From Pseudomonas mosselii (GTDB lineage: Bacteria > Pseudomonadota > Gammaproteobacteria > Pseudomonadales > Pseudomonadaceae): a stretch of 64,000 nucleotides of DNA. The notes beneath the pieces were generated by a model. The model saw only the letters and a list, made by a program, of their open reading frames with translations. It made no database searches and was not told the DNA's origin. The DNA is taken from positions 124,001-188,000 of the forward strand of contig NZ_VAUO01000002.1 in NCBI RefSeq assembly GCF_005796105.1. Direction: 5' to 3'. The translations under genes and the position numbers were made by a program. Shown one piece after another: positions 1 through 64,000 of the stretch. Positions within the stretch are counted from its first letter, which is position 1. Each line of letters opens with the position of its first letter.

Positions 1-973
1 CCGCTTTGGGCACGTCGTCGATGATGTTCACATCCAGCGAGCCGCTGGCCACATCGCCGTCAGTGTCGCTGACCAGCACCGGGAAATGCTCGGACAGCAC
101 GTTGTTGCCCGCCCCATCGGCATGCTGATCGGCACCGGTCAGCGTGTAACTGTAGCTCACCACGCCCGTGCCAGGGTTGTAGCCGGTGATCGTCAATGTG
201 TTACCCAGCGCGGTCGTGATCGACTGACCAACCCCGGTGACCACGCCTGCGGTGACCACATTGATGCCGCCGACACTGAGGTTGAACACACCGTCCGGCG
301 CCACCACGGTGAAGCTTCCGTGTTGGGTCAACTGGCTCGGATCGTTCACCGACCCTTGCGGCAAGTTGGCTTCGTCGAGGGTCAGCTCACCCGGCTCGAC
401 ATCCAGTCCCACCAGCGTAACCGGATGATCCGGCGGCGTTGGGGTAAACGTGCCCGGGTTGCTGTCGTTGCTGCGCTCGCCCAGGTAGTCACGGGCCAGT
501 TCCGGCACATTGTTGAAGCCCGCCGTAGGAAAACCAATGCTAGGGTCGACACGCCCGGCCACCTCGGTCAGCAGCACAAAGCTGTGTCCGCCGCCCAGCG
601 CACCATTGCCACCAGGATTGGGGCCGGCGGCGGTGGCCTCGGCATCCTGGGTCGGGTCACTGCCGGCTGCAATGGCGCGTTGCAGTTGCTCCACATCGCT
701 GAGCTGCGCTTCGCTGGGGACGGCATCAGGCGCATGCAGGTGGGGCGCGCGATTGGCAAGCAGCTCGGGCGTCATCTCAAGGCTGCTGTCACGCCCCAGC
801 GTGAGTTCGGCGCCGTTGTGCAGGCGCACCGCTACCGCGCCAGTGCTGCCGGTTTCCAGTTGTTCGCCCGCGTACAGCCGGTCGCCCTCCACCAGTACGC
901 GTCGATGACCGTCGTCATCCACCGCGAATACCTGCCCGATCACCTTGCTGACCACGCCGACTAATCTGGCCAT
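1..973 (-). CDS. Giant LapA-type surface adhesin, N-terminal part (3' end outside window)
   Basis: The first 324 codons of a very large repeat adhesin. The start ATG at 973 follows a GGGGAGG ribosome site. Residues 1-105 resemble the retention module of LapA/MapA-type adhesins (starts MARLVGVVSK, then a compact beta-rich domain). That module folds in the periplasm and holds the protein in its outer-membrane pore. A TAAG tetrapeptide lies at residues 114-117, followed by a Gly-rich linker (PNPGGNGALGGG) as in known LapG substrates. From about residue 190 the sequence becomes Thr/Val/Gly-rich with DXD-type turns (SDTDGDVASG), typical of the first extracellular repeat. Export should use the type I genes at 1458-6520, which diverge from it. 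Whether this is LapA itself or a paralogue cannot be decided, because the body is missing. Confidence 0.88.
   Translation of the reverse strand, partial: MARLVGVVSKVIGQVFAVDDDGHRRVLVEGDRLYAGEQLETGSTGAVAVRLHNGAELTLGRDSSLEMTPELLANRAPHLHAPDAVPSEAQLSDVEQLQRAIAAGSDPTQDAEATAAGPNPGGNGALGGGHSFVLLTEVAGRVDPSIGFPTAGFNNVPELARDYLGERSNDSNPGTFTPTPPDHPVTLVGLDVEPGELTLDEANLPQGSVNDPSQLTQHGSFTVVAPDGVFNLSVGGINVVTAGVVTGVGQSITTALGNTLTITGYNPGTGVVSYSYTLTGADQHADGAGNNVLSEHFPVLVSDTDGDVASGSLDVNIIDDVPKA
623..634 (-). other. Predicted LapG cleavage motif (TAAG) in the adhesin retention module
   Basis: Codons 114-117 of the adhesin read Thr-Ala-Ala-Gly. In LapA-type adhesins the periplasmic protease LapG cuts at a TAAG di-alanine site just after the retention module; this is family knowledge. 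The motif's distance from the N terminus and the acidic/Pro context before it (DPTQDAEA) match that arrangement. Confidence 0.75.
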
Positions 974-1457
974 GTGCGCACGCCTCCCCTGCCGATGGGC
1001 TTTTCGCAGATCAAGACATGTCGGGTATAACGTGCGCCGCTCCGGTGTTTAACGGTTGTTGGAGCGCCGTCCTCACGTCGAAAATCACATTCCTTGTGAC
1101 ACTGTCGCGATAGCGGTTACGGGTAGTGGCCACTCTTAAATGCCAATTTATTGTCGCCAAATACCGCTTTCGCCTTCCTCCCCGGTCTGCTTCGCTGCAA
1201 AAAAACTGGAACTTCCGCCGAAGCCCGAAAAACCGCGTATTCCAGACGATTCATCGAGCCACCTGTTTGCAACAATGTCGTGGATTCCTTAGACCTCATA
1301 AGTTTTTTTTCGCATATACCTTATGAAAAATTCTTCTTAGCTTGCCCCACAAATGTTCTTAGCTCTGTTGTTACAAACCTGAAACGGTTTGACTCTTATT
1401 TTTCGCCATTTTTTTGGCGATTGCAGGAACATTTTTGAGACCAGGGAGAAGTACCCC
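974..1457. promoter_or_regulatory. Divergent promoter region between adhesin and secretion genes
   Basis: This 484-base interval separates two divergent starts and holds no convincing gene. It is GC-rich near the adhesin and markedly AT-rich from about 1290 to 1420. A 6-bp inverted repeat, TCGCCA/TGGCGA, separated by six T residues lies at 1403-1420, just upstream of the TolC-like gene's ribosome site. It could be an operator or a leader hairpin. I did not find a convincing FleQ box by eye. Confidence 0.5.
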
Positions 1458-2831
1458 ATGCGCGCTTTAACGCCCATCACCGGTGCAATTCTGTTGGCCA
1501 TGGCGTGTGCCGACAGTCAGGCGATGTCGATCACCGAGGCCGTCCAGAACGCTGTGGACCACCATCCAGAGATCAGTGCCAGCCGCAACAACAGGCTGTC
1601 GGCTGACGAGGATGTGAAATTCGCCCGCGGGGGGTACTACCCGACCGTCGACCTGGTCGCCGGCTACGGCCGTCAGCGCTCGGACAATACCAATACCCGT
1701 GGCTTCAACGCCGACGGCACGCGCAATCACAATAAAGAAACCCTCAACTACACCCAGTCCGAACTGCGCCTGCGCCAGATGCTGTTCGACGGTTTCAACA
1801 CCGCCAACGAAGTCGGTCGCACCGAGGCGGTCGCGGCCTCACGGGCCTACTACACCCAGGCCACCGCTGAAACGGTGGCCCTGCGCGCGGTCGAGGTGTA
1901 TCTCGAAGTGCTCAAACGCCGTGAGTTGGTTACCTTGGCACGTAATAACCTGCAAGCCCACTTGCGGGTCAACGACCAGATCGGCTTGCGCAGCGAGCGC
2001 GGCGTGGGGAGTACCGCCGACCTTGATCAGTCTCGCGCTCGTCGGGCACTGGCTGAGAACAACATGGACACCGCCGAAGTCGACCTCGCCGATGCCGAGG
2101 CCAACTTCTTCAGTGTCGTCGGGCGCATGCCCGATGAACTGGAAACGCCCTCCACCATCAAGGCCCAAGTGCCTGCCGACCTGCAGGCAGCTCGCCAAGG
2201 CATGCTGGAAAACAACCCCTACCTCAAATCCGCCCAGGCCGACGTGCAGTCGGCCGAGCAACAGTACGAAGTCGCCAAATCGCCGTTCTACCCGCGCCTG
2301 GACGCCGTACTGGCCACCGGTGCCGACAACAATATCGGCGGTCAGAAGGGCCATTCCAACAATGACTGGCAGGCCGGTGTCGAACTCAGCTACAACCTGT
2401 TCCGCGGCGGCAGCGACAAGGCCCGTCTACAGTCGGATGCGCATAAGATCAACCAGGCCATGGACATCCGTAACAACGCTCTGCGCGAACTCAACGAAAA
2501 CCTCAGCCTGGCATGGAATGCCATGAACAACGCGCGCAAGCAGACCCCGAGCGCGCGCGAGTATGCCGAAACCACGCAACGGGTACGCGCGGCCTACCAA
2601 GACCAGTTTGGGCTGGGCCAGCGCACCCTGCTCGACGTACTCGACAGCGAAAACGAGCTGTACAACGCCAACCGACGCTACACCGAGGTGCGTTACACCG
2701 AGGAGTTTTCCATGTACCGCTTGCTGGCGAACATGGGCGAGTTGCTGAGCAAGCAACGCATCTCGTTGCCACCGGAAGCCGTAGCCAAGACCGACGTGAG
2801 GAACGAAGCCCGGCTACCGGACATGCGTTGA
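1458..2831 (+). CDS. TolC-family outer-membrane channel of a type I secretion system (LapE-like)
   Basis: 457 residues, the usual length for a TolC-type outer-membrane secretion protein. The ATG at 1458 is preceded by AGGGAGA; an in-frame upstream extension has no ribosome site and would bury the signal peptide. Residues 1-23 form a signal peptide ending ADSQA. The rest shows the two-fold repeated alpha-helical TolC architecture, with SITEAVQNAVDHHPEI at the start and a second repeat near residue 250 (NPYLKSAQADVQSAEQQY). It should form the outer-membrane exit for the adhesin at 1-973 with the ABC and HlyD proteins that follow. Those two genes come 143 bases later on the same strand. Confidence 0.9.
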   Translation: MRALTPITGAILLAMACADSQAMSITEAVQNAVDHHPEISASRNNRLSADEDVKFARGGYYPTVDLVAGYGRQRSDNTNTRGFNADGTRNHNKETLNYTQSELRLRQMLFDGFNTANEVGRTEAVAASRAYYTQATAETVALRAVEVYLEVLKRRELVTLARNNLQAHLRVNDQIGLRSERGVGSTADLDQSRARRALAENNMDTAEVDLADAEANFFSVVGRMPDELETPSTIKAQVPADLQAARQGMLENNPYLKSAQADVQSAEQQYEVAKSPFYPRLDAVLATGADNNIGGQKGHSNNDWQAGVELSYNLFRGGSDKARLQSDAHKINQAMDIRNNALRELNENLSLAWNAMNNARKQTPSAREYAETTQRVRAAYQDQFGLGQRTLLDVLDSENELYNANRRYTEVRYTEEFSMYRLLANMGELLSKQRISLPPEAVAKTDVRNEARLPDMR

Positions 2832-2839
2832 AGTCGTGT

Positions 2840-2894
2840 GCGAAAAGTGCCTGCGTGGGCGCAGGTTCATCCGGTCGCTGCGGCCACTTTTCGC
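2840..2894. repeat. Nested inverted repeat between secretion genes
   Basis: A 10-bp perfect inverted repeat, GCGAAAAGTG at 2840-2849 and CACTTTTCGC at 2885-2894, encloses a second hairpin (CCTGCG-TGGG-CGCAGG, 2850-2865). It sits in the gap after the TolC-like gene. There is no T-run, so it is not a classic terminator. An RNA structure tuning downstream expression or a repeat-family member are both possible. Confidence 0.6.
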
Positions 2895-2974
2895 GCCCGT
2901 CCCAGGGACTGGACGAAACAAGGACTTTTCAACCAGCGCCCATTCCCCGTCCACCGTGACAGGAGTAGGCCATC

Positions 2975-5119
2975 GTGACCAGTATGCAAAGCGCGCAGCC
3001 GCGTGTGGACATCGATGATCCGCTGCTCGATGGCCTGCTGATCCTGTGCCGGCTACAGGGTTGCACGGCCAGTCGCGCGAGCTTGTGCAGTGGCCTGCCC
3101 ATGGCCGGCCAGCGCTTGAGCCTGGCGTTGCTGCCGCGCGCCGCCGCGCGGGCGGGGTTGCAGGCTCGCGTGCTGGCGCGCGAGCTGAACGCCATTTCCC
3201 CGCTCAACCTGCCAGTACTGTTGATACTCAACGATGGTCGCAGCGCGGTACTGCAACGCAGGGACGACAACGGCCGTGCGCTGCTGTTGCCATGCGAGGC
3301 CGACGGCGGCGAACAATGGGTGGAGGCCGATGCGCTCGCCCAGGCCTACAGTGGTCACGCCCTGTTCGCGCGCCCCCGGCATACCCTTGAAGACCTGCGC
3401 GCGCCGCTGTTGCCTCGGGTCGAGGCGTGGTTTCGCGACACCCTGCGCCATTCCCGCTGGCTGTACGGCGACGCACTGCTGGCGAGCCTGCTGATCAACC
3501 TGCTGGGGCTAATGGTGCCGTTGTTCGTCATGCAGACTTACGACCGCGTGGTCCCCAATCAGGCGCTATCAACCTTGTGGGTGCTGGTGGCCGGCCTGTT
3601 CATCGGCACGGCCTTCGAGCTGGTGTTGCGCATGGTGCGCGCCCATCTGCTGGACCAGGCTGGCAAGAAAACCGACCTGATCCTCTCTGCCACGCTATTC
3701 GAGCGCATCACCGGCATGAGCATGAAGGCACGTCCTGCCACCATCGGCGGGTTCGCGCAAAGCATCCATGACTTCCAGGGCCTGCGCGAATTCCTCACGG
3801 CAGTGACCTTGACCAGCATCATCGACCTGCCCTTCGTTGCCCTGATGCTCGTGGTAATCGGCCTGCTCGGCGGCTGGCTGGTGCTGATTCCGCTGATAGC
3901 CTTCCCACTGGCGGTGGGCCTGGCGCTGCTGATCCAGGCACGTTTGCGCGACACCGTGCAAAAGAGCCTGAGCCTGGGTGCCGTGCGCCAGGCGCTGCTG
4001 ATCGAGACCCTTGGCGGGCTGGAAACCCTCAAGGCCTGTGGTGCCGAGAGCGAACGCCAGTATCAGTGGGAACACACCAACGGCGCTATCGCAAGGCTCG
4101 ATGCCCACGCGCGCAACCTGTCGTCGCTGGCCACCAACGGGACGCTGTTCATCCAGCAGTTCTGCGGCATGGCCACCATCGTGGCCGGCGTGTACAGCAT
4201 CATTGCCGGCAATCTCAGCGTCGGCGCGCTGGTGGCCAGCTACATGCTCGGTAGCCGGGTACTCGCCCCGCTCGGGCAGATCGCCGGGCTGATCACACGC
4301 TACCAGCAGGCCCAACTGACCATGCGCAGTACCGACGCCCTGATGGGCTTGCCCCAGGAGCGCCAGGCTGAACACCACGCCCTTGAGCACACCGCCCTGC
4401 AAGGCGCCCTGAGCGTCAGCCATGCCACGTTCCGCTACCCCGGACAAAGCGCTGCTGCGCTGAACGACATCCACTTCAACCTGGCGCCTGGCGAGCGCAT
4501 CGGCATCATCGGCCGCAGCGGCTCGGGCAAGAGCACCCTGACGCGCCTGCTCATGGGCTTTCACCACCCCGACGAAGGCCAGGTGCTGTTGGACAACCTC
4601 GACCTGCGCCAGTTGGACATCGCCGACCTGCGCAGCCAGCTTGGCTACGTGGCCCACGACCTGCCCCTGCTGGCCGGCAGCCTGCGCGACAACCTAACCC
4701 TCGGTGCCCGCCAGGTGAGCGACGCGCGCATGCTAGAGGTGGCCGAACTGACAGGGGTGAGCGAGCTGGCCCGACAGCACCCGCAAGGCTTCGACCGCCC
4801 CGTGGGCGAACGTGGCCAACTGCTCTCCGGCGGCCAGCGCCAGGCGGTGCTGCTGGCACGGGCACTGCTGCTGGAACCGCCGATCCTGATTCTCGACGAA
4901 CCCACCAGCCACATGGACAACAGCAGCGAAGACCAACTGCGCCAACGCCTGATGGGCTGGGTACCTGGCAAGACGTTGCTGCTGGTCTCCCACCGCACCT
5001 CGATGCTCAGCCTGGTGGACCGGCTGTTGGTACTGGACAACGGCAAGATCGTCGCCGACGGTCCGAAAGACTCAGTCATCGATGCGCTGCGCAAGGGGCG
5101 TATCGGCTCGGCATTTTGA
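2975..5119 (+). CDS. Type I secretion ABC transporter, permease/ATPase (LapB-like)
   Basis: 714 residues, starting at GTG 2975 after AGGAG. Layout: residues 1-130 are a C39-peptidase-like domain; residues about 160-430 hold the transmembrane segments; the C-terminal nucleotide-binding domain has Walker A GRSGSGKS (513-520), the LSGGQ signature at 617 and Walker B ending LILDEPTS (Asp641/Glu642). In adhesin exporters the C39-like domain recognises substrate without cleaving it. I see no Cys followed by the usual peptidase context, so it is probably inactive. The protein sits in the inner membrane and drives adhesin export through the HlyD protein (next gene) and the TolC-like protein before it. 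Confidence 0.92.
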   Translation: MTSMQSAQPRVDIDDPLLDGLLILCRLQGCTASRASLCSGLPMAGQRLSLALLPRAAARAGLQARVLARELNAISPLNLPVLLILNDGRSAVLQRRDDNGRALLLPCEADGGEQWVEADALAQAYSGHALFARPRHTLEDLRAPLLPRVEAWFRDTLRHSRWLYGDALLASLLINLLGLMVPLFVMQTYDRVVPNQALSTLWVLVAGLFIGTAFELVLRMVRAHLLDQAGKKTDLILSATLFERITGMSMKARPATIGGFAQSIHDFQGLREFLTAVTLTSIIDLPFVALMLVVIGLLGGWLVLIPLIAFPLAVGLALLIQARLRDTVQKSLSLGAVRQALLIETLGGLETLKACGAESERQYQWEHTNGAIARLDAHARNLSSLATNGTLFIQQFCGMATIVAGVYSIIAGNLSVGALVASYMLGSRVLAPLGQIAGLITRYQQAQLTMRSTDALMGLPQERQAEHHALEHTALQGALSVSHATFRYPGQSAAALNDIHFNLAPGERIGIIGRSGSGKSTLTRLLMGFHHPDEGQVLLDNLDLRQLDIADLRSQLGYVAHDLPLLAGSLRDNLTLGARQVSDARMLEVAELTGVSELARQHPQGFDRPVGERGQLLSGGQRQAVLLARALLLEPPILILDEPTSHMDNSSEDQLRQRLMGWVPGKTLLLVSHRTSMLSLVDRLLVLDNGKIVADGPKDSVIDALRKGRIGSAF

Positions 5120-5164
5120 ACGCACAGCCCCCGCACCGGCCCTACTCTGTCTTGGAGGTAGCCC

Positions 5165-6520
5165 ATGTTCATCGAGCATCGCGTGCACAGCTATGTCCAA
5201 GGTGCAGACAAGCGCGCCGAACGCGACTACATGCCCGAGCTTGCCGGCGCCACCTTGCAGGATTCACCGCGTCTTTCGCGCCTGACCGTGTGGCTGGCCG
5301 CTAGCCTGCTGCTGGTAGCGCTGGTGTGGGCCAACTTCGCGGTGCTCGACGAAGTCACGGTCGGCGAGGGCAAGGCCATTCCATCGAGCAAGGTGCAGGT
5401 CGTGCAGAACCTCGAAGGCGGTATCGTCACCGAGATCTTCGTGCGCGAAGGGCAGATGGTGGCCAAAGGCGCCACCCTGCTGCGCCTGGATGACACTCGG
5501 TTCAAGTCCAACAAGGGCGAAAGCGAAGCCGATCGCTACGCCCTCACCGCCCAGGTCGAGCGCCTGTCGGCCGAGGCCGAGGGCAAGCCGTTCGTGCTGT
5601 CCGATGAAGTGCGCAGCAAAGCCCCGCAGGTCGCCGCCGACGAGGCCGCACTCTACGACTCGCGCCAGCGCCGGCTGGCCAGCGAAAAGCAGACCCTCAA
5701 CGAACAACTGCGTCAGAAGACCCAGGAGTTGGCCGAGTTTCGCTCCAAAGTCGACCAGTACCGCTCGGCCGTGGCCCTGTTGCAGCAGGAGCTGGACATG
5801 TCCACGCCGCTGGTGGGCAAAGGCGCCATCTCGCCCGTGGAGATCCTGCGCCTGAAACAACGCAGCGTCGAAGCCCGTGGCCAGCTCAGCGCCACCAGCC
5901 TGGCCATCCCCCGTGCCGAAGCGGCGGTGGCAGAAATCCGCAGCAAGATCCAGGAATCCGACGCCAGCTTCCGCTCAGACGCGGCCAAGGAACTCAACGA
6001 CAAACGCACGGAGTTGTCGAAGATCACTGCGACCAGCATCGCCATCGACGACCGGGTCAAGCGCACCACCGTGGTGTCGCCTGTGCGCGGCATCGTCAAG
6101 ATGCTCAAGGTCAACACCATCGGCGGCGTGGTGCAGCCCGGCAGCGACCTGGTGGAGATCGTGCCGATCGAGGACAACCTGCTGATCGAGGCCAAGGTAC
6201 GACCACAGGATGTAGCGTTCCTGCATCCGGGGCAGACCGCGATGGTCAAGTTCAGTGCCTATGACTACACGATCTACGGCGGGCTCAAAGCCAAGTTGGA
6301 GCTGATCGGCGCAGACACCGTGACCGACGACAAAGGCAATGCCTTCTACCTGATCCAGGTGCGTACCGACAAAAACCACCTGGGCGGGGACAACAAGCCG
6401 CTGCTGATCATCCCCGGCATGGTCGCCACGGTGGATATCATCACCGGGCAGAAGAGCGTACTCGACTACCTGTTGAAGCCGGTGCTCAAGGCCCGTACCG
6501 AGGCGATGCGCGAGCGCTGA
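5165..6520 (+). CDS. HlyD-family membrane fusion protein of a type I secretion system (LapC-like)
   Basis: 451 residues, preceded by a strong GGAGG site and 45 bases after the ABC gene. There is a short cytoplasmic N terminus, one membrane helix at about 41-60 (TVWLAASLLLVALVWANFAV), then a lipoyl half-motif (GEGKAIPSSKVQVVQNLEGG), a long coiled-coil hairpin (about 120-300), the second lipoyl half and the beta-barrel region (RGIVKMLKVNTIGGVVQPG). This is the standard plan of the periplasmic adaptor linking the ABC protein to the TolC-type channel. It is the last gene of the rightward secretion operon and converges on the Anbu gene. Confidence 0.93.
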   Translation: MFIEHRVHSYVQGADKRAERDYMPELAGATLQDSPRLSRLTVWLAASLLLVALVWANFAVLDEVTVGEGKAIPSSKVQVVQNLEGGIVTEIFVREGQMVAKGATLLRLDDTRFKSNKGESEADRYALTAQVERLSAEAEGKPFVLSDEVRSKAPQVAADEAALYDSRQRRLASEKQTLNEQLRQKTQELAEFRSKVDQYRSAVALLQQELDMSTPLVGKGAISPVEILRLKQRSVEARGQLSATSLAIPRAEAAVAEIRSKIQESDASFRSDAAKELNDKRTELSKITATSIAIDDRVKRTTVVSPVRGIVKMLKVNTIGGVVQPGSDLVEIVPIEDNLLIEAKVRPQDVAFLHPGQTAMVKFSAYDYTIYGGLKAKLELIGADTVTDDKGNAFYLIQVRTDKNHLGGDNKPLLIIPGMVATVDIITGQKSVLDYLLKPVLKARTEAMRER

Positions 6521-6565
6521 GCCGGGTGACACGCACCGGCCCGTTCCCGGCCCTACGACGTCCCG

Positions 6566-7303
6566 TCAACACGGGCGGAGGTAGGCCTGTGGCGGCTCTG
6601 GCAACGCCGCCAACAGATCCCGCAGGCCATCGGCCCACTGCGCCTGGATCTGCAGAAAATACGGATCCTGGGCCGTTATCCGCTGACAGTTGCTCGCCAC
6701 CAGGCTGTCCTTGCGGTACACCAAGACATCCAGCGGCATGCCCACCGACAGGTTGCTGCGCATGGTCGAATCGAACGAGATCAGCCCGCAGCGCAACCCC
6801 TCCCCCAGCGGCGTGTGATGCAGCAGGTTGCGATCGAGAATCGGCCGGCCGTACTTGCTCTCGCCCAACTGCATGAACGGCGTGTCTTCGGTGGCCTGGA
6901 TGAAGTTGCCTTGCGGGTAGATGCTGTAAACGCCCATGGGCTGCTCGGCGATCTGCCCGCCTACCAGGAACGAACAGCTCAGGTCGACCTTGCCCGACAG
7001 CTTGGTACTGTCACGGGCGATCACCTCGCGTACCGTCTCGGCCACCAGCGCTGTGGCGTCATACAGCGTCGGCACGTTGAGCAGGTGCTGGACTTCCTGG
7101 TTGCAGCGCTGGCGCAGCAGGCTCACCACCGACTGCGAGGTAGCCAAGTTGCCAGCACTTTGCAGCACGATCAGGCGCTCGCCGGGACGGGTGAACACGA
7201 ACAACTTGCGAAACGTCGAGATCTGGTCGATCCCGGCATTGGTGCGTGAGTCGGAAATGAACACCAGGCCATCGGCCAGGTGCATGGCAACGCAGTACGT
7301 CAT
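6566..7303 (-). CDS. Anbu-type proteasome-like peptidase
   Basis: 245 residues of the proteasome beta-subunit fold, Anbu branch. Removal of the initiator Met exposes Thr (MTYCVAMHL), the expected N-terminal nucleophile of this hydrolase family, and the conserved SDSRTNAG and FRKLFVF segments follow. Anbu forms open helical assemblies of uncertain substrate; this is family knowledge. It is the last gene of a leftward set with ATP-grasp, alpha-E and transglutaminase-like genes, 34 bases after the transglutaminase stop. That arrangement recurs in many proteobacteria and suggests one pathway that makes and trims a peptide modification. I see no signal peptide, so it should be cytoplasmic. Confidence 0.9.
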   Translation of the reverse strand: MTYCVAMHLADGLVFISDSRTNAGIDQISTFRKLFVFTRPGERLIVLQSAGNLATSQSVVSLLRQRCNQEVQHLLNVPTLYDATALVAETVREVIARDSTKLSGKVDLSCSFLVGGQIAEQPMGVYSIYPQGNFIQATEDTPFMQLGESKYGRPILDRNLLHHTPLGEGLRCGLISFDSTMRSNLSVGMPLDVLVYRKDSLVASNCQRITAQDPYFLQIQAQWADGLRDLLAALPEPPQAYLRPC

Positions 7304-7337
7304 GGTGCTGGCTCATGCAGATGAAAGGGGGGCGCTG

Positions 7338-8132
7338 TTACTGTTGAGCCTCGGGCAGCGAACTGACCAGGACCTGCGCCTGCATCGACTCGGTTCCGCC
7401 GCCACGGCGCATGCCGCGTACCGGGCAGGCGTCGAGGTAGTCATGCCCGACCGCCAGCTTCAGGTGGCGTTCGGGCCGGGCCAGGCGGTTGGTCACATCG
7501 AAGCTGTACCAGCCGTCATCGAGCCAAACTTCGGCCCAGGCATGGCTGGCCAGATGGCTTTCGTCCTCGGTGCACAGGTAGCCCGAAACATAGCGCGCCG
7601 GCACGCCCAGACTGCGCGCGCAGGCCAGAAAGGCATGGGTATGGTCCTGGCACACCCCGACACGCCTGGCGAAGGCTTCGGCGGCCACGGTATCGACCGT
7701 CGTGGCGCCAGGGCTGTAGGGCATATGATCGGCCAATCCGTTCATCAAGTCGGTCAGCGCCGCGCGATCGCGGCGGGCGCCACAGTGCTTCACGGCAAAG
7801 GCGCGCAGGGCCTCATCCGGGCTGCTGAGCTTGCTCGAACGCAGGAACGGCAACGGCGACTGGGTATCGTATTCCACCTCCAAGTACTGATCGATCTCCA
7901 CCTCACCGTGGGCGCTGAGCATCAGCGCCCCATGCGGCTCGTCGAGGGTCAGCACATGCAGCACGTTGCCATATGGGTCGAGCTGACTGCCCACCGCGCG
8001 CGGCAGTTCCAGTTGCCATTGCAGGATGCGCTGGCGGGCGCTGCTCTTGGGCGTCAGGCGCAGGAGCTGGATGCTCATGCACACGTCATCGGAGTAGTGA
8101 TAGGTGGTGTCATGGCGGATGGACAGTCTCAT
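7338..8132 (-). CDS. Transglutaminase-like cysteine peptidase family protein
   Basis: 264 residues. The start at 8132 overlaps the previous gene's stop in an ATGA tetranucleotide, with GGAGG just upstream, so translation is probably coupled. An N-terminal beta domain (MRLSIRHDTTYHY) precedes the transglutaminase core, whose triad is visible as Cys161 in GVCQDHTH, His197 in SHAWAEVW and Asp212 in WYSFDVTN. No signal peptide is seen. In this family members cleave or transfer amide bonds. Encoded between alpha-E and Anbu genes, it probably acts on the product of the neighbouring ATP-grasp ligase, but the substrate is unknown. Confidence 0.9.
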   Translation of the reverse strand: MRLSIRHDTTYHYSDDVCMSIQLLRLTPKSSARQRILQWQLELPRAVGSQLDPYGNVLHVLTLDEPHGALMLSAHGEVEIDQYLEVEYDTQSPLPFLRSSKLSSPDEALRAFAVKHCGARRDRAALTDLMNGLADHMPYSPGATTVDTVAAEAFARRVGVCQDHTHAFLACARSLGVPARYVSGYLCTEDESHLASHAWAEVWLDDGWYSFDVTNRLARPERHLKLAVGHDYLDACPVRGMRRGGGTESMQAQVLVSSLPEAQQ

Positions 8133-9079
8133 ACTACCTCCAGGTAGGAATCGTGAACGTTCTGCCCCAAGTGGTTGATCTGACCGATGTAGTGGGTCAG
8201 CCACTGGTGCAGCCCGGACTCAAGAATCTCTTCGATACCGGTGAAGCGCAGCCGTGCGCTCAGTTCAGCCGCCAGGCGCTGCGCTGGCCGCCCGTTTTCG
8301 CCCGGCAATCCCGCCAGCAGGTGCGCCAGCTCCTCGACACAGGCATGCAGCGAACGCGGCACATCCGCGCGCAACAGCAACATCTCCGACACCTGCTCGG
8401 CGCCCGGCGCTGTACGGTAGATTTCGTTGAACGCCTCGAATGAAGACAGCGCGCGCAACAAGGCGCTCCACTGGTAATAGCCGCGGGCCGAGTCGTCGCT
8501 CACCTCCTCGGACTCCTCGCCGAACATTTCGTAGCGTGCATCGAGCAGGCGCAAGGTGTTGTCGGCACGCTCCAGGAACGTGCCCAGGCGGATGAAGCCA
8601 TAGGCTTCGTTGCGCATGATGGTGCCGGACGTGGCGCCACGGAACAGGTGCGAGCGCTCCTTGACCCACTCGCAGAAGTGGTTGATGCCATAGCGCGCCA
8701 GGCCTTTGTCGGCGATGTTGCGCATTTCCAGCCACGTGGCGTTGATGTTCTCCCACATATCGGCGGTAATCCGCCCACGCACCGCATGGGCATTGGCACG
8801 GGCCGCGCGTAGACAGCAGTAGATGCTGCCGGGGTTGCTGTCGTCCAGGGCGAAGAAATGCAGCATGCGCTCCACGTCGAGTTCGCCATGCCGACGGTGA
8901 TAATCGTCCAGCGTTCCGGCCGCCAGCAGCGACATTGCCAGCTCCGCGCGGCCATCGCTGCGGCCAGCCTGGGGCATCAGCGATAGCGAGTAGCTCACTT
9001 CGAGCATGCGCGCGAGGTTCTCCGCGCGCTCCAGGTAACGGGACATCCAGTACAGGTCCGAAGCGGTCCTTGAAAGCAT
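8129..9079 (-). CDS. Alpha-E domain protein (DUF403)
   Basis: 316 residues beginning MLSRTASDLYWMSRYLERAEN, the hallmark opening of the alpha-E family: all-helical, with a YWMSRYLERAEN motif repeated in spirit near residues 150-165 (RLGTFLERADNTLRLLD). No catalytic activity is established for the family. It is nearly always encoded next to a circularly permuted ATP-grasp protein and a transglutaminase-like protein. Here it starts 3 bases after the ATP-grasp stop and overlaps the transglutaminase start, so the three should be made in step. It is probably a cytoplasmic partner or accessory subunit of the ligase. Confidence 0.9.
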   Translation of the reverse strand: MLSRTASDLYWMSRYLERAENLARMLEVSYSLSLMPQAGRSDGRAELAMSLLAAGTLDDYHRRHGELDVERMLHFFALDDSNPGSIYCCLRAARANAHAVRGRITADMWENINATWLEMRNIADKGLARYGINHFCEWVKERSHLFRGATSGTIMRNEAYGFIRLGTFLERADNTLRLLDARYEMFGEESEEVSDDSARGYYQWSALLRALSSFEAFNEIYRTAPGAEQVSEMLLLRADVPRSLHACVEELAHLLAGLPGENGRPAQRLAAELSARLRFTGIEEILESGLHQWLTHYIGQINHLGQNVHDSYLEVV

Positions 9080-9082
9080 CAG

Positions 9083-10492
9083 TCAGTCCTCCACCACCCA
9101 GGTGTCCTTGGTACCGCCGCCCTGCGACGAGTTCACCACCAGCGAGCCCTCGCGCAGTGCCACGCGGGTCAGGCCGCCAGGGACCAGACGGGTTTCCTTG
9201 CCCGACAGCACGAACGGGCGCAGGTCGATATGCCGAGGCGAGATACCGCTCTCGACGAAGGTTGGGCAGGTGGACAGGCACAGCGTCGGCTGAGCGATGT
9301 ACGCCTCAGGACGCGCCTTGATACGCGCGCGAAAGGCCTCGATCTCTGCCGCCGTGGCCGCCGGCCCAACCAGCATGCCGTAGCCGCCTGAACCTTGGGT
9401 TTCCTTAACCACCAGCTCCGGCAGGTTGGCCAGCACATGAGACAGCTCGGCGGGCTTGCGGCATTGCCAGGTCGGCACGTTGCGCAGGATCGGCTCCTCG
9501 GCCAGGTAATAGCGGATCATGTCGTCGACATACGGGTAGATCGACTTGTCATCGGCCACCCCGGTGCCCACGGCGTTGGCCAGCACCACGTTGCCAGCGC
9601 GGTAGGCGGTGATCAGGCCGGGTACACCCAGCAGTGAGTCAGGGTTGAAGGTCAGCGGGTCGAGGAAGGCGTCGTCCAAGCGACGGTAGATCACATCCAC
9701 CGCCTGGGGGCCTGAGGTGGTGCGCATGAACACGCGGTTGTCGCGCACGAACAAATCGGCACCTTCCACCAGTTCCACACCCATTTCGCGGGCCAGGAAG
9801 GCATGCTCGAAATACGCGCTGTTGAAGCGCCCCGGGGTCAATACCACGGTGGTGGGGTTGTCCAGCGGGCTTGAGCTTTTGAGGGTATCGAGCAGCAGGT
9901 TGGGGTAGTGATCGATGGGCGCCACCCGCTGGGCGGCGAACAGCTCGGGGAACAGGCGCATCATCATCTTGCGGTCTTCGAGCATATAGCTCACGCCGCT
10001 GGGGGTGCGCAGGTTGTCTTCGAGCACGTAGTAGCTGCCGTCGCCATCGCGCACCAGATCGACGCCAGCGATGTGCGCATAGATACCCCGGTGCAGGTCC
10101 AGCCCCTGCATGGCCACCTGGTAGCCGTCATTGGCCAACACCTGCTCCGGCGGGATGATGCCCTGCTTGAGGATGCGCTGGTCGTGGTAGATGTCTTCGA
10201 GGAACAGGTTCAGGGCCTGCACCCGTTGGATGCAGCCGCGCTCGACCACCTGCCATTCGCTGGCCTTGATGCTGCGCGGAATGATATCGAAGGGGATCAA
10301 CCGCTCGGTCCCCTGCTCATCCCCGTACAGAGTGAACGTGATGCCAGCCCGATGAAACAACAGATCAGCCTCGCGACGACGCTGGTCCAACAGCTCCAAC
10401 GGCGTGTTGGACAACCAGCGTGCGAACGCCTGGTAATGGGGCCGGCAAGTGCCCGCCGCATCGTACATCTCATTGAAAAAGTCCCGAGGCAT
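9083..10492 (-). CDS. Circularly permuted ATP-grasp type 2 protein (putative amide ligase)
   Basis: 469 residues from ATG 10492, which has CAGGAG six bases upstream; a longer in-frame reading lacks a ribosome site. Conserved blocks include FFNEMYDAAG at the N terminus, DIYHDQRILKQGIIP, DLVRDGDGSYYVLEDNLRTPSGVSY in the core (metal/ATP-binding acidic residues) and VVKETQGSGGYGMLVGP near residue 350. These match the DUF404/DUF407 circularly permuted ATP-grasp family, predicted to form an amide or peptide bond using ATP. It is the first gene of the leftward operon with alpha-E, transglutaminase-like and Anbu genes. Product and substrates are unknown. Confidence 0.9.
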   Translation of the reverse strand: MPRDFFNEMYDAAGTCRPHYQAFARWLSNTPLELLDQRRREADLLFHRAGITFTLYGDEQGTERLIPFDIIPRSIKASEWQVVERGCIQRVQALNLFLEDIYHDQRILKQGIIPPEQVLANDGYQVAMQGLDLHRGIYAHIAGVDLVRDGDGSYYVLEDNLRTPSGVSYMLEDRKMMMRLFPELFAAQRVAPIDHYPNLLLDTLKSSSPLDNPTTVVLTPGRFNSAYFEHAFLAREMGVELVEGADLFVRDNRVFMRTTSGPQAVDVIYRRLDDAFLDPLTFNPDSLLGVPGLITAYRAGNVVLANAVGTGVADDKSIYPYVDDMIRYYLAEEPILRNVPTWQCRKPAELSHVLANLPELVVKETQGSGGYGMLVGPAATAAEIEAFRARIKARPEAYIAQPTLCLSTCPTFVESGISPRHIDLRPFVLSGKETRLVPGGLTRVALREGSLVVNSSQGGGTKDTWVVED

Positions 10493-10681
10493 ACTCAACT
10501 CCTGACCACGCGATGCATATCCGTTAACGATGCGCAGTTGACCTAGCAATAGCAGTGCCGAAAACACGCCACATCAGGTGCGCCAAGGGGTACGCAGGGG
10601 ACGACTGGCGCGGCGACGCACCAGAACAGGGCGCACGCTAGCGCGCGCCTCCTGGGATGAACCAAAACAGGCTGCCGAGAC

Positions 10682-11281
10682 TCAAGGCTCTGCGTGATTG
10701 CGCGCGAAGGTTTCCTGCCCCATGGCGCTGATCTGTCCTTCGATCAAGGCGTCGAAGGGGCGCAGCAAGGCGTCGAAGCCGGTCGGTGCCTCCAGCGTGT
10801 TCAATGCGTGCACCACCGCTTCGAGGGTCGACAACGCCCCAGGCTCGGGCGCCTTGCGCAGGCGATAGCGCGACGGCGCGACCTGCGCCAGGGTAACCCT
10901 TGGCAGCGTTTCCAGCAGTGGATTCAGGTACAGCAGCTTGCGCGCCTTGCGCCAGGTGCCGTCGGGGACGATCAGCAGCAACGGGCAGGTGTCTGGCATG
11001 GCGTAGGCATCCAGCACCTGTGCTTGTGCCCCGGGGAACAAGAGTGCCGGACGATAGCCAGGGGTTTGCAGCAAGGCGTCCAGATCTTCGAACACTTCGC
11101 CCACGCGCAACTCGGCATTGACCAGCCCCAGGGCCGCCAAGCGCGCCGTGTTGAGGGCGTGCGCCGACTCGCTGGGGTGCTGCAGCAACACGACACGGGT
11201 GCGGCTGGCGAGGCGCGGGATCAGCGGGCAAAGGCAATGGGCGAGCGGGCGCTGGCAGCGCTCGCAGCGGGGTCTGGGCAT
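10682..11281 (-). CDS. DTW-domain tRNA-uridine aminocarboxypropyltransferase (TapT/YfiP-like)
   Basis: 199 residues from ATG 11281, with GGAGG upstream. The N terminus holds closely spaced cysteines (CERCQRPLAHCLC) that could bind a metal. The core shows the DxTW motif in VPDGTWRKARKLLYLNP, which names the family. Such proteins add the 3-amino-3-carboxypropyl group from S-adenosylmethionine to a uridine of tRNA; E. coli TapT makes acp3U47. The longer in-frame reading to 11386 has no ribosome site. It stands alone between the Anbu operon and the energy-taxis receptor, all on the minus strand. Confidence 0.88.
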   Translation of the reverse strand: MPRPRCERCQRPLAHCLCPLIPRLASRTRVVLLQHPSESAHALNTARLAALGLVNAELRVGEVFEDLDALLQTPGYRPALLFPGAQAQVLDAYAMPDTCPLLLIVPDGTWRKARKLLYLNPLLETLPRVTLAQVAPSRYRLRKAPEPGALSTLEAVVHALNTLEAPTGFDALLRPFDALIEGQISAMGQETFARNHAEP

Positions 11282-11431
11282 GAGGGCCTCCGTTGGCGGG
11301 CGAATTTTGCCACATCCCGAAACTTTCAGCCCGTTCTGCGCAGCAGGCGCGGGCAGGCCCGCACCCACTGGAAACACACGTGTCAAGCGATGGGAACGGG
11401 CTTGACCGTGGACCGCACGGCACGCCGTACC

Positions 11432-12997
11432 CTATCGATTGAACCGCTCCGCTAGGCTGTGCAGGTACTCCGCCATGCGTTCGAGGTCCTGGCTGATCTC
11501 GGCGCCTTGCCTGGCCTGGCCCGCACTTTCATCGCACAGTTGTGCGATGCGCACGATCTGCTGGTTGATATCCTCGGCCACATGGCTCTGCTGCTCGGAG
11601 GCCGTGGCCATCTGCTGGCTCATGCCGGTGATCCGGCTGACTGCCTGGGCGATACCGGCCAACGCCTGCTGCACCGCCTCGACACTGTGCACGCTGTCCT
11701 GGGAGATCTGCTGGCCACGGCTGGCACTGGCCACCGCGCGGTCGGCGCCCGAGCGCAAGGTGGCGATCAGCTGGTGGATCTCGTCGGTGGAAGCGCGAGT
11801 GCGCTGGGCCAGCGAACGCACTTCATCGGCCACCACGGCAAAGCCCCTGCCCTGCTCACCGGCACGGGCCGCCTCGATGGCCGCATTGAGCGCCAGCAGG
11901 TTGGTCTGCTCGGCGATCGAGGTGATCACATCCACCACCCCGCCGATCGACTGGGTCTGCTCGGCCAGGGCGTTGACCGCCTGGCCGATATCGCTGACCG
12001 CCTCGCTCATGCTGCCCATGGCGCGCAGGCTTTGCTGCGCCAGGTCGCTGCCCTGCTGGGCAAGCTGGTCAGCGTCGCCGGCAGCGTGGGCAGTGCTTTG
12101 TACGTTATGCGTGACTTGCTGGATAGTCGCGGCCATTTGCGCGATGGCGGTGGCCGACTGGTCGGTCTCGCTGCGCTGACGATCGAGCATCTGCGCCTGC
12201 GAATCGGACAGCTCGGACGATTGCGCAGCCCGCGACTTCACCCCAACGCCGGCATCGACCAGGCGCGTCAGCGCGGTCTGCAAGCGCGCCTCCTCACTGA
12301 AAATAGCCAGGTCCAGCTGGCCGCGCAGCCCAGGGCTGTCGCTGTAGGTCAACGCCACCAGCGGGCTGGTGAAGGCCTTGGGGTGCTCGCCGAGGGTACT
12401 ACGGATCGCCTGGTTCTGGCGCACTTCGATCAGGTACCAAGCCACCAGCAAGCTAGCCATCAGCACGCCCAGGGCGGCATAGGCCGGCAGCCACAGATAC
12501 GCCAGCGCCGACAGGGCTCCGGCGCCGATCAACGGCCAGCCGCTACTCATGAACTGCGCCAGCCGCGCCGCCCATGGCACTGGCGCACGGCCGCCACGCA
12601 AGCGCGCATACAACGCCTCGGCGCGGCGGATTTGCGCGCGGCTGGGCACCGATCGCACCGATTCGTAGCCACTGATCCGGCCATTTTCGTACACCGCCGT
12701 GACATACGCGCTGACCCAGTAGAAATCGCCGTTCTTGGCGCGGTTCTTGACCACCCCCATCCAGGGCTTGCCTTGCTTGATGGTGTCCCACATATGCCCA
12801 AACACCGACGGCGGCATGTCGGGATGGCGCACCAGGTTGTGCGGCTGTCCCACCAGCTCGTCATAGGTGAAACCGCTGATGGCCACAAAAGCATCATTGC
12901 AATACGTGATGCGGCTGTTCAGGTCGGTGGTGGAAATCAGCCGCTGTTCGTTGGGAAACGTTCTCTCGTGTTCGGTGACGGGCAAATTCATGCGCAT
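11432..12997 (-). CDS. Aer-type PAS methyl-accepting chemotaxis/energy-taxis receptor
   Basis: 521 residues. A PAS domain lies at about 15-120 ([57 protein letters not shown]), as in the FAD-binding sensor of E. coli Aer. Two membrane segments follow at about 150-195 ([37 protein letters not shown] has two adjacent hydrophobic stretches), then a cytoplasmic signalling domain with the conserved tip [20 protein letters not shown]. There is no periplasmic ligand domain. This layout indicates an intracellular redox or oxygen signal passed to CheA/CheW. Several Aer paralogues exist in P. putida; which one this is cannot be told from sequence alone. Confidence 0.92.
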
Positions 12998-13124
12998 CGT
13001 TGGCGGTCCCTTGCTGATCCAGATGAGTGGTAAAACATCAAACCACGTAGAGGTTTAGCAGAAGGCCAGCACGACAGCAGCAAGTTTTGCAGGAAATTCA
13101 CTCGGCCTGATGACCTGCACGATT

Positions 13125-14018
13125 TCAGCCGACGTTGAGCTGGCTCTTGAGCAGGTCGCGGAAGGTCTGGATCAAGGGTTCGCGGCTGCGACCGCGGCGA
13201 ATGATGAGCGAGAACGGCGCCTGATAACCGAAAGTGGCCGGCGACAGCACGCGCAAGTCACCTTTGTCGACCCAGGCCTGGGCGTAGTGCTCGGGCAAAT
13301 AACCGATGTAGGCGCCAGAGAGGATCAGGATCAGCTGCGCCTCCATGCTTTCCACGGTCGCAGCGCTGTGCTTGAAGCCGTGTCGGGCCAACTCTGCCTG
13401 GCTCCAGTAACCCCGCCCGACCATGCGCTGCTGGGTGATCACCGGCTCCGGGATACGCCGTTCGCCGTACAGCGGATGCCGGCTGCTGCAATACAACCAG
13501 TGCTGCTCGCGGTAAAGCGGCTGGTACAACAACCCACTCATGCGCGAGGAAAACGCGCCGATGGCCAGGTCCAGGCGGTTGTCCTGCACGCCCAGTTGCA
13601 GCTCATAGGGGCTTGAGACCGACAGGTGCAAGTGCACCGCCGGGTGCTCCTGGCTATAGGCACCAATGGCCTCGGCCAGCGGCAAGGCGCGGTCGCCCAC
13701 GGTGGAATCGATCACCCCCAGGTTGAGGGTGCCGCGCAGCTCGCCCTTGAGCGCGGCGGCGTACTGCTCGAAGCCGTCCAGCTCGCCCAGCAGGCGCAAG
13801 GTTTCCTGATGGAACAACTCGCCCTTGCTGGTCAGGCTGAACCCGCCTCGGCCGCGGTGGCACAGCACGATACCCAAGGCGCTTTCCAACTGGCTCATGT
13901 AGGTACTGATGGCCGAGGTGGACAGGTTCAGGTCGCGCTGGGCATTAGCGAATCCCTGGTGGCGCACCACGCTGGCGAAGATCCGCAGCAGTTTCAGGTC
14001 GGGCAGCGATGAGGCCAT
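13125..14018 (-). CDS. LysR-family regulator, probable controller of the adjacent ureohydrolase
   Basis: 297 residues with an N-terminal winged helix-turn-helix (LLRIFASVVRHQGFANAQRDLNLSTSAISTYMSQLESALG, residues about 9-48) and a periplasmic-binding-like effector domain. It diverges from the ureohydrolase gene at 14244. In P. aeruginosa the guanidino-acid hydrolases GbuA and GpuA each have a divergent LysR regulator that responds to the guanidino acid; this is recalled knowledge. The same role is inferred here. Its own promoter lies in the shared 225-base interval with a possible LysR site at 14078-14093. Confidence 0.87.
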   Translation of the reverse strand: MASSLPDLKLLRIFASVVRHQGFANAQRDLNLSTSAISTYMSQLESALGIVLCHRGRGGFSLTSKGELFHQETLRLLGELDGFEQYAAALKGELRGTLNLGVIDSTVGDRALPLAEAIGAYSQEHPAVHLHLSVSSPYELQLGVQDNRLDLAIGAFSSRMSGLLYQPLYREQHWLYCSSRHPLYGERRIPEPVITQQRMVGRGYWSQAELARHGFKHSAATVESMEAQLILILSGAYIGYLPEHYAQAWVDKGDLRVLSPATFGYQAPFSLIIRRGRSREPLIQTFRDLLKSQLNVG

Positions 14019-14077
14019 GGAATCAGGGGTCCGCTGGATGGCAATGGCCAGAGTCTAACGCGCCCCGGCGCGGTTAG

Positions 14078-14093
14078 TTCATAAAATCCTGAA
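14078..14093. promoter_or_regulatory. Possible LysR-type operator in the divergent interval
   Basis: TTCATAAAATCCTGAA is a dyad (TTCA/TGAA) of the T-N11-A kind used by LysR regulators. It lies between the divergent LysR gene and the ureohydrolase, about 60 bases from the LysR start. The arms are short, so this is only suggestive. Confidence 0.35.
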
Positions 14094-14243
14094 GTAAGTT
14101 TTTGTCGGTAGCGATTCTTCCCACGCACTACCTTGCGCAGACTGCGGCGAAATGTCCCTGCTCGCCGGCATCCTTGGTCTTTCAGGCGTGTGGCGGAACA
14201 GGTTCGAACAAACAGAACAATCGACCGACTGATGAGGCCCACC

Positions 14244-15194
14244 GTGGACAAGATTCTCCACCAACCACTGGGCGGCAACGAAATGCCGCGTTTCGGCGGC
14301 ATCGCCACCATGCTTCGCCTGCCCCACCTGCAAAGCGCTGAGGGCCTGGACGCCGCGTTCATCGGCGTACCGCTGGACATCGGCACCTCGCTGCGCTCAG
14401 GCACTCGCTTCGGCCCTCGGCAGATCCGCGCCGAATCGGTGATGATACGCCCGTACAACATGGCCACCGGCGCCGCCCCGTTCGACTCGCTGTCAGTAGC
14501 CGACATCGGTGACGTGGCGATCAACACCTTCAACCTGCTGGACGCCGTGCGCATCATCGAAGAAGCCTACGACGAGATCCTCGAACACAACGTCATCCCC
14601 ATGACCCTGGGTGGCGACCACACCATCACCCTGCCCATCCTGCGTGCCCTGCACAAGAAGCACGGCAAGATCGGCCTGGTGCACATCGATGCCCACGCCG
14701 ACGTCAACGACCACATGTTCGGCGAGAAGATCGCCCACGGCACCACCTTCCGCCGCGCCGTGGAAGAAGGCCTACTCGATTGCGACCGCGTGGTGCAGAT
14801 CGGCCTGCGCGCCCAGGGCTATACCGCCGACGACTTCAATTGGAGCCGCCGCCAGGGCTTTCGCGTGGTGCAGGCCGAAGAATGCTGGCACAAGTCGTTG
14901 CAACCACTGATGGCCGAAGTGCGCGAGAAGGTCGGTGGCGGCCCTGTGTACCTGTCGTTCGACATCGACGGCATCGACCCTGCCTGGGCACCGGGCACCG
15001 GCACCCCGGAGATCGGCGGCTTGACCACCATCCAGGCGATGGAGATCATCCGCGGCTGCCACGGCCTGGACCTTATCGGCTGTGACCTGGTCGAAGTCTC
15101 CCCGCCTTATGACACCACCGGCAACACCTCGCTGCTGGGGGCCAATCTGCTGTTCGAAATGCTCTGCGTGCTGCCAGGGGTGGTACGCCGCTGA
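14244..15194 (+). CDS. speB: Ureohydrolase: agmatinase / guanidinobutyrase family
   Basis: 316 residues from GTG 14244 with GAGG six bases upstream; homologues as I recall begin MDKILHQPLGGNEMPRFGG, which fits. Manganese ligands are visible: His126 in GGDHT, Asp149/His151/Asp153 in HIDAHADVND, and Asp240/Asp242 in SFDIDGIDP. These enzymes release urea from guanidino compounds. Annotated agmatinase in P. putida, but the LysR gene upstream and the sodium/solute symporter downstream mirror the gbuA and gpuA loci of P. aeruginosa. The real substrate may therefore be 4-guanidinobutyrate or 3-guanidinopropionate. The symbol is the customary one, not proof of agmatine specificity. Confidence 0.88.
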   Translation: MDKILHQPLGGNEMPRFGGIATMLRLPHLQSAEGLDAAFIGVPLDIGTSLRSGTRFGPRQIRAESVMIRPYNMATGAAPFDSLSVADIGDVAINTFNLLDAVRIIEEAYDEILEHNVIPMTLGGDHTITLPILRALHKKHGKIGLVHIDAHADVNDHMFGEKIAHGTTFRRAVEEGLLDCDRVVQIGLRAQGYTADDFNWSRRQGFRVVQAEECWHKSLQPLMAEVREKVGGGPVYLSFDIDGIDPAWAPGTGTPEIGGLTTIQAMEIIRGCHGLDLIGCDLVEVSPPYDTTGNTSLLGANLLFEMLCVLPGVVRR

Positions 15195-15215
15195 TTGCAG
15201 TGAAGCCCTGTTTTT

Positions 15216-15331
15216 TGTAGGAGCGGCCTCGTGCGCGATGGGCTGCGCAGCAGCCCCAACCTCTGCACATGCGGTGGTACAGGAAATCCGCGGCTGCTAA
15301 GCAGCCCATCGCGCACAAGGCCGCTCCTACA
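15216..15331. repeat. Long palindromic intergenic repeat (Pseudomonas REP-like)
   Basis: The arms TGTAGGAGCGGCC...GCGCGATGGGCTGC (15216-15251) and its near-complement ending GGCCGCTCCTACA (15293-15331) would form a stem-loop of over 30 base pairs. It lies between the ureohydrolase and symporter genes. The core GCACAAGGCCGCTCCTACA recurs at about 55096-55115, marking it as a family of chromosomal repeats. In the transcript it could act as a 3' stabiliser or partial terminator. Confidence 0.85.
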
Positions 15332-15478
15332 GAGATCTCTGCGACGAATTGATTCACCCCCGGCAGGAGCCATCCGGGAGGGCCACTGAGGCCCGCCAAC
15401 ACAAGACAGCACCGCCGGGCGCCATGAGCCGCCTGGGCGGCTGATCTCGCCATAATAAAGATAATCGGGAGACCCCCA

Positions 15479-16858
15479 ATGGCCTTGGACATCATCGTTG
15501 TACTGATCTATGCCGTCGGCATGCTCGGGCTGGGCTACTACGGCATGCGCCGCGCGAAGACCCATGAAGACTACCTGGTAGCCGGGCGTAACCTCGGCCC
15601 GACCCTGTACATGGGCACCATGGCCACCACCGTGCTGGGCGGTGCCTCCACCGTCGGCACCGTACGCCTGGGCTATGTGCATGGGATCTCCGGCTTCTGG
15701 CTGTGCGCAGCCCTGGGCCTTGGCATCATCGCGCTGAACCTGTTCCTCGCCAAACCGCTACTGCGCCTGAAGATCTTCACCGTCACCCAGGTGCTGGAGC
15801 GTCGCTACAACCCCATGGCACGCCAGGCCAGCGCGGCGATCATGCTCGCCTACGCGCTGATGATCGGGGTGACCTCGACCCTGGCCATGGGCACCGTGCT
15901 GCAAGTGCTGCTGGATGTGCCGTTCTGGATGGCGCTGCTGTTCGGCGGTGGCGTGGTGGTGGTGTACTCGACCATCGGTGGCATGTGGTCGCTGACCCTG
16001 ACCGACATCGTCCAGTTCATCATCAAGACCGTAGGCCTGATGTTCATCCTGCTGCCGGTGTGCCTGTACAAGGCCGGTGGCTGGGACATGCTGGTGGCCA
16101 AGCTGCCGGCGTCCAGCTTCAGCTGGACCACCATCGGCTGGGACACCATCATCACCTACTTCCTGATCTACTTCTTCGGCATCCTGATCGGCCAGGACAT
16201 CTGGCAGCGCGTGTTCACCGCGCGTGACGAGAAAGTCTGCCAGCGCGCCGGTACCACCGCAGGCGTCTATTGCGTGCTGTACGGCCTGGCCTGCGCCTTG
16301 ATCGGCATGGCCGCCCACGTGCTGATGCCGGATCTTGCCAACCCCAACAACGCATTTGCCGAGATGATCAAGGGCCAACTGCCCGAGGGCGTGCGAGGCC
16401 TGCTGATGGCCGCCGCACTGGCCGCGATGATGTCGACCGCCAGCGCAGGCCTGCTGGCCGCCTCGACCACCTTGACCGAAGACCTGCTGCCCAAGCTGCG
16501 TGGCGGCAAGCAGTCGAGCCTGGGCATCAATCGCCTGTTCACCCTGCTCACCGGCTTGGTGGTACTGGGCATCGCGCTGGCAGTGAACGATGTGATCAGC
16601 GCCCTGACCCTGGCCTATAACCTGCTGGTGGGCGGCATGCTGATCCCGCTGATCGGGGCGATTTTCTGGAAGCGCGCCACCACCGCCGGGGCCATCGCCA
16701 GCATGTCGTTGGGCTTTGCCACCGCTCTGCTGTTCATGTTCAAGGACGGCCTGGACGCCAACTCACCGATTTACTACAGCCTGGCCATTGGCCTGGTGAG
16801 TTTCGTGCTCGTCAGCCTGGCTTCGCGCAAGCCAGCAGCGGCGGTGAACCTGGCCTGA
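15479..16858 (+). CDS. Sodium:solute symporter family transporter
   Basis: 459 residues, ATG at 15479 after GGGAGA. About thirteen hydrophobic segments span the protein. The conserved SSS-family stretches are present: GRNLGPTLYMGTMATTVLGGASTVGTVRLGY near residue 40-70 and LMAAALAAMMSTASAGLLAASTT around 310 (the Na2-site helix with adjacent Ser/Thr). It is an inner-membrane importer driven by sodium. Its position after the LysR-controlled ureohydrolase suggests uptake of the guanidino compound or a related metabolite. The 284-base gap with a palindromic repeat means co-transcription is uncertain. Confidence 0.88.
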   Translation: MALDIIVVLIYAVGMLGLGYYGMRRAKTHEDYLVAGRNLGPTLYMGTMATTVLGGASTVGTVRLGYVHGISGFWLCAALGLGIIALNLFLAKPLLRLKIFTVTQVLERRYNPMARQASAAIMLAYALMIGVTSTLAMGTVLQVLLDVPFWMALLFGGGVVVVYSTIGGMWSLTLTDIVQFIIKTVGLMFILLPVCLYKAGGWDMLVAKLPASSFSWTTIGWDTIITYFLIYFFGILIGQDIWQRVFTARDEKVCQRAGTTAGVYCVLYGLACALIGMAAHVLMPDLANPNNAFAEMIKGQLPEGVRGLLMAAALAAMMSTASAGLLAASTTLTEDLLPKLRGGKQSSLGINRLFTLLTGLVVLGIALAVNDVISALTLAYNLLVGGMLIPLIGAIFWKRATTAGAIASMSLGFATALLFMFKDGLDANSPIYYSLAIGLVSFVLVSLASRKPAAAVNLA

Positions 16859-16883
16859 AACGATCAGAACACCGATAAAACGC

Positions 16884-16920
16884 AAAAGGCCGGCGCATCT
16901 TCACGATGCGCCGGCCTTTT
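16884..16920. terminator. Bidirectional intrinsic terminator
   Basis: AAAAGGCCGGCGCATC at 16884-16899, a five-base loop (TTCAC), and the perfect complement GATGCGCCGGCCTTTT at 16905-16920. A-run and T-run flank the stem, so it can stop the symporter transcript from the left and the small PA1414-type transcript from the right. Confidence 0.95.
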
Positions 16921-16932
16921 GCTGCGGTGGAA

Positions 16933-17061
16933 TCAGCGGCGGCGCGGCTGGCGCTTACGCTGTTCTTCGTCGGTCGGGATTGGCACCGGCTGTAAGGGTG
17001 GCGGTAGCAAACCCAAGGCGACGGCGAGGTCGTGGAGCCAGTTGTACATGCGTTCGTTCAT
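16933..17061 (-). CDS. Small PA1414-family protein (42 residues)
   Basis: A 42-residue reading frame with start ATG at 17061 and GAGGGGG four bases upstream, ending just before the bidirectional terminator. It begins MNERMYNWLHDLAVALGLLP, has a Pro-rich centre (PPPLQPVPIP) and a very basic tail (RKRQPRRR). I recognise it as the Pseudomonas PA1414-type small protein. In P. aeruginosa PA1414 lies close to the gbuA symporter genes and is strongly induced by Anr in low oxygen (recalled). An ANR-like box lies 114 bases upstream here. Protein function is unknown; the transcript may matter more than the peptide. Confidence 0.82.
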   Translation of the reverse strand: MNERMYNWLHDLAVALGLLPPPLQPVPIPTDEEQRKRQPRRR

Positions 17062-17125
17062 AGTGCCCCCTCGACGGGTCAGCCTCACGGTCAGTCAATC
17101 CTGCGATGCTTCATACAGATCATAG

Positions 17126-17168
17126 CCCTATGTCCTGCATTGCGCATTCGCCTGTTCTACACATAGGG
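17126..17168 (-). promoter_or_regulatory. Structured leader upstream of the PA1414-type gene (possible sRNA region)
   Basis: CCCTATGT at 17126-17133 and ACATAGGG at 17161-17168 form a perfect 8-bp inverted repeat with a 27-base loop, between the ANR-like box and the 42-residue gene. In P. aeruginosa the oxygen-responsive sRNA SicX is, as I recall, produced from the PA1414 transcript. A similar leader RNA is possible but not shown here. Confidence 0.35.
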
Positions 17169-17174
17169 ATGATT

Positions 17175-17188
17175 TTGACTCGGATCAA
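17175..17188 (-). promoter_or_regulatory. ANR/FNR-like box
   Basis: TTGACTCGGATCAA matches the ANR/FNR consensus TTGAT-N4-ATCAA with one mismatch. It lies 114 bases upstream of the PA1414-type start codon and overlaps the last codons of the neighbouring LysR gene. This position fits low-oxygen induction of the small gene, in line with what is known of PA1414. Confidence 0.65.
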
Positions 17189-18078
17189 GCACTGGCCGCA
17201 GCTTCCGACGGTCGGCTAATCGTTTCGCTTTGTTGCAGATCGATCCAGGCCTGCAGATTGGCCCCGCGCATGCCTTGGCGCCACATCAGCCAGGTCGTCG
17301 CCTGATCGAAGGGGGCTTGCAACCGATGCGCCCGCACCCGGTCACGGCCTGGCAGGCTGTCGAGCATCGATTGCGCCATCAACGCCACGCCCGCACCTGC
17401 GATCACACAGGCCAGCATGCTCTGGTAGGACTCGATTTCCATCACCCGCCCCATGGGCGTGTGCGCATGCGCGTACCAGGCTTCAAGGCGCATGCGGTAC
17501 GAGCAGCCCTGGCGGAAGGTGAACACCGCCTTGCCGGCGACATCCTTGGCGGTGCGCACCGGCGGGTGTTCGGGGCTGCTGATCAGCACCAGGGTTTCGT
17601 CGCACAGTGGCACGCCATCGAGCCCGGCCAGGCTGGGCGGGCCGTCCACCAGCGCGGCATCGAGCGTATGGTTGAGCAACCCTTCGAGCAGCTCGCCACT
17701 TGGGGCGGCCTGCACTTGCAGGTTCACCGCAGGGTAGGCCTGGTGATAGCGCGCCAGCAACGCCGGCAGGTGGATGGCGGCGGTGCTGTACATAGTGCCC
17801 AGCACGAAGTCCCCCGCCGGCTGGCCGCCCTGCACCGCCGCCATCGCTTCGTCGCGCAGCGCGGACAGGCGGTTGGCGTAGTCCAGCAGCACCTTGCCGG
17901 CAGGCGACAACTGCAAGCGCTGGCGCTCGCGCAGGAACAGCTCCACGCCCAACTGCTCTTCGAGCTGTCGCAGGCGTGTGGACAGGTTCGACGGCACGCG
18001 ATGCAGGCGCTCGGCGGCACGCGTGACCGAGCCCTCTTCGGCTACAGCCTGGAAAATACGCAGCTGGCTGAACTCCAT
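17185..18078 (-). CDS. LysR-family regulator divergent from an MFS exporter
   Basis: 297 residues from ATG 18078, with GGAG six bases upstream; an ATG four codons earlier lacks this spacing. The helix-turn-helix occupies about residues 1-60 (QLRIFQAVAEEGSVTRAAERLHRVPSNLSTRLRQLEEQLG), followed by the effector-binding domain. It diverges from the YbfB-like MFS gene at 18185 across 106 bases. That interval contains the dyad TTGATCATCATTATTCAA, a plausible LysR site. Local control of the exporter is the natural inference. Its 3' end overlaps the ANR-like box of the next gene. Confidence 0.87.
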   Translation of the reverse strand: MEFSQLRIFQAVAEEGSVTRAAERLHRVPSNLSTRLRQLEEQLGVELFLRERQRLQLSPAGKVLLDYANRLSALRDEAMAAVQGGQPAGDFVLGTMYSTAAIHLPALLARYHQAYPAVNLQVQAAPSGELLEGLLNHTLDAALVDGPPSLAGLDGVPLCDETLVLISSPEHPPVRTAKDVAGKAVFTFRQGCSYRMRLEAWYAHAHTPMGRVMEIESYQSMLACVIAGAGVALMAQSMLDSLPGRDRVRAHRLQAPFDQATTWLMWRQGMRGANLQAWIDLQQSETISRPSEAAASA

Positions 18079-18184
18079 GAGATTCTCCAAAACAGAACAA
18101 CTTGATCATCATTATTCAATTTTACTGAAAGTCAATCACGCCTAACCTGCCAGCCATCACATCCTTTCGAGCAGGAGACTCAGC

Positions 18185-19357
18185 ATGTCGCTCTTCGCCC
18201 AACTGCTGGCCAGCGCCGTGGCCTTGATGATGGCCATGGGTATCGGGCGTTTCGCCCTGACCCCGCAACTGCCCCGGCTGATCGCAGAAGGCCAGCTCGA
18301 CCTGACCGCCGGCGGCCTGATCGCGGCAGCCAACTACCTAGGCTATTTTCTGGGCGCGGTGGACGGCATGTTCGCCCGTCAACCCAGCCAAGTACGCTTG
18401 CGCCTGCACGCGGGGCTATGGCTGTGCGTGCTGCTGACCCTGGCCTCAGCAGCCGCCGACGGATTCTGGAGCCACCTGCTGCTGCGTTTCGGCACAGGCA
18501 TCGCCAGCGCCTGGGTACTGGTGATGATCACCAGTCTCACCCAGCAACTGGCCAACGCACACGGCTGCCAACGCCAGGGCGCCCTGGTGTTCGCCGGGCC
18601 CGGTGCCGGTATTGCGCTGACAGGGCTGCTGGCGTTGGTGGCGCATCTGCTTGGGCTCGGTTCGTCGGCGCTGTGGTTGATCTACGCCGTGGCGGCGCTG
18701 GTGATGCTGCTGGCGGTGCTGCCGTGGCTGCCGCGCGCCGTGCAGCCCAGTGCTGGCGTGATCAACCAAGGTCCGACCCGTGGTACGGGGATTGGCCGCC
18801 TGGGCCTGGTGTACGCACTGTATGGCATCGGCTATATCCTGCCCGCCACGTTCCTGTCGCAGATGGCCAGCCATCAGTTCCACGGCCAATGGCAGGCCGA
18901 CCTGTTCTGGCCAGCGTTCGGTCTGGCGGCAGCACTCGGCGTGCTGGTGGTTGGCCTGCGTAGGCCACGTCGTACCGCAGCCTGGCTCAGCGCAACCCTG
19001 TGGCTGCAAGGCCTGGGCGTGCTGGCCTGCCTGCTGGGCGATGGCCTGGGCCTAGCGCTGGGGGTGCTGCTGTGCGGTGGGCCGTTCCTGGCCTGCATGC
19101 AGCTGGTGATGCAGCGCTCGCGGGAGTTGGCGCCGCATGCCACGCAACGCAATGCCGGTCTGCTCACCGCATGCTTCGCCCTTGGCCAACTGAGCGGCCC
19201 ACTGCTGGCGGCAGTCAGCAGCCATGTCAGCGGCGGCTTGCAACCGGCGCTGATCCTCGCGGCCATGGGCCTGGGCGTGGCCGGCGTGCTGGTGCTGATG
19301 AAAGGGCTTAACCCACCACTTTGCGCAGTTGCTGGCGCACCCACTGTTCAGCGCTGA
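18185..19357 (+). CDS. YbfB/YjiJ-family MFS transporter
   Basis: 390 residues, starting ATG 18185 after AGGAG, with about twelve hydrophobic segments. The opening MSLFAQLLASAVALMMAMGIGRFALTPQLP, with the GIGRFA...P motif, is characteristic of the YbfB/YjiJ (MFS_4) subgroup of major facilitator transporters. The substrate is unknown. The divergent LysR gene probably regulates it. Its last 50 bases overlap, tail to tail, the 3' end of the DMT transporter gene on the other strand. Confidence 0.87.
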   Translation: MSLFAQLLASAVALMMAMGIGRFALTPQLPRLIAEGQLDLTAGGLIAAANYLGYFLGAVDGMFARQPSQVRLRLHAGLWLCVLLTLASAAADGFWSHLLLRFGTGIASAWVLVMITSLTQQLANAHGCQRQGALVFAGPGAGIALTGLLALVAHLLGLGSSALWLIYAVAALVMLLAVLPWLPRAVQPSAGVINQGPTRGTGIGRLGLVYALYGIGYILPATFLSQMASHQFHGQWQADLFWPAFGLAAALGVLVVGLRRPRRTAAWLSATLWLQGLGVLACLLGDGLGLALGVLLCGGPFLACMQLVMQRSRELAPHATQRNAGLLTACFALGQLSGPLLAAVSSHVSGGLQPALILAAMGLGVAGVLVLMKGLNPPLCAVAGAPTVQR

Positions 19358-20234
19358 CCATGATCACACCGATCAGCACCATCACCGCGCCGAGCACGAA
19401 ATTCAGGCTTAGCGGCTCATCCAGCAACAGCACACCGAAGGTCACGCCGAACAGCGGGGTAATAAACGAGAACACTGCCAGGTTGGACGCTAGGTATTTG
19501 CGCAGCAGCCAGAACCAGGTCAGGTAGCTGACGAACGACACCACCACGCCCTGGAACAGCACGCTGCCCACCGCCAGCGGCGTGAGGGTGAACTGCCCGA
19601 TCTGACCGCTCAGCAAGGCAATCAGAACCAACCCGGCAAAACCGACGGCCAACTGGTAGAACAGGGTGAGTGTCGCTGGCGCTTCGGATAACTTCGAAGC
19701 GCGCACCACCACCGTGGTTGCCCCCCAGGCCAGCCCGGCGAGCACGCCAAAAGCATCACCGAGCAACATGCGCCCGTCCAATTGCTCGAACGACACGCCT
19801 CCGGCGAAGGCCAGGGCGATACCGCCGAACGCCAGTACGATGCCCAGCCACTGCAACAGCCGCAGCCGTTCGCTAGGCATCATCACATGCAGTCCCAGGG
19901 CAGTGAAAATGGGCGCGGTATACAGAAACACCGACATGTGCGCCGCCGAGGTCAACTTCAGGCCCTCGGCGATGAACAGGAACTCCAGCCCGAACAACGC
20001 ACCGGCCAGCAGCCCCGCGCGCCAGGTACTGCCCACCTGCTCCCAGCCGCCACGCCAGCAGATCAGCAACCCCACCAGCACAGCCGCAATACCATTGCGA
20101 AACGCCGCCTGCATCACCGGCGCGATGTCCATCGCCGCCGACTTGATCAAAACCTGCTGGCAGCCCCAAATCAGGCACAGCCCCAGCATCACCTGCAAGG
20201 CAAAGGCGTCGGGATTCTTGCGGGCCTCGCTCAT
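19308..20234 (-). CDS. EamA/DMT-family transporter
   Basis: 308 residues with ten hydrophobic segments arranged as two EamA repeats (first about 15-145, second about 160-300). The opening LGLCLIWGCQQVLIKSA and the second-half PLFGVTFGVLLLDEPLS are typical of drug/metabolite exporters in the inner membrane. The substrate cannot be inferred. It overlaps the MFS gene by 50 bases in convergent orientation, so antisense interference between the two transcripts is possible. Confidence 0.88.
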   Translation of the reverse strand: MSEARKNPDAFALQVMLGLCLIWGCQQVLIKSAAMDIAPVMQAAFRNGIAAVLVGLLICWRGGWEQVGSTWRAGLLAGALFGLEFLFIAEGLKLTSAAHMSVFLYTAPIFTALGLHVMMPSERLRLLQWLGIVLAFGGIALAFAGGVSFEQLDGRMLLGDAFGVLAGLAWGATTVVVRASKLSEAPATLTLFYQLAVGFAGLVLIALLSGQIGQFTLTPLAVGSVLFQGVVVSFVSYLTWFWLLRKYLASNLAVFSFITPLFGVTFGVLLLDEPLSLNFVLGAVMVLIGVIMVSAEQWVRQQLRKVVG

Positions 20235-20442
20235 AGGCGGGCTCCTTTTATCGAATAGGTCATTGGCACGGCTCGGCAGTCGAATGGGATCCAGCAGGGA
20301 TTATCGAGTCGTGGGCTCTTCAATGCCATCTTTGATCGCGTCGGGTCGGCCAGCGCTTGGGCGCGGCGCGCGGCATTGAACAACCTGGGCTTTGGAACAG
20401 CTTGGAAAAAGCCCTACAACGTTCAGGGAAAGCCTAGAAGCA

Positions 20443-20465
20443 CCCGCCACCGTTGCAGTGGCGGG
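20443..20465 (-). terminator. Probable terminator hairpin of the DEAD-box helicase gene
   Basis: CCCGCCAC at 20443-20450 and GTGGCGGG at 20458-20465 form a perfect 8-bp stem with a 7-base loop, 18 bases past the helicase stop. The T-tract on the minus strand is interrupted (TGCTTCT), so efficiency is uncertain. The remaining 20235-20442 bases hold no gene that I can see. Confidence 0.6.
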
Positions 20466-20482
20466 CCTGATCGAGCGCGGTG

Positions 20483-21838
20483 TTACTCAGCGGCTGGCTT
20501 GCGCTTTTTCAGTGGTGCAAGGCCATCGGCACTGGCCAATGGACCTTTGGCTTTCGGCTTGGCGGCCGGCTTGCGCTTGGCGGCGCCCTTCTTCTCGCCG
20601 GTTTTCTTCTCGACCTTTTTCTTCTTGGTGCCAGCGGCCTTGCCCGAGGCCTTGACCTTTTTCGGACCGCTATAGGTGCCCTTGACCTCCTTGATGACGC
20701 GGCGCTCGAACTGCTGCTTGAGGTAGCGCTCGATACTCGACATCAGGTTCCAGTCGTTATGGGTGATCAGCGAGATCGCCAAGCCCTCGCCACCAGCGCG
20801 GCCAGTACGCCCGATACGGTGCACGTACTCGTCGCCGCTGCGCGGCATGTCGAAGTTGATCACCAGGTCCAGGCCGTCGATGTCCAAGCCGCGGGCGGCG
20901 ACGTCAGTGGCCACCAGCACCTTGGAGCCGCCTTCCTTGAAGCGGTCGATGGCCAGTTTGCGGTCTTTCTGGTCCTTGTCACCGTGCAACACGAAGGCTT
21001 TGACGTCCTTGGCTACCAAATGGCCGTAGATGCGGTCGGCCAAGGCACGGTAGTTGGTGAAGATGATCGCCTTCTGGTAGGTCTCGTTGGCCAGCAACCA
21101 CTGCACGATCTGCTCCTTGTGCTGATCGTGGTCGGCGGTGATGACCTGCTGGCGGGTGCCTTCGGCCAACTGCAAGACGCTGTTGAGCATCAGGTGCTCG
21201 GGGTCCTTGAGGACCTTGCCAATGATGTCGCGCAGCGCAGCACCACCGGTGGTGGCGGAGAACAGCAAGGTCTGCTCGCGGTTCTCGCACTCCTTGCACA
21301 GGCGCTCCATGTCTTCGGCAAAGCCCATGTCGAGCATGCGGTCGGCTTCGTCGAGCACCAGCACCTGCACGTGGGACAGGTCGAGGTTGCCGGCATTGAG
21401 CTGCTCGAGCAAGCGGCCCGGAGTGCCGATCAGCACGTCCGGCACCTTGCGCAGCATGGCGGCTTGTTCCTTGAAGTCCTCACCGCCGGTGACCAGGCCC
21501 GACTTGATGTAGGTGAACTGCGAGAACAGTTGCACCTGCTTGAGGGTCTGCTGGGCCAGCTCGCGGGTCGGCAGCAGGATCAGCGCGCGGATTTCCACGC
21601 GCGGTCCGCTCAGGTCGACCAGGCGGTTGAGCATCGGCAGCACGAAGGCTGCGGTCTTGCCGCTGCCGGTCTGCGCCGTCACCCGCAGGTCACGCCCTTG
21701 CAGGGCCAGGGGAATGGCCGCCGCCTGCACCGGGGTCGGCTCGACAAATTTCAGCTCGGCCACGGCTTTGAGCAGGCGTTCGTGCAGGGCGAATTGGGAA
21801 AACACGGGGGTAACCTCGGGCAAGTGCGAAAAATTCAA
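20483..21838 (-). CDS. DEAD-box ATP-dependent RNA helicase
   Basis: 451 residues. All family motifs are visible: Q-motif region PTPVQAAAIP, motif I AQTGSGKT (55-62), Ia PTRELA, GTPGRL, DEAD (163-166), SAT and HRIGRTGRAGGEG near residue 350. A strongly basic, low-complexity tail follows (KKKKVEKKTGEKKG, KRKPAAKPKAKG), which is common in RhlE/SrmB-like enzymes and binds RNA. It should unwind RNA in ribosome assembly or cold adaptation. The exact subfamily is not assigned. Confidence 0.93.
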   Translation of the reverse strand: MNFSHLPEVTPVFSQFALHERLLKAVAELKFVEPTPVQAAAIPLALQGRDLRVTAQTGSGKTAAFVLPMLNRLVDLSGPRVEIRALILLPTRELAQQTLKQVQLFSQFTYIKSGLVTGGEDFKEQAAMLRKVPDVLIGTPGRLLEQLNAGNLDLSHVQVLVLDEADRMLDMGFAEDMERLCKECENREQTLLFSATTGGAALRDIIGKVLKDPEHLMLNSVLQLAEGTRQQVITADHDQHKEQIVQWLLANETYQKAIIFTNYRALADRIYGHLVAKDVKAFVLHGDKDQKDRKLAIDRFKEGGSKVLVATDVAARGLDIDGLDLVINFDMPRSGDEYVHRIGRTGRAGGEGLAISLITHNDWNLMSSIERYLKQQFERRVIKEVKGTYSGPKKVKASGKAAGTKKKKVEKKTGEKKGAAKRKPAAKPKAKGPLASADGLAPLKKRKPAAE

Positions 21839-21950
21839 GTTGCATAGGGTAACGTTTTCCGTGGCCAGAACCGAATTTCTTTTGGCAACTTTGCGCCGAT
21901 CCGCGCTCTAATGCGGCTTCGTACCGCAACACAGACCGCTTTGACGACTT

Positions 21951-23243
21951 ATGGACCTGCAACGATTCTCGCGCGATGCCTTCGACCTCTGGGGTACCCT
22001 CGACCAACACCCGCTGCTGCACGCCGCCATCGGCCTGAGCGTGCTGCTGCTGGTCTCGCTATTGATCGGCCGCGTGGCACGCTTTCTGGTGCTGCATGCC
22101 TGCCGCCTGCTGGCTCGCCAACCCGCGCTGCGCTGGCTCGAAGACCTGCGCCACAACAAGGTGCTGCATCGCCTGGCCCAGACCACCCCGTCGCTGGTGG
22201 TGCAATCGGGCCTGAAACTGGTGCCGGAGCTGTCCAACACCACGCAGCACCTGCTCGGCAACGCAGCGCTGGCGGTCACCCTACTGTTCATGACCCGCGC
22301 CCTGTCGTGCCTGCTCGATGCGCTGCTGGACATCTATGCGCGCACCGAACACGCCCGCACCCGCTCGATCAAGGGCTACATGCAGTTGGCCAAGATGATG
22401 CTGTGGATCTTCGCCGCCATCGTCATCGTCGCCACCCTAATCGACCGCTCGCCGCTGTTGCTGCTGTCGGGTCTGGGCGCCATGTCGGCGGTGCTGTTGT
22501 TGGTGTACAAGGACACGCTGCTGTCGTTCGTCGCCAGCGTGCAGCTCACCAGCAACGACATGCTGCACGTCGGCGACTGGATCGAAATGCCCCAGGCCGG
22601 TGCCGATGGCGACGTGGTCGACATCACCCTGCATACAGTCAAGGTGCAGAACTTCGACAAGACCATCGTCTCCATCCCTACCTGGCGGCTGATGAGCGAG
22701 TCATTTCGCAACTATCGCGGCATGCAGCAATCCGGCGGGCGACGGATCAAGCGCAGCCTGTTCATCGATGCCACCGGCGTGCGCTTTCTGACCCGCGATG
22801 AAGAGCAGCGCCTGGGCCAGGTGCGCCTGCTGGGCGACTACCTGGCCGGTAAGCGCCAGGAACTGCACGAATGGAACCAAGCCCTGGGACCGGTGGCGGA
22901 GCTTTCGGCCAACCGCCGCAAGCTGACCAACATCGGCACCTTCCGCGCCTTCGCCCTGGCCTACCTGAAGAACCACCCCGAGGTACACAAGGGCATGACC
23001 TGCATGGTCCGACAGATGCAAACCACCGCCGAAGGCGTACCGCTGGAGATCTACTGCTTCACCACCACCACGGTATGGGCCGACTACGAACGCATCCAGG
23101 GCGATATCTTCGATTACCTGCTGGCGGTGCTGCCGGAGTTCGGCCTGGGGCTGTATCAACAGCCTAGTGGCAACGATATGCGCGTGGGATTGGCTGGGCG
23201 AGCTGTCGAGCCGGCGGCACAGCGGCTGAAAGAGCTGGAGTGA
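21951..23243 (+). CDS. MscS-family mechanosensitive channel (YbdG-like)
   Basis: 430 residues with about five membrane segments in the first 190 residues. The MscS pore-lining and beta domain core follows: LLLLSGLGAMSAVLLLVYKDTL, then LLSFVASVQLTSNDMLHVGDWIEMP and the VVDITLHTVKVQNFDKTIVSIP block near residue 215-245. The long soluble C terminus fits the YbdG/Ynai-type large MscS relatives, not small MscS. It should release solutes on hypo-osmotic shock from the inner membrane. It diverges from the helicase gene. Confidence 0.9.
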   Translation: MDLQRFSRDAFDLWGTLDQHPLLHAAIGLSVLLLVSLLIGRVARFLVLHACRLLARQPALRWLEDLRHNKVLHRLAQTTPSLVVQSGLKLVPELSNTTQHLLGNAALAVTLLFMTRALSCLLDALLDIYARTEHARTRSIKGYMQLAKMMLWIFAAIVIVATLIDRSPLLLLSGLGAMSAVLLLVYKDTLLSFVASVQLTSNDMLHVGDWIEMPQAGADGDVVDITLHTVKVQNFDKTIVSIPTWRLMSESFRNYRGMQQSGGRRIKRSLFIDATGVRFLTRDEEQRLGQVRLLGDYLAGKRQELHEWNQALGPVAELSANRRKLTNIGTFRAFALAYLKNHPEVHKGMTCMVRQMQTTAEGVPLEIYCFTTTTVWADYERIQGDIFDYLLAVLPEFGLGLYQQPSGNDMRVGLAGRAVEPAAQRLKELE

Positions 23244-23245
23244 AG

Positions 23246-23281
23246 CCTGAAATCACCGGGGCCGCGTTGCGGCCCATTCGC
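23246..23281. repeat. Half of a Pseudomonas intergenic repeat
   Basis: CCTGAAATCACCGGGGCC followed by GCGTTGCGGCCC and ATTCGC resembles the left arm of the palindromic element at 55061-55181 (CTGAAATCCTGGGGCC, GCTTTGCGGCCC). The second arm is missing. The rest of 23282-23367 shows no gene. Confidence 0.5.
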
Positions 23282-23367
23282 ACCTATCAGGCATGGGCAC
23301 CTTGCTCGGGTCGTTCCTCACAACCGTATCCGTTCTGGCCAGTTGCCTGGCTACCCACCACGACACA

Positions 23368-23673
23368 CTATTCGCTGGCTACCTGCGTGACGATCAGGCG
23401 AGTCAGTTCAGACGATAAGGCCTGAGCATCCGCTTGGTAACCTTCGCACCAGCGCGCGTGCCAATCCAAAGGTGAGCCCTGTTCCTCCCACTGCGCCAAG
23501 GCGAGTGCGTTGACGATCTCCATCTCGAACCAAATAGACTCCCACTTGGCAGCATCCGAGACCAGGGTGGTGTTCTGCCAGACAAACTCCGTCAGCGCCA
23601 CGAAGCTGGACCACGATTTCAGATCCTCGTGCGCGCCACGGGCCAGTGACATGAGCTGCGACGACGTGAGCAT
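23368..23673 (-). CDS. Hypothetical protein, 101 residues
   Basis: The start at ATG 23673 has GGAG eight bases upstream. It is a small acidic, Trp-rich, probably all-helical soluble protein (LKSWSSFVALTEFVWQN, AAKWESIWFEMEIVNALALAQWEEQG) without signal peptide or membrane segment. I do not recognise the family. It diverges from the small lipoprotein gene copy at 23812. The first seven codons and the whole intergenic region are repeated at 34163-34322, where the remainder of the gene is absent. This intact copy is therefore probably the ancestral one. Confidence 0.6.
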   Translation of the reverse strand: MLTSSQLMSLARGAHEDLKSWSSFVALTEFVWQNTTLVSDAAKWESIWFEMEIVNALALAQWEEQGSPLDWHARWCEGYQADAQALSSELTRLIVTQVASE

Positions 23674-24141
23674 TGCTGTTCTCCTATGGCGTAGTTTGAC
23701 TGTCCAAGATTTCGCCAGGCGGCAGGCCAACCAGCGCTTGACCCGCCACCTGAACGCAGATGGCATTTCGAAGTAGAAACCGTCACGTTCGAACTGGAAA
23801 GAGCCGAGACATTGTTGACCCGATTGCTCACCCTGGCCCTAGGGATACTGCTGACTGCCTGCACCCACTACCGCCACATTGCCCCCCCAGACCCCAGAGG
23901 GTCTGGATTGCCTCCACAAACTTGACGCCCAGGTGAATGAGTGCGAGGCCAGGGTCAAAGCACGGCAGGACAACTACGACCGTCTACACGAGTTTCAAGC
24001 ACTCTCCACGCAGCAGTGCGAGCACAACAACCGCCTCAACATACCTAATGCTTGCAAGCCGCCCCACACTCCCACACGTGTGCCTAACGACTGCCGTTCT
24101 GGTTATAAAGACAAATACATAGCCGTGGCGGCAGGGTCGAA
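23652..24141. repeat. Left copy of a 490-bp direct repeat flanking the island
   Basis: This segment matches 34163-34652 with a constant offset of 10511 bases, about 93% identical by eye, with one extra C (near 23882) and one missing T (near 24123) here. It covers the first codons of the 101-residue gene, the divergent interval and most of a small lipoprotein gene. The two copies bracket the AT-rich accessory DNA. Confidence 0.9.
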
Positions 24142-24174
24142 AGGTCGAAAGGTCGAAAGGTCGAAAAAAGCTAG
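23812..24174 (+). pseudogene. Frameshifted copy of the small lipoprotein gene
   Basis: Aligned with the intact gene at 34323-34667. The start here is TTG (GTG there) with a weaker ribosome site. The reading frame opens MLTRLLTLALGILLTACTHY, with the lipobox LTAC. A seventh-C insertion in the C-run near 23882 shifts the frame, and a one-base loss near 24123 shifts it again. The downstream reading frame in the shifted phase still encodes the conserved EGLDCLHKLDAQVNECEAR segment. The 3' end has grown a four-unit octamer repeat in place of the normal GGRVEEVEQ end. It is probably non-functional as a lipoprotein. Confidence 0.75.
24135..24166 (+). repeat. Four perfect tandem copies of GGTCGAAA
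   Basis: The octamer GGTCGAAA is repeated four times without a break. The intact copy at 34646-34660 has only two degenerate units (GGTCGAA, GGTCGAG). This looks like slipped-strand expansion in the frameshifted lipoprotein copy. Confidence 0.9.
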
Positions 24175-24425
24175 TGGCCTCCGGGGACGATCGATTATCG
24201 AAGCATTCTTCAGAATTTCCTTCAAGGAGCCCTGAACGGGGAGTTCAGTTGGTTTGCTGGATACTAGGTCAGTCGACGGCGATAATAATCAAAAATATAG
24301 ATTAATAAATCCAAAAATACATACGAATTCATTCTAAAAATCAATAATTACTCACCTTCTATACACCCCCCACATCACTGCCAGATCCCAGTGAAACACA
24401 CCATAGCGCTTGGCGAGGTGACTTA

Positions 24426-24474
24426 GATGTCGATCAAAATCTAAGAATTGACATTTTAGATTTCGAGCGACATC
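24426..24474. repeat. 20-bp imperfect inverted repeat at the left end of the island
   Basis: GATGTCGATCAAAATCTAAG at 24426-24445 and its near-complement at 24455-24474 (ending CGACATC) are separated by nine bases; the inner AAATCTAA/TTAGATTT part is perfect. It lies in the 300-base AT-rich stretch 24236-24546, which has no gene that I can support. Confidence 0.7.
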
Positions 24475-24546
24475 ATTAAGCCGTTCCGGGTAAGGCCGCC
24501 TAAAAGCGAGCCCCCCAAGGCCCAGGCGACTAGGTTCGGACTAGAC

Positions 24547-24834
24547 ATGAATAGCAAAGTCTCAAGGGGCTCTAAACACCCAGAATTTGAAATCGGGGAC
24601 AGTTTGTCAGCTCACTCAATTACGAAGCGATCAGAGCTGACTGGAATTGCTCCTATTGGCGAACCTAAAGCAGAAAACCCAAATATTGCGACATCTGTAG
24701 AGAGCGAAGATTCAGCAGGCCGAGGCATGGCCTCACCAAAAAAGGAATCATCTCAAACTGACAGTAGTTCCGCCCGCCCTAAATTACAGGATCCGTCCAA
24801 AATTATATGGCGCAGTTTGATGCTAGAACCATAG
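24547..24834 (+). CDS. Possible small hypothetical protein
   Basis: A 95-codon open frame rich in Ser, Lys and Glu (SAGRGMASPKKESSQTDSSS), with no hydrophobic segment and no recognisable family. The upstream sequence has no convincing ribosome site. It is the only candidate between the duplicated locus and the aldo/keto reductase, so it may be a decayed gene or chance. Confidence 0.25.
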   Translation: MNSKVSRGSKHPEFEIGDSLSAHSITKRSELTGIAPIGEPKAENPNIATSVESEDSAGRGMASPKKESSQTDSSSARPKLQDPSKIIWRSLMLEP

Positions 24835-24896
24835 CAAACAAACTAACTTAAAGCAGATAGCCACCAAGTCGCTACCACAAACACCTGGAGATCAAC

Positions 24897-25871
24897 ATGA
24901 ACTATAAAGCTTTCGGAAAGACGGGACTCAGCGTATCTGAGCTTGCTTTAGGCACAGGAAACTTTGGTACTGGCTGGGGCTATGGTGCCGACTACGAGTC
25001 TAGCAAAGCTATATTCAATGCGTACGCCGAAGCTGGCGGGAACTTCATAGATACAGCTGACATTTATCAATTTGGTCAATCAGAAGAGCTACTCGGAACT
25101 TTACTAACAGGAAGACGCGATAGTTTTGTCCTGGCCACAAAATTCACGAATGGTACAGGGCCAAACACTGATCGTTTAGCCACAGGGAACAGTCGCCGGG
25201 CCATGGTGACCTCGGTAGAGGCAAGTCTAAAACGCCTTAAAACGGATCGCATCGATATTTATTGGGCACATCATCCGGATGGGGTAACCCCCCTTGAAGA
25301 AATCATAAGGGGTTTTGAGGACTTGGCACGCGATGGAAAAATTCTTTATGCAGGTCTGTCTAACTTTCCAGCTTGGAAACTCGCGCGTGCAGTTACATTA
25401 GCTGAATTGACAAATTCGTTACCGATTGCAGCAGCGCAGTTTGAGCATAGCTTAGTTCGTCGGGAGCCAGAAGCTGATCTCCTTCAAGCGTCAAATGCAC
25501 TAGGGCTGGGGGTAGTTACTTGGTCTCCTCTAGGCGGTGGAATGCTGACAGGTAAATATAGGCAAGGTGAAAAAGGTCGAGCAGAAGGCTTTGGCGGAAA
25601 GGTTTTCCAAGCAGAGAACTCGGCACAGCGGACACTGATCCTAGACACGGTGCTAGATATCGCAAAAGAACTCGATGTAAGTGCTGGCCAAGTTGCTATT
25701 GCGTGGGCATGCACACATGGAGGAGTCCCCATCATCGGCCCTCGATCCGAGCAACAACTCGCTGACAATCTTGGCGCACTATCCTTCAACCTCTCACATG
25801 AGCAACTCACCAGGCTAAATAGTGCAAGTAGCCTAGAGGGTAATACAGCAGCAGTCTCAATGGCCTCGTAA
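24897..25871 (+). CDS. Aldo/keto reductase
   Basis: 324 residues, ATG 24897 after GGAG. A TIM-barrel NADPH-dependent reductase. The catalytic tetrad is visible as Asp52 and Tyr57 (FIDTADIYQFGQSEE), Lys82 (LATKF) and His125 (IYWAHHPDG), and the cofactor loop as PIIGPRSEQQLADNL near the C terminus. Family members reduce aldehydes and ketones to alcohols in the cytoplasm. It opens the island's rightward gene set. The hydrolase gene follows after 94 bases. A role in reducing carbonyl products made by neighbouring island enzymes is an inference. Confidence 0.92.
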   Translation: MNYKAFGKTGLSVSELALGTGNFGTGWGYGADYESSKAIFNAYAEAGGNFIDTADIYQFGQSEELLGTLLTGRRDSFVLATKFTNGTGPNTDRLATGNSRRAMVTSVEASLKRLKTDRIDIYWAHHPDGVTPLEEIIRGFEDLARDGKILYAGLSNFPAWKLARAVTLAELTNSLPIAAAQFEHSLVRREPEADLLQASNALGLGVVTWSPLGGGMLTGKYRQGEKGRAEGFGGKVFQAENSAQRTLILDTVLDIAKELDVSAGQVAIAWACTHGGVPIIGPRSEQQLADNLGALSFNLSHEQLTRLNSASSLEGNTAAVSMAS

Positions 25872-25965
25872 ATTGTAAAGCCCTTGGCATGGGCCCAAGT
25901 GTGAGAGGCCAACCAAAAGCCTCTCGCACACTGAAATAGAAATGCAATGAGCAGGTACGAAAATA

Positions 25966-26844
25966 GTGAAGTTGTATTTCCAAAGCTATACGCCGAGCGA
26001 CAGTGAGTTCTTAAGGGGCACGGCCTCACATCCAACTATCATAGATGGCGTACTTACGCTGCCACTCCCCGAAAAAAAACCAAGTCCGTTAGTGATTTTA
26101 CTCCACGGCTCTGGTGGTCGCGGGCCCCTGATAAATCAATGGGTAAGAAGACTACAAAAAATTGGCATTGGGACATTTGCAGTCGATAGCTTCACCGGGA
26201 GAGGACTGACCAGTGTAAGAGACAACCAAGACGCCCTTGGGCGCTTGGTAAGCATTATGGATGCGTATAGCGCTCTTGATTTTTGCTCGAAAATGCATGC
26301 CATCGATAAATCTAAAATTGCTGTTATGGGGTTTTCAAGAGGTGGGCAAGGTGCTCTATACGCATCAGTGAAGCGCTTTCAGCGAATGCACCTTTGTACA
26401 AGCCTAACATTCCGTGCATATGTTGCGCTATATCCAAACTGCACCACACGTTACATCGAAGACAACTTACTCGACTGCAAGCCCATCAGCGTTCACCATG
26501 GCGACGCGGATGACTACAACCCTGCGAGTGCAACACAAATATTTTGTGATCGCGCTAAAAGTCGCAACGCTGATATAACATTACATCGGTACGATGACGC
26601 GCATCATGTTTTTGACTGGGACGCGCTTATTCCAGCAAAATTTTTCCCAGAGGCTCAGTCAACCGTGAATTGCCAAGTGGAAGAAATTAGCCCAGGACTT
26701 CTAATTAATGCAAGAACAGGTGTACCTTTCTCCTATAACGACTCCGACGTTATAAAAGGTGCAACTATGGGATTCTCACCTAAGGCAACCAAAAATCTCA
26801 TCATCAAACTCAACGCATTTTTCAAAGAGAATCTACTCAGCTAG
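25966..26844 (+). CDS. Dienelactone hydrolase-family protein
   Basis: 292 residues starting at GTG 25966, with GAGCAGG about ten bases upstream. It has the alpha/beta-hydrolase fold: oxyanion region ILLHGSGGRG (residues 45-53), nucleophile elbow GFSRGG with Ser124, acid in HHGDADD (Asp182) and His213 in DDAHHVFDW. The Ser nucleophile is unlike the Cys of classical dienelactone hydrolase, so esterase or peptidase-like chemistry is as likely as lactone opening. Substrate unknown. It is convergent with the TetR gene, with an 11-base gap. Confidence 0.83.
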   Translation: MKLYFQSYTPSDSEFLRGTASHPTIIDGVLTLPLPEKKPSPLVILLHGSGGRGPLINQWVRRLQKIGIGTFAVDSFTGRGLTSVRDNQDALGRLVSIMDAYSALDFCSKMHAIDKSKIAVMGFSRGGQGALYASVKRFQRMHLCTSLTFRAYVALYPNCTTRYIEDNLLDCKPISVHHGDADDYNPASATQIFCDRAKSRNADITLHRYDDAHHVFDWDALIPAKFFPEAQSTVNCQVEEISPGLLINARTGVPFSYNDSDVIKGATMGFSPKATKNLIIKLNAFFKENLLS

Positions 26845-26855
26845 AACCCCATTAC

Positions 26856-27428
26856 CTAGTTCTTGCTGAGGTATTGAAGCAGTGCATCCCGACACGTCAT
26901 GAGAATTTCATCGGCAAGTGGAGAGTCGTCTGGGCATGCGCGAGACATTACAATTGCCCCTATAGATTGAGCCATAGCAGCTAAGATCTTTGCACGCATT
27001 TGTACTGTCCCAGATTCGCCCTGCTGGGCGGCACTATCTAGGAACTCCTTAATCTGGCTCTCTATTCCATCAGCGAATGTAGCCTTTACTTCAACTTCTT
27101 TGCGAGCAGCATCCCCGCACAGGGCTGCAAGTGTACAACCTGACGCTCGGTGATCTCGATGCTCACGCGATAGATAAGCATTGATGAAGTCAACTAATGA
27201 AGCGCCAGACATAAGATTTGCTGATTTAGTCAGACCACAGGCTGACGCTTGCACCATCAAATCAGCCTTAGACTCGAAATGCTTATAGAAGCCACCTTGA
27301 GTAAACCCAGCAGCCCCCATCAGCTCTGCGATTCCAATTCCGTCATAGCCACGCTCCTTGAAGAGGGCTGATGCCGTCTCAACTATGTGCACGCGGTTTG
27401 CCTGCGCCTGCTTTTTGGTGACCTTCAT
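26856..27428 (-). CDS. TetR-family repressor, probable regulator of the Old Yellow Enzyme gene
   Basis: 190 residues from ATG 27428; GGAG lies five bases upstream of this ATG and only two from the preceding in-frame ATG. The N-terminal helix-turn-helix reads GIGIAELMGAAGFTQGGFYKHFESKADL (split here in two runs: GIGIAELMGAAGF and TQGGFYKHFESKADL). The ligand domain has several Cys residues (SGCTLAALCGDAARK), which could sense electrophiles, as Cys does in NemR of E. coli, where nemR neighbours the OYE gene nemA. It diverges from the OYE gene at 27552. Repression of the island's reductases until an electrophile appears is inferred. Confidence 0.88.
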   Translation of the reverse strand: MKVTKKQAQANRVHIVETASALFKERGYDGIGIAELMGAAGFTQGGFYKHFESKADLMVQASACGLTKSANLMSGASLVDFINAYLSREHRDHRASGCTLAALCGDAARKEVEVKATFADGIESQIKEFLDSAAQQGESGTVQMRAKILAAMAQSIGAIVMSRACPDDSPLADEILMTCRDALLQYLSKN

Positions 27429-27551
27429 CATTGCTCCAGGAGTGGTGTGAAATACGGACATCATACATTGATTATGGTCGACATCAAAGGATTGACATAT
27501 TTAGATGTTGAGCGTAATCATTATGTTCTCACACCCCCTGAGATCCACAAA
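27429..27551. promoter_or_regulatory. Divergent promoter interval of TetR and OYE genes
   Basis: The interval contains a perfect TTGACA at 27492-27497. A TAATCA (27515-27520) follows at 17 bases, and the better CATTAT at 21 bases, so the minus-ten element is uncertain. It would place transcription start about 25 bases before the OYE start. An operator for the TetR protein is expected here, but I see no clean palindrome. Confidence 0.45.
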
Positions 27552-28643
27552 ATGCAGCTAAATCCGCTTTTCGAGCCATATAACCTGGCCAATCTGACAC
27601 TCGCTAACCGCATCGTCATGGCGCCTCTGACACGTAACCGCGCAGGTAAAGGCCTAGCACCCAGCCAGCTCACAGTGGACTATTACGCACAGCGAGCTTC
27701 AGCCGGCCTGATCATTACTGAGGCCACTCAAATATCTCCTCAGGCCCAGGGATACCAAGACACTCCTGGGCTGTACACCGCAGACCAAATCGACGGGTGG
27801 CGGAGGGTCACAGATGCTGTACATGCAAAAGGGGGACGAATCTTTGCCCAACTGTGGCATGTAGGCAGAGTCTCACACACTGACCTGCAACCTGGCGGCG
27901 CAGCACCAGTCGCACCGTCTGGTATCCGCGCGCAGACCAAAACCTTTGTTAATGGTGTGTTCACGGACGTTAGCAACCCACGCGCGCTTGAGTTGAGCGA
28001 ACTGCCACACATCGTGAATGATTTTCGCCAGGCAGCAGCGAACGCTATTACTGCGGGCTTTGACGGAGTGGAAATCCATGGAGCCAACGGCTACTTGATT
28101 GATCAGTTCATCAAGGACAGCGTTAACAAGCGTACAGATACTTACGGCGGATCCATTGAGAACCGCGCGCGTCTTTTGCTTGAAGTTGTAACCGCCGTTA
28201 CCGGTGAGATCGGTGCCGAACGCACTGGTGTTCGAATCTCACCTGTATCACCTGCCAACGACGTCTCCAGCAGCGATCCGCAATCTCAATATGACTATAT
28301 CGCTGACCAACTCAGTGCACTAGGTATCGCTTTTATTCATGTTGTTGAGGGTGCAACAGGAGGGCCACGCGATATCAGCCCCTTCAATTATGAATCACTA
28401 CGCCAACGATTCAAGCAGACCTACATTGCCAATAATGGATATGATCTAGAGCTGGCTACTAGCAGCTTGAGTGAAGATAAAGCAGACCTCTTCGCCTTCG
28501 GCCGCTATTTCATCAGCAACCCGGATCTCGTGGAACGACTGAAGACTGGCTACCCACTCGCGGCAATTGATCCAAAAACTTTATATGGCGGCGGAGCTGA
28601 AGGCTATACCGACTACCCAACCCTCACCACACAAGATCAGTGA
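27552..28643 (+). CDS. Old Yellow Enzyme-family NADH:flavin oxidoreductase (NemA-like)
   Basis: 363 residues from ATG 27552, where the family's normal N terminus begins (QLNPLFEPYNLANLTLANRIVMAPLTRNRA); longer in-frame readings would cross the divergent promoter. This FMN TIM-barrel enzyme has Thr27, the AQLWHVGR strand and the substrate-binding set His176/Asn179/Tyr181 (EIHGANGYLIDQFI). Members reduce activated C=C bonds of enals, enones, maleimides and nitro compounds with NAD(P)H. The divergent TetR gene probably controls it, and the SDR gene follows after 37 bases in the same direction, likely in one transcript. Confidence 0.93.
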   Translation: MQLNPLFEPYNLANLTLANRIVMAPLTRNRAGKGLAPSQLTVDYYAQRASAGLIITEATQISPQAQGYQDTPGLYTADQIDGWRRVTDAVHAKGGRIFAQLWHVGRVSHTDLQPGGAAPVAPSGIRAQTKTFVNGVFTDVSNPRALELSELPHIVNDFRQAAANAITAGFDGVEIHGANGYLIDQFIKDSVNKRTDTYGGSIENRARLLLEVVTAVTGEIGAERTGVRISPVSPANDVSSSDPQSQYDYIADQLSALGIAFIHVVEGATGGPRDISPFNYESLRQRFKQTYIANNGYDLELATSSLSEDKADLFAFGRYFISNPDLVERLKTGYPLAAIDPKTLYGGGAEGYTDYPTLTTQDQ

Positions 28644-28680
28644 ATCATTATATAGTCAACACTTTAATTAGAGGATGAAA

Positions 28681-29469
28681 ATGAACACGCTTCCAACTGT
28701 ACTTATTACCGGCGCATCAACTGGCATCGGGTCTATATACGCGAAACGGTTTGCTAGTCGCGGGCATGACCTCGTACTTGTCGCGAGGGATAAAGCCAGG
28801 CTCGAAAGCCTGGCTGAACAGCTGCGAAAGGATAATTACGTCAACGTCCAAGTACATCAGGCTGATTTGACTGATAGCACAGATCTTTCAGCCGTTGAAA
28901 CTCGTTTGCGAGAGGACGAGAAAATCGGAATTCTAATCAACAATGCAGGTATAGCTCAGTCAGGAGCTTTTACCAAGCAGAGTCCTGCTGATATTGAGCA
29001 GCTAATCTCACTCAATGTAACCGCCCCCACACGTTTGGCCGCAGCAGTAGCACCGCGCTTCTCGCAAGCAGGAGCAGGGGCAATCGTCAACCTAGGTTCA
29101 GTGGTAGGATTTGCACCGGAGTTCGGGATGTCGATTTACGGCGCGACAAAAGCGTTCGTTCTATATCTGTCTCAGGGTCTAAGCCTGGAATTATCACCTA
29201 AGGGCGTATATGTCCAGGCGGTTATACCGGCTGCTACACGTACAGAAATCTGGGAGCGCGCGGGAATTGATATTAATTCAATCGCTGAAGTAATGGATGT
29301 TGAAGAGCTGGTCGATGCTGCCCTCATCGGCTTTGATCGAGGTGAGCTCGTAACCATCCCACCGCTACACGAAGAAGTCAGATGGGATCGGCTTGATCAA
29401 GCACGTCAAGGGCTACTTTCCGACATTCGGCAGTCACATGCCGCCGAGCGTTATAAAGCGAAAGCATAG
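28681..29469 (+). CDS. Short-chain dehydrogenase/reductase
   Basis: 262 residues from ATG 28681, six bases after GAGG; the ATG two codons earlier sits inside that ribosome site. Classical SDR features: TGASTGIG (10-17), NNAG (87-90), Ser140, Tyr153 and Lys157 (YGATK). It should oxidise an alcohol or reduce a carbonyl with NAD(P)H. It is 37 bases after the OYE gene, so the two are probably co-expressed and could act in sequence on an unsaturated carbonyl compound. Confidence 0.91.
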   Translation: MNTLPTVLITGASTGIGSIYAKRFASRGHDLVLVARDKARLESLAEQLRKDNYVNVQVHQADLTDSTDLSAVETRLREDEKIGILINNAGIAQSGAFTKQSPADIEQLISLNVTAPTRLAAAVAPRFSQAGAGAIVNLGSVVGFAPEFGMSIYGATKAFVLYLSQGLSLELSPKGVYVQAVIPAATRTEIWERAGIDINSIAEVMDVEELVDAALIGFDRGELVTIPPLHEEVRWDRLDQARQGLLSDIRQSHAAERYKAKA

Positions 29470-29634
29470 ATAACATCCACTTTATATTTTATGCCTCCTG
29501 CAAGACACAGGGGGCAACAAAGCATTTCTCGAATTTCATTAGAGCGCCCGCTTCACTCAACCAAAAGATACAAATCCAACATGACTCTTAGCATTCATAT
29601 TTAAGGGCCAGGTGCAGCCACAAGGAGTTCAAGT

Positions 29635-30483
29635 ATGCGGCAAGATTATAGTTTCTCATTTGATAGCGCACTCAACAAATCAATATTAGTCGATGGAATC
29701 ACATTCGCCTATCGAGAGCTGGGCAAGAATGATGCACCTCCAATTCTCCTGCTCAACCATTGGGGCGCTACCCTAGATAATTTCGACCCAAACTTGTTAA
29801 ATGGCTTGTCACTAAACCATCGAGTAATCGCCATAGACTATAAAGGTATTGGTCTATCTACTGGTACAGCACCAGTAACGGTATCGGAAATGGCGGACGA
29901 CACAATTTCCTTAGTCCGTGCAATGGGCTTCGAGAAAGTGAATCTGCTTGGTTTTTCATTAGGGGGTTTTGTTGCGCAGGATATAGCGCTGAAAGCACCA
30001 TCGCTCGTGGGGAAGCTAATCCTAGCAGGAACCGGCCCTGCAGGCGGGGACGGCATTGGTAAGGTTTGGTCTGTTACCTGGCCATTAATGATAAAAGGGC
30101 TATTAACTTTTACAGACCCCAAGACTTATCTCTTCTTCACATCAACAAAGAATGGGAAAATTGCTGCCAAAGGGTTTCTAGCTAGACTAAAGCAACGCAC
30201 TCTTAATCGCGATAAGGGGCCCACACCACGCGCGTTTTTCAATCAACTCAGAGCCATAAATTTCTGGGCCAGGCAAGAAAGGTCGGAGCTTAATAAGCTG
30301 CATATGCCTGTACTAATTGTGAATGGTGATAGCGATATCATGGTCCCTACCAAACTTAGCCATGATATGGGACAACGCATCCCTAACTCAGAGGTGGTTA
30401 TTTTTGAGGACGCCGGACATGGGGCAGTATTCCAATACAGCTCGGAATTCCTAGAAAAGGCTTTAAGATTCTTAAGTAGCTAG
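29635..30483 (+). CDS. Alpha/beta hydrolase
   Basis: 282 residues, ATG after AAGGAG. Catalytic parts are visible: nucleophile elbow GFSLGG (Ser108), Asp234 in VNGDSDIMVP and His262 in EDAGHGAVF. The oxyanion strand reads ILLLNHWGAT, with Asn-His in place of the usual His-Gly. No signal peptide. It resembles the large group of carboxylesterase/hydrolase-like proteins such as those cleaving C-C or ester bonds in catabolic clusters; the substrate is unknown. Spacers of 165 and 140 bases on either side leave co-transcription open. Confidence 0.87.
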   Translation: MRQDYSFSFDSALNKSILVDGITFAYRELGKNDAPPILLLNHWGATLDNFDPNLLNGLSLNHRVIAIDYKGIGLSTGTAPVTVSEMADDTISLVRAMGFEKVNLLGFSLGGFVAQDIALKAPSLVGKLILAGTGPAGGDGIGKVWSVTWPLMIKGLLTFTDPKTYLFFTSTKNGKIAAKGFLARLKQRTLNRDKGPTPRAFFNQLRAINFWARQERSELNKLHMPVLIVNGDSDIMVPTKLSHDMGQRIPNSEVVIFEDAGHGAVFQYSSEFLEKALRFLSS

Positions 30484-30623
30484 TTAGTCATGCACACCTT
30501 TAAGAAAACTCAACAAGCTGGACACATACAGCGCCGTCAATAAAATCTTATAAAGACATATAAAAGAACAAAGCCTTCTGCAAGACCAGAACAAAAATTA
30601 TTGTCTCAAACGGGAGAAAGCTG

Positions 30624-31541
30624 ATGTTTGATAACTTTGAACACTTGCGTATCGACACTGGCGAGCTGGAGATATCATGCGTGGTAGCTGGAGTAGGCGC
30701 ACCTATCCTACTACTACATGGTTTTCCGCAAACCATGGCAATTTGGGCAACTATCGCTCCTGCCTTAGTTAAGCTTGGCTACCAAGTTATATGTGCGGAT
30801 TTGAGGGGCTATGGAGCATCTGACAAACCATGTGCGAGTGTCGAGTATAAAAACTACAGTTTTCGCTGCATGGCTGCCGATCAGATTAAAGTAATGCAGG
30901 CGTTGGGCCACAAACATTTTCACGTCATAGGACATGATAGAGGTGCTCGTGCAGCCTATCGCTTGGCATTAGATAACCCTGAGATGATTTCCAGCCTCAC
31001 CATTATGGACATCGTTCCAACAGATGTATTGCTAAAAGACATACGCAAGGACGTTGCGCAAAGCTACTGGCACTGGTACTTCCTAGCGCAGCCCGCTCCT
31101 TTCCCAGAACAAATCATCCTTAAGGATCCTGATTATTTTTTTCAGGCCTGCCTTTTCGGATGGGGTGGTGCTAGTGAGGCTGACTTCAATCCTGAGCAGC
31201 TTGCTGCCTATCGAGAAAGCTGGCGAAACCCGAAGACAGTTTCAGGTTTTTGCAATGACTACCGCGCAACATTAGCTATAGACTTTGATCATGACATAGC
31301 CGATCAGGGCCGAAAAGTTAGCACCCCCACTTTGGTAATGTATGGTGAAAATTCAGTAATGGCTAGACTTTATGATATTCCGAGCGTTTGGTCAGAGCGC
31401 TGCTCCGACTTAAAATCGGCGGCAGTACCGGGAGGCCACTTCTTCCCAGACTCGTCTCCAGCAGCAGTAGTAGAGCGACTGCATGAGTTTCTAAAAACCA
31501 AAATTAAATATAGACAACCATTAAAAACTTGCCAGACTTGA
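30624..31541 (+). CDS. Fluoroacetate dehalogenase-like haloacid hydrolase
   Basis: 305 residues, ATG after GGGAGA. Alpha/beta-hydrolase fold with an Asp nucleophile: Asp105 in GHDRGAR, acid Asp129 (MDIVPTDV) and His272 (GGHFF). Carboxylate-binding Arg106 and Arg109 are present, and so are the fluoride-pocket residues His150, Trp151 (YWHWYF) and Tyr213 (NDYRA), plus HGFPQ at 32-36. As I recall, these match Asp104/Arg105/Arg108/Asp128/His149/Trp150/Tyr212/His271 of the Burkholderia FA1 enzyme shifted by one, and the Asp105/His272 numbering of Moraxella DehH1. The reaction would be fluoroacetate (or chloroacetate) plus water to glycolate and halide. No fluoride exporter is seen nearby. Confidence 0.88.
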   Translation: MFDNFEHLRIDTGELEISCVVAGVGAPILLLHGFPQTMAIWATIAPALVKLGYQVICADLRGYGASDKPCASVEYKNYSFRCMAADQIKVMQALGHKHFHVIGHDRGARAAYRLALDNPEMISSLTIMDIVPTDVLLKDIRKDVAQSYWHWYFLAQPAPFPEQIILKDPDYFFQACLFGWGGASEADFNPEQLAAYRESWRNPKTVSGFCNDYRATLAIDFDHDIADQGRKVSTPTLVMYGENSVMARLYDIPSVWSERCSDLKSAAVPGGHFFPDSSPAAVVERLHEFLKTKIKYRQPLKTCQT

Positions 31542-31950
31542 CTCTCAACCCTTAAGCACTCATCCATTAAACTTGAAGCTCACGAGAGCTTTGAAAAACT
31601 GCACATAACTGTGTGTCGGCGACAGGCGCATGAATGCCTTGAGTTCTCTGACAGGCCTAACAGCTCCTGCTGCCGGACTACAAGAAAGGTAATCCAGAGA
31701 GTAGTCATTACGCACATATAGCCTTTGAATTAGTGCGGGCAAATATAATGACTACTGCGATCATCTACATCTTGAACATTGTTTAAGACCCAAGGCAAGG
31801 CGTCTGATCAATATCTACACAGATCTAAACTATAACCATAACACGGGGAACTTTAGCTTCCCTTTTTCGGCGTCTTATCGAGTCGGGAGCAAGGTTCGAT
31901 CCGCCTCCTGCACAGGCTAACGCCCCCCTGAAGAAACCTCTCAGCCCCAC
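31542..31950. other. Intergenic stretch without a supported gene
   Basis: 409 bases between the dehalogenase-like gene and the convergent reductase gene. Open frames here are short and without ribosome sites. No clear intrinsic terminator was found. A tRNA T-loop-like string (GGTTCGATCC, 31893-31902) lacks matching stem arms and is not called as a tRNA. Confidence 0.5.
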
Positions 31951-32952
31951 TCACTTCATCTGTACAACAACCTTGCCTTTCGCTCGTCCCTGGGCGAGAT
32001 AGCTTAGCGCTTCCTTGACATCCTCGAAAGCAAATACCTTGTCAATAACCGGCTTAATCGAACCAGCACTGATAATGGCTGCTATCTCTTTGAGCTGAGC
32101 ACCGTCGGGGCGAACAAATAAGAATGAATAACTTACTCCGCGTTTCCTGGCAAGCCTCTTGGTCCTCCAGCCCATCAGAGCAAATATGAATTTAAAAATG
32201 AAGCTCATCCCGCGCTTTTCGGCGAAGGCGCTGTCCAATGGGCCAATGAGAGAGACGATTTTTCCACCCGCCCTGACAACACTAATAGACCGCTCAAGTT
32301 CATCGCCTCTGACTGTACCAAGAACCAGATCATAAGACGCCAGAACATTTTCGAATTTTTGTGATCTGTAATCGATTACTTCATCAGCCCCCAGGCTACG
32401 TACCAGACCAGTATTTACAGCACTGGTAGTTGTTGCAACCCTAGCGCCTACATACTTAGCTAGCTGAATAGCGAAAGTCCCAATACCACCTGAGCCTGCA
32501 GGTATGAATATCTTCTGACCTGCCTCCAGATTGGCGCGCTCTGTCAAGGCTTGCCACGAAGTCAGGCCAACCATAGGCACAGAAGCTGCTTGTACAAAAC
32601 TTAGGCTCTCTGGCTTATGGGCAGCTGCAAACTCAGGTACAGCCGCAAAGTCAGCAAGGGTTCCCACACCCAGGTCGAATACACTGGCAAACACTTCGTC
32701 GCCAACCTTGAATTTCGTCACGGCACTGCCCACGCTGACAACGACACCAGCAACATCGCTGCCCATAGTAGCCGGCATTTCGAACTTCAATACTTCTTTA
32801 AATATACCGGTAGGAATCATATTATCAATAGGATTCAGCCCCACCGCATAAACCTCAACCAGAAGCTCGTTCGATTTGATCGATGGCTTAGCGACTTCCG
32901 AAAACCCAATATCAGGAGCCTTTCCATAGCGTTTAAAAGTCAAAGCTTTCAT
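31951..32952 (-). CDS. Zinc-independent medium-chain NADP-dependent oxidoreductase (quinone reductase-like)
   Basis: 333 residues with a GroES-like N-terminal domain (LLVEVYAVGLNPIDNMI, then GSDVAGVVVSVG at 64-75) and a Rossmann domain with AGSGGIG at 152-158. No structural or catalytic zinc cysteines are present, which places it with quinone oxidoreductases and enoyl reductases. It should use NADPH to reduce quinones or alpha,beta-unsaturated ketones. It is read leftwards, 93 bases downstream of the SDR gene at 33046-33789, probably in one transcript. Confidence 0.9.
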   Translation of the reverse strand: MKALTFKRYGKAPDIGFSEVAKPSIKSNELLVEVYAVGLNPIDNMIPTGIFKEVLKFEMPATMGSDVAGVVVSVGSAVTKFKVGDEVFASVFDLGVGTLADFAAVPEFAAAHKPESLSFVQAASVPMVGLTSWQALTERANLEAGQKIFIPAGSGGIGTFAIQLAKYVGARVATTTSAVNTGLVRSLGADEVIDYRSQKFENVLASYDLVLGTVRGDELERSISVVRAGGKIVSLIGPLDSAFAEKRGMSFIFKFIFALMGWRTKRLARKRGVSYSFLFVRPDGAQLKEIAAIISAGSIKPVIDKVFAFEDVKEALSYLAQGRAKGKVVVQMK

Positions 32953-33045
32953 ATAAATAAAACTCCAATCCCTCTTCGATACTCTCTATCGAATAGACAA
33001 ACGACCTACAGATCGCTAAATTTTGGCCATATCGATACAGAAAAA

Positions 33046-33789
33046 CTACCAGTTTTCCTTATACGGCCTGATATCGAGTTCTTGAGTCCACGCGGAGCGT
33101 GGCTGCCGGTGCAACATCCAATAGTTCTCAGCTATTGCTCCATATCCCAACAACCCATCCGACCCAAGAGCCTCTACCATGGCCGGGGCAGCATTGCGCA
33201 GTCGGTCCCCCAGGATGCCGCCATCGATCACCACATGAGCGACATGAATACCCTTAGGCCCATACTCGCGTGCCATGCTCTGGGAGATCATTCGCAATCC
33301 CGCCTTGGCAGCGGCAAAGTGGGCAAAGCCAGGCTTGCCCCTCAAGCTTCCTGAAGCACCGGTAAAAATCAAGGTACCCCGCCCCAGAGGAACCAGGCGC
33401 CTGGCAGCTTCTCTACCAACCAGAAAGCCGGAGTAACAGCCTACTCGCCAAAAATTTTCAAACTGGCTGGCCGTGAGCTGAGTGAAATCGATCAGGGCAT
33501 TATTGCCCGCGTTGAAGATCACGACGTCGGCAGGAGCTCGGCCCGTGCCTGGAGACATCGCAAGATCAAACGCTGCGATGACTTGCTCTTCGACAGTGAC
33601 ATCGGTCTGCAACGCTTCCGCGCTCCCGACCTCGGAGCTCCGAATATCTGCAACTACTTCCTGGATCTTTTCCAAGGTTCGGCCTGTGAAAATGACGTGA
33701 TACCCCTCTTGGGCAAAACGCTTACAGACAGCTCCCCCTACGCCTCGGGTCGTACCTACGCCAAACACTATTGCAGTCGGTTGACTCAT
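33046..33789 (-). CDS. Atypical short-chain dehydrogenase lacking the catalytic tyrosine (SDR_c10-like)
   Basis: 247 residues from ATG 33789, which has GGAGTGGG upstream; a GTG three codons earlier is less likely. It has the SDR fold with a modified cofactor motif (FGVGTTRGVGGAV) and FNAG at 92-95. The YxxxK motif is altered: Phe158 stands where the catalytic Tyr should be, with Lys162 kept (HFAAAKAG). The conserved SMAREYGPKGIHVAHVVIDGGI block matches the SDR_c10 subgroup, described as lacking that Tyr. Activity as a normal dehydrogenase is therefore doubtful. First gene of the leftward pair on the island's right side. Confidence 0.88.
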   Translation of the reverse strand: MSQPTAIVFGVGTTRGVGGAVCKRFAQEGYHVIFTGRTLEKIQEVVADIRSSEVGSAEALQTDVTVEEQVIAAFDLAMSPGTGRAPADVVIFNAGNNALIDFTQLTASQFENFWRVGCYSGFLVGREAARRLVPLGRGTLIFTGASGSLRGKPGFAHFAAAKAGLRMISQSMAREYGPKGIHVAHVVIDGGILGDRLRNAAPAMVEALGSDGLLGYGAIAENYWMLHRQPRSAWTQELDIRPYKENW

Positions 33790-34162
33790 AAATCCCACTC
33801 CAGACAGTGAAGGCGTTAACCGGTCACGTTGACCAAAGCAATTGATACAAAGGCATTTGCTTTCGACGTAGGGTTACATGAAGCGCCGGCTCCGGCCGCC
33901 CATAAAATTTGGTCCGGACTTTGCGCATGAATTTATGATGTCAATCACAATCAAAAAAGTCAACATTAAAGATTATGATCGGAATCAAAACGTGCTTCTG
34001 GCTGCACTGCCAACTGCGGAATGCCGAAAAATCAGGATCATGGATGCATGGCCGGGCGCCAGGCATATGGTAATCGTAGGGTTTTTTAGAAGCCCTCAAA
34101 CCTCACAGAAACGCCCAGATAGGACGCCCGGTGAGTCGGCAGCGTTATCCCGAAAAGGTTGG
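33790..34162. other. Intergenic stretch at the right end of the island
   Basis: 373 bases between the atypical SDR gene and the right direct repeat. It should hold the promoter for the two leftward reductase genes. A 95-codon frame at 33878-34165 begins MKRRLRPPIKFG but has no ribosome site, no family resemblance, and runs into the repeat. I do not call it a gene. Confidence 0.5.
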
Positions 34163-34184
34163 TGAGCTGCGACGACGTGAGCAT
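34163..34184 (-). pseudogene. Seven-codon remnant of the 101-residue gene
   Basis: ATG 34184 and the next codons (MLTSSQL) equal the start of the intact gene at 23368-23673, including the upstream AGCAGAACAGCA region. Similarity stops abruptly at 34163, where island sequence begins. This marks the exact right-hand junction of the duplicated segment. Confidence 0.8.
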
Positions 34185-34652
34185 TGCTGTTCTGCTATGG
34201 CGTAGTTTGACTGTCCAAGATTTCGCCAGGCGGCAGGCCAACCAGCGCTCGACCCGCCACCTGAACGCAGATGGCATTTCGAAGTCCAAACCGTCACGTT
34301 CGAACTGGAAGGAACCGCGACTGTGTTGACCCGATTACTCGCCCTGGCCTTGGGGATATCGCTGACTGCCTGCACCCACTACCGCCACATTGACCCACAG
34401 ACCCCAGAAGGTCTGGATTGCCTCCACAAACTTGACGCCCAGGTGAATGAGTGCGAGGCCAGGGTCAAAGCACGGCAGGACAATTACGACCGTCTACACG
34501 AGTTTCAAGCGCTCTCCACGCAGCAGTGCGAGCACAACAACCGCCTGAACATACCTAATGCTTGCCCACCGCCCCCCACTCCAACACGTGTGCCCAACGA
34601 CTGCCGCTCTGATTATGAAGACAAGTACATAGCCTGTGGCGGCAGGGTCGAA
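34163..34652. repeat. Right copy of the 490-bp direct repeat
   Basis: The direct counterpart of 23652-24141, in the same orientation. It contains the beginning of the 101-residue gene, the divergent interval and most of an intact small lipoprotein gene. Its outer flank (from about 34653) passes into typical GC-rich backbone. Confidence 0.9.
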
Positions 34653-34667
34653 GAGGTCGAGCAATAG
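34323..34667 (+). CDS. Small Cys-rich lipoprotein, hypothetical
   Basis: 114 residues from GTG 34323 with AAGGAA eight bases upstream. Residues 1-16 are a signal peptide ending in the lipobox SLTAC (acylated Cys17). The mature part is hydrophilic and helical, with several Cys (DCLHKLDAQVNECEAR, TQQCEHNN, NACPPPPTP, NDCRSDYEDKYIACGG), suggesting disulfides in the periplasm. The family is not recognised. It is the intact member of a duplicated pair; the other copy at 23812-24174 is frameshifted. The gap 34668-34840 contains no gene that I can support. Confidence 0.65.
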   Translation: MLTRLLALALGISLTACTHYRHIDPQTPEGLDCLHKLDAQVNECEARVKARQDNYDRLHEFQALSTQQCEHNNRLNIPNACPPPPTPTRVPNDCRSDYEDKYIACGGRVEEVEQ

Positions 34668-34840
34668 CTGATGGCCTGCATCTGAAGATCAGCGAAGCGC
34701 GATACCTGTTTTACCGTTCGCCTCGCGAGAAGTTCAGGATCCACACATCAGATCGCGATTCAGCGCTGAATGTGCATTGGCTTGGCGGCGCGGGTCACAC
34801 GCCCCCGAAGCTGGCCTGAAAACGCGTCGTCGGCAGCGCC

Positions 34841-35713
34841 TCAACGCGATGCCGACACGCCCCTGCCCTGCACGCCCAAGCGGCTCAGCCACACCGACGC
34901 CAGGATGATCCCCCCGCCCACGGCAAGCCGCCCCAATGGCTCGTCCTGGTTCCAGATCAACAGGTTCAGCAGCAGCCCCACCGGCACATGCAGGTTGTTC
35001 ATCACCGCCAGCGTGGCGCCGGAAACCAGGCAGGCACCTTTGTTCCACCAGTACAGCCCCAGCGCGGTCGGGCACAGGCCGAGGAACAGCAGCACCAGCC
35101 ATTGGGTGTCGGTGCTCGGCAAGTGCTGGGCGTTGCCGAACAGCAGGAACGCAGGCAACGCGACCAGCAGCGCACCCAGATAGAAGTAGCCGAAACGCCG
35201 GTAGTGCGGCAGGTCGCTGGGGTGGCGGGCGACGAGATGGCGGTACAGCACCTGGCCGGCGGCATAGGTGAAGTTGGCCAGTTGCAGCAGCAAGAAGCCC
35301 AGGAAGAACTCGCCAGTGACGCTGTCGAAGCGGATCACCGCAGCACCGGCCACCGCCACCAGCGCGGCCAGCAGTGCCCAGGGGTTGAAGCGCCGGTTCA
35401 GGGCGTCTTCGATCAGCGTGACATGCAGCGGCGTAAGGATGGTGAACAACAGCACTTCCGGCACCGTCAGCACCCGGAAGCTCAGGTACAGGCAGACATA
35501 GGTGATGCCGTACTGCAAGGCGCCGATCAACAACATCGAACGCATGAAGCGTGGCTCGACCTGGCGCCAGCGGGTCAGCGGCAGGAATACCAGCAACGCC
35601 AGCGCCACCCGCGCCAGCACCGCGAAGTAACTGTCGACATGGCCGGCCAGGTACTCGCCGATCAGGTTGAAAGAATACGCCTGGATCAGCGCGACGATTA
35701 TCAGGTAGCCCAT
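34841..35713 (-). CDS. EamA/DMT-family transporter
   Basis: 290 residues, ATG 35713 after GAGAGG, with ten hydrophobic segments in two EamA repeats (about 1-130 and 145-280). The second half includes LGLCPTALGLYWWNKGACLVSGATLAVMNN (two runs), typical of the carboxylate/amino acid/amine exporter branch. Inner membrane; substrate unknown. It is the first backbone gene right of the island and lies leftward, with its promoter in the 35714-35820 interval. Confidence 0.87.
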   Translation of the reverse strand: MGYLIIVALIQAYSFNLIGEYLAGHVDSYFAVLARVALALLVFLPLTRWRQVEPRFMRSMLLIGALQYGITYVCLYLSFRVLTVPEVLLFTILTPLHVTLIEDALNRRFNPWALLAALVAVAGAAVIRFDSVTGEFFLGFLLLQLANFTYAAGQVLYRHLVARHPSDLPHYRRFGYFYLGALLVALPAFLLFGNAQHLPSTDTQWLVLLFLGLCPTALGLYWWNKGACLVSGATLAVMNNLHVPVGLLLNLLIWNQDEPLGRLAVGGGIILASVWLSRLGVQGRGVSASR

Positions 35714-35820
35714 GGTTGCCTCTCGTGAATCAAGGCGGCGACCTTAGCGGGTTGAGTCCAGGCTGTTCAACCCTGAGGTTTGTAAGGGTGCAACGCGCCC
35801 CCCCAAAAATCTGCTCCTAT

Positions 35821-35847
35821 AAAAAAGCCCGGCCATACAGGCCGGGC
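35821..35847 (-). terminator. Intrinsic terminator of the azoreductase gene
   Basis: On the minus strand, GCCCGGCC, a five-base loop and GGCCGGGC are followed directly by TTTTTT. The stem is 8 bp, all G-C, 51 bases past the azoreductase stop. Confidence 0.92.
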
Positions 35848-35898
35848 AGGTACACCTAAAGGAGCAACAAGGTGTCAGGGTTGGGAATTCGTTGCGGC

Positions 35899-36498
35899 TC
35901 AGGCTACCGCTGCCAGCTTCGCCTTGGCCTGGTTCAGGCCCTTCTCGTGGAACTCACCGCTCATGTTCAGGCCTTCGGCGTGGATGAAGTCCACCTGATG
36001 GATACCGATGAAAGCCATCACCTGGCGCAGGTAGGGCTCCTGGTGGTCGCTGCTGGCGCCGGCGTGAATACCGCCACGGGCGGTCAGGACGATGGCGCGC
36101 TTGCCGGTCAGCAGGCCTTGCGGGCCAGTCGGGGTGTACTTGAAGGTGATACCTGCGCGCAGCACATGGTCGAGCCAAGCTTTGAGGGTGCTGGGAATGG
36201 TGAAGTTGTACATTGGCGCTGCCATCACCAGCACGTCGGCCGCCAGCAGCTCGTCGGTCAAGGTGTTGGAGCGAGCCAAGGCTTGGAGTTCGGCAGCGCT
36301 GCGCTGTGCTTCGGGCTTCATCCAACCGCCAAGCAGATCGGCGTCAAGGTGCGGCACCGGGTTCACAGCCAGGTCGCGTACATCGATCGAGTCGGCCGGA
36401 TGGGCGGCCTGCCATTGCTGGATGAAGTCACGGGTCAGCTGACGGGAAACGGAATCCTGCTGGCGGGCGCTGCTTTCGATGATCAGTACGCGGGACAT
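35899..36498 (-). CDS. azoR: FMN-dependent NADH-azoreductase
   Basis: 199 residues from ATG 36498, with GGAGG upstream. A flavodoxin-like fold: SRVLIIESSARQQDSVSRQL at the N terminus binds FMN phosphate, and the AAPMYNFTIPSTLKAWLDHV block and TARGGIHA loop are standard for AzoR. The enzyme reduces azo dyes and, more relevantly, quinones by two-electron transfer, protecting against quinone stress. It ends at an intrinsic terminator. Its upstream region carries two CTATCGAT boxes, perhaps bound by the LysR protein at 36972. Confidence 0.93.
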   Translation of the reverse strand: MSRVLIIESSARQQDSVSRQLTRDFIQQWQAAHPADSIDVRDLAVNPVPHLDADLLGGWMKPEAQRSAAELQALARSNTLTDELLAADVLVMAAPMYNFTIPSTLKAWLDHVLRAGITFKYTPTGPQGLLTGKRAIVLTARGGIHAGASSDHQEPYLRQVMAFIGIHQVDFIHAEGLNMSGEFHEKGLNQAKAKLAAVA

Positions 36499-36557
36499 GG
36501 GTGCCTCCATCGGCGGGAAAGGGTTGCGATTCGATGGAGGTGAGATTAGAGGTTGAC

Positions 36558-36599
36558 CTATCGATAAAAAAGCGTAAAAAGTGGGTTCAATCTATCGAT
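36558..36599. promoter_or_regulatory. Paired CTATCGAT boxes upstream of azoR
   Basis: CTATCGAT occurs at 36558-36565 and again at 36592-36599, 34 bases apart, in a short AT-rich interval upstream of the azoreductase. The ATCGAT core is palindromic. Direct spacing by about three helical turns suggests a regulator site, for example for a LysR protein. Confidence 0.45.
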
Positions 36600-36607
36600 T
36601 AATCAGT

Positions 36608-36922
36608 TTATTCCGCTTTGCAGTCGAGGCTGATGCGCATTTTGATGATCTGCCGGGTGAATTTGGCAGTCACATCCACGCTTTTGCCAGCCGGCACGTT
36701 CACCCTGCGCACCCGCGGGGCTTCCGGGCCGTTGCGGAACATCACCCGGCAGGCGGCCGGCACCTTGCCGTAGTTGTTCAAGGTGATCGCACCGATGTCG
36801 TAGGCCGTGTCGTAAGCGGTGTAGTCGAGCTTGACGCCATCGAGTTGCTTGTCCACGTCGATGGGATAGGCCATGGCGGTGAAGGGCAGGCACAGCAGCA
36901 AAGCCACACAACTTTTCTTCAT
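36608..36922 (-). CDS. Small periplasmic protein, hypothetical
   Basis: 104 residues, ATG 36922 after GGAGAG. A signal peptide at 1-18 (MKKSCVALLLCLPFTAMA) precedes a beta-rich mature domain of about 86 residues with two Cys (PAACRVMF, ISLDCKAE) likely joined by a disulfide. I do not recognise a functional family. It is divergent from the LysR gene at 36972 (49-base interval) and upstream of, in the same direction as, azoR. Confidence 0.8.
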   Translation of the reverse strand: MKKSCVALLLCLPFTAMAYPIDVDKQLDGVKLDYTAYDTAYDIGAITLNNYGKVPAACRVMFRNGPEAPRVRRVNVPAGKSVDVTAKFTRQIIKMRISLDCKAE

Positions 36923-36971
36923 AGGGCGCTCTCCGTGAGAAGAGCGCAGCTTAGGACAACAGGAGCCATAG

Positions 36972-37895
36972 ATGAAAGCGCCGCGCGTAACCCTGGATCA
37001 GTGGCGGACCCTGCAAGCGGTGGTCGACCATGGCGGGTTCGCCCAGGCCGCCGAGGTCCTGCACCGCTCGCAGTCGTCGGTGAGCTACACCGTGGCGCGC
37101 ATGCAGGAGCAACTGGGCGTACCGCTGCTGCGCATCGACGGGCGCAAGGCGGTGCTGACCGAAGCCGGCAACGTGCTGCTGCGTCGCTCGCGGCACCTGG
37201 TCAAACAGGCCAGCCAGCTGGAGGATCTTGCCCACCACATGGAGCAAGGCTGGGAAGCTGAAGTGCGCCTGGTGGTCGATGCCGCCTACCCCAGCGCGCG
37301 CCTGGTCCGTGCCCTGAGCGCGTTCATGCCGCAAAGCCGTGGCTGCCGGGTGCGCCTGCGTGAGGAGGTGCTGTCGGGGGTCGAGGAAGTGCTGCACGAG
37401 GGCATCGCGGACCTGGCCATCAGTAGCTTCAACATCGGCGGCTACCTGGGCACCGAACTCAGCCCGGTGGAATTCGTCGCCGTCGCCCACCCCGAGCACA
37501 GCCTGCACCGCATGGGCCGGGAGATCACCTTCCAGGACCTCGAAAGCCAGTTGCAGGTGGTCATCCGTGACTCCGGCCGCGCCCAGCCGAGGGATGTCGG
37601 CTGGCTCGGTGCCGAACAGCGCTGGACCGTCGGCAGCCTAGGCACCGCGGCCACCTTCGTCAGCAGCGGCCTGGGCTTTGCCTGGCTGCCCCGCCACATG
37701 ATCGAGCGCGAGCTGCGCGAAGGCGTGCTCAAGCCCTTGCCGCTGGATCAGGGTGGCAGTCGCCACCCGCTGTTCTACCTTTATTCGAGCAAGGAAAAGA
37801 CCTTGGGCCCGGCCACGCAGATCCTCATCGAGTTGCTGCGTAACTTTGACACCGCGCCCTTGGACGTACCCTTCGCAGCCCCTCCCCAAGCATGA
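36972..37895 (+). CDS. LysR-family regulator
   Basis: 307 residues, ATG after AGGAG. Helix-turn-helix at about 8-65 (LDQWRTLQAVVDHGGFAQAAEVLHRSQSSVSYTVARMQEQ), followed by an effector-binding domain. It diverges from the small periplasmic gene and lies close to azoR. The alpha/beta hydrolase gene begins 12 bases after its stop, so the two are almost surely co-transcribed. Its targets may include azoR, whose promoter has two CTATCGAT boxes; this is inference. Confidence 0.88.
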   Translation: MKAPRVTLDQWRTLQAVVDHGGFAQAAEVLHRSQSSVSYTVARMQEQLGVPLLRIDGRKAVLTEAGNVLLRRSRHLVKQASQLEDLAHHMEQGWEAEVRLVVDAAYPSARLVRALSAFMPQSRGCRVRLREEVLSGVEEVLHEGIADLAISSFNIGGYLGTELSPVEFVAVAHPEHSLHRMGREITFQDLESQLQVVIRDSGRAQPRDVGWLGAEQRWTVGSLGTAATFVSSGLGFAWLPRHMIERELREGVLKPLPLDQGGSRHPLFYLYSSKEKTLGPATQILIELLRNFDTAPLDVPFAAPPQA

Positions 37896-37907
37896 GAGAA
37901 GCTGCCC

Positions 37908-38720
37908 ATGGCCTGGTTCGAACATGATGGATGCCTGCTGCATTACGAAATACACGGCCAGGGCGAGCCTCTGGTGCTGCTGCATGGGCTGGGTTCGAGC
38001 AGCCAGGACTGGGAGTTGCAAGTACCCGAATTCAGCCGCCACTACCGGGTGATCCTCATGGACATCCGCGGCCACGGGCAATCGTCCAAACCGCGCCGGG
38101 GCTACCAGATCAAGACGTTCAGCGAAGACCTGCTGGCCCTGCTCAAGCACCTCAAGACCGGCCCGGTGCACTTCGTCGGACTGTCCATGGGCGGCATGCT
38201 CGGCTTTCAGTTCGCTGTCGATCACCCCGCCTGGCTGCGCAGCCTGTGCATCGTCAACAGCGCGCCTGAGGTCAAGCGCCGCACCCGCAGCGATTGGCTG
38301 TGGTGGCTCAAGCGCTGGGGCCTGGCACGCCTGCTCAGCGTCGAAACCGTCGGCCAGGGCCTGGCCGCCCGGCTGTTCCCCAAGCCGCAGCAGGCCGACC
38401 TACGCCGCGCCATGGCCGAGCGCTGGGCGCGCAACGACAAGCGCGCGTACCTGAAAAGCTTCGATGCCATCGTCAATTGGGGCGTACAGGAACGCATCGG
38501 GCAGATCGCGTGTCCGACCTTGGTGGTGGCCGCCGATCAGGATTACACACCGATACAACTGAAAGAGCGTTATGTGGCCCTGATGCCCAACGCCACGCTG
38601 GCGGTCATCGAGGATTCGCGTCACGCTACGCCCCTGGACCAACCCGAGGTCTTCAACCTCACCGTGCTGCAGTTCCTCGCAGCCGCTTCCACCCCTCAAG
38701 GATCTTTGAGCCCATGCTGA
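37908..38720 (+). CDS. Alpha/beta hydrolase
   Basis: 270 residues. [10 protein letters not shown] oxyanion region (26-35), MDIRGHGQS, nucleophile elbow GLSMGG, acid in AADQDYTP and His in [12 protein letters not shown] form a complete catalytic set. Cytoplasmic, with no signal peptide. It resembles many carboxylesterase or enol-lactonase-like hydrolases; the substrate is unknown. It follows the LysR gene by 12 bases, and its last seven bases overlap the start of ppiA (ATGCTGA), so translation of the cyclophilin may be partly coupled. Confidence 0.88.
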
Positions 38721-39271
38721 AAAAACTCCTGCTCACCGCCTGCTCGCTCGCCTTCGCCACCAGCGTCATGGCCTCCGACAAGACCCCACACGTCCTGCTG
38801 GACACCAGCTTCGGCCAGGTCGAAATCGAACTCAACGCAGAAAAGGCGCCGATCAGTACCAAGAACTTCCTCGAGTACGTCGACAGCGGCTTCTACAACA
38901 ACACCATCTTCCATCGCGTGATCCCAGGCTTCATGGTCCAGGGTGGCGGCTTCACCGACCAAATGGTGCAAAAAAGCACCAAGGATCCGATCCGCAACGA
39001 GGCCAGCAACGGCCTGCAGAACACCCGCGGCACGCTGTCGATGGCGCGCACTTCCGATCCGAACTCGGCCACCAGCCAGTTCTTCATCAACGTGGCTGAC
39101 AACGACTTCCTCAACCCCGGCCGCGACCGTGGCTACGCCGTGTTCGGCAAGGTCACCAAGGGCATGGAAGTGGTCGACCAGATCGTCAACTCGCCGACCA
39201 CGATCAAGAAAGGCATGCGTGACGTGCCGGCCGACCCGGTCTACATCAAGTCAGCCAAACGCATCGACTGA
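38714..39271 (+). CDS. ppiA: Periplasmic peptidyl-prolyl cis-trans isomerase A (cyclophilin)
   Basis: 185 residues from ATG 38714, preceded by AAGGA. Signal peptide [20 protein letters not shown], then a compact bacterial cyclophilin domain: [39 protein letters not shown], the [10 protein letters not shown] loop and [13 protein letters not shown]. The catalytic Arg is in FHRVIPGF and the peptide-binding Phe-Met-Gln set in GFMVQGG. It accelerates prolyl isomerisation in periplasmic folding. Overlaps the preceding hydrolase gene by seven bases. Confidence 0.94.
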
Positions 39272-39335
39272 ACGCGGGTATCACGATACGCGTGATAGCG
39301 CCTGAGGGTCGGATGCAACAGGAGTCTTTGCCTTC

Positions 39336-41168
39336 ATGTTGTACCGCCGTTTCGAGCAATTGATCGACATCTTTCGCGAGGCGCCTAGTGAGGCGCCTCC
39401 CGACAAGGTCTGGCCCTTCTACCTGTATTACCTGCGCCAGGTGTGGCCAAGCTTCGTCGCCTTGCTGATCGTGGGGCTGTTCGCCTCGATCATCGAAGTG
39501 GCCATGTTCAGTTACCTGAGCCGTATCATCGACCTGGCCCAAGGCACCCCCAACACCGATTTCTTCAAGCAGCACAGCGGCGAACTGATCTGGATGCTGG
39601 TGGTGGTCCTGTTGCTGCGCCCGCTGTTCTTTGGCCTGCACGACCTGCTGGTGCACCAGACCATCAGCCCCGGCATGACCAGCCTGATTCGCTGGCAGAA
39701 CCACACCTACGTACTCAAGCAGAGCCTGAACTTTTTCCAAAGCGACTTCGCCGGGCGCATCGCCCAGCGCATCATGCAGACCGGCAATTCGCTGCGGGAC
39801 TCAGCGGTGCAGGCCGTGGACGCGCTGTGGCACGTGCTGATCTACGCGGTCAGCTCGCTGGTGCTGTTCGCCGAGGCCGACTGGCGGCTGATGCTGCCGC
39901 TGCTGGTGTGGATCGCCAGCTACCTCGCCGCGCTCTACTACTTCGTGCCTCGGGTGAAGGAACGCGCAGTGATCTCTTCGGATGCCCGTTCCAAGCTGAT
40001 GGGGCGCATCGTCGATGGTTACACCAACATCGCCACCCTCAAGCTGTTCGCCCACACCGACCACGAGCGCCAGTACGCCCGCGAAGCGATTCGCGAGCAG
40101 ACCGAAAAGACCCAGCTGGCAGCGCGGGTGGTCACCAGCATGGATGTGGTCATCACCTCGCTCAACGGCCTGCTGGTGGTCTGCACCACGGGCCTGGCCC
40201 TATGGCTGTGGAGCCAGTCGCTGATCAGCGTCGGTGCAATCGCCCTGGCCACAGGCCTGGTGATCCGTATAGTCAACATGTCCGGCTGGATCATGTGGGT
40301 GGTCAATGGCATTTTCGAGAACATCGGCATGGTCCAGGACGGCCTGCAGACCATCGCCCAACCGGTCACCGTGGGCGACAAGCCCGGCGCACCGGTGCTC
40401 AAGGTCACCCGTGGCGAGGTACATTTCGAGCAGGTGAGCTTTCACTACGGCAAAGGCGCCACGGTGATCGACGGCCTCGACCTGAAGATCCGCCCCGGCG
40501 AGAAAATCGGCCTGATCGGCCCGTCCGGTGCCGGCAAGTCGACCCTGGTCAACTTGCTGCTGCGGCTCTACGACCTGCAAGGCGGGCGCATTTTCATCGA
40601 CGGGCAGGACATCGCCGAGGTCGACCAGGCCAGCCTGAGGGCGCAGATCGGCATGATCACCCAGGACACCTCGCTGCTGCACCGCTCGATCCGCGACAAC
40701 CTGCTGTATGGCCGCCCCGAGGCCCGCGAAGAGGACGTCTGGGACGCCGTGCAACGGGCGCGGGCCGACGCGTTCATCCCACAGCTGTCCGACGCCCAGG
40801 GCCGTAACGGTTTCGACGCCCACGTGGGCGAACGTGGGGTAAAACTCTCGGGAGGCCAGCGCCAGCGTATCGCGATTGCCCGCGTGCTGTTGAAGAACGC
40901 CCCGATCCTGATCATGGACGAGGCTACCTCGGCGCTGGACTCGGAGGTCGAAGCTGCAATTCAGGAAAGCCTCGAAACCCTGATGCAAGGCAAGACGGTG
41001 ATTGCCATCGCCCATCGCCTCTCCACCATCGCACGCATGGATCGCCTGGTGGTGCTCGACAAAGGACGTATCGTGGAGGTCGGTAGCCACGCTCAACTGC
41101 TGGCACAACGCGGGTTGTACGCGCGACTGTGGCACCACCAGACCGGCGGGTTCGTCGGCGTGGATTAA
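39336..41168 (+). CDS. ABC exporter with fused permease and ATPase
   Basis: 610 residues. About six membrane helices span residues 38-320 ([20 protein letters not shown] and following), in a type I ABC exporter fold. The C-terminal ATPase has Walker [10 protein letters not shown] near 395, Q-loop [10 protein letters not shown], signature LSGGQRQR and Walker [13 protein letters not shown]. The layout is that of MsbA-like half transporters working as homodimers. No accessory genes point to a substrate; lipid, peptide or drug export are all possible. It follows ppiA by 64 bases. Confidence 0.9.
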
Positions 41169-41257
41169 CCTCGCACACCGCTCAAGCCGCTGCCCGCCTG
41201 GCCGATACAGGTTGTCGTACAACAATTGATTGGCCCAGGTGGGCCGGCGAGGTGGTA

Positions 41258-42883
41258 ATGCTGTTACGCCAATGGAGTATCGCGCCCCGGGCAACATCGG
41301 GGTTCGCGTGCATCGCTTTGATGGTTGCCCTGTTGGGCATGTTCTCCCTCGCGAAGATGGACGACATCCGCGACTCGGCCACGGCCATGGAAGAAAACTG
41401 GGTGCCGAGCATCCGCACCGTGGACGCCATCCGCGAGAACATGTTGCGTGTACGTACCATCTCACTGCGCGTCGCCCTCGACCCGAACCCGGCCAACGTC
41501 GACACCTACCTCGGCCAGTACGAAGCCCGTAACAAGATCCTGATGCAGAACATCAAGGACTACGAAGCATTCGTCGACACTCCTGAAGAAACCCGTATTT
41601 ACCAGCAGTTCCAGCGTGACTTCGCCACCTACCAGAAAGGCATGTCCGATTCCTTCGCCCTGGCCCGCAAGGGGGATATCCAGGCCCTGCACAAACTGGT
41701 GCTGGTAGACATGAAGCCGGTCGTCGATGGCACCGGTGCACAACTGGCGGAGTTGGGTGACCTCTACGGCAAGAGCATCGAGCGTGAAGGCAACCAGGCG
41801 GCCGAGCGCTATGACCAGTCTCGCGCCATTGTCATCGGCGTGATCCTGCTGGCCGCGCTGGTCACCGTCGCCCTGGCCTGGCTGCTCACACGCAGCATCG
41901 TGCAGCCACTCAAGGAAGCCGTGCTGGCGGCCAAGCAGGTGGCCGAAGGCAACCTGAGCAACGCTATCGTCGCCAACGGCAACGACGAAGTGAGCCAGTT
42001 GCAGCATTCGCTGGCACAGATGCGTGAACGCCTGCGTGACACGCTAGGCGAGATCTCCGGCTCCTCCACGCAACTGGCCGCCGCGTCCGAGCAGCTGCAT
42101 GCGGTTACCGAGGAAGCCGGGCGCGGCATCACTCGCCAGCACGACGAAATCGAGCAGGCCGCCACTGCCGTCAATGAAATGAGCACTGCGGTCGAAGAGG
42201 TGGCACGCAATGCCGTGTCCACCTCCGAAGCCTCGCGGCAGTCGACCGAGTCGGCGCAACAGGGCCAGGCCCGGGTATCCCAGACCATCGAGGCGATCAG
42301 CGACCTGGCCGAAGAAGTAGCGGCCTCAGCCGCGCTGGTGGGGCAGTTGGCTGAGCAGTCCCAGGAAGTGGGCAAGGTGCTGGATGTAATCCGAGCGATT
42401 GCCGAGCAGACCAACCTGCTGGCGCTCAATGCCGCCATCGAGGCCGCCCGCGCCGGTGAGTCGGGCCGTGGCTTCGCCGTGGTCGCTGACGAAGTCCGCG
42501 CCCTGGCCCACCGCACGCAGAACTCGACCCAGGAGATCGAACAGATGGTCTCGCAGATGCGCAGCGGCGCCAGCCTGGCCCTGAGCGCCATGCAAACCAG
42601 CAGCACGCGCGCCCGCGATACCCGCGAACTGGCCCAGAGTGCAGGCCAGGCCTTGCAAGCGATCACTTCGGGGATCAGCGAGATGTACGAGCGCAACCTG
42701 GTGATCGCCAGCGCCGCCGAAGAGCAGGCCCAGGTGGCCCGCGAGGTGGACCGCAACCTGACCAACATTCGCGACCTTTCGGTGCAGAGCGCAACGGGCG
42801 CGCAGCAGACCAACGCTTCAAGCCAGGAACTGTCGCGCCTGGCCAGTGGGCTCAATGGCTTGGTGAAGCGCTTTACCTTGTAA
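41258..42883 (+). CDS. Methyl-accepting chemotaxis protein with a four-helix-bundle sensor
   Basis: 541 residues from ATG 41258, with GAGGTGG upstream; a longer reading overlaps the ABC gene. Membrane helix 1 at about 13-31 and helix 2 at about 190-212 enclose a helical periplasmic domain of about 155 residues, as in 4HB_MCP sensors. HAMP follows ([20 protein letters not shown]), then the signalling domain with the tip [20 protein letters not shown]. The ligand is unknown. It signals to the CheA/CheW array. Confidence 0.92.
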
Positions 42884-42910
42884 GCCCTTACCGGCCAAAC
42901 AAGGTAAATA

Positions 42911-42931
42911 CGAGGCCAAGGAACGGCCTCG
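42911..42931. terminator. Possible shared hairpin between convergent genes
   Basis: CGAGGCC at 42911-42917 and GGCCTCG at 42925-42931 form a 7-bp stem with a seven-base loop between the convergent chemoreceptor and GNAT-like genes. No T-run follows on either strand, so termination there is weakly supported. Confidence 0.35.
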
Positions 42932-42956
42932 CCGGGGCGCTGCTCAGATGAGAGCT

Positions 42957-44084
42957 TCACGCCTTGCGATAAGGCAATGCCGCGCAGGCCTCTTCGGCAT
43001 ACCCGCGTACCCCCACCCGCTCCTGCTGCAGGAATTCCTCTACAGCCCGACGCAAGCCTGGGTGCAGCAGGTAGTGCCATGACCGTGTGATGACCGGTTC
43101 AAAACCGCGAATCAGCTTGTGCTCGCCCTGTGCACCAGCATCGAAGCGCTGCAGCCCCTCGGCAATGGCAAAGTCCATGCCCTGGTAGAAGCAGGTCTCG
43201 AAATGCAGCCGGTCGAACTCATCCAGACAGCCCCAGTAACGCCCATACAGGCTGTCGCCGCCCACCAGACTCAAAGCCATGGCCACTTCACGTCCGTGCT
43301 GGCGGGCGATCACCACCCGCACCGCCTCGGGCATGCGCTCGGCCAGCAGGCTGAAGAACTCACGCGTCAGGTATGGCGCGCGGCGACGCACGGCATAGGT
43401 GTTGGCGTAACACCGGTAGACGAAATCCCACTGCGCCTGGCTCAGCTCATCGCCGCGATACCAGGCGAACTCGATGCCCTGCCCCGCCACCTGCTCGCGC
43501 TCCTTGCGCATCTGCTTGCGCTTGCGCGAGCTGAGGGTGTCGAGAAAGTCCTGGAAGTCGCGGTAGCCGCGATTGCGCCAGTGGAACTGACAGCCCAGAC
43601 GCTCCATCCAGCCAGGCAAGCCCGCCATTGCGTCGTCCAAGGCCGTGTCAGTGAAGTTGATATGCGCCCCGGACAATCCAGCCTTGTTCAGGTACTCGGG
43701 AATCGCCTGCAACAGCAGCAAGCCGTCGGCGGGTTCGGCGCTGAGCAGGCGCGGCCCACTCACTGGGCTGAACGGCACCGCCCCCAACAACTTGGGGTAG
43801 TAGGCGATGCCGGCACGCTCGCAGGCATCCGCCCAGCCGTGGTCGAACACGTACTCGCCGAACGAATGCCATTTGCGGTAGGCCGGCAATAGCGCACGGA
43901 CCTGCCCATCGCGTTCCAGCACAAGATGCTCGGCGGCCCATCCGGTCTCGGGAGTGACGCTGGCACTGTCCTCCATGGCACTGAGGAAGGCATGGCGCAG
44001 GAACGGCTGGCCGTCTGGCACCAACGCATCCCAGGTGCTGGCCGGTAGTTCACGCAGGTGGGCAAGGCTGTGAAGACTGATCAC
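42957..44084 (-). CDS. GNAT-like / peptidogalycan-type acyltransferase (DUF482)
   Basis: About 375 residues. Start chosen at GTG 44084 because the family begins near SLAHLRELPASTWDALV; a longer ATG reading to 44171 has an odd Cys-rich N terminus. The ribosome site is poor in both cases. The sequence shows a tandem GNAT-like fold with the conserved FLRHAFLSAMEDS, RYWGCLDEFDRLHFETCFYQGMDFAI (two runs) and FDAGAQGEHKLIRGFEPV blocks of the PF04339 family. Members are thought to transfer aminoacyl or acyl groups; the substrate is not known. Cytoplasmic. Convergent with the chemoreceptor gene. Confidence 0.82.
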   Translation of the reverse strand: MISLHSLAHLRELPASTWDALVPDGQPFLRHAFLSAMEDSASVTPETGWAAEHLVLERDGQVRALLPAYRKWHSFGEYVFDHGWADACERAGIAYYPKLLGAVPFSPVSGPRLLSAEPADGLLLLQAIPEYLNKAGLSGAHINFTDTALDDAMAGLPGWMERLGCQFHWRNRGYRDFQDFLDTLSSRKRKQMRKEREQVAGQGIEFAWYRGDELSQAQWDFVYRCYANTYAVRRRAPYLTREFFSLLAERMPEAVRVVIARQHGREVAMALSLVGGDSLYGRYWGCLDEFDRLHFETCFYQGMDFAIAEGLQRFDAGAQGEHKLIRGFEPVITRSWHYLLHPGLRRAVEEFLQQERVGVRGYAEEACAALPYRKA

Positions 44085-44321
44085 ATCGACGACTCGCTGA
44101 AAGTAGGACGCCAGTATTGCCAAAGCGCTACGCGCACTCAAATGACAACACGTTGTTAACAACAGTGCCACTGTTTGGACATTATTCTGTCATTCCCCCC
44201 CGCAATACTTGCGCCTGTTTTCCGAAACCCCAGAACCTGTCTATTCAGGCCCTTTCCGAAGACATGCCAACTCGGGGGCGAGCGCTTGAGCCTCCCCCAC
44301 CTTTCCAACAGGGAGAACCTT

Positions 44322-45566
44322 ATGCGTCTTGTTTCCACACTCACCGGAGTGAGCCTCACCGGCATGATGCTGGCTCTGAGTACTCCGGCCAGTGCCGCAG
44401 TCGACGCCAAGCTGCTCGAAATGCTCCGCGCCAACGGCTCGATCAACCAGGAGCAGTACGCCGAACTGCAACAGGACCTGGCGACCGAAACCAAGGAAAA
44501 GGCGGCTCAAAAAGCGCAAGCAGAGCGCATGAGTTCGTTCGAACAGAAAGTGGCATGGGCTGCCAAGACCCAGATCAAAGGCGATGTGCGCCTGCGTTAC
44601 GAAGACGTCAACGTCGACAACCCGATTGCCCGCAGCGGCAATCAGGACCGCGAGCGCGTGCGTGCCCGCGTCGGTTTCTACAGCGAGATCAACCCGCAGG
44701 TCGACGCCGGCGTGCGGGTGGCCACCGGCAGCAGCGCCGATGCCCGCTCGACCAACCAGAGCCTGGACAACTACTTCGAGAAAAAGGCGCTGTGGGTCGA
44801 CATGGCCTACCTCGACTGGCACCCAACCGCCGTGCCTAACCTGCACATCATCGGCGGCAAGATGGCCCAGCCATGGGTGAGCATGGGCGACATCATCTGG
44901 GACAGCGACATCAACCCGGAAGGCGTGGCCGTCACCTACAAGACCAACCTGGGCGCAGCCGAAGTGTTCGGCAGCGTCGGTCACTACAACCTGAAGGACA
45001 ACGTCGATGGCGACGGCGTGCAGTACAAGCACGACGCACAGCTGTACCACGGCCAGTTGGGCACCAAGTTCAACCTGGCTGACACCGTGAAGATGACCGT
45101 TGGCGGCAGCATCTACGGCTACGACAACGACAAGGCCTCTGCCGTGCTGCGCTCGCTGGGCAACACCACCGACGAGTTCAACCTGGTCGAAGGCTTCGGT
45201 CAGCTGGACTTCACCGGCTTCGCCATTCCGCTGTCGGCGTACGGTCAGTTCGTCAAGAACACCGAAAGCACCGATGGCAAGGACAAGGCCTGGCTGGCCG
45301 GTGTGAAGACCAAGCTCGGCGCCTGGAGCCTGGACTACAACTACCGTGACGTGCAGCGTAACGGTGTGGTGAGCCTGTTCACCGATTCGGACTTCGGCAA
45401 CGGCTTCACCGGCTCGCGCGGCCACAAGTTCAAGGTCGGTTACGAAATCGACAAGAACTTCTCTCTGGGTGCGGCCTACCTGATGGCCAAGACCGACTAC
45501 TCCAACCTGCCGAACAGCGATGCCGACGTAGACACGCTGCAGGTAGACCTGGAAGCGAAGTTCTAA
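44322..45566 (+). CDS. Putative outer-membrane porin
   Basis: 414 residues from ATG 44322 after GGGAGA. Signal peptide at 1-25 (ending TPASA). A periplasmic helical segment at about 26-75 (NGSINQEQYAELQQDLATET) is followed by a beta-barrel with alternating aromatic strands and a C-terminal Phe (LQVDLEAKF), the outer-membrane insertion signal. It belongs to the putative porin group (PF16930-like) common in Pseudomonas, not to OprD. Substrate unknown. An intrinsic terminator lies 27 bases after the stop. Confidence 0.88.
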   Translation: MRLVSTLTGVSLTGMMLALSTPASAAVDAKLLEMLRANGSINQEQYAELQQDLATETKEKAAQKAQAERMSSFEQKVAWAAKTQIKGDVRLRYEDVNVDNPIARSGNQDRERVRARVGFYSEINPQVDAGVRVATGSSADARSTNQSLDNYFEKKALWVDMAYLDWHPTAVPNLHIIGGKMAQPWVSMGDIIWDSDINPEGVAVTYKTNLGAAEVFGSVGHYNLKDNVDGDGVQYKHDAQLYHGQLGTKFNLADTVKMTVGGSIYGYDNDKASAVLRSLGNTTDEFNLVEGFGQLDFTGFAIPLSAYGQFVKNTESTDGKDKAWLAGVKTKLGAWSLDYNYRDVQRNGVVSLFTDSDFGNGFTGSRGHKFKVGYEIDKNFSLGAAYLMAKTDYSNLPNSDADVDTLQVDLEAKF

Positions 45567-45593
45567 GCGACACCCTCCTCTGCTTCACTCTGA

Positions 45594-45637
45594 GGCGGGA
45601 AATGCCGACCCCCCATCCGGCGTTTCCCGCCTTTTTT
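45594..45637 (+). terminator. Intrinsic terminator of the porin gene
   Basis: GGCGGGAAATGCCG and CGGCGTTTCCCGCC form a long stem (one bulge), followed by TTTTTT at 45632-45637. Confidence 0.93.
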
Positions 45638-45720
45638 AGCGGCAAGCGGCAAGCTTCAAGTAAAAGCAGATCGCGGGGGACCACAGATCTGCTCTTGCTT
45701 GTAGCTTGTAGCTCGCCGCT
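45638..45720. repeat. 83-base palindromic intergenic element
   Basis: Two 35-base arms, 45638-45672 (AGCGGCAAGCGGCAAGC...) and 45686-45720, are complementary over about 28 positions, with a 13-base loop. It lies between the porin terminator and the stop of the ketoacyl synthase gene. The AAGCGGCAAGC word recurs at 57122-57132 in another structured spacer, so both belong to one repeat family. Confidence 0.75.
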
Positions 45721-45725
45721 GCGCC

Positions 45726-46847
45726 TCAGTGCTTGCGCAGAATCACGCTACCAATCGAATACCCCGCCCCGAACGAGCTGAGCACCGCAACCGAGCCCTT
45801 GGGCAAATCATCCTGATACAGGTGGAAGGCGATCACCGAACCTGCGGAGCTGGTGTTGGCATAGCGGTCCAGAATAACGGGAGCCTCATCCTCGTTCACC
45901 TCGCGCCCCAACAGCTTCTTGACGATCAGGTGGTTCATGCTGAGGTTGGCCTGATGCAGCCAGAAACGCTTCACGTCCGACGCTTGCAGGCCATTTTCAG
46001 CCAGGTGCTTGCCGACCAGTTCGGCAACCATCGGGCACACTTCCTTGAACACCTTGCGCCCTTCCTGCACGAACAACTTGTCGCGCGCATCAACACCCTC
46101 TTCACCAGCACGGTTGAGGAAACCGAAGTTGTTCCGAATATTGTTGGAGAACACCGTCGCCAACTTGGTGCTCACCACATCGAACTGATGCTCGGAACTG
46201 GCAAGGTCGGCGCGCTCGACCAGCACGGCGGTGGCGGCATCACCGAAGATGAAGTGGCTGTCGCGGTCACGGAAGTTGAGGTGACCGGTGCAAATCTCTG
46301 GGCTAACCACCAGCACGGCACGGGCCTGGCCCAGTTGCACGCTGTTGGCAGCGGTCTGAATACCGAAGGTGGCCGACGAACAGGCCACGTTCATGTCGAA
46401 GGCAAAGCCCTGGATGCCCAGCGCCTGCTGCACCTCGATGGCGATAGCCGGATACGGACGCTGTAGGTTCGAACACGCCACCAACACGCCATCGACATCC
46501 GCAGCTGTTCGGCCAGCACGCTCCAGTGCCTGACGCGCGGCGGCCACGCCCATTTCGCAAAGGATCGACTGTTCGTCGTTGCTGCGCTCAGGCAGCCGTG
46601 GCTTCATGCGCTGCGGATCGAGGATCCCGGCCTTGTCCATGACGAAGCGGCTCTTGATACCTGAGGCCTTCTCGATGAACGCAGCATCCGACAGCGGTGC
46701 CGCTTCCACCTCGCCACGCTCGATGGCAGCGGCATTGTCGCGATTGAACTGTTGCGACCAGGTATTGAAGGATTCCACCAGTTCTTCGTTGGAAATGCTC
46801 TGGGCCGGGGTATACAGGCCGGTGCCGCTGATCACGACGTTATGCAC
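45726..46847 (-). CDS. Beta-ketoacyl-ACP synthase III-like enzyme
   Basis: 373 residues from GTG 46847, with AGAGGAA upstream; longer readings lack a ribosome site. Thiolase-fold condensing enzyme with catalytic Cys156 (NVACSSATFG), His298 (FWLHQANLS) and Asn331 (RYANTSSAGS). It is longer than E. coli FabH because of an insertion near residues 30-60. It closely resembles PA3286 of P. aeruginosa, which as I recall condenses octanoyl-CoA with malonyl-ACP and so feeds beta-oxidation products into fatty-acid synthesis. The nearby fadD genes fit that link. Confidence 0.9.
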   Translation of the reverse strand: MHNVVISGTGLYTPAQSISNEELVESFNTWSQQFNRDNAAAIERGEVEAAPLSDAAFIEKASGIKSRFVMDKAGILDPQRMKPRLPERSNDEQSILCEMGVAAARQALERAGRTAADVDGVLVACSNLQRPYPAIAIEVQQALGIQGFAFDMNVACSSATFGIQTAANSVQLGQARAVLVVSPEICTGHLNFRDRDSHFIFGDAATAVLVERADLASSEHQFDVVSTKLATVFSNNIRNNFGFLNRAGEEGVDARDKLFVQEGRKVFKEVCPMVAELVGKHLAENGLQASDVKRFWLHQANLSMNHLIVKKLLGREVNEDEAPVILDRYANTSSAGSVIAFHLYQDDLPKGSVAVLSSFGAGYSIGSVILRKH

Positions 46848-47065
46848 GGTCGTTCCTCTGGTCAGAGGCCATCGCCACGCGGCGCTGGCCGGGATAGGGG
46901 GCATCATACTGGCACCTTGGTGCCAATTTGCAGGCGAAGGGCAAGCCCTCGTTCACGGGTCGCTCCGCATCCATCCAGGCTGCGCGGCCTGGTGGGCGCG
47001 GGTCCACTCACGAACGGCCGCACAGCGGCCGCAAATTCCTGCAAGTTTGCCACAACTTACAACGG

Positions 47066-50000
47066 TTAGGCTTCCACCTGGCTCCACTGCTTGCTCAAAC
47101 GCTTGTCGGAAACCGGCACCTTGGTGCCCAGTTGCTGAGCGAACAGCGACACCCGGTACTCCTCCAGCAGCCAGCGGTACAGTGTCAGTTGCTCGTCACG
47201 CTTGCCTTCCTGGGCATGCTTGTCGGCACGCGCCTTGTACTGCGCCCAGCAATTGGCCAGCTCGCTGCTCCACACGCGATCCTTCTGCACCTGCGAGCCG
47301 AGCTTTTCAAGGCGCAATTCCACCGCTTTCAGGTAGCGCGGCAACTCCTTGAACCAGGCGCCCGGGGTTTCCCGCACGAAACCTGGGTACACCAAGTTGG
47401 CCAACTGCTGCTTGATGTCGTTGAGTGCCACCGCCTGGCTCAGGTCGATCTTGCCCTTGAAGCGCTTCTGCAAACCATGCCACAGCTTGAGCACCTCCAG
47501 GGTCTGGCGCGCCAGGCGCTCGGCGTGCTCGGTCCAACTGCCGCGCTTGCGCTCGGCGAGCGAGGCCAGGCCGGCGCCGTCGCGGGGTAGCGGGTCTTCA
47601 CCTTCAAGCACGCAACTGTCGAGGCTGGCCAGCAGGATGTCTTCCACCAGCGCCTCGACCCGGCCCAGCTCGCGGTACAACAAGCCCAGCTCGGTCAGCC
47701 CGGGCAACTTGCCACGCAGGAACTTGGCAGGCTCAGCCAGCTGTTGCAGCAGCAGGCGCTGCAACGCACGGCGGTGCTGGAACTCGGCTTCGGCCTGGGT
47801 CGAGAAACGGCCCTCGCGCACGCTGCCACTCTCTTCCACCAACGCCGGGTAGACCGTCATCGACAGGCCGGCGATCTTCTGCTGAGCAGTCTGCGCGACC
47901 TGGCTGAAGGCCTTGGCTTGCACCGGCTGCTCGGCTTTTTCGTTACGCGGCAAGGCCAACGCCGCCTGGCTAGCGGCAGCGAAGCGCGCAGTCAGTTCGG
48001 CCAGGTCACGGCCTTCGCCGAGGAACTTGCCCTGAGCGTCGACCACTTCGATGTTCATCCGCAGGTGGCCTTCCACCAGGCTTGCCGCTTCGGCCCAGGC
48101 CTCGTCGCTGACCCGCACACCGGTCATGCGCAGCAGTTCCTGACCCAGCGCCTGAGGCAAGGCGCCGTGGGCGAAGGTCATGCGTGCCAGCGACGCCTTG
48201 ACGAAGTCCGGCACCGGCACGAAGTTCTTGCGCAGGGCTTTGGGCAGGTTACGGACCAACGCGATGCACTTGGCTTCGAGTAATCCCGGCACCAGCCATT
48301 CCAGGCGCTCGCCCGGCAGGTTCGGCAACAACGGCGCCGGCACTCTTACGGTCACGCCATCGCGGGGGTGGTTGGGCTCGAAGTGGTAGCTCAGCGACAG
48401 GCGCAGCTCGCCCACCTGCAAGTGGTCCGGGTACTGCGCGGCGGTGACCTCGCTGGCCTCGCGGGCGAGTACGTCTTCCTCACGCATGATCAGCAGGTTG
48501 GCGTCCTTCTGGCTGTTCATCCGGTACCAGCTGTCGAAAGTCGCGGTCTGGTGGATCTCCTCGGGCAAGCGCGCCTCGTAGAAGCCGTACAATGTCTCTT
48601 CGTCGGCCAGGATGTCGCGGCGGCGCGCCTTGGCTTCGAGTTCGTCCAACTGCTCCAGCAAGCGCTTGTTGGCCGCCAGGCACTTGGCCCGCGACTGGAT
48701 CTGGCCACCGACCAGACCTTCGCGAATGAACAGCTCGCGCGAGGTAACCGGGTCGATCGGGCCGAAGTGCACTGGCCGGCGACCCACCAGGATCAGGCCG
48801 TACAGGGTGATCTGCTCAAAGGCCACCACCTGGCCGCGCTTTTTCTCCCAGTGCGGCTCGAAGTGGTTCTTCTTGATCAGGTGACTGGCCAGCGGCTCGA
48901 TCCAGTCCGGCTCGATCTTGGCCACCATGCGCGCATACAACTTGGTGGTTTCTACCAGCTCCGCGGCCATCACCCACTGTGGGCGCTTGCGGCCGATGCC
49001 CGAGGATGGATGAATCCAGAAACGGCGCTGGCGCGCGCCCTGATAGTCGCCCTCTTCGGCCTTATGGCCAATCTGGCTGAGCAGGCCACTGAGAATGGCC
49101 TTGTGCATGCGCGGGTAGTCGCAGGGCTCCTTGTTCACCGTCAGTTGCAGGTCGCGGCAGATCAGCGACAACTGGCGATGCGCATCACGCCATTCGCGCA
49201 GGCGCAGGTAGTTGAGAAACTGCTTGCGGCACCAGTTGCGCAGGGGGTTGGCGGTGAGTGCCTGGCGCTGTTCCTCGAAGCCGCGCCACAGGTTCACCAG
49301 CGCGGCGAAGTCGGAGTCGACGTCCTTCCACTGCGCATGCGCCTGATCGGCGGCCTGCTGGCGCTCCGGTGGGCGCTCACGCGGGTCCTGAACCGACAGC
49401 GCGCTGGCGACGATCAGCACTTCCTGCAAGCTGCCTTGGCGTGCGCCTTCGAGCAGCATCCGGCCCAGCCGTGGATCGATCGGCAGGCGCGCCAGCTGAC
49501 GCCCCAGCGGGGTGAGCTGGTTCTCGCGATTGACCGCCGACAGCTCCTGCAACAGGTTGAAACCATCGCTGATGGCCTTGCCATCTGGCGGCTCGATGAA
49601 CGGGAAGGCATCGATTGCGCCCAGGCGCAGGTGCAGCATCTGCAGGATCACCGCTGCCAGGTTGGTCCGCAGGATCTCGGGATCGGTAAACGCTGGACGC
49701 GCGTTGAAATCGTCCTCGCTGTACAGGCGGATGCAGATACCCGGCTCGACCCGCCCGCAACGGCCCTTGCGCTGGTTGGCGCTGGCTTGCGAGACGGCCT
49801 CGATTGGCAGGCGCTGGACTTTGGCGCGGTAGCTGTAGCGGCTGATGCGCGCGGTGCCGCTGTCGATCACGTAGCGAATACCCGGCACGGTCAACGAGGT
49901 TTCGGCGACGTTGGTCGCCAGCACTACCCGCCGACCACTGTGGGACTGGAAGATCTTCTGCTGCTCGGCCGGGGTCAGGCGCGCGTACAACGGCAGGATC

Positions 50001-50971
50001 TCGGTGTGGCGCAGCTGCGCCTTGCGCAAGATCTCGGCAGCATCACGGATCTCGCGCTCACCGGGCAGGAACACCAGCACATCGCCTGGGCCCTTGCCCT
50101 GGCTGCGCTCGTGATGGGCGATCTCATCGAGGGTGGCGAGAATCGCCTGGTCGACCGAAATATCGTCCTCGACCTGGTTGCCTTCCTCGTCCTGCTCGCG
50201 GGTCAGCGGGCGGTACCAGGTATCCACCGGGAAGGTGCGCCCGGACACCTCGATGATCGGTGCGCCATCGAAGTGCTGGGAGAAACGCTCCAGGTCGATG
50301 GTCGCCGAGGTGATGATCAGTTTGAGGTCCGGGCGGCGGTGCAGCAGGGTCTTGAGGTAGCCGAGCAGGAAGTCGATGTTCAGGCTGCGCTCGTGGGCCT
50401 CGTCGACGATGATCGTGTCGTAGCGTTCCAGAAAACGGTCGTGCTGGGTTTCGGCCAGCAGGATGCCGTCGGTCATCAGCTTGACCAGGGTATTGGCGTC
50501 GCTCTGGTCCTCGAAACGCACCTGGTAGCCGACCAGCGCCCCCAGCGGCGTGCCCAGCTCCTCGGCGACCCGCGCCGCGACGCTGCGCGCGGCGATCCGG
50601 CGCGGCTGGGTGTGGGCGATCAAGCCGTGACTACCACGCCCAAGTTCCAGGCAGATCTTCGGCAACTGGGTGGTCTTGCCCGAGCCGGTCTCACCAGCGA
50701 TCACCAGTACCTGGTGCTCGGCCAGGGCCTTCTTGATCTCGTCACGCTTGGCCGCGATCGGCAGGCTGTCGTCATAACGGATGGTCGGCACGCTATGCTG
50801 GCGCGCGGTGACCTGGGCGCAGGAAGCCTGGACCTTTTCCACCCACTGCGCGAGCTTGCCCTCATCGGGGCGTTTGCGCAGCTCGTGCAACTGCCGCCGC
50901 AGGCGATGGCGGTCGGCGATCATGGCGTGGTCGAGGTTCTTCAGCAACTGGTCGATGGCGTGGTCTGTCAT
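47066..50971 (-). CDS. hrpA: ATP-dependent RNA helicase HrpA
   Basis: 1301 residues, the expected length of HrpA. DEAH-box motifs: Walker A GETGSGKT (93-100), DEAH (190-193), SAT (SATIDLERF) and QRKGRCGRVEPG near 430. HA2 and OB domains follow, then the long HrpA-specific C terminus (DUF3418). It acts on RNA, and in E. coli it helps rescue stalled ribosomes and process mRNA. The ribosome site before 50971 is weak. The ATG is the first in frame and the N terminus matches the family. Confidence 0.95.
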   Translation of the reverse strand: MTDHAIDQLLKNLDHAMIADRHRLRRQLHELRKRPDEGKLAQWVEKVQASCAQVTARQHSVPTIRYDDSLPIAAKRDEIKKALAEHQVLVIAGETGSGKTTQLPKICLELGRGSHGLIAHTQPRRIAARSVAARVAEELGTPLGALVGYQVRFEDQSDANTLVKLMTDGILLAETQHDRFLERYDTIIVDEAHERSLNIDFLLGYLKTLLHRRPDLKLIITSATIDLERFSQHFDGAPIIEVSGRTFPVDTWYRPLTREQDEEGNQVEDDISVDQAILATLDEIAHHERSQGKGPGDVLVFLPGEREIRDAAEILRKAQLRHTEILPLYARLTPAEQQKIFQSHSGRRVVLATNVAETSLTVPGIRYVIDSGTARISRYSYRAKVQRLPIEAVSQASANQRKGRCGRVEPGICIRLYSEDDFNARPAFTDPEILRTNLAAVILQMLHLRLGAIDAFPFIEPPDGKAISDGFNLLQELSAVNRENQLTPLGRQLARLPIDPRLGRMLLEGARQGSLQEVLIVASALSVQDPRERPPERQQAADQAHAQWKDVDSDFAALVNLWRGFEEQRQALTANPLRNWCRKQFLNYLRLREWRDAHRQLSLICRDLQLTVNKEPCDYPRMHKAILSGLLSQIGHKAEEGDYQGARQRRFWIHPSSGIGRKRPQWVMAAELVETTKLYARMVAKIEPDWIEPLASHLIKKNHFEPHWEKKRGQVVAFEQITLYGLILVGRRPVHFGPIDPVTSRELFIREGLVGGQIQSRAKCLAANKRLLEQLDELEAKARRRDILADEETLYGFYEARLPEEIHQTATFDSWYRMNSQKDANLLIMREEDVLAREASEVTAAQYPDHLQVGELRLSLSYHFEPNHPRDGVTVRVPAPLLPNLPGERLEWLVPGLLEAKCIALVRNLPKALRKNFVPVPDFVKASLARMTFAHGALPQALGQELLRMTGVRVSDEAWAEAASLVEGHLRMNIEVVDAQGKFLGEGRDLAELTARFAAASQAALALPRNEKAEQPVQAKAFSQVAQTAQQKIAGLSMTVYPALVEESGSVREGRFSTQAEAEFQHRRALQRLLLQQLAEPAKFLRGKLPGLTELGLLYRELGRVEALVEDILLASLDSCVLEGEDPLPRDGAGLASLAERKRGSWTEHAERLARQTLEVLKLWHGLQKRFKGKIDLSQAVALNDIKQQLANLVYPGFVRETPGAWFKELPRYLKAVELRLEKLGSQVQKDRVWSSELANCWAQYKARADKHAQEGKRDEQLTLYRWLLEEYRVSLFAQQLGTKVPVSDKRLSKQWSQVEA

Positions 50972-51075
50972 GGGGCTTTTTAGTGATGCAGGTGGGCGCT
51001 GCTTTTACATGGTCGGCATTTGTAAGGGGCGCGATTGTCGCAGATTTGCCGGATGGATGCTGCCCATGCCAACCA

Positions 51076-51324
51076 TCAGTCACGATCACGCTCGAAATAG
51101 CGGGAACGCTTGAATAGCAACGGGGTAGCGATTGCCATGAAAAAAGCTGACCAGCCAATACCATCAAGTTGCAGGAACTGCTCTTCACCCAGTTGAGTAC
51201 AAGCAGTGATCCCTGTGACGCTGAACACGATGTAAAGAAAAAGCCTGATGCACCTTGACCGGCATGCCCAGTCGACTAACGTGCCGACCACGAGAGCATA
51301 GCAAATAGCATAAAGCACCCACAT
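51076..51324 (-). CDS. Small membrane protein, hypothetical
   Basis: 82 residues, ATG 51324 with a purine-rich GAAGGGGG ribosome site. Two or three hydrophobic segments (IFSVTGITACTQ lies between LYAICYALVVGTLVDWA and GWSAFFMAIATPLLF), ending in a charged tail (KRSRYFERDRD). No family is recognised. It begins 13 bases after the stop of the hydrophobic small gene at 51338-51664, so the two form a tiny operon. One possible reading is the immunity half of a toxin or bacteriocin pair; this is speculative. Confidence 0.6.
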   Translation of the reverse strand: MWVLYAICYALVVGTLVDWACRSRCIRLFLYIVFSVTGITACTQLGEEQFLQLDGIGWSAFFMAIATPLLFKRSRYFERDRD

Positions 51325-51337
51325 ATCCGCCCCCCCT

Positions 51338-51664
51338 TCAGATAATCAACATCAGGCTGCTGAATTGAGGACCAATACCGCCCTTCACAGTGGCTGATAG
51401 TGATGCCAGCACATCCCCAGCATGAAAAGTAGGAATTTTATTCTGAATCAACCAGGCCACAGCACCGGTGACAGCGATCCCTGCGACCGCTCCCGCAGGC
51501 CCACCTGCCATAGCTATCGCAACATCAGCCGTCGCTTTTCCCGCTGCGCTGCTGAAAATGCCCGAAACCCTGTATCGCTGCTGATTGAGGCTGTCTCCCT
51601 GCTGACGAGTTAACGGGCGTGATACTGCAACCGTCATATGGCAGGGCCGCTGCCCTGCCAGCAT
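51338..51664 (-). CDS. Small Gly/Ala-rich hydrophobic protein, hypothetical
   Basis: 108 residues from ATG 51664 (AGGA four bases upstream); an internal ATG at 51637 has no ribosome site. A polar N-terminal part of about 40 residues is followed by a Gly/Ala-rich hydrophobic helix (MAGGPAGAVAGIAVTGAVAW) and an amphipathic end (GGIGPQFSSLMLII). The look is that of a bacteriocin-like or pore-forming small peptide, but no family is recognised and no processing or export gene is adjacent. Base composition is less GC-rich than the flanking hrpA gene. Confidence 0.5.
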   Translation of the reverse strand: MLAGQRPCHMTVAVSRPLTRQQGDSLNQQRYRVSGIFSSAAGKATADVAIAMAGGPAGAVAGIAVTGAVAWLIQNKIPTFHAGDVLASLSATVKGGIGPQFSSLMLII

Positions 51665-52303
51665 CCGGTCCTAAAGCTCCGCCATTTTTTCAACAATCCG
51701 ATAGTGTCCGGCATGCACCCACGGCAGGCTCGTTTGCCGAATTTGACAACATTCCCCTGGCTGGATGACGAACTCGCTGACATCGAAGACGATCGCGTGA
51801 TGTGCAACTACCTGATAAGTCCTCTGTGCTCGCATGGCTGTCCCTGTCGCTTGCCTATTCTGCAGAACGTAGGGACTTTCACCTCTAGCACTAGCCCTGC
51901 AAACTAGCCTAGGTCCGATAAAGCTGTGGGAGGCTTCCTAAGCTAAAGTGAAGCGACGGGCAAACCTTGCCAATGTTTAGCTCACACCGGAATGAACGTC
52001 GCCATTCACTGCTTTAATCAACCTTACGCCCCATGTGAGTATCGATTCATGCTCCCCGACCCGCTGATTGCCCGCCTACTGCCCCACCCTTCGCTGCCGA
52101 AGGCCAGGGCGCGTGCCGGCGAGAATCCGCTGGTGCATATCATCCTCGCCTTCTGGGCCCTGTGGCATTGCCGCCACGCGCGCCCACCGGACACCTCGCC
52201 CGCCCTGCACTGACCCGTTCCGGCCACCTGCGCCGGTCTTTCAGTCCGACCGCACCTGCTTGGCAGGCGGTCCCATGCGCCCGTGGGCGCGAGCGAACCC
52301 ATC
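51665..52303. other. Long spacer before the glutamine synthetase-like gene
   Basis: About 640 bases of mixed composition. One small frame, 52049-52213 (54 codons, MLPDPLIARLLPHP, with a hydrophobic ending VHIILAFWALWH), might be a real short gene but has only a weak ribosome site. Near 52237-52255 CCGCACCTGC and GGCAGGCGG can pair. I see no further features. Confidence 0.4.
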
Positions 52304-53668
52304 ATGCACTTTGCTCCTGCAGAGCAGGCCAGACGCTTCCTGGCCGAAAATCCCGATATCGAGCTGATCGAACTGTTCATCCTCGACGCCAACGGCGTCC
52401 CCCGCGGCAAGCTGCTGCACCGTGACGAACTGCTGGCGGTGTTCGACAGCGGGCGCCCGCTGCCCAGCACCATCCTGGGCCTGACCCTCAACGGCGACGA
52501 CGTGGAGAATTCGGGCCTGGTGTGGGACGTCGGCGATATCGATTGCCGCGCCTACCCCCTCGCAGACAGCCTGGTGCGCCTGCCCTGGCGCCGCGTGCCG
52601 ACGGCCGCCGTACAGGTCAGCATGCACCCCAGCGAAGGGCTGCCTGCGAGCATCGCCGACCCGCGCCATGTGCTGATCCGCACCATCGATGCCCTCAAGT
52701 CCGACGGCTACCATCCGGTGATGGCCTGCGAGCTGGAGTTCTACCTGCTCGACCAGCAGCGCGATGCCGATGGTCGGCCGCAACCGGCGCTGGACCGCGA
52801 TGGCGGCAGGCCACGCACCACGCAGGTGTACGGCCTGCGTGAGCTTGAGCAGATCGAGCCGTTCCTGGCCGATCTCTACGCCGCCTGCAAGGCGCAAGGC
52901 ATTCCGGCGCGCACGGCGATTTCCGAATACGCCCCCGGCCAGGTGGAGATCACCTTGGAACACGGCGACGCGCTCGCGGCGATGGACCAAGCCGTGCGCT
53001 ACAAGCGTCTGGTCAAGGGCGTGGCCAACGCCCACGGCATGCAGGCCTGCTTCATGGCTAAACCGTTCGCCCAGTTGGCCGGCACCGGCATGCACATGCA
53101 CCTGAGCCTGGCGGACGCCGAAGGCAACAACCTGTTCGCCAGCAGCGAGGCAGCCGGCACCGCGCTGCTGCGCCAGGCGGTCGGTGGCATGCTCCGTCAC
53201 TTACGCGAATCGCTGTTGCTGTTCTGCCCCAACGCCAACTCCTACCGACGCTTCCAGGCCAACAGCTACGCGCCGCTGGCGCCCACTTGGGGCGTGGACA
53301 ACCGCACGGTGAGCCTGCGCGTGCCAGGTGGTCCGGCCCACACCCGGCATGTGGAACACCGCATCTGCGGGGCCGACGCCAACCCTTACCTGGCCGCTGC
53401 AGCAATCCTCGCCGCCAGCCACCAGGGCATCCGCGAACAGCTCGATCCCGGCGCACCGGTCGAAGGCAACGGCTACGCCCAGGCCACCGAGCAGCTGCCC
53501 ACCGACTGGCTCACCACACTCGATGCACTGGAGCATTCGACCTGGGCCAGGGAAGCGCTGGGCAAGGCCTTCGTCGACGTGTACCTGAAGGTCAAGCAGG
53601 CCGAGTACCGCCAGTTCATGGCCGAGGTCGGTGAACAGGACTGGCGCTGGTACCTGCATCAGGCCTGA
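52304..53668 (+). CDS. Glutamine synthetase-family enzyme (PuuA-like gamma-glutamylamine synthetase)
   Basis: 454 residues from ATG 52304; GTG 52283 in frame is an alternative, as neither has a strong ribosome site. Glutamine-synthetase fold without an adenylylation-type Tyr loop. Metal ligands are in ACELEFYLL and EYAPGQVEITLEHG, the ATP site in GTGMHMHLSL, and NSYRRFQANSYAPLAPTWGVDNR and EHRICGADANPYLA fall in the substrate region. These features fit gamma-glutamylpolyamine synthetases more than GlnA. With the FAD oxidase gene 27 bases downstream it should start gamma-glutamylated polyamine or amine breakdown. Confidence 0.88.
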   Translation: MHFAPAEQARRFLAENPDIELIELFILDANGVPRGKLLHRDELLAVFDSGRPLPSTILGLTLNGDDVENSGLVWDVGDIDCRAYPLADSLVRLPWRRVPTAAVQVSMHPSEGLPASIADPRHVLIRTIDALKSDGYHPVMACELEFYLLDQQRDADGRPQPALDRDGGRPRTTQVYGLRELEQIEPFLADLYAACKAQGIPARTAISEYAPGQVEITLEHGDALAAMDQAVRYKRLVKGVANAHGMQACFMAKPFAQLAGTGMHMHLSLADAEGNNLFASSEAAGTALLRQAVGGMLRHLRESLLLFCPNANSYRRFQANSYAPLAPTWGVDNRTVSLRVPGGPAHTRHVEHRICGADANPYLAAAAILAASHQGIREQLDPGAPVEGNGYAQATEQLPTDWLTTLDALEHSTWAREALGKAFVDVYLKVKQAEYRQFMAEVGEQDWRWYLHQA

Positions 53669-53695
53669 GCCCGCGTACTACAACAAGGACTACTC

Positions 53696-55003
53696 ATGAA
53701 CGCAGCAATCAATACCGACAGCGCCCAACGCGCGCCGTCCTACTACACCGCCACCCTTAACGACAGCACCGTCTACCCCACGCTCAAGGGCACGCAGGAG
53801 GTGGACGTTGCGATCATCGGCGGCGGCTTCACTGGCGTCGCCACAGCCGTGGAGCTGGCCGAGCGCGGCCTGAAAGTCGCCATCGTCGAAACCCACCGCA
53901 TCGGCTGGGGCGCCAGCGGGCGCAACGGCGGGCAGGTCACCGGTAGCCTGTCGGGCGACGAGGCCATGCGCACGCAAATGCGCCAGCGCCTAGGCAACGA
54001 GGTGGATGATTTCATCTGGCACCTGCGCTGGCGCGGGCACCAAATCATCGAACAGCGGGTGGCCCGCTACGCCATCGACTGCGACCTCAAGCATGGCCAC
54101 CTGCATGCGGCGATGAAATCCTCGCACATGAACGAACTCAAGGCAGCGTACGCAGAGGCAGAGCGGCGCGGCATGGGCGATCAGGTGCAACTACTCGACC
54201 GTGCGGCCATGGCCACGCACCTGCAAAGCCCGCTGTACCTGGGTGCACTAAAGAACCTGCGCAACCTGCACCTGCATCCGCTCAACTTGTGCCTGGGCGA
54301 AGCGCGCGCCGCGCAAAGCCTCGGGGCGCTGATCTTCGAGCACTCCGAGGTCCTGGAAATAGTGCACGGCGCGCGCCCAGCCGTGGTCACCCGCCACGGG
54401 CGCATCAACGCCCGCCAGGTGATGCTCGCCGGCGACGTGTACCACAAGCTGGAAAAGCGCCAGCTCAAGGGCAAGATCTTCCCGGCCATGGGCGGCATCG
54501 TCACCACCGCGCCCTTGGGCGAGCTGGCCGCGCAGATCAACCCGCAGGACCTGGCGGTGTATGACTGCCGCTTCGTGCTCGACTACTACCGCCTGACCGC
54601 CGACAAGCGCCTGCTGTTCGGCGGCGGCGCCAACTATTCCGGGCGTGATTCGCGAGACATCGAGGCCGAGCTGCGACCGTGCATCGAACGCACTTTCCCA
54701 GCGCTCAAAGGCGTGCCGATCGAATTCAAGTGGAGCTGCGCGATGGGGATCGTGGTCAACCGCATTCCACAGTTGGGCAAGCTGTCGGACAACGTCTGGT
54801 ACTGCCAGGGCTATTCAGGCCACGGCATCGCCACCAGCCACATCATGGGCGAGATCATGGCCGAGGCACTGACTGGCACGTTGGAAAAGTTCGATACCTT
54901 TGCAGGCTGCAAGCACATCAAGGTGCCGATGGGAGATGTGCTGGGCAATCCGCTGCTGGCGGCGGGGATGTGGTACTACCAAATGCTTGAAAAGCTGCGC
55001 TGA
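53696..55003 (+). CDS. FAD-dependent oxidoreductase (PuuB-like gamma-glutamylamine oxidase)
   Basis: 435 residues, ATG after AAGGA. DAO-family flavoenzyme: VDVAIIGGGFTGVATAVELAERG at 37-59 is the dinucleotide fold, followed by GASGRNGGQVTG, which binds the flavin. The C-terminal QGYSGHGIATSHIMGEIMAE closes the FAD site. PuuB oxidises gamma-glutamylputrescine to the aldehyde with release of ammonia and hydrogen peroxide. The upstream PuuA-like gene, 27 bases away, supports the same pathway. No PuuC or PuuD gene is adjacent. Confidence 0.9.
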   Translation: MNAAINTDSAQRAPSYYTATLNDSTVYPTLKGTQEVDVAIIGGGFTGVATAVELAERGLKVAIVETHRIGWGASGRNGGQVTGSLSGDEAMRTQMRQRLGNEVDDFIWHLRWRGHQIIEQRVARYAIDCDLKHGHLHAAMKSSHMNELKAAYAEAERRGMGDQVQLLDRAAMATHLQSPLYLGALKNLRNLHLHPLNLCLGEARAAQSLGALIFEHSEVLEIVHGARPAVVTRHGRINARQVMLAGDVYHKLEKRQLKGKIFPAMGGIVTTAPLGELAAQINPQDLAVYDCRFVLDYYRLTADKRLLFGGGANYSGRDSRDIEAELRPCIERTFPALKGVPIEFKWSCAMGIVVNRIPQLGKLSDNVWYCQGYSGHGIATSHIMGEIMAEALTGTLEKFDTFAGCKHIKVPMGDVLGNPLLAAGMWYYQMLEKLR

Positions 55004-55060
55004 GGTAGCGCGCCGTGGTATCGCGAACGGGGCGCGTGACACCCCATCAATTTTGCTATG

Positions 55061-55181
55061 GCTGAAATCCTGGGGCCGCTTTGCGGCCCTTTCGCGGCAC
55101 AAGGCCGCTCCTACAGGGGGCTGCGAGGTTCTGGCGCCGGACCGACCGGGAAGGGCCGCAAAGCAGCCCCAGGATTTCAGC
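55061..55181. repeat. Long palindromic intergenic repeat
   Basis: Arms at 55061-55090 and 55152-55181 are 30 bases each with one mismatch (GCTGAAATCCTGGGG... and its complement). Between them lies GGCACAAGGCCGCTCCTACA, the same core as in the repeat at 15216-15331. Placed between the convergent oxidase and acyl-CoA ligase genes. Confidence 0.88.
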
Positions 55182-55193
55182 GACAAGCCCGGA

Positions 55194-56891
55194 TCAGGCG
55201 ATCTTCTTCAAGCCCTGTTTCTTCAGCTCTTCGTCGCGCAACTCACGCCGCAGGATCTTACCCACGTTGGTGGTCGGCAAGACGTCGCGGAACTCGATGG
55301 ACTTGGGTACCTTGTAGCCGGTGACATTGGCACGCATGTGCTCCATCACCTGCTCCTTGGTCAGGGTCATGCCCGGCTTGACCACGATGAACACCTTGAT
55401 CACCTCGCCGGATTTTTCGTCCGGCACACCGATGGCCGCGCACTGCAGCACGCCCGGCAGGGCAGCGAGCACGTCTTCGAGTTCATTGGGGTACACGTTG
55501 AAGCCCGAGACCAGGATCATGTCCTTCTTGCGGTCGACGATACGCATGTAGCCGTCCGGCTGGATCAGGGCGATATCGCCGGTTTTCAGCCAACCGTTGC
55601 TGTCGAGGATTTCGGCGGTGGCCTCTTCGCGCTGCCAGTAGCCCTTCATCACCTGCGGCCCCTTGACGCACAGCTCGCCGATTTCGCCCAGCGGCAGCTC
55701 CTGGCCGTTGTCGTCGATGATCTTGCACAGGGTCGACGGCACCGGGATACCGATGGTGCCCACCTGGTTGGCCTCGGCCGGGTTGACCGCCGCCACCGGG
55801 CTGGTCTCGGTCATGCCGTAGCCCTCGCAGATAGCGCAGCCGGTAACGGCCTTCCAGCGCTCAGCCACACTCAATTGCAGCGCCATGCCGCCAGACAGGG
55901 TGATCTTCAGCGCGGAGAAATCCAGGGCGCGGAATGCCTCGTTGTTGCACAAGGCGACGAACAGGGTGTTGAGCCCGACGAAACCGCTGAACTTCCACTT
56001 GCTCAGTTCCTTGACCATGGCCGGCAGATCACGCGGGTTGCTGATCAACACGTTATGGTTGCCGATCAGCATCATGGCCATGCAATGGAAGGTGAACGCG
56101 TAGATGTGGTAAAGCGGCAACGGGGTGATGAGGATTTCGCAACCTTCGTGCAGGTTGGCGCCCATCAGCGCACGGCATTGCAGCATGTTGGCCACCAGGT
56201 TGCGGTGGGTTAGCATCGCGCCCTTGGCCACCCCAGTGGTGCCGCCGGTGTACTGCAACACAGCCACATCGTCCGCTTGCGGGTTGGCCTCGGTGACCGC
56301 CCCCCCCTTGCCCAGGGCCAGGGCGTCATTGAAGCGCACGGCCTTGGGCAGGTTGTAGGCAGGCACCATTTTCTTCACGTACTTGATCACGCTGTTGATC
56401 AACAAGCGCTTGAGCGGTGGCAGCAGGTCGGCCACTTCGGTGACAATCACATGCTTGACCTGGGTCTTGGGCACCACCTTCTCGGCCAGGTGCGCCATGT
56501 TGGCCAGGCATACCAGCGCCTTGGCGCCGGAGTCGTTGAACTGGTGCTCCATTTCCCGCGCGGTATACAGCGGGTTGGTGTTGACCACGATCAACCCAGC
56601 GCGCATGGCGCCGAACACCGCGACAGGATATTGCAGGACGTTGGGCAACTGCACGGCGATGCGATCGCCTGGCTTGAGGTCGGTGTGCTGCTGCAGCCAC
56701 GCGGCGAACGCACCGGACAGGGTGTACAGCTCGCCATAGGTGAGGGTCTTGCCCAGGTTGCTAAAGGCAGGTTTGTCAGCAAAACGATGGCAGGATTGCT
56801 TGAGTACGGCCTGGATATTGGGGAATTCGTCAGGATTGATGTCCGCCGTGACCCCGGCAGGGTACTTATCCTTCCAAAAATGTTCGATCAT
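55194..56891 (-). CDS. fadD1: Long-chain fatty acid-CoA ligase FadD1
   Basis: 565 residues from ATG 56891, with AAGGAG nine bases upstream. AMP-binding family: YTGGTTGVAKGAML (phosphate loop), EGYGMTETSP (adenylate site), WLKTGDIALIQPDGYMRIVDRKKDMI (hinge region, in two runs) and the catalytic Lys in VGKILRREL. It activates long-chain fatty acids to acyl-CoA at the inner membrane. It is downstream of a second ligase gene, as in P. aeruginosa fadD2-fadD1. I assign the name by that order and by the N-terminal sequence MIEHFWKDKYPAGV, which I recall for FadD1. Confidence 0.92.
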   Translation of the reverse strand: MIEHFWKDKYPAGVTADINPDEFPNIQAVLKQSCHRFADKPAFSNLGKTLTYGELYTLSGAFAAWLQQHTDLKPGDRIAVQLPNVLQYPVAVFGAMRAGLIVVNTNPLYTAREMEHQFNDSGAKALVCLANMAHLAEKVVPKTQVKHVIVTEVADLLPPLKRLLINSVIKYVKKMVPAYNLPKAVRFNDALALGKGGAVTEANPQADDVAVLQYTGGTTGVAKGAMLTHRNLVANMLQCRALMGANLHEGCEILITPLPLYHIYAFTFHCMAMMLIGNHNVLISNPRDLPAMVKELSKWKFSGFVGLNTLFVALCNNEAFRALDFSALKITLSGGMALQLSVAERWKAVTGCAICEGYGMTETSPVAAVNPAEANQVGTIGIPVPSTLCKIIDDNGQELPLGEIGELCVKGPQVMKGYWQREEATAEILDSNGWLKTGDIALIQPDGYMRIVDRKKDMILVSGFNVYPNELEDVLAALPGVLQCAAIGVPDEKSGEVIKVFIVVKPGMTLTKEQVMEHMRANVTGYKVPKSIEFRDVLPTTNVGKILRRELRDEELKKQGLKKIA

Positions 56892-57051
56892 GGAAGCCCG
56901 CTCCTTCAGCAACAGCGAATTCGGTACGCGTCGATGCGCTTATTATTGATATGGAAGCCCGGCTCATTGCAAACCGGATCCTCGGAAAGCGCGCCGAGAG
57001 TAACAGCTTTGCCTGGGGTCGCCTAGAGGCCGAAACAGGCCTTACGGTCAC

Positions 57052-57085
57052 AAAAATGACTCAAAGAATGATTCAGGTCATTTTT
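57052..57085. promoter_or_regulatory. Perfect inverted repeat upstream of fadD1
   Basis: AAAAATGAC at 57052-57060 and GTCATTTTT at 57077-57085 are exact complements with 16 bases between, in the 295-base space between the two ligase genes and about 160 bases upstream of the fadD1 start. It may be an operator for a dimeric regulator, or a leaky fadD2 terminator, since the minus strand reads into TTTTT after the second arm. Confidence 0.5.
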
Positions 57086-57115
57086 AGAGTATTTATACAA
57101 GAGATCCAAACAATC

Positions 57116-57183
57116 AGCTCCAAGCGGCAAGCCAGAGCCAAAACGCGCTCCAGCTTGAGGCTTGCAACTTACCGCTTGCAGCT
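57116..57183. repeat. Imperfect palindromic repeat after the fadD2 stop
   Basis: AGCTCCAAGCGG...CAAGCC (57116-57133) pairs with the complement of GGCTTGCAACTTACCGCTTG...AGCT (57159-57183), with a seven-base bulge. The AAGCGGCAAGC word is shared with the element at 45638-45720. It may protect the fadD2 transcript end. Confidence 0.6.
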
Positions 57184-57186
57184 GTT

Positions 57187-58875
57187 TCAGGCGATATCGC
57201 GCAACTCGCGGCGCAGGATCTTGCCCACGGGCGTCATGGGCAGTGAATCACGCAGCACGATATGCTTAGGCACCTTGTAGCCGGTGAAATTGGCTTTGCA
57301 GTAGGCTTTGAGTTCATCCACGCTGACCCCTCCTGCCCTGGGCACCACGAACAACTTGACCGCCTCGCCCGAGCGCTCGTCCGGCACGCCGATGGCTGCG
57401 CAACTGGCCACCTGTGGGTGATTCATCACCACATCCTCGATTTCGTTGGGGTACACGTTGAAGCCCGAGACGATGATCATGTCTTTCTTGCGGTCGACGA
57501 TGCGGGTATAGCCGTCCGGGTCGATCACCGCGATGTCGCCGGTACGGAACCAGCCCTGCGTATCAAGCGCCTGGGCGGTGGCCTCGGGCTGCTGCCAGTA
57601 GCCTTTCATCACCTGCGGGCCCTTGATGCACAGCTCGCCACGCTCCCCCAGCGGCTGCTCGTTGCCGTCATCGTCGATTACCTTGAACGCCGTCCCCACC
57701 ACCGGAATGCCCACGGTGCCCAGCCGCGCCAATTGGCCATAGGGATTGGTGCTGGCGACCGGCGAGGTTTCGGTAAGGCCGTAGCCCTCGACGATGCGAC
57801 AACCGGTCAGTGTCTCCCAGCGTTCGGCGGTGGCCTTGACCAGCGCAGTGCCGCCAGAGTTGGTGACCTTGAGTGCCGAGAAATCCAACGCTTTGAAGCC
57901 TGGGTGGTCCATCAGTGCGACGAACAATGTGTTCAGCCCCAACAACGCCGAAAACCGCCACTTGCCCAGCTCCTTGATGAAGCCTGGAATATCCCGCGGG
58001 TTGGTGATCAGTACGTTGTGGTTGCCGGTGACCATCATGCACATGCAGTTCGCTGTGAACGCATAGATGTGGTACAGCGGCAGCGGCGCGATCATTACCT
58101 CCTGCCCTTCCTTGATCAGTGGCTGGCCATCTGGCCCATGCTGGGCGAAGCACGCCAGGACCTGGAGCATGTTGGCCACCAGATTGCCGTGGGTGAGCAT
58201 CGCGCCCTTGGCCAGCCCCGTGGTACCGCCGGTGTATTGCAACACCGCGACGTCATCCAGGGTGCGCGCCACTGCGCGATGCGAAAGGCCCGCACCTTGG
58301 CGCAGCACCTGCTTGAACGACACGGCCTGGGGCAAGCTATAGGCCGGAACCATCTTTTTCAGCTTGTCGACGAGCGTGTTGACCAGCCAGCCCTTGGCGC
58401 TCGGCAGCAAGTCGCCCATCTTCGCCTCGATCAGGTACTCGATGTCGGTGTCCGGCAACACCGCCTGGACCCGGCTGCCGAACATGTTCAGGTACACCAA
58501 GGCACGTGCGCCGGCGTCCTTGAACTGGTGGCGCATCTCGCGCTCGGTGTACAGCGGGTTGGTGTTGACCACCACCAGCCCTGCGCGCATGGCGCCGAAC
58601 ACGGCGATGGGGTACTGCAACACATTGGGCATCTGCACCGCGATGCGATCACCCGGCACCAGGTCGGTGTTGTGCTGTAGCCAGGCGGCGAAGGCGGCCG
58701 AATGGCGTTCGAGTTCGGCGTAGCTCAGGGTTACACCCAGGTTGCTGAAGGCTGGGCGGTCGGCGAAGCGCTTGCAGGAGCGCTCGAAGACGTCGACCAC
58801 CGAGGCATAGGCCGTCATATCGAGGGTGGAGGGTACGCCCACCGGGCGCTTGTCGTTCCAGAAATCGGCTTGCAT
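57187..58875 (-). CDS. fadD2: Fatty acid-CoA ligase FadD2
   Basis: 562 residues, ATG 58875 after AGAGGAA. Same architecture as its paralogue downstream: YTGGTTGLAKGAML, EGYGLTETSP, WFRTGDIAVIDPDGYTRIVDRKKDMI (two runs) and VGKILRRELRD at the C terminus. The two differ throughout, so they are an old duplication, not a recent one. It lies next to the lysophospholipase-like gene, as fadD2 does in P. aeruginosa. Expected to activate medium or long fatty acids, or other aliphatic acids, for beta-oxidation. Confidence 0.9.
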   Translation of the reverse strand: MQADFWNDKRPVGVPSTLDMTAYASVVDVFERSCKRFADRPAFSNLGVTLSYAELERHSAAFAAWLQHNTDLVPGDRIAVQMPNVLQYPIAVFGAMRAGLVVVNTNPLYTEREMRHQFKDAGARALVYLNMFGSRVQAVLPDTDIEYLIEAKMGDLLPSAKGWLVNTLVDKLKKMVPAYSLPQAVSFKQVLRQGAGLSHRAVARTLDDVAVLQYTGGTTGLAKGAMLTHGNLVANMLQVLACFAQHGPDGQPLIKEGQEVMIAPLPLYHIYAFTANCMCMMVTGNHNVLITNPRDIPGFIKELGKWRFSALLGLNTLFVALMDHPGFKALDFSALKVTNSGGTALVKATAERWETLTGCRIVEGYGLTETSPVASTNPYGQLARLGTVGIPVVGTAFKVIDDDGNEQPLGERGELCIKGPQVMKGYWQQPEATAQALDTQGWFRTGDIAVIDPDGYTRIVDRKKDMIIVSGFNVYPNEIEDVVMNHPQVASCAAIGVPDERSGEAVKLFVVPRAGGVSVDELKAYCKANFTGYKVPKHIVLRDSLPMTPVGKILRRELRDIA

Positions 58876-59078
58876 TTATTCTTGTTCCTCTGCCGGGACC
58901 GTCCCTGACCAGATTGCCGTATGGCAAAAAGGCGTTGAGCCGACGTTAGCAGGTCCCCCCCAGGTGGCAAATACGCCAGATGCCGCCATTAACATTGTGA
59001 ATCTTATTTGTGCCCTTCCTGCAATCTCGCGCTTTGCGCATACACTGTTGATCCATCCCCCGCGTGCAAGGACCCGCC

Positions 59079-60023
59079 ATGCCCCATGACGCCTTCTGGC
59101 TACCTGCCAGCGAGCATTGCAGCCTGTACGTGCACCAGTGGCTGCCGTCCCGGCCGGTCAAGGCCGTGGTGTTGCTGGCCCATGGCATGGCCGAGCATGC
59201 CAATCGCTACCAACGCCTGGGCCATGCGCTGAATACCGCCGGCTACGCGTTGCTGGCCCACGACCAACGGGGCCATGGGCGCACCGCCGAACTCGGCAGC
59301 CTGGGCTTGTTCGCCGCGCACAATGGCTGGAATGCCGTGGTCAACGAACTGGGGGTGCTGGCTCAGCACATCGGCCAACAGTTCCCCGCCACACCGCTGT
59401 TTTTATTCGGCCACAGCATGGGCAGCTACATTGCCCAGGCCTACCTGCTGCACCACAGCGCCAGCCTGCAAGGGGCGATCCTCAGCGGCTCGAATTTCCA
59501 GCCGCCTGCGCTGTACCGCGCCGCGCGGCTGATCGCTCGCCTGGAAACCTGGCGCCAAGGGCCCATGGGTCAGAGTGCGTTGATCGACTGGCTGTCGTTC
59601 GGCGCCTTCAACAAGGCCTTCAAGCCCAACCGGACCGCGTTCGACTGGCTCAGCCGCGACCCGGCCGAGGTCGACACCTACATCGCTGATCCGCTCTGCG
59701 GCTTTCGCTGCCGCAACCAGCTGTGGCTCGACCTGCTTCAAGGCCTGACGCAGATCAGCCAGCCAAGGTCGTTGGCGCAGATCGACCCGAACCTGCCGAT
59801 ACTGGTGATTGGCGGCGAATGTGATCCGGTGAGTGCCGGCAAGCGTCTCACCCATCTGGCCGACGCCCTGCGCGCGACCGGCAACCGCCACGTGCAACTG
59901 CGCCTGTACCACGGCGCGCGGCATGAAGTGCTCAATGAAACCCATCGCGATGAGGTTACCGCCGATATCATCGGCTGGCTGGAACAGGCGCTGGCCCTTG
60001 GCCGCCCTACCCGCAGCGAATGA
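59079..60023 (+). CDS. Monoacylglycerol lipase / lysophospholipase-family alpha/beta hydrolase
   Basis: 314 residues from ATG 59079, with AAGGA upstream. The Hydrolase_4 family pattern is present: AHGMAEHANRY oxyanion segment (about 34-44), AHDQRGHG, nucleophile GHSMGS (Ser near 115), GGECDPVS acid and GARHEVLNE His. No signal peptide. It probably frees fatty acids from monoacyl lipids. The fadD genes diverge from it, and the (R)-hydratase gene follows 34 bases later, so released acids would feed straight into CoA activation. Confidence 0.88.
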   Translation: MPHDAFWLPASEHCSLYVHQWLPSRPVKAVVLLAHGMAEHANRYQRLGHALNTAGYALLAHDQRGHGRTAELGSLGLFAAHNGWNAVVNELGVLAQHIGQQFPATPLFLFGHSMGSYIAQAYLLHHSASLQGAILSGSNFQPPALYRAARLIARLETWRQGPMGQSALIDWLSFGAFNKAFKPNRTAFDWLSRDPAEVDTYIADPLCGFRCRNQLWLDLLQGLTQISQPRSLAQIDPNLPILVIGGECDPVSAGKRLTHLADALRATGNRHVQLRLYHGARHEVLNETHRDEVTADIIGWLEQALALGRPTRSE

Positions 60024-60057
60024 TCGGCGCCCTCGCCCACCCTCCAAGGAAGCCCCG

Positions 60058-60528
60058 ATGACTCAGGTCACCAACACGCCTTACGAAGCCCTCGAAGTCG
60101 GCCAGAAAGCCGAATACAAGAAGTCCGTTGAAGAGCGCGACATCCAGCTGTTCGCCGCGATGTCCGGTGACCACAACCCGGTGCACCTGGATGCCGAATT
60201 TGCCGCCAAGAGCATGTTCCGCGAGCGTATCGCCCACGGCATGTTCAGTGGCGCGCTGATCAGCGCCGCCGTGGCCTGCACCCTGCCAGGCCCTGGCACC
60301 ATCTACCTGGGCCAGAAAATGAGCTTTCAAAAGCCGGTGAAAATCGGCGACAGCCTGACCGTACGCCTGGAAATTCTCGAGAAGCTGCCCAAGTTCAAGG
60401 TGCGCATCGCCACCAACGTGTACAACCAGAACGACGAACTGGTAGTCGAAGGCGAGGCCGAAATCCTCGCGCCGCGCAAACAGCAAACCGTCGAATTGGT
60501 CAGCCCACCGAACTTCGTCGCCAGCTAA
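60058..60528 (+). CDS. phaJ1: MaoC-like (R)-specific enoyl-CoA hydratase (PhaJ1-type)
   Basis: 156 residues, the exact length I recall for PhaJ1 of P. aeruginosa, with AAGGA upstream. Single hotdog domain with the hydratase motif: Asp38 and His43 in SGDHNPVHLD, followed by RIAHGMFSGAL. It converts trans-2-enoyl-CoA to (R)-3-hydroxyacyl-CoA, linking beta-oxidation to polyhydroxyalkanoate monomers. Immediately downstream of the lipase-like gene and near both fadD genes. The symbol rests on this context and length; general MaoC hydratase is the safe call. Confidence 0.85.
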   Translation: MTQVTNTPYEALEVGQKAEYKKSVEERDIQLFAAMSGDHNPVHLDAEFAAKSMFRERIAHGMFSGALISAAVACTLPGPGTIYLGQKMSFQKPVKIGDSLTVRLEILEKLPKFKVRIATNVYNQNDELVVEGEAEILAPRKQQTVELVSPPNFVAS

Positions 60529-60705
60529 TTACGCCCGGTCGCAGGGCGCACGGTGGCTGCCGGACGCCCCTGCGATCCAGCGCTCAGCCCGGGCGCGGCA
60601 GACAATGCTCGATATACGCAGCTCACGCCCCTGTCGCGCCAGCGCCTGTTGCCACGCCTGGCGGGCCTGCTCGACATTGCCCAGTTGCCGGTGCAACTGC
60701 GCCGC

Positions 60706-61350
60706 TTACAACCCTGGGGCTGCCAGAATGAACTCGCGATAACCGGAAATGATCACGTAACCTGCGAAATAGCAGAAGATCGCCGCCGACAGCAGGTACG
60801 ACCAGGTCAGCAAACGGTCACCCAGCAGGCGCCCACCGTGACTGGCGACACCGCACAGGGTCATGCACCAGACCAGCCCGGCAGCGAAAAAGCCCGCCAG
60901 GAACAAACCGGCGTCCATGGCACTGCCACCGCCGGAGCGCGAGATCAACACGCCCCCCACCGCCGCGAACCAGAGGATGGCCGTTGGCGAAGACATGGCC
61001 AGGAAGATGCCGCGCAAGAACTCGCGCCAGCCTGACTCGATCACCACCTCAGCGCGCGCCTCGAGGTGTCCGCCACGCCAGGCCGCCAGTAGCATCTTAA
61101 AGGCAAACCACACCAGCAAAGCCGATCCGCCCAGCCACAATCCCCAGCGTACGCTCTCGAACTGCAACAGCACGGTCATCCCGGCCAGGGCAGCGACGGC
61201 GTACACCAGATCGCCCACGCAGGTGCCCAAGCCCAGCCAGAAGCCCTGGAGGAACCCGCGCTGCATGGCCAGGGTGATCATCGCGATGTTGGCGATACCG
61301 ATGTCCAGACACAGGGAAAGGCTAAGCAGGAATCCATTCGAGAAAGGCAT
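60706..61350 (-). CDS. LysE-family amino-acid exporter
   Basis: 214 residues from ATG 61350; a longer in-frame reading has no family counterpart. Six hydrophobic segments and the LysE pattern FSNGFLLSLSLCLDIGIANIAM at the N terminus, GFWLGLGTCVGDLVYAVAA next, and an FLRGIFLAMSSPTAILWF block in the second half. It should pump an amino acid or derivative out across the inner membrane. It lies 79 bases downstream of the threonine-dehydratase-like gene on the same strand, so that enzyme's substrate or product may be what is exported. The spacer 60529-60705 has no gene that I can support. Confidence 0.88.
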   Translation of the reverse strand: MPFSNGFLLSLSLCLDIGIANIAMITLAMQRGFLQGFWLGLGTCVGDLVYAVAALAGMTVLLQFESVRWGLWLGGSALLVWFAFKMLLAAWRGGHLEARAEVVIESGWREFLRGIFLAMSSPTAILWFAAVGGVLISRSGGGSAMDAGLFLAGFFAAGLVWCMTLCGVASHGGRLLGDRLLTWSYLLSAAIFCYFAGYVIISGYREFILAAPGL

Positions 61351-61429
61351 CACACACTCAGGTAGGCAAAAGGGAGCGGCGATTGTAGGGAATAACGCCC
61401 CCTTTGTGCCAACCACGGCCCAGTGCGTT

Positions 61430-62383
61430 CTACTGGGCAAGCACTCGGGCATACACGGCGCGGTCAACGTTCGCCCCGCTGAGGACCACCGCCACCCGCT
61501 TGCCGGCCTGATGCTCGCGCTCCTGCATCAGCGCAGCCAATGCCGCAGCCCCTGCCCCTTCGGCGGTGTTATGGGTGGTTTCGTGATACAGGCGCATAGC
61601 AGCGCCGATCTCGGCATCGCTGACCCGTACGATACGCGCCGCATGCTCGCGTACCAGAGCGAATGCCTCCGGGTGTGGCACGCGGCAGGCCATGCCATCG
61701 GCGAAGGTGTCGGCGCTGTCGGTGGTGACGATGCGGCCCAGCTTGAAACTCTGTGCGTAGGCATCCGCAGCCTGCGACACCACGCCGACGATTTCGGTAC
61801 GCAGCCCCAGCAGGTTGCGCGCCTGAATCAAACCGCAAATGCCCGAACCCATGCCTATCGGCACATACACGCAATCCAGATCAGCAACCGCCTCGAACAG
61901 TTCCAGCGCATAGGTGGCGACCCCGCGCACCAGCTCTGGGTGAAACGACGGCACCATCGCATAGCCATGTGCCTCGGCCAGCCGCGCGGCCTGCTCGCGC
62001 GCTACATCGAAGTCCACGCCATGCTCGACCAATTCCGCACCCAGGGCGCGCATGGCGGCATTCTTCTCCCGCGAGTTGCCTTCGGGCACCACGATGATCA
62101 ACGGCACTCCCGCCTGACGTGCCGCCAGGGCCATGCTCTGGCCATGATTGCCACGGGTGGCGGTGACCAACCCGCGCGGCACCTCGCCACCAGCCAGCAG
62201 CGAACGGACATAGACCAAGCCGCCACGCACCTTGAAGGCCCCGGTGGGCGCGTGGTTCTCGTGCTTGACCCAGACCTGGCAGCCCAGCCGCTCGACCAGC
62301 AACGGCCAGGCGTGCTGCGGGGTAGGCGGGACATGCTGGCGAACGAAGGCGGCGGCTTCACGCAGGGCGGACAAGTCGAACAT
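61430..62383 (-). CDS. PLP-dependent threonine dehydratase-like enzyme
   Basis: 317 residues from ATG 62383, eight bases after GAAGGA; two earlier codons precede no ribosome site. Fold-type II PLP enzyme: Lys51 in HAPTGAFKVRGG forms the Schiff base, TRGNHGQSMA binds phosphate or substrate, and PIGMGSGICGL is the glycine-rich PLP phosphate loop. No regulatory ACT domain, so it is of the catabolic type. It may deaminate threonine, serine or a hydroxy-aspartate. Divergent from the MocR regulator. Confidence 0.9.
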   Translation of the reverse strand: MFDLSALREAAAFVRQHVPPTPQHAWPLLVERLGCQVWVKHENHAPTGAFKVRGGLVYVRSLLAGGEVPRGLVTATRGNHGQSMALAARQAGVPLIIVVPEGNSREKNAAMRALGAELVEHGVDFDVAREQAARLAEAHGYAMVPSFHPELVRGVATYALELFEAVADLDCVYVPIGMGSGICGLIQARNLLGLRTEIVGVVSQAADAYAQSFKLGRIVTTDSADTFADGMACRVPHPEAFALVREHAARIVRVSDAEIGAAMRLYHETTHNTAEGAGAAALAALMQEREHQAGKRVAVVLSGANVDRAVYARVLAQ

Positions 62384-62433
62384 CAGGAGCATCCTTCATC
62401 GGTCTGAGGTTGAACCGATGCTAAGCGCCGGGC

Positions 62434-62476
62434 ATTGTATGGGCCAACCGATATATTGCATGGGCGACAATATTGT
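62434..62476. promoter_or_regulatory. Direct repeat and palindrome at the MocR gene start
   Basis: ATTGTATGGGC at 62434-62444 and ATTGCATGGGC at 62455-62465 are direct repeats 21 bases apart (two helical turns). A perfect ACAATATTGT palindrome follows at 62467-62476. MocR-type regulators often bind direct repeats near their own divergent promoter, so this is a candidate operator. Confidence 0.5.
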
Positions 62477-63818
62477 GTGGATACCTACCCTGGCCGACGA
62501 TGGCCAGCCCCGCTACCTGGCGCTGGTCGCGGCCATCGCCAACGCCATCGAACACGGCGAACTGGCGGTCGGCCAACGCCTACCACCGCAACGCCGCCTG
62601 GCCTGGGCACTGGGGCTGAACCCCAGTACCACCCAGCAGGCCTATCGCGAGGCGGCAGCGCGTCATCTGGTAGCCGGCGAAGTGGGCCGCGGCACCTACG
62701 TGCTGGCGGGCAGCAAGGAAGCCACGCTATTTCGCTTGAAACAGCAAGGCCAAGGGCACGGGCTGATCGACCTGTCGACCAACGTGCCGGTGGTCGACCC
62801 GCACAACAGCGACCTGCAAGACAGCCTGCGCGCCCTGCTCGATCAAGCCGACAGCGCACTGCTCGATCACTACCTGGGCCCGCAGCAACTGCTCCTGGGG
62901 CGCGTGCACGGCGCGCGCTGGCTCGCCGGCCGGGGGCTGAAGCTGACGCCGCACGAGGTAGCCTTGAGCGGCGGTGCCCAGCAGGCGCTGATGAGCGTGT
63001 TGCAGTCGCTGTGCCAAGCGGGCGAAGCGGTGCTGGTCGAGGCCCTGACCGCGCCAGGTATCAAGGCGGCCTGTCGCCAATTGCACCTGCCGGTACATGG
63101 CGTGGCACTCGATGCCGAGGGCCTGCGCCCCGAGGCTCTGGAGCGCATGGCCCGCGCCAGCGGCGCACGGGTGCTGGTGACCACGCCAACCCTGCACAAC
63201 CCCACCGGCGCCTGCATGAGCGAAAGCCGCCGCCAGGCCTTGGCGCAGGTGATCAGGCGTTACGATTTGCGGGTGATCGAAGACGATGTGTACGGCGCGC
63301 TGACCGACCGGGCACCGTTGTATCCGCTACTGGAAGGGCGTGGGGTGCTGGTCAGCAGCCTGTCCAAGACCGTGGCCGCCGGCTTGCGCCTAGGCTGGAT
63401 CGTCGCAGAACCGCACGTGTTGGCACGCATCGATCCGCATGCCCAGGCCACCCACTGGCCGGTCTCACCGCTGAACCTGCGCATCGCCTGCCAATGGATC
63501 ACCGACGGCACCGCCGCCAGGCGGCTGACCTGGCAACGCCAGGAAATCGCCGAACGCTGGCGGCTGGCGCGGACGTTGCTGGGGTCTGCGATGCGCGCTG
63601 ATGGCGAGCCGTCACCGCATGCCTGGGTGGCGACCTCAGGCAGCCCGGAGCAGGTGGCGGCGGCGTGCCGTGAACAAGGGGTGGAGGTAGTCCCCGCCAG
63701 CGTGTTCGCCGTGTCCACGCAAATCCCCCAGGCCATCAGGATCAGCCTGTCCGCAGCAGCGAGCCGGGCACAGCTCAAGCAGGGGCTGGATGTGCTGAAA
63801 ATACACCTGATCCAGTGA
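62460..63818 (+). CDS. MocR-type GntR regulator with aminotransferase domain
   Basis: 452 residues if started at ATG 62460; ATG 62418 (with GAGG upstream) or 62439 would extend it by up to 14 residues through the repeat. An N-terminal GntR winged helix (RYLALVAAIANAIEHGELAVGQRLPPQRRLAWALGL, NPSTTQQAYREAAARHLV) is fused to a fold-type I aminotransferase-like domain. The PLP lysine lies in VSSLSKTVAAGLRLGW. Such proteins use PLP to sense amines or amino acids. The divergent dehydratase and LysE genes are the likely targets. Confidence 0.9.
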   Translation: MGDNIVWIPTLADDGQPRYLALVAAIANAIEHGELAVGQRLPPQRRLAWALGLNPSTTQQAYREAAARHLVAGEVGRGTYVLAGSKEATLFRLKQQGQGHGLIDLSTNVPVVDPHNSDLQDSLRALLDQADSALLDHYLGPQQLLLGRVHGARWLAGRGLKLTPHEVALSGGAQQALMSVLQSLCQAGEAVLVEALTAPGIKAACRQLHLPVHGVALDAEGLRPEALERMARASGARVLVTTPTLHNPTGACMSESRRQALAQVIRRYDLRVIEDDVYGALTDRAPLYPLLEGRGVLVSSLSKTVAAGLRLGWIVAEPHVLARIDPHAQATHWPVSPLNLRIACQWITDGTAARRLTWQRQEIAERWRLARTLLGSAMRADGEPSPHAWVATSGSPEQVAAACREQGVEVVPASVFAVSTQIPQAIRISLSAAASRAQLKQGLDVLKIHLIQ

Positions 63819-63913
63819 CGCAACCACGCCTGGCACGGGGTACGCGGTGCGCTTGCGATATCAGTGCTCTGCGTGACAACGCAGCCCGAAGAGGCGGCAG
63901 GGTCAGGCTGGCC

Positions 63914-64000
63914 TCAACTCTGGCTGCAACCCTCGCCCATGGCACGGTACTGCAACGTGTGCACCTGGCCGTGGTGGTCTTCGTACGTCATCGTGGCCGG
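63914..64000 (-). CDS. DUF2790-like secreted protein, C-terminal end (5' part outside window)
   Basis: The last 28 codons, ending MTYEDHHGQVHTLQYRAMG, then EGCSQS and TGA at 63914-63916. The MTYxD...HTxxYxxMGxGC pattern is typical of the C terminus of small Pseudomonas DUF2790 proteins, which are exported. Only this tail is visible, so the assignment is tentative. The spacer 63819-63913 has no gene. Confidence 0.55.
   Translation of the reverse strand, partial: PATMTYEDHHGQVHTLQYRAMGEGCSQS

Follow-up and report, generated by a model that had tools for sequence, protein, structure and literature searches.

The window, by which we mean the whole 64,000-nucleotide stretch of Pseudomonas mosselii DNA analysed here, carries a gene for a protein of the fluoroacetate dehalogenase (FAcD) family, confirmed as a member of the FA1/DehH1 branch, on an inserted and horizontally acquired island of ~10 kb. 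We consider it likely that this gene encodes a working 2-haloacid dehalogenase of the haloacetate/fluoroacetate type that forms part of an acquired set of genes dealing with reactive compounds. Few enzymes other than FAcDs are able to hydrolyse C–F bonds, and FAcDs are being engineered for organofluorine clean-up. The enzyme belongs to a known family; its neighbourhood is the part that a specialist may not expect. The gene is located as follows:

30624–31541, forward strand: FAcD-family alpha/beta-hydrolase, predicted 2-haloacid dehalogenase, 305 amino acids, nucleophile Asp105

The open reading frame is complete with an ATG start, and its translation has FA1 as the best solved match (1y37, phmmer E 5.4e-102), with Alr0039 (3qyj), 9c9f, DAR3835 (8sdc) and RPA1163 (3r3u) as the other top solved matches. 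Identity amounts to 49% over 290 columns with FA1 and to 51% with DehH1 of plasmid pUO1. The protein stays below the cut-offs of the haloalkane dehalogenase NCBIfam models (NF002938, 67.2 of 241 bits; NF002043, 57.8 of 265; NF002873, 23 of 466). The alignment recovers all eight residues that the sequence-only reading had named, and these make up the arrangement typical of FAcDs: (i) the Asp–His–Asp triad D105/H272/D129, (ii) the carboxylate-binding pair R106/R109, and (iii) the halide pocket H150/W151/Y213. Their numbering equals that of DehH1, for which Asp105, His272, His150, Trp151 and Tyr213 are given in a passage of PMC12955510; FA1, which had been said to agree as well, is offset by one residue.

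These residues had also been taken to define C–F-cleaving enzymes, a claim that the wider alignment does not support. It holds 66 other family rows, namely 62 reading frames from fetched loci and four PDB sequences. All eight residues are present in 58 of them, a count to be read with the selection of the reading frames as best matches in mind, and the full set is likewise found in 18 of 18 aligned Pseudomonas paralogues of other clades. Since the eight residues are common to the whole family, their presence alone does not mark an enzyme as C–F-cleaving, and we rejected the signature as non-discriminating proof of defluorination. The eight rows short of the full set have T at position 129 (one row) or W (six) or P (one) at position 150; the replacement of His150 in the halide pocket by Trp (L035, L036, L046, L047, L048, L051) represents a natural variant.

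Within Pseudomonas the close clade is rare. DNA matches to the gene were obtained in 6 of 398 genomes, the window's own included; the match in G415 covers just 54 bases of another paralogue, so that the carriers by DNA match are the own genome and 4 of 397 others. The gene has no other close copy in its genome, where the next-best match has E 3.4e-12. The family at large is more common than had been supposed: homologues at E ≤ 1e-60 occur in 66 of 398 genomes of a phylum sample (own included), with ~40% identity at most of the listed places and 50–54% at six, and 7 of 369 genomes of a class sample (own included) pass 1e-72.

Pocket residues beyond the signature say more than the eight-residue set. 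At the four positions compared, the window FAcD has Ser147, Trp180, Val245 and Met246. When the DehH1 pocket was randomised and selected on 2-fluoropropionate, Trp180 and Met246 were kept and Ala or Val was favoured at position 245, and the variants Q245A and Q245V exceed the wild type on fluoroacetate and 2-fluoropropionate, according to the sections of PMC12955510 consulted. Both of the kept residues are present in the window FAcD, which matches the Q245V lab variant at all four positions; its five closest relatives (L021, L024, L025, L026, L057) have Ala245. Met246 is described as critical in one section of PMC12955510 and as not essential in another, and it is not family-wide, DAR3835 having Val at 246. 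The combination of Phe34, Trp180, Met246 and all eight signature residues occurs in the window FAcD and in 11 of the 66 rows, and these 11 all belong to the FA1/DehH1 clade. The window's Trp151 is the counterpart of FA1 Trp150, which a passage of PMC11022551 reports as needed for C–F but not for C–Cl cleavage.

An AlphaFold model based on 18 alignment rows (mean pLDDT 91.3, pTM 0.91) has the FAcD-type alpha/beta-hydrolase fold with a cap, and its top PDB matches are FA1, Alr0039, DAR3835 and RPA1163. Comparison with FA1 in complex with fluoroacetate (3b12) yielded TM 0.94/0.97 and an rmsd of 1.0 Å, and a second comparison a Z of 47.6 and 1.1 Å over 294 residues. Fold and ligand pocket are no proof of turnover, since FAcD-like proteins with bound monofluoroacetate (4b9e, 4bau) carry the PDB title ‘putative epoxide hydrolase’. 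In a 75-row tree, which includes three long outgroup rows and whose bootstrap was not fully settled (0.970), the window FAcD is sister to a P. palleroniana homologue (99/86). Together with proteins from three more Pseudomonas and from a Rhizobium etli plasmid, the two form a 6-row clade (100/99), nested in an 18-row clade (100/99) that contains FA1, DehH1 and Rhodococcus plasmid proteins. Active enzymes bracket the window FAcD, since Table 2 of PMC11022551 records defluorination for Alr0039 (=NOS0089), DAR3835 and RPA1163 and all three branch outside the 18-row clade. Of the 18 Pseudomonas paralogues, a separate clade unites the 17 with His34/Arg180; the last (L002) is placed by itself close to the FA1/DehH1 clade, though weakly supported (83/57).

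The island and its surroundings comprise the following features, where G317, G341 and G369 denote further Pseudomonas genomes with an FAcD homologue:

24149–34162, no strand assigned: low-GC island between repeats, ~10 kb
23652–24148, forward strand: left direct repeat (93% identity with its right counterpart), small lipoprotein-like frame broken
34163–34660, forward strand: right direct repeat, intact lipoprotein-like ORF 34323–34667
23368–23766, reverse strand: small gene
24897–25871, forward strand: aldo/keto reductase (AKR), not found near relatives' FAcD
25966–26844, forward strand: dienelactone-hydrolase-like protein (DLH), not found near relatives' FAcD
26856–27464, reverse strand: TetR-family regulator, oriented divergently from OYE
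27549–28643, forward strand: old yellow enzyme/ene-reductase (OYE), NemA-like, start set at the Met of MQLNPLF
28675–29469, forward strand: short-chain dehydrogenase (SDR1), 69–83% identical to copies near FAcD homologues
29635–30483, forward strand: alpha/beta hydrolase (ABH, PF00561), with 64–69% identical homologues near FAcD in G369, G317 and P. palleroniana
31951–32952, reverse strand: QOR-type medium-chain reductase (QOR), sharing 70% identity with its P. palleroniana counterpart and 48–49% with those of G317 and G341
33046–33798, reverse strand: second short-chain dehydrogenase (SDR2), no shared place near relatives' FAcD

GC content is 48.4% between 24125 and 34162 as compared to 63.6% and 63.2% in the flanks, and the direct repeats of ~0.5 kb are 93% identical over 499 columns. 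The insertion site lies between MscS, which ends at 23243, and EamA (34841–35713). We surveyed this site in the loci of 14 relatives (L089–L102) out of 35 matching the right flank. The matched parts of MscS and EamA are just 54–220 nt apart in 10 of the 14 loci, from which the island is therefore absent; ~1.2 kb separates the two genes in L097, and no MscS match was obtained within the stretch compared in L091, L092 and L095. Larger stretches of three relatives (L110, L111, L116) again revealed the empty site; the 9 kb taken from G003 contained no MscS match. With the site empty in 10 of 14 loci and filled by ~4.2 kb of other DNA in G009 (L113), it is possibly an insertion hotspot. Low GC, direct repeats and the empty site in relatives thus substantiate the transferred island proposed from the sequence alone.

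Pfam recognised no integrase or transposase in eleven ORFs, and the small ORFs 24547–24831 and 33878–34162 gave no Pfam match, so that an integrase remnant was not borne out. The presence of flanking copies of a segment that differ by 7% suggests that a circle may have integrated by homologous recombination, a route that would require no integrase. We rejected a plasmid origin, as the plasmid collection held no near DNA match of 23600–34700, and a tRNA attachment site, as ARAGORN found no tRNA in the window. The longer OYE frame (27471–28643) scores 406.9 against the NF007899 cut-off of 403.

The genes around FAcD recur in its other carriers. TetR, OYE and SDR1 are located 2–11 kb from FAcD in all five Pseudomonas carriers, the window included, ABH (at least 64% identity) is nearby in four of the five, and so is QOR in four, though not in the same four. 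In G369 the order is TetR, divergent OYE, SDR1, ABH, another medium-chain reductase and FAcD, and the window shows the same order minus that reductase; identities to the window are 76% (OYE), 69% (SDR1), 64% (ABH) and 61% (TetR). G341 has TetR (53%), OYE (70%), SDR1 (69%) and QOR (49%) beside FAcD, and more distant hydrolases that are less alike (37%, and 50% over 195 residues). G317 has TetR (57%), OYE (75%), SDR1 (70%) and ABH (64%), with OYE ~6 kb from FAcD and QOR (48%) adjoining it. P. palleroniana has TetR (70%), OYE (82%), SDR1 (83%), ABH (69%) and QOR (70%), with OYE 10 kb from FAcD, other genes in between, and TetR 11 kb from it. The Rhizobium etli 8C-3 plasmid carries TetR (50%) and a partial OYE (68%) ~8 kb from FAcD. 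Of the 198 other Pseudomonas genomes sampled, just 38 contain an OYE of the window type (E ≤ 1e-130, 70–83% identity), and its linkage to FAcD in all four other carriers is therefore not expected by chance. The gene-set reading draws on these five Pseudomonas genomes and one Rhizobium plasmid. The literature search found no paper combining fluoroacetate dehalogenase, Pseudomonas and a genomic island, nor, among the 15 of 66 matching papers listed, a title naming this gene set; it is solely on account of this search, judged partly by titles, that we call the neighbourhood unrecognised.

Further genes were observed near the homologues. EphB-like epoxide hydrolases are located near FAcD in G317 and G369 (L062, 6221–7282, and L125, 11956–13050; ~1 kb and 7 kb away), so the gene set varies. 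A further cluster, common to P. palleroniana and G341, adjoins the FAcD region (L123, 4264–8956; L126, 6–6767); it comprises a FadL-type porin, a GMC oxidoreductase, an SCP2-like protein and a distant OYE and hydrolase, which hints at a hydrophobic substrate. An ORF of transposase type (rve and HTH_21; L060, 13017–13655) lies ~3 kb from FAcD in G369 and fits a mobile neighbourhood. Among the Rhodococcus plasmid FAcDs of the larger clade, L059 is near genes annotated as carbon–nitrogen hydrolase and aldoxime dehydratase and L082 near an aliphatic amidase, neighbours that might supply haloacetamides or haloacetonitriles to the dehalogenase.

We infer activity and substrate from the sequence, the predicted fold, the tree and the residues. 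The enzyme very probably removes the fluorine or chlorine of small acids, for example fluoroacetate; 2-haloacid dehalogenase activity is expected to be real, and we would count with good confidence on turnover of fluoroacetate in vitro. Arg106 and Arg109 would hold the substrate carboxylate while Asp105 attacks the alpha carbon in an SN2 reaction and His150, Trp151 and Tyr213 hold the leaving halide; His272, aided by Asp129, would then activate a water molecule for hydrolysis of the Asp ester, releasing the 2-hydroxyacid. In the cell, the enzyme may work within the acquired set of TetR, ene-reductase, SDR, hydrolase and QOR on reactive unsaturated or halogenated small molecules, a role to which we assign even chances. 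Fluoroacetate would be one possible substrate and not the reason for keeping the gene set.

Fluoroacetate as the natural substrate was implied by the sequence-only reading. A dedicated gene for fluoroacetate catabolism or resistance, acting on the compound from plants or actinomycetes and permitting growth via glycolate, would agree with the eight residues and the tree position. The genome also contains two glcD genes above the curated cut-off and, on a contig other than the window's (C2), a single CrcB fluoride exporter, which makes glycolate use and fluoride export possible. The neighbourhood argues against such a function. On pUO1, a methyltransferase and a thioesterase precede dehH1 with CrcB nearby, and the same kinds of gene surround the FAcD of Caballeronia S22, where a passage of PMC11812338 describes them as conferring fluoroacetate and fluoride resistance. 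None of the nine island proteins scanned is an aconitate-type methyltransferase, a fluoroacetyl-CoA thioesterase or CrcB, and the island thus lacks the composition of such a utilisation cluster. Single-sequence searches across 19 loci matched the pUO1 thioesterase and methyltransferase in pUO1 itself only, and CrcB in pUO1 and, weakly (E 7.5e-4), in a P. palleroniana HxlR-regulator frame. A search of the window's genome, run without a positive-control genome, gave no match to the pUO1 thioesterase. No Rfam family reached its gathering score in the window, the fluoride riboswitch included. As the partners of the DehH1/S22 type were not found and a different gene set recurs, fluoroacetate as the natural substrate is not supported, and we regard a dedicated fluoroacetate gene as unlikely.

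An epoxy acid or another non-halogenated compound could instead be the main substrate of a relative of Cif-like epoxide hydrolases, with dehalogenation as a side reaction. FAcDs are closely related to Cif-like epoxide hydrolases with a His–Tyr pair, as stated in a part of PMC8244358, residues 32–35 (H-G-F-P) are a form of the epoxide hydrolase motif H-G-X-P, and the match to 4bat, a ‘probable epoxide hydrolase’ of P. aeruginosa, reaches E 2.5e-59. All epoxide hydrolases other than 4bat match at 1.7e-28 or weaker, however, as compared to 1e-59 to 1e-102 for FAcD-like chains, and Trp180, Val245 and Met246 fit a haloacid pocket. A 37-row tree, which includes EphB (2e3j), 6unw and two EphB-like sequences as four epoxide-hydrolase rows and leaves out Cif-like enzymes and 4bat, recovered both the 6-row and the 18-row clade (100/99 each) and separated these four at 100/100 from the 33 rows of the FAcD family. 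The window FAcD groups with FA1 and DehH1 in both trees, and the clustering with epoxide hydrolases that the sequence-only reading had named as a refutation did not appear with the four included in the 37-row tree. A main function on an epoxy acid or another non-halogenated compound is in our judgement decidedly improbable. The broken lipoprotein frame of the left repeat and the failure to recognise a mobility gene in the ORFs tested might point to a stranded island on which FAcD is a passenger, silent or decayed. This is barely credible, as the FAcD frame is intact, none of the eight family residues is missing, and TetR, OYE, SDR1, ABH and FAcD follow one another as in G369, there with one extra reductase before FAcD. 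As a whole, the sequence-only reading retains its FA1/DehH1 homologue, in keeping with tree, residues and model, and its acquired island; the residues as defining, the rarity and the substrate are not supported.

Within the favoured reading of a 2-haloacid dehalogenase serving the acquired gene set, a more specific and rather doubtful proposal is that TetR, ene-reductase, SDR, hydrolase, QOR and FAcD constitute an unrecognised ‘reduce, then hydrolyse’ organohalide route. The ene-reductase or QOR-type reductase would convert a 2-haloacrylate-like compound to a 2-haloacid, which FAcD would convert to a hydroxyacid such as lactate and halide. A 2-haloacrylate reductase and a haloacid dehalogenase occur in Burkholderia sp. 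WS (passage in PMC6100074), ene-reductases act on alpha-fluoroenoates (passage in PMC13182226), and the pocket with Val or Ala at 245 resembles that of DehH1 variants active on 2-fluoropropionate. Irrespective of this route, the recurrent neighbours provide a testable clue to the role of FAcDs where fluoroacetate is not the substrate, and the residues of an improved lab variant are seen to occur naturally at the four pocket positions studied.

Comparison with known systems places the window FAcD closest to its P. palleroniana LMG 23076 counterpart (L021; same contig as G193, L123), which has 69–70% identity, is its sister in both trees and differs in having Ala245 and extra genes between module and FAcD (FadL, GMC oxidoreductase, SCP2/HxlR-type, second OYE and hydrolase). 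DehH1 (FAc-DEX H-1) of Delftia (Moraxella) pUO1 shares the catalytic and halide-pocket residues, Ser147, Trp180 and Met246, but has Gln245 instead of Val245, and its methyltransferase, thioesterase and CrcB neighbours were not found around the window FAcD. FA1 of Burkholderia sp. FA1 (1y37, 3b12) shares all eight residues at 49% identity and an rmsd of 1.0–1.4 Å but has Ala147, Leu245 and a numbering shifted by one residue. The common FAcD-like paralogues of Pseudomonas (9c9f-like) belong to the same family with the same eight residues at ~36–40% identity, whereas 17 of 18 have His34/Arg180 in place of Phe34/Trp180. The island resembles, by analogy only, the allicin-resistance islands of Pseudomonas fluorescens PfAR-1, described in a passage of PMC7119367 as low-GC and acquired with old yellow enzyme and redox genes; the PfAR-1 thiol-redox genes dsbA, trx, ahpD, osmC and kefC are absent among the island proteins scanned. 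‘Pseudomonas fluorescens’ DSM 8341, a strain noted for its FAcD, has been reassigned to Caballeronia (PMC11812338), which makes it useful to have an enzyme of the FA1/DehH1 branch from a true Pseudomonas.
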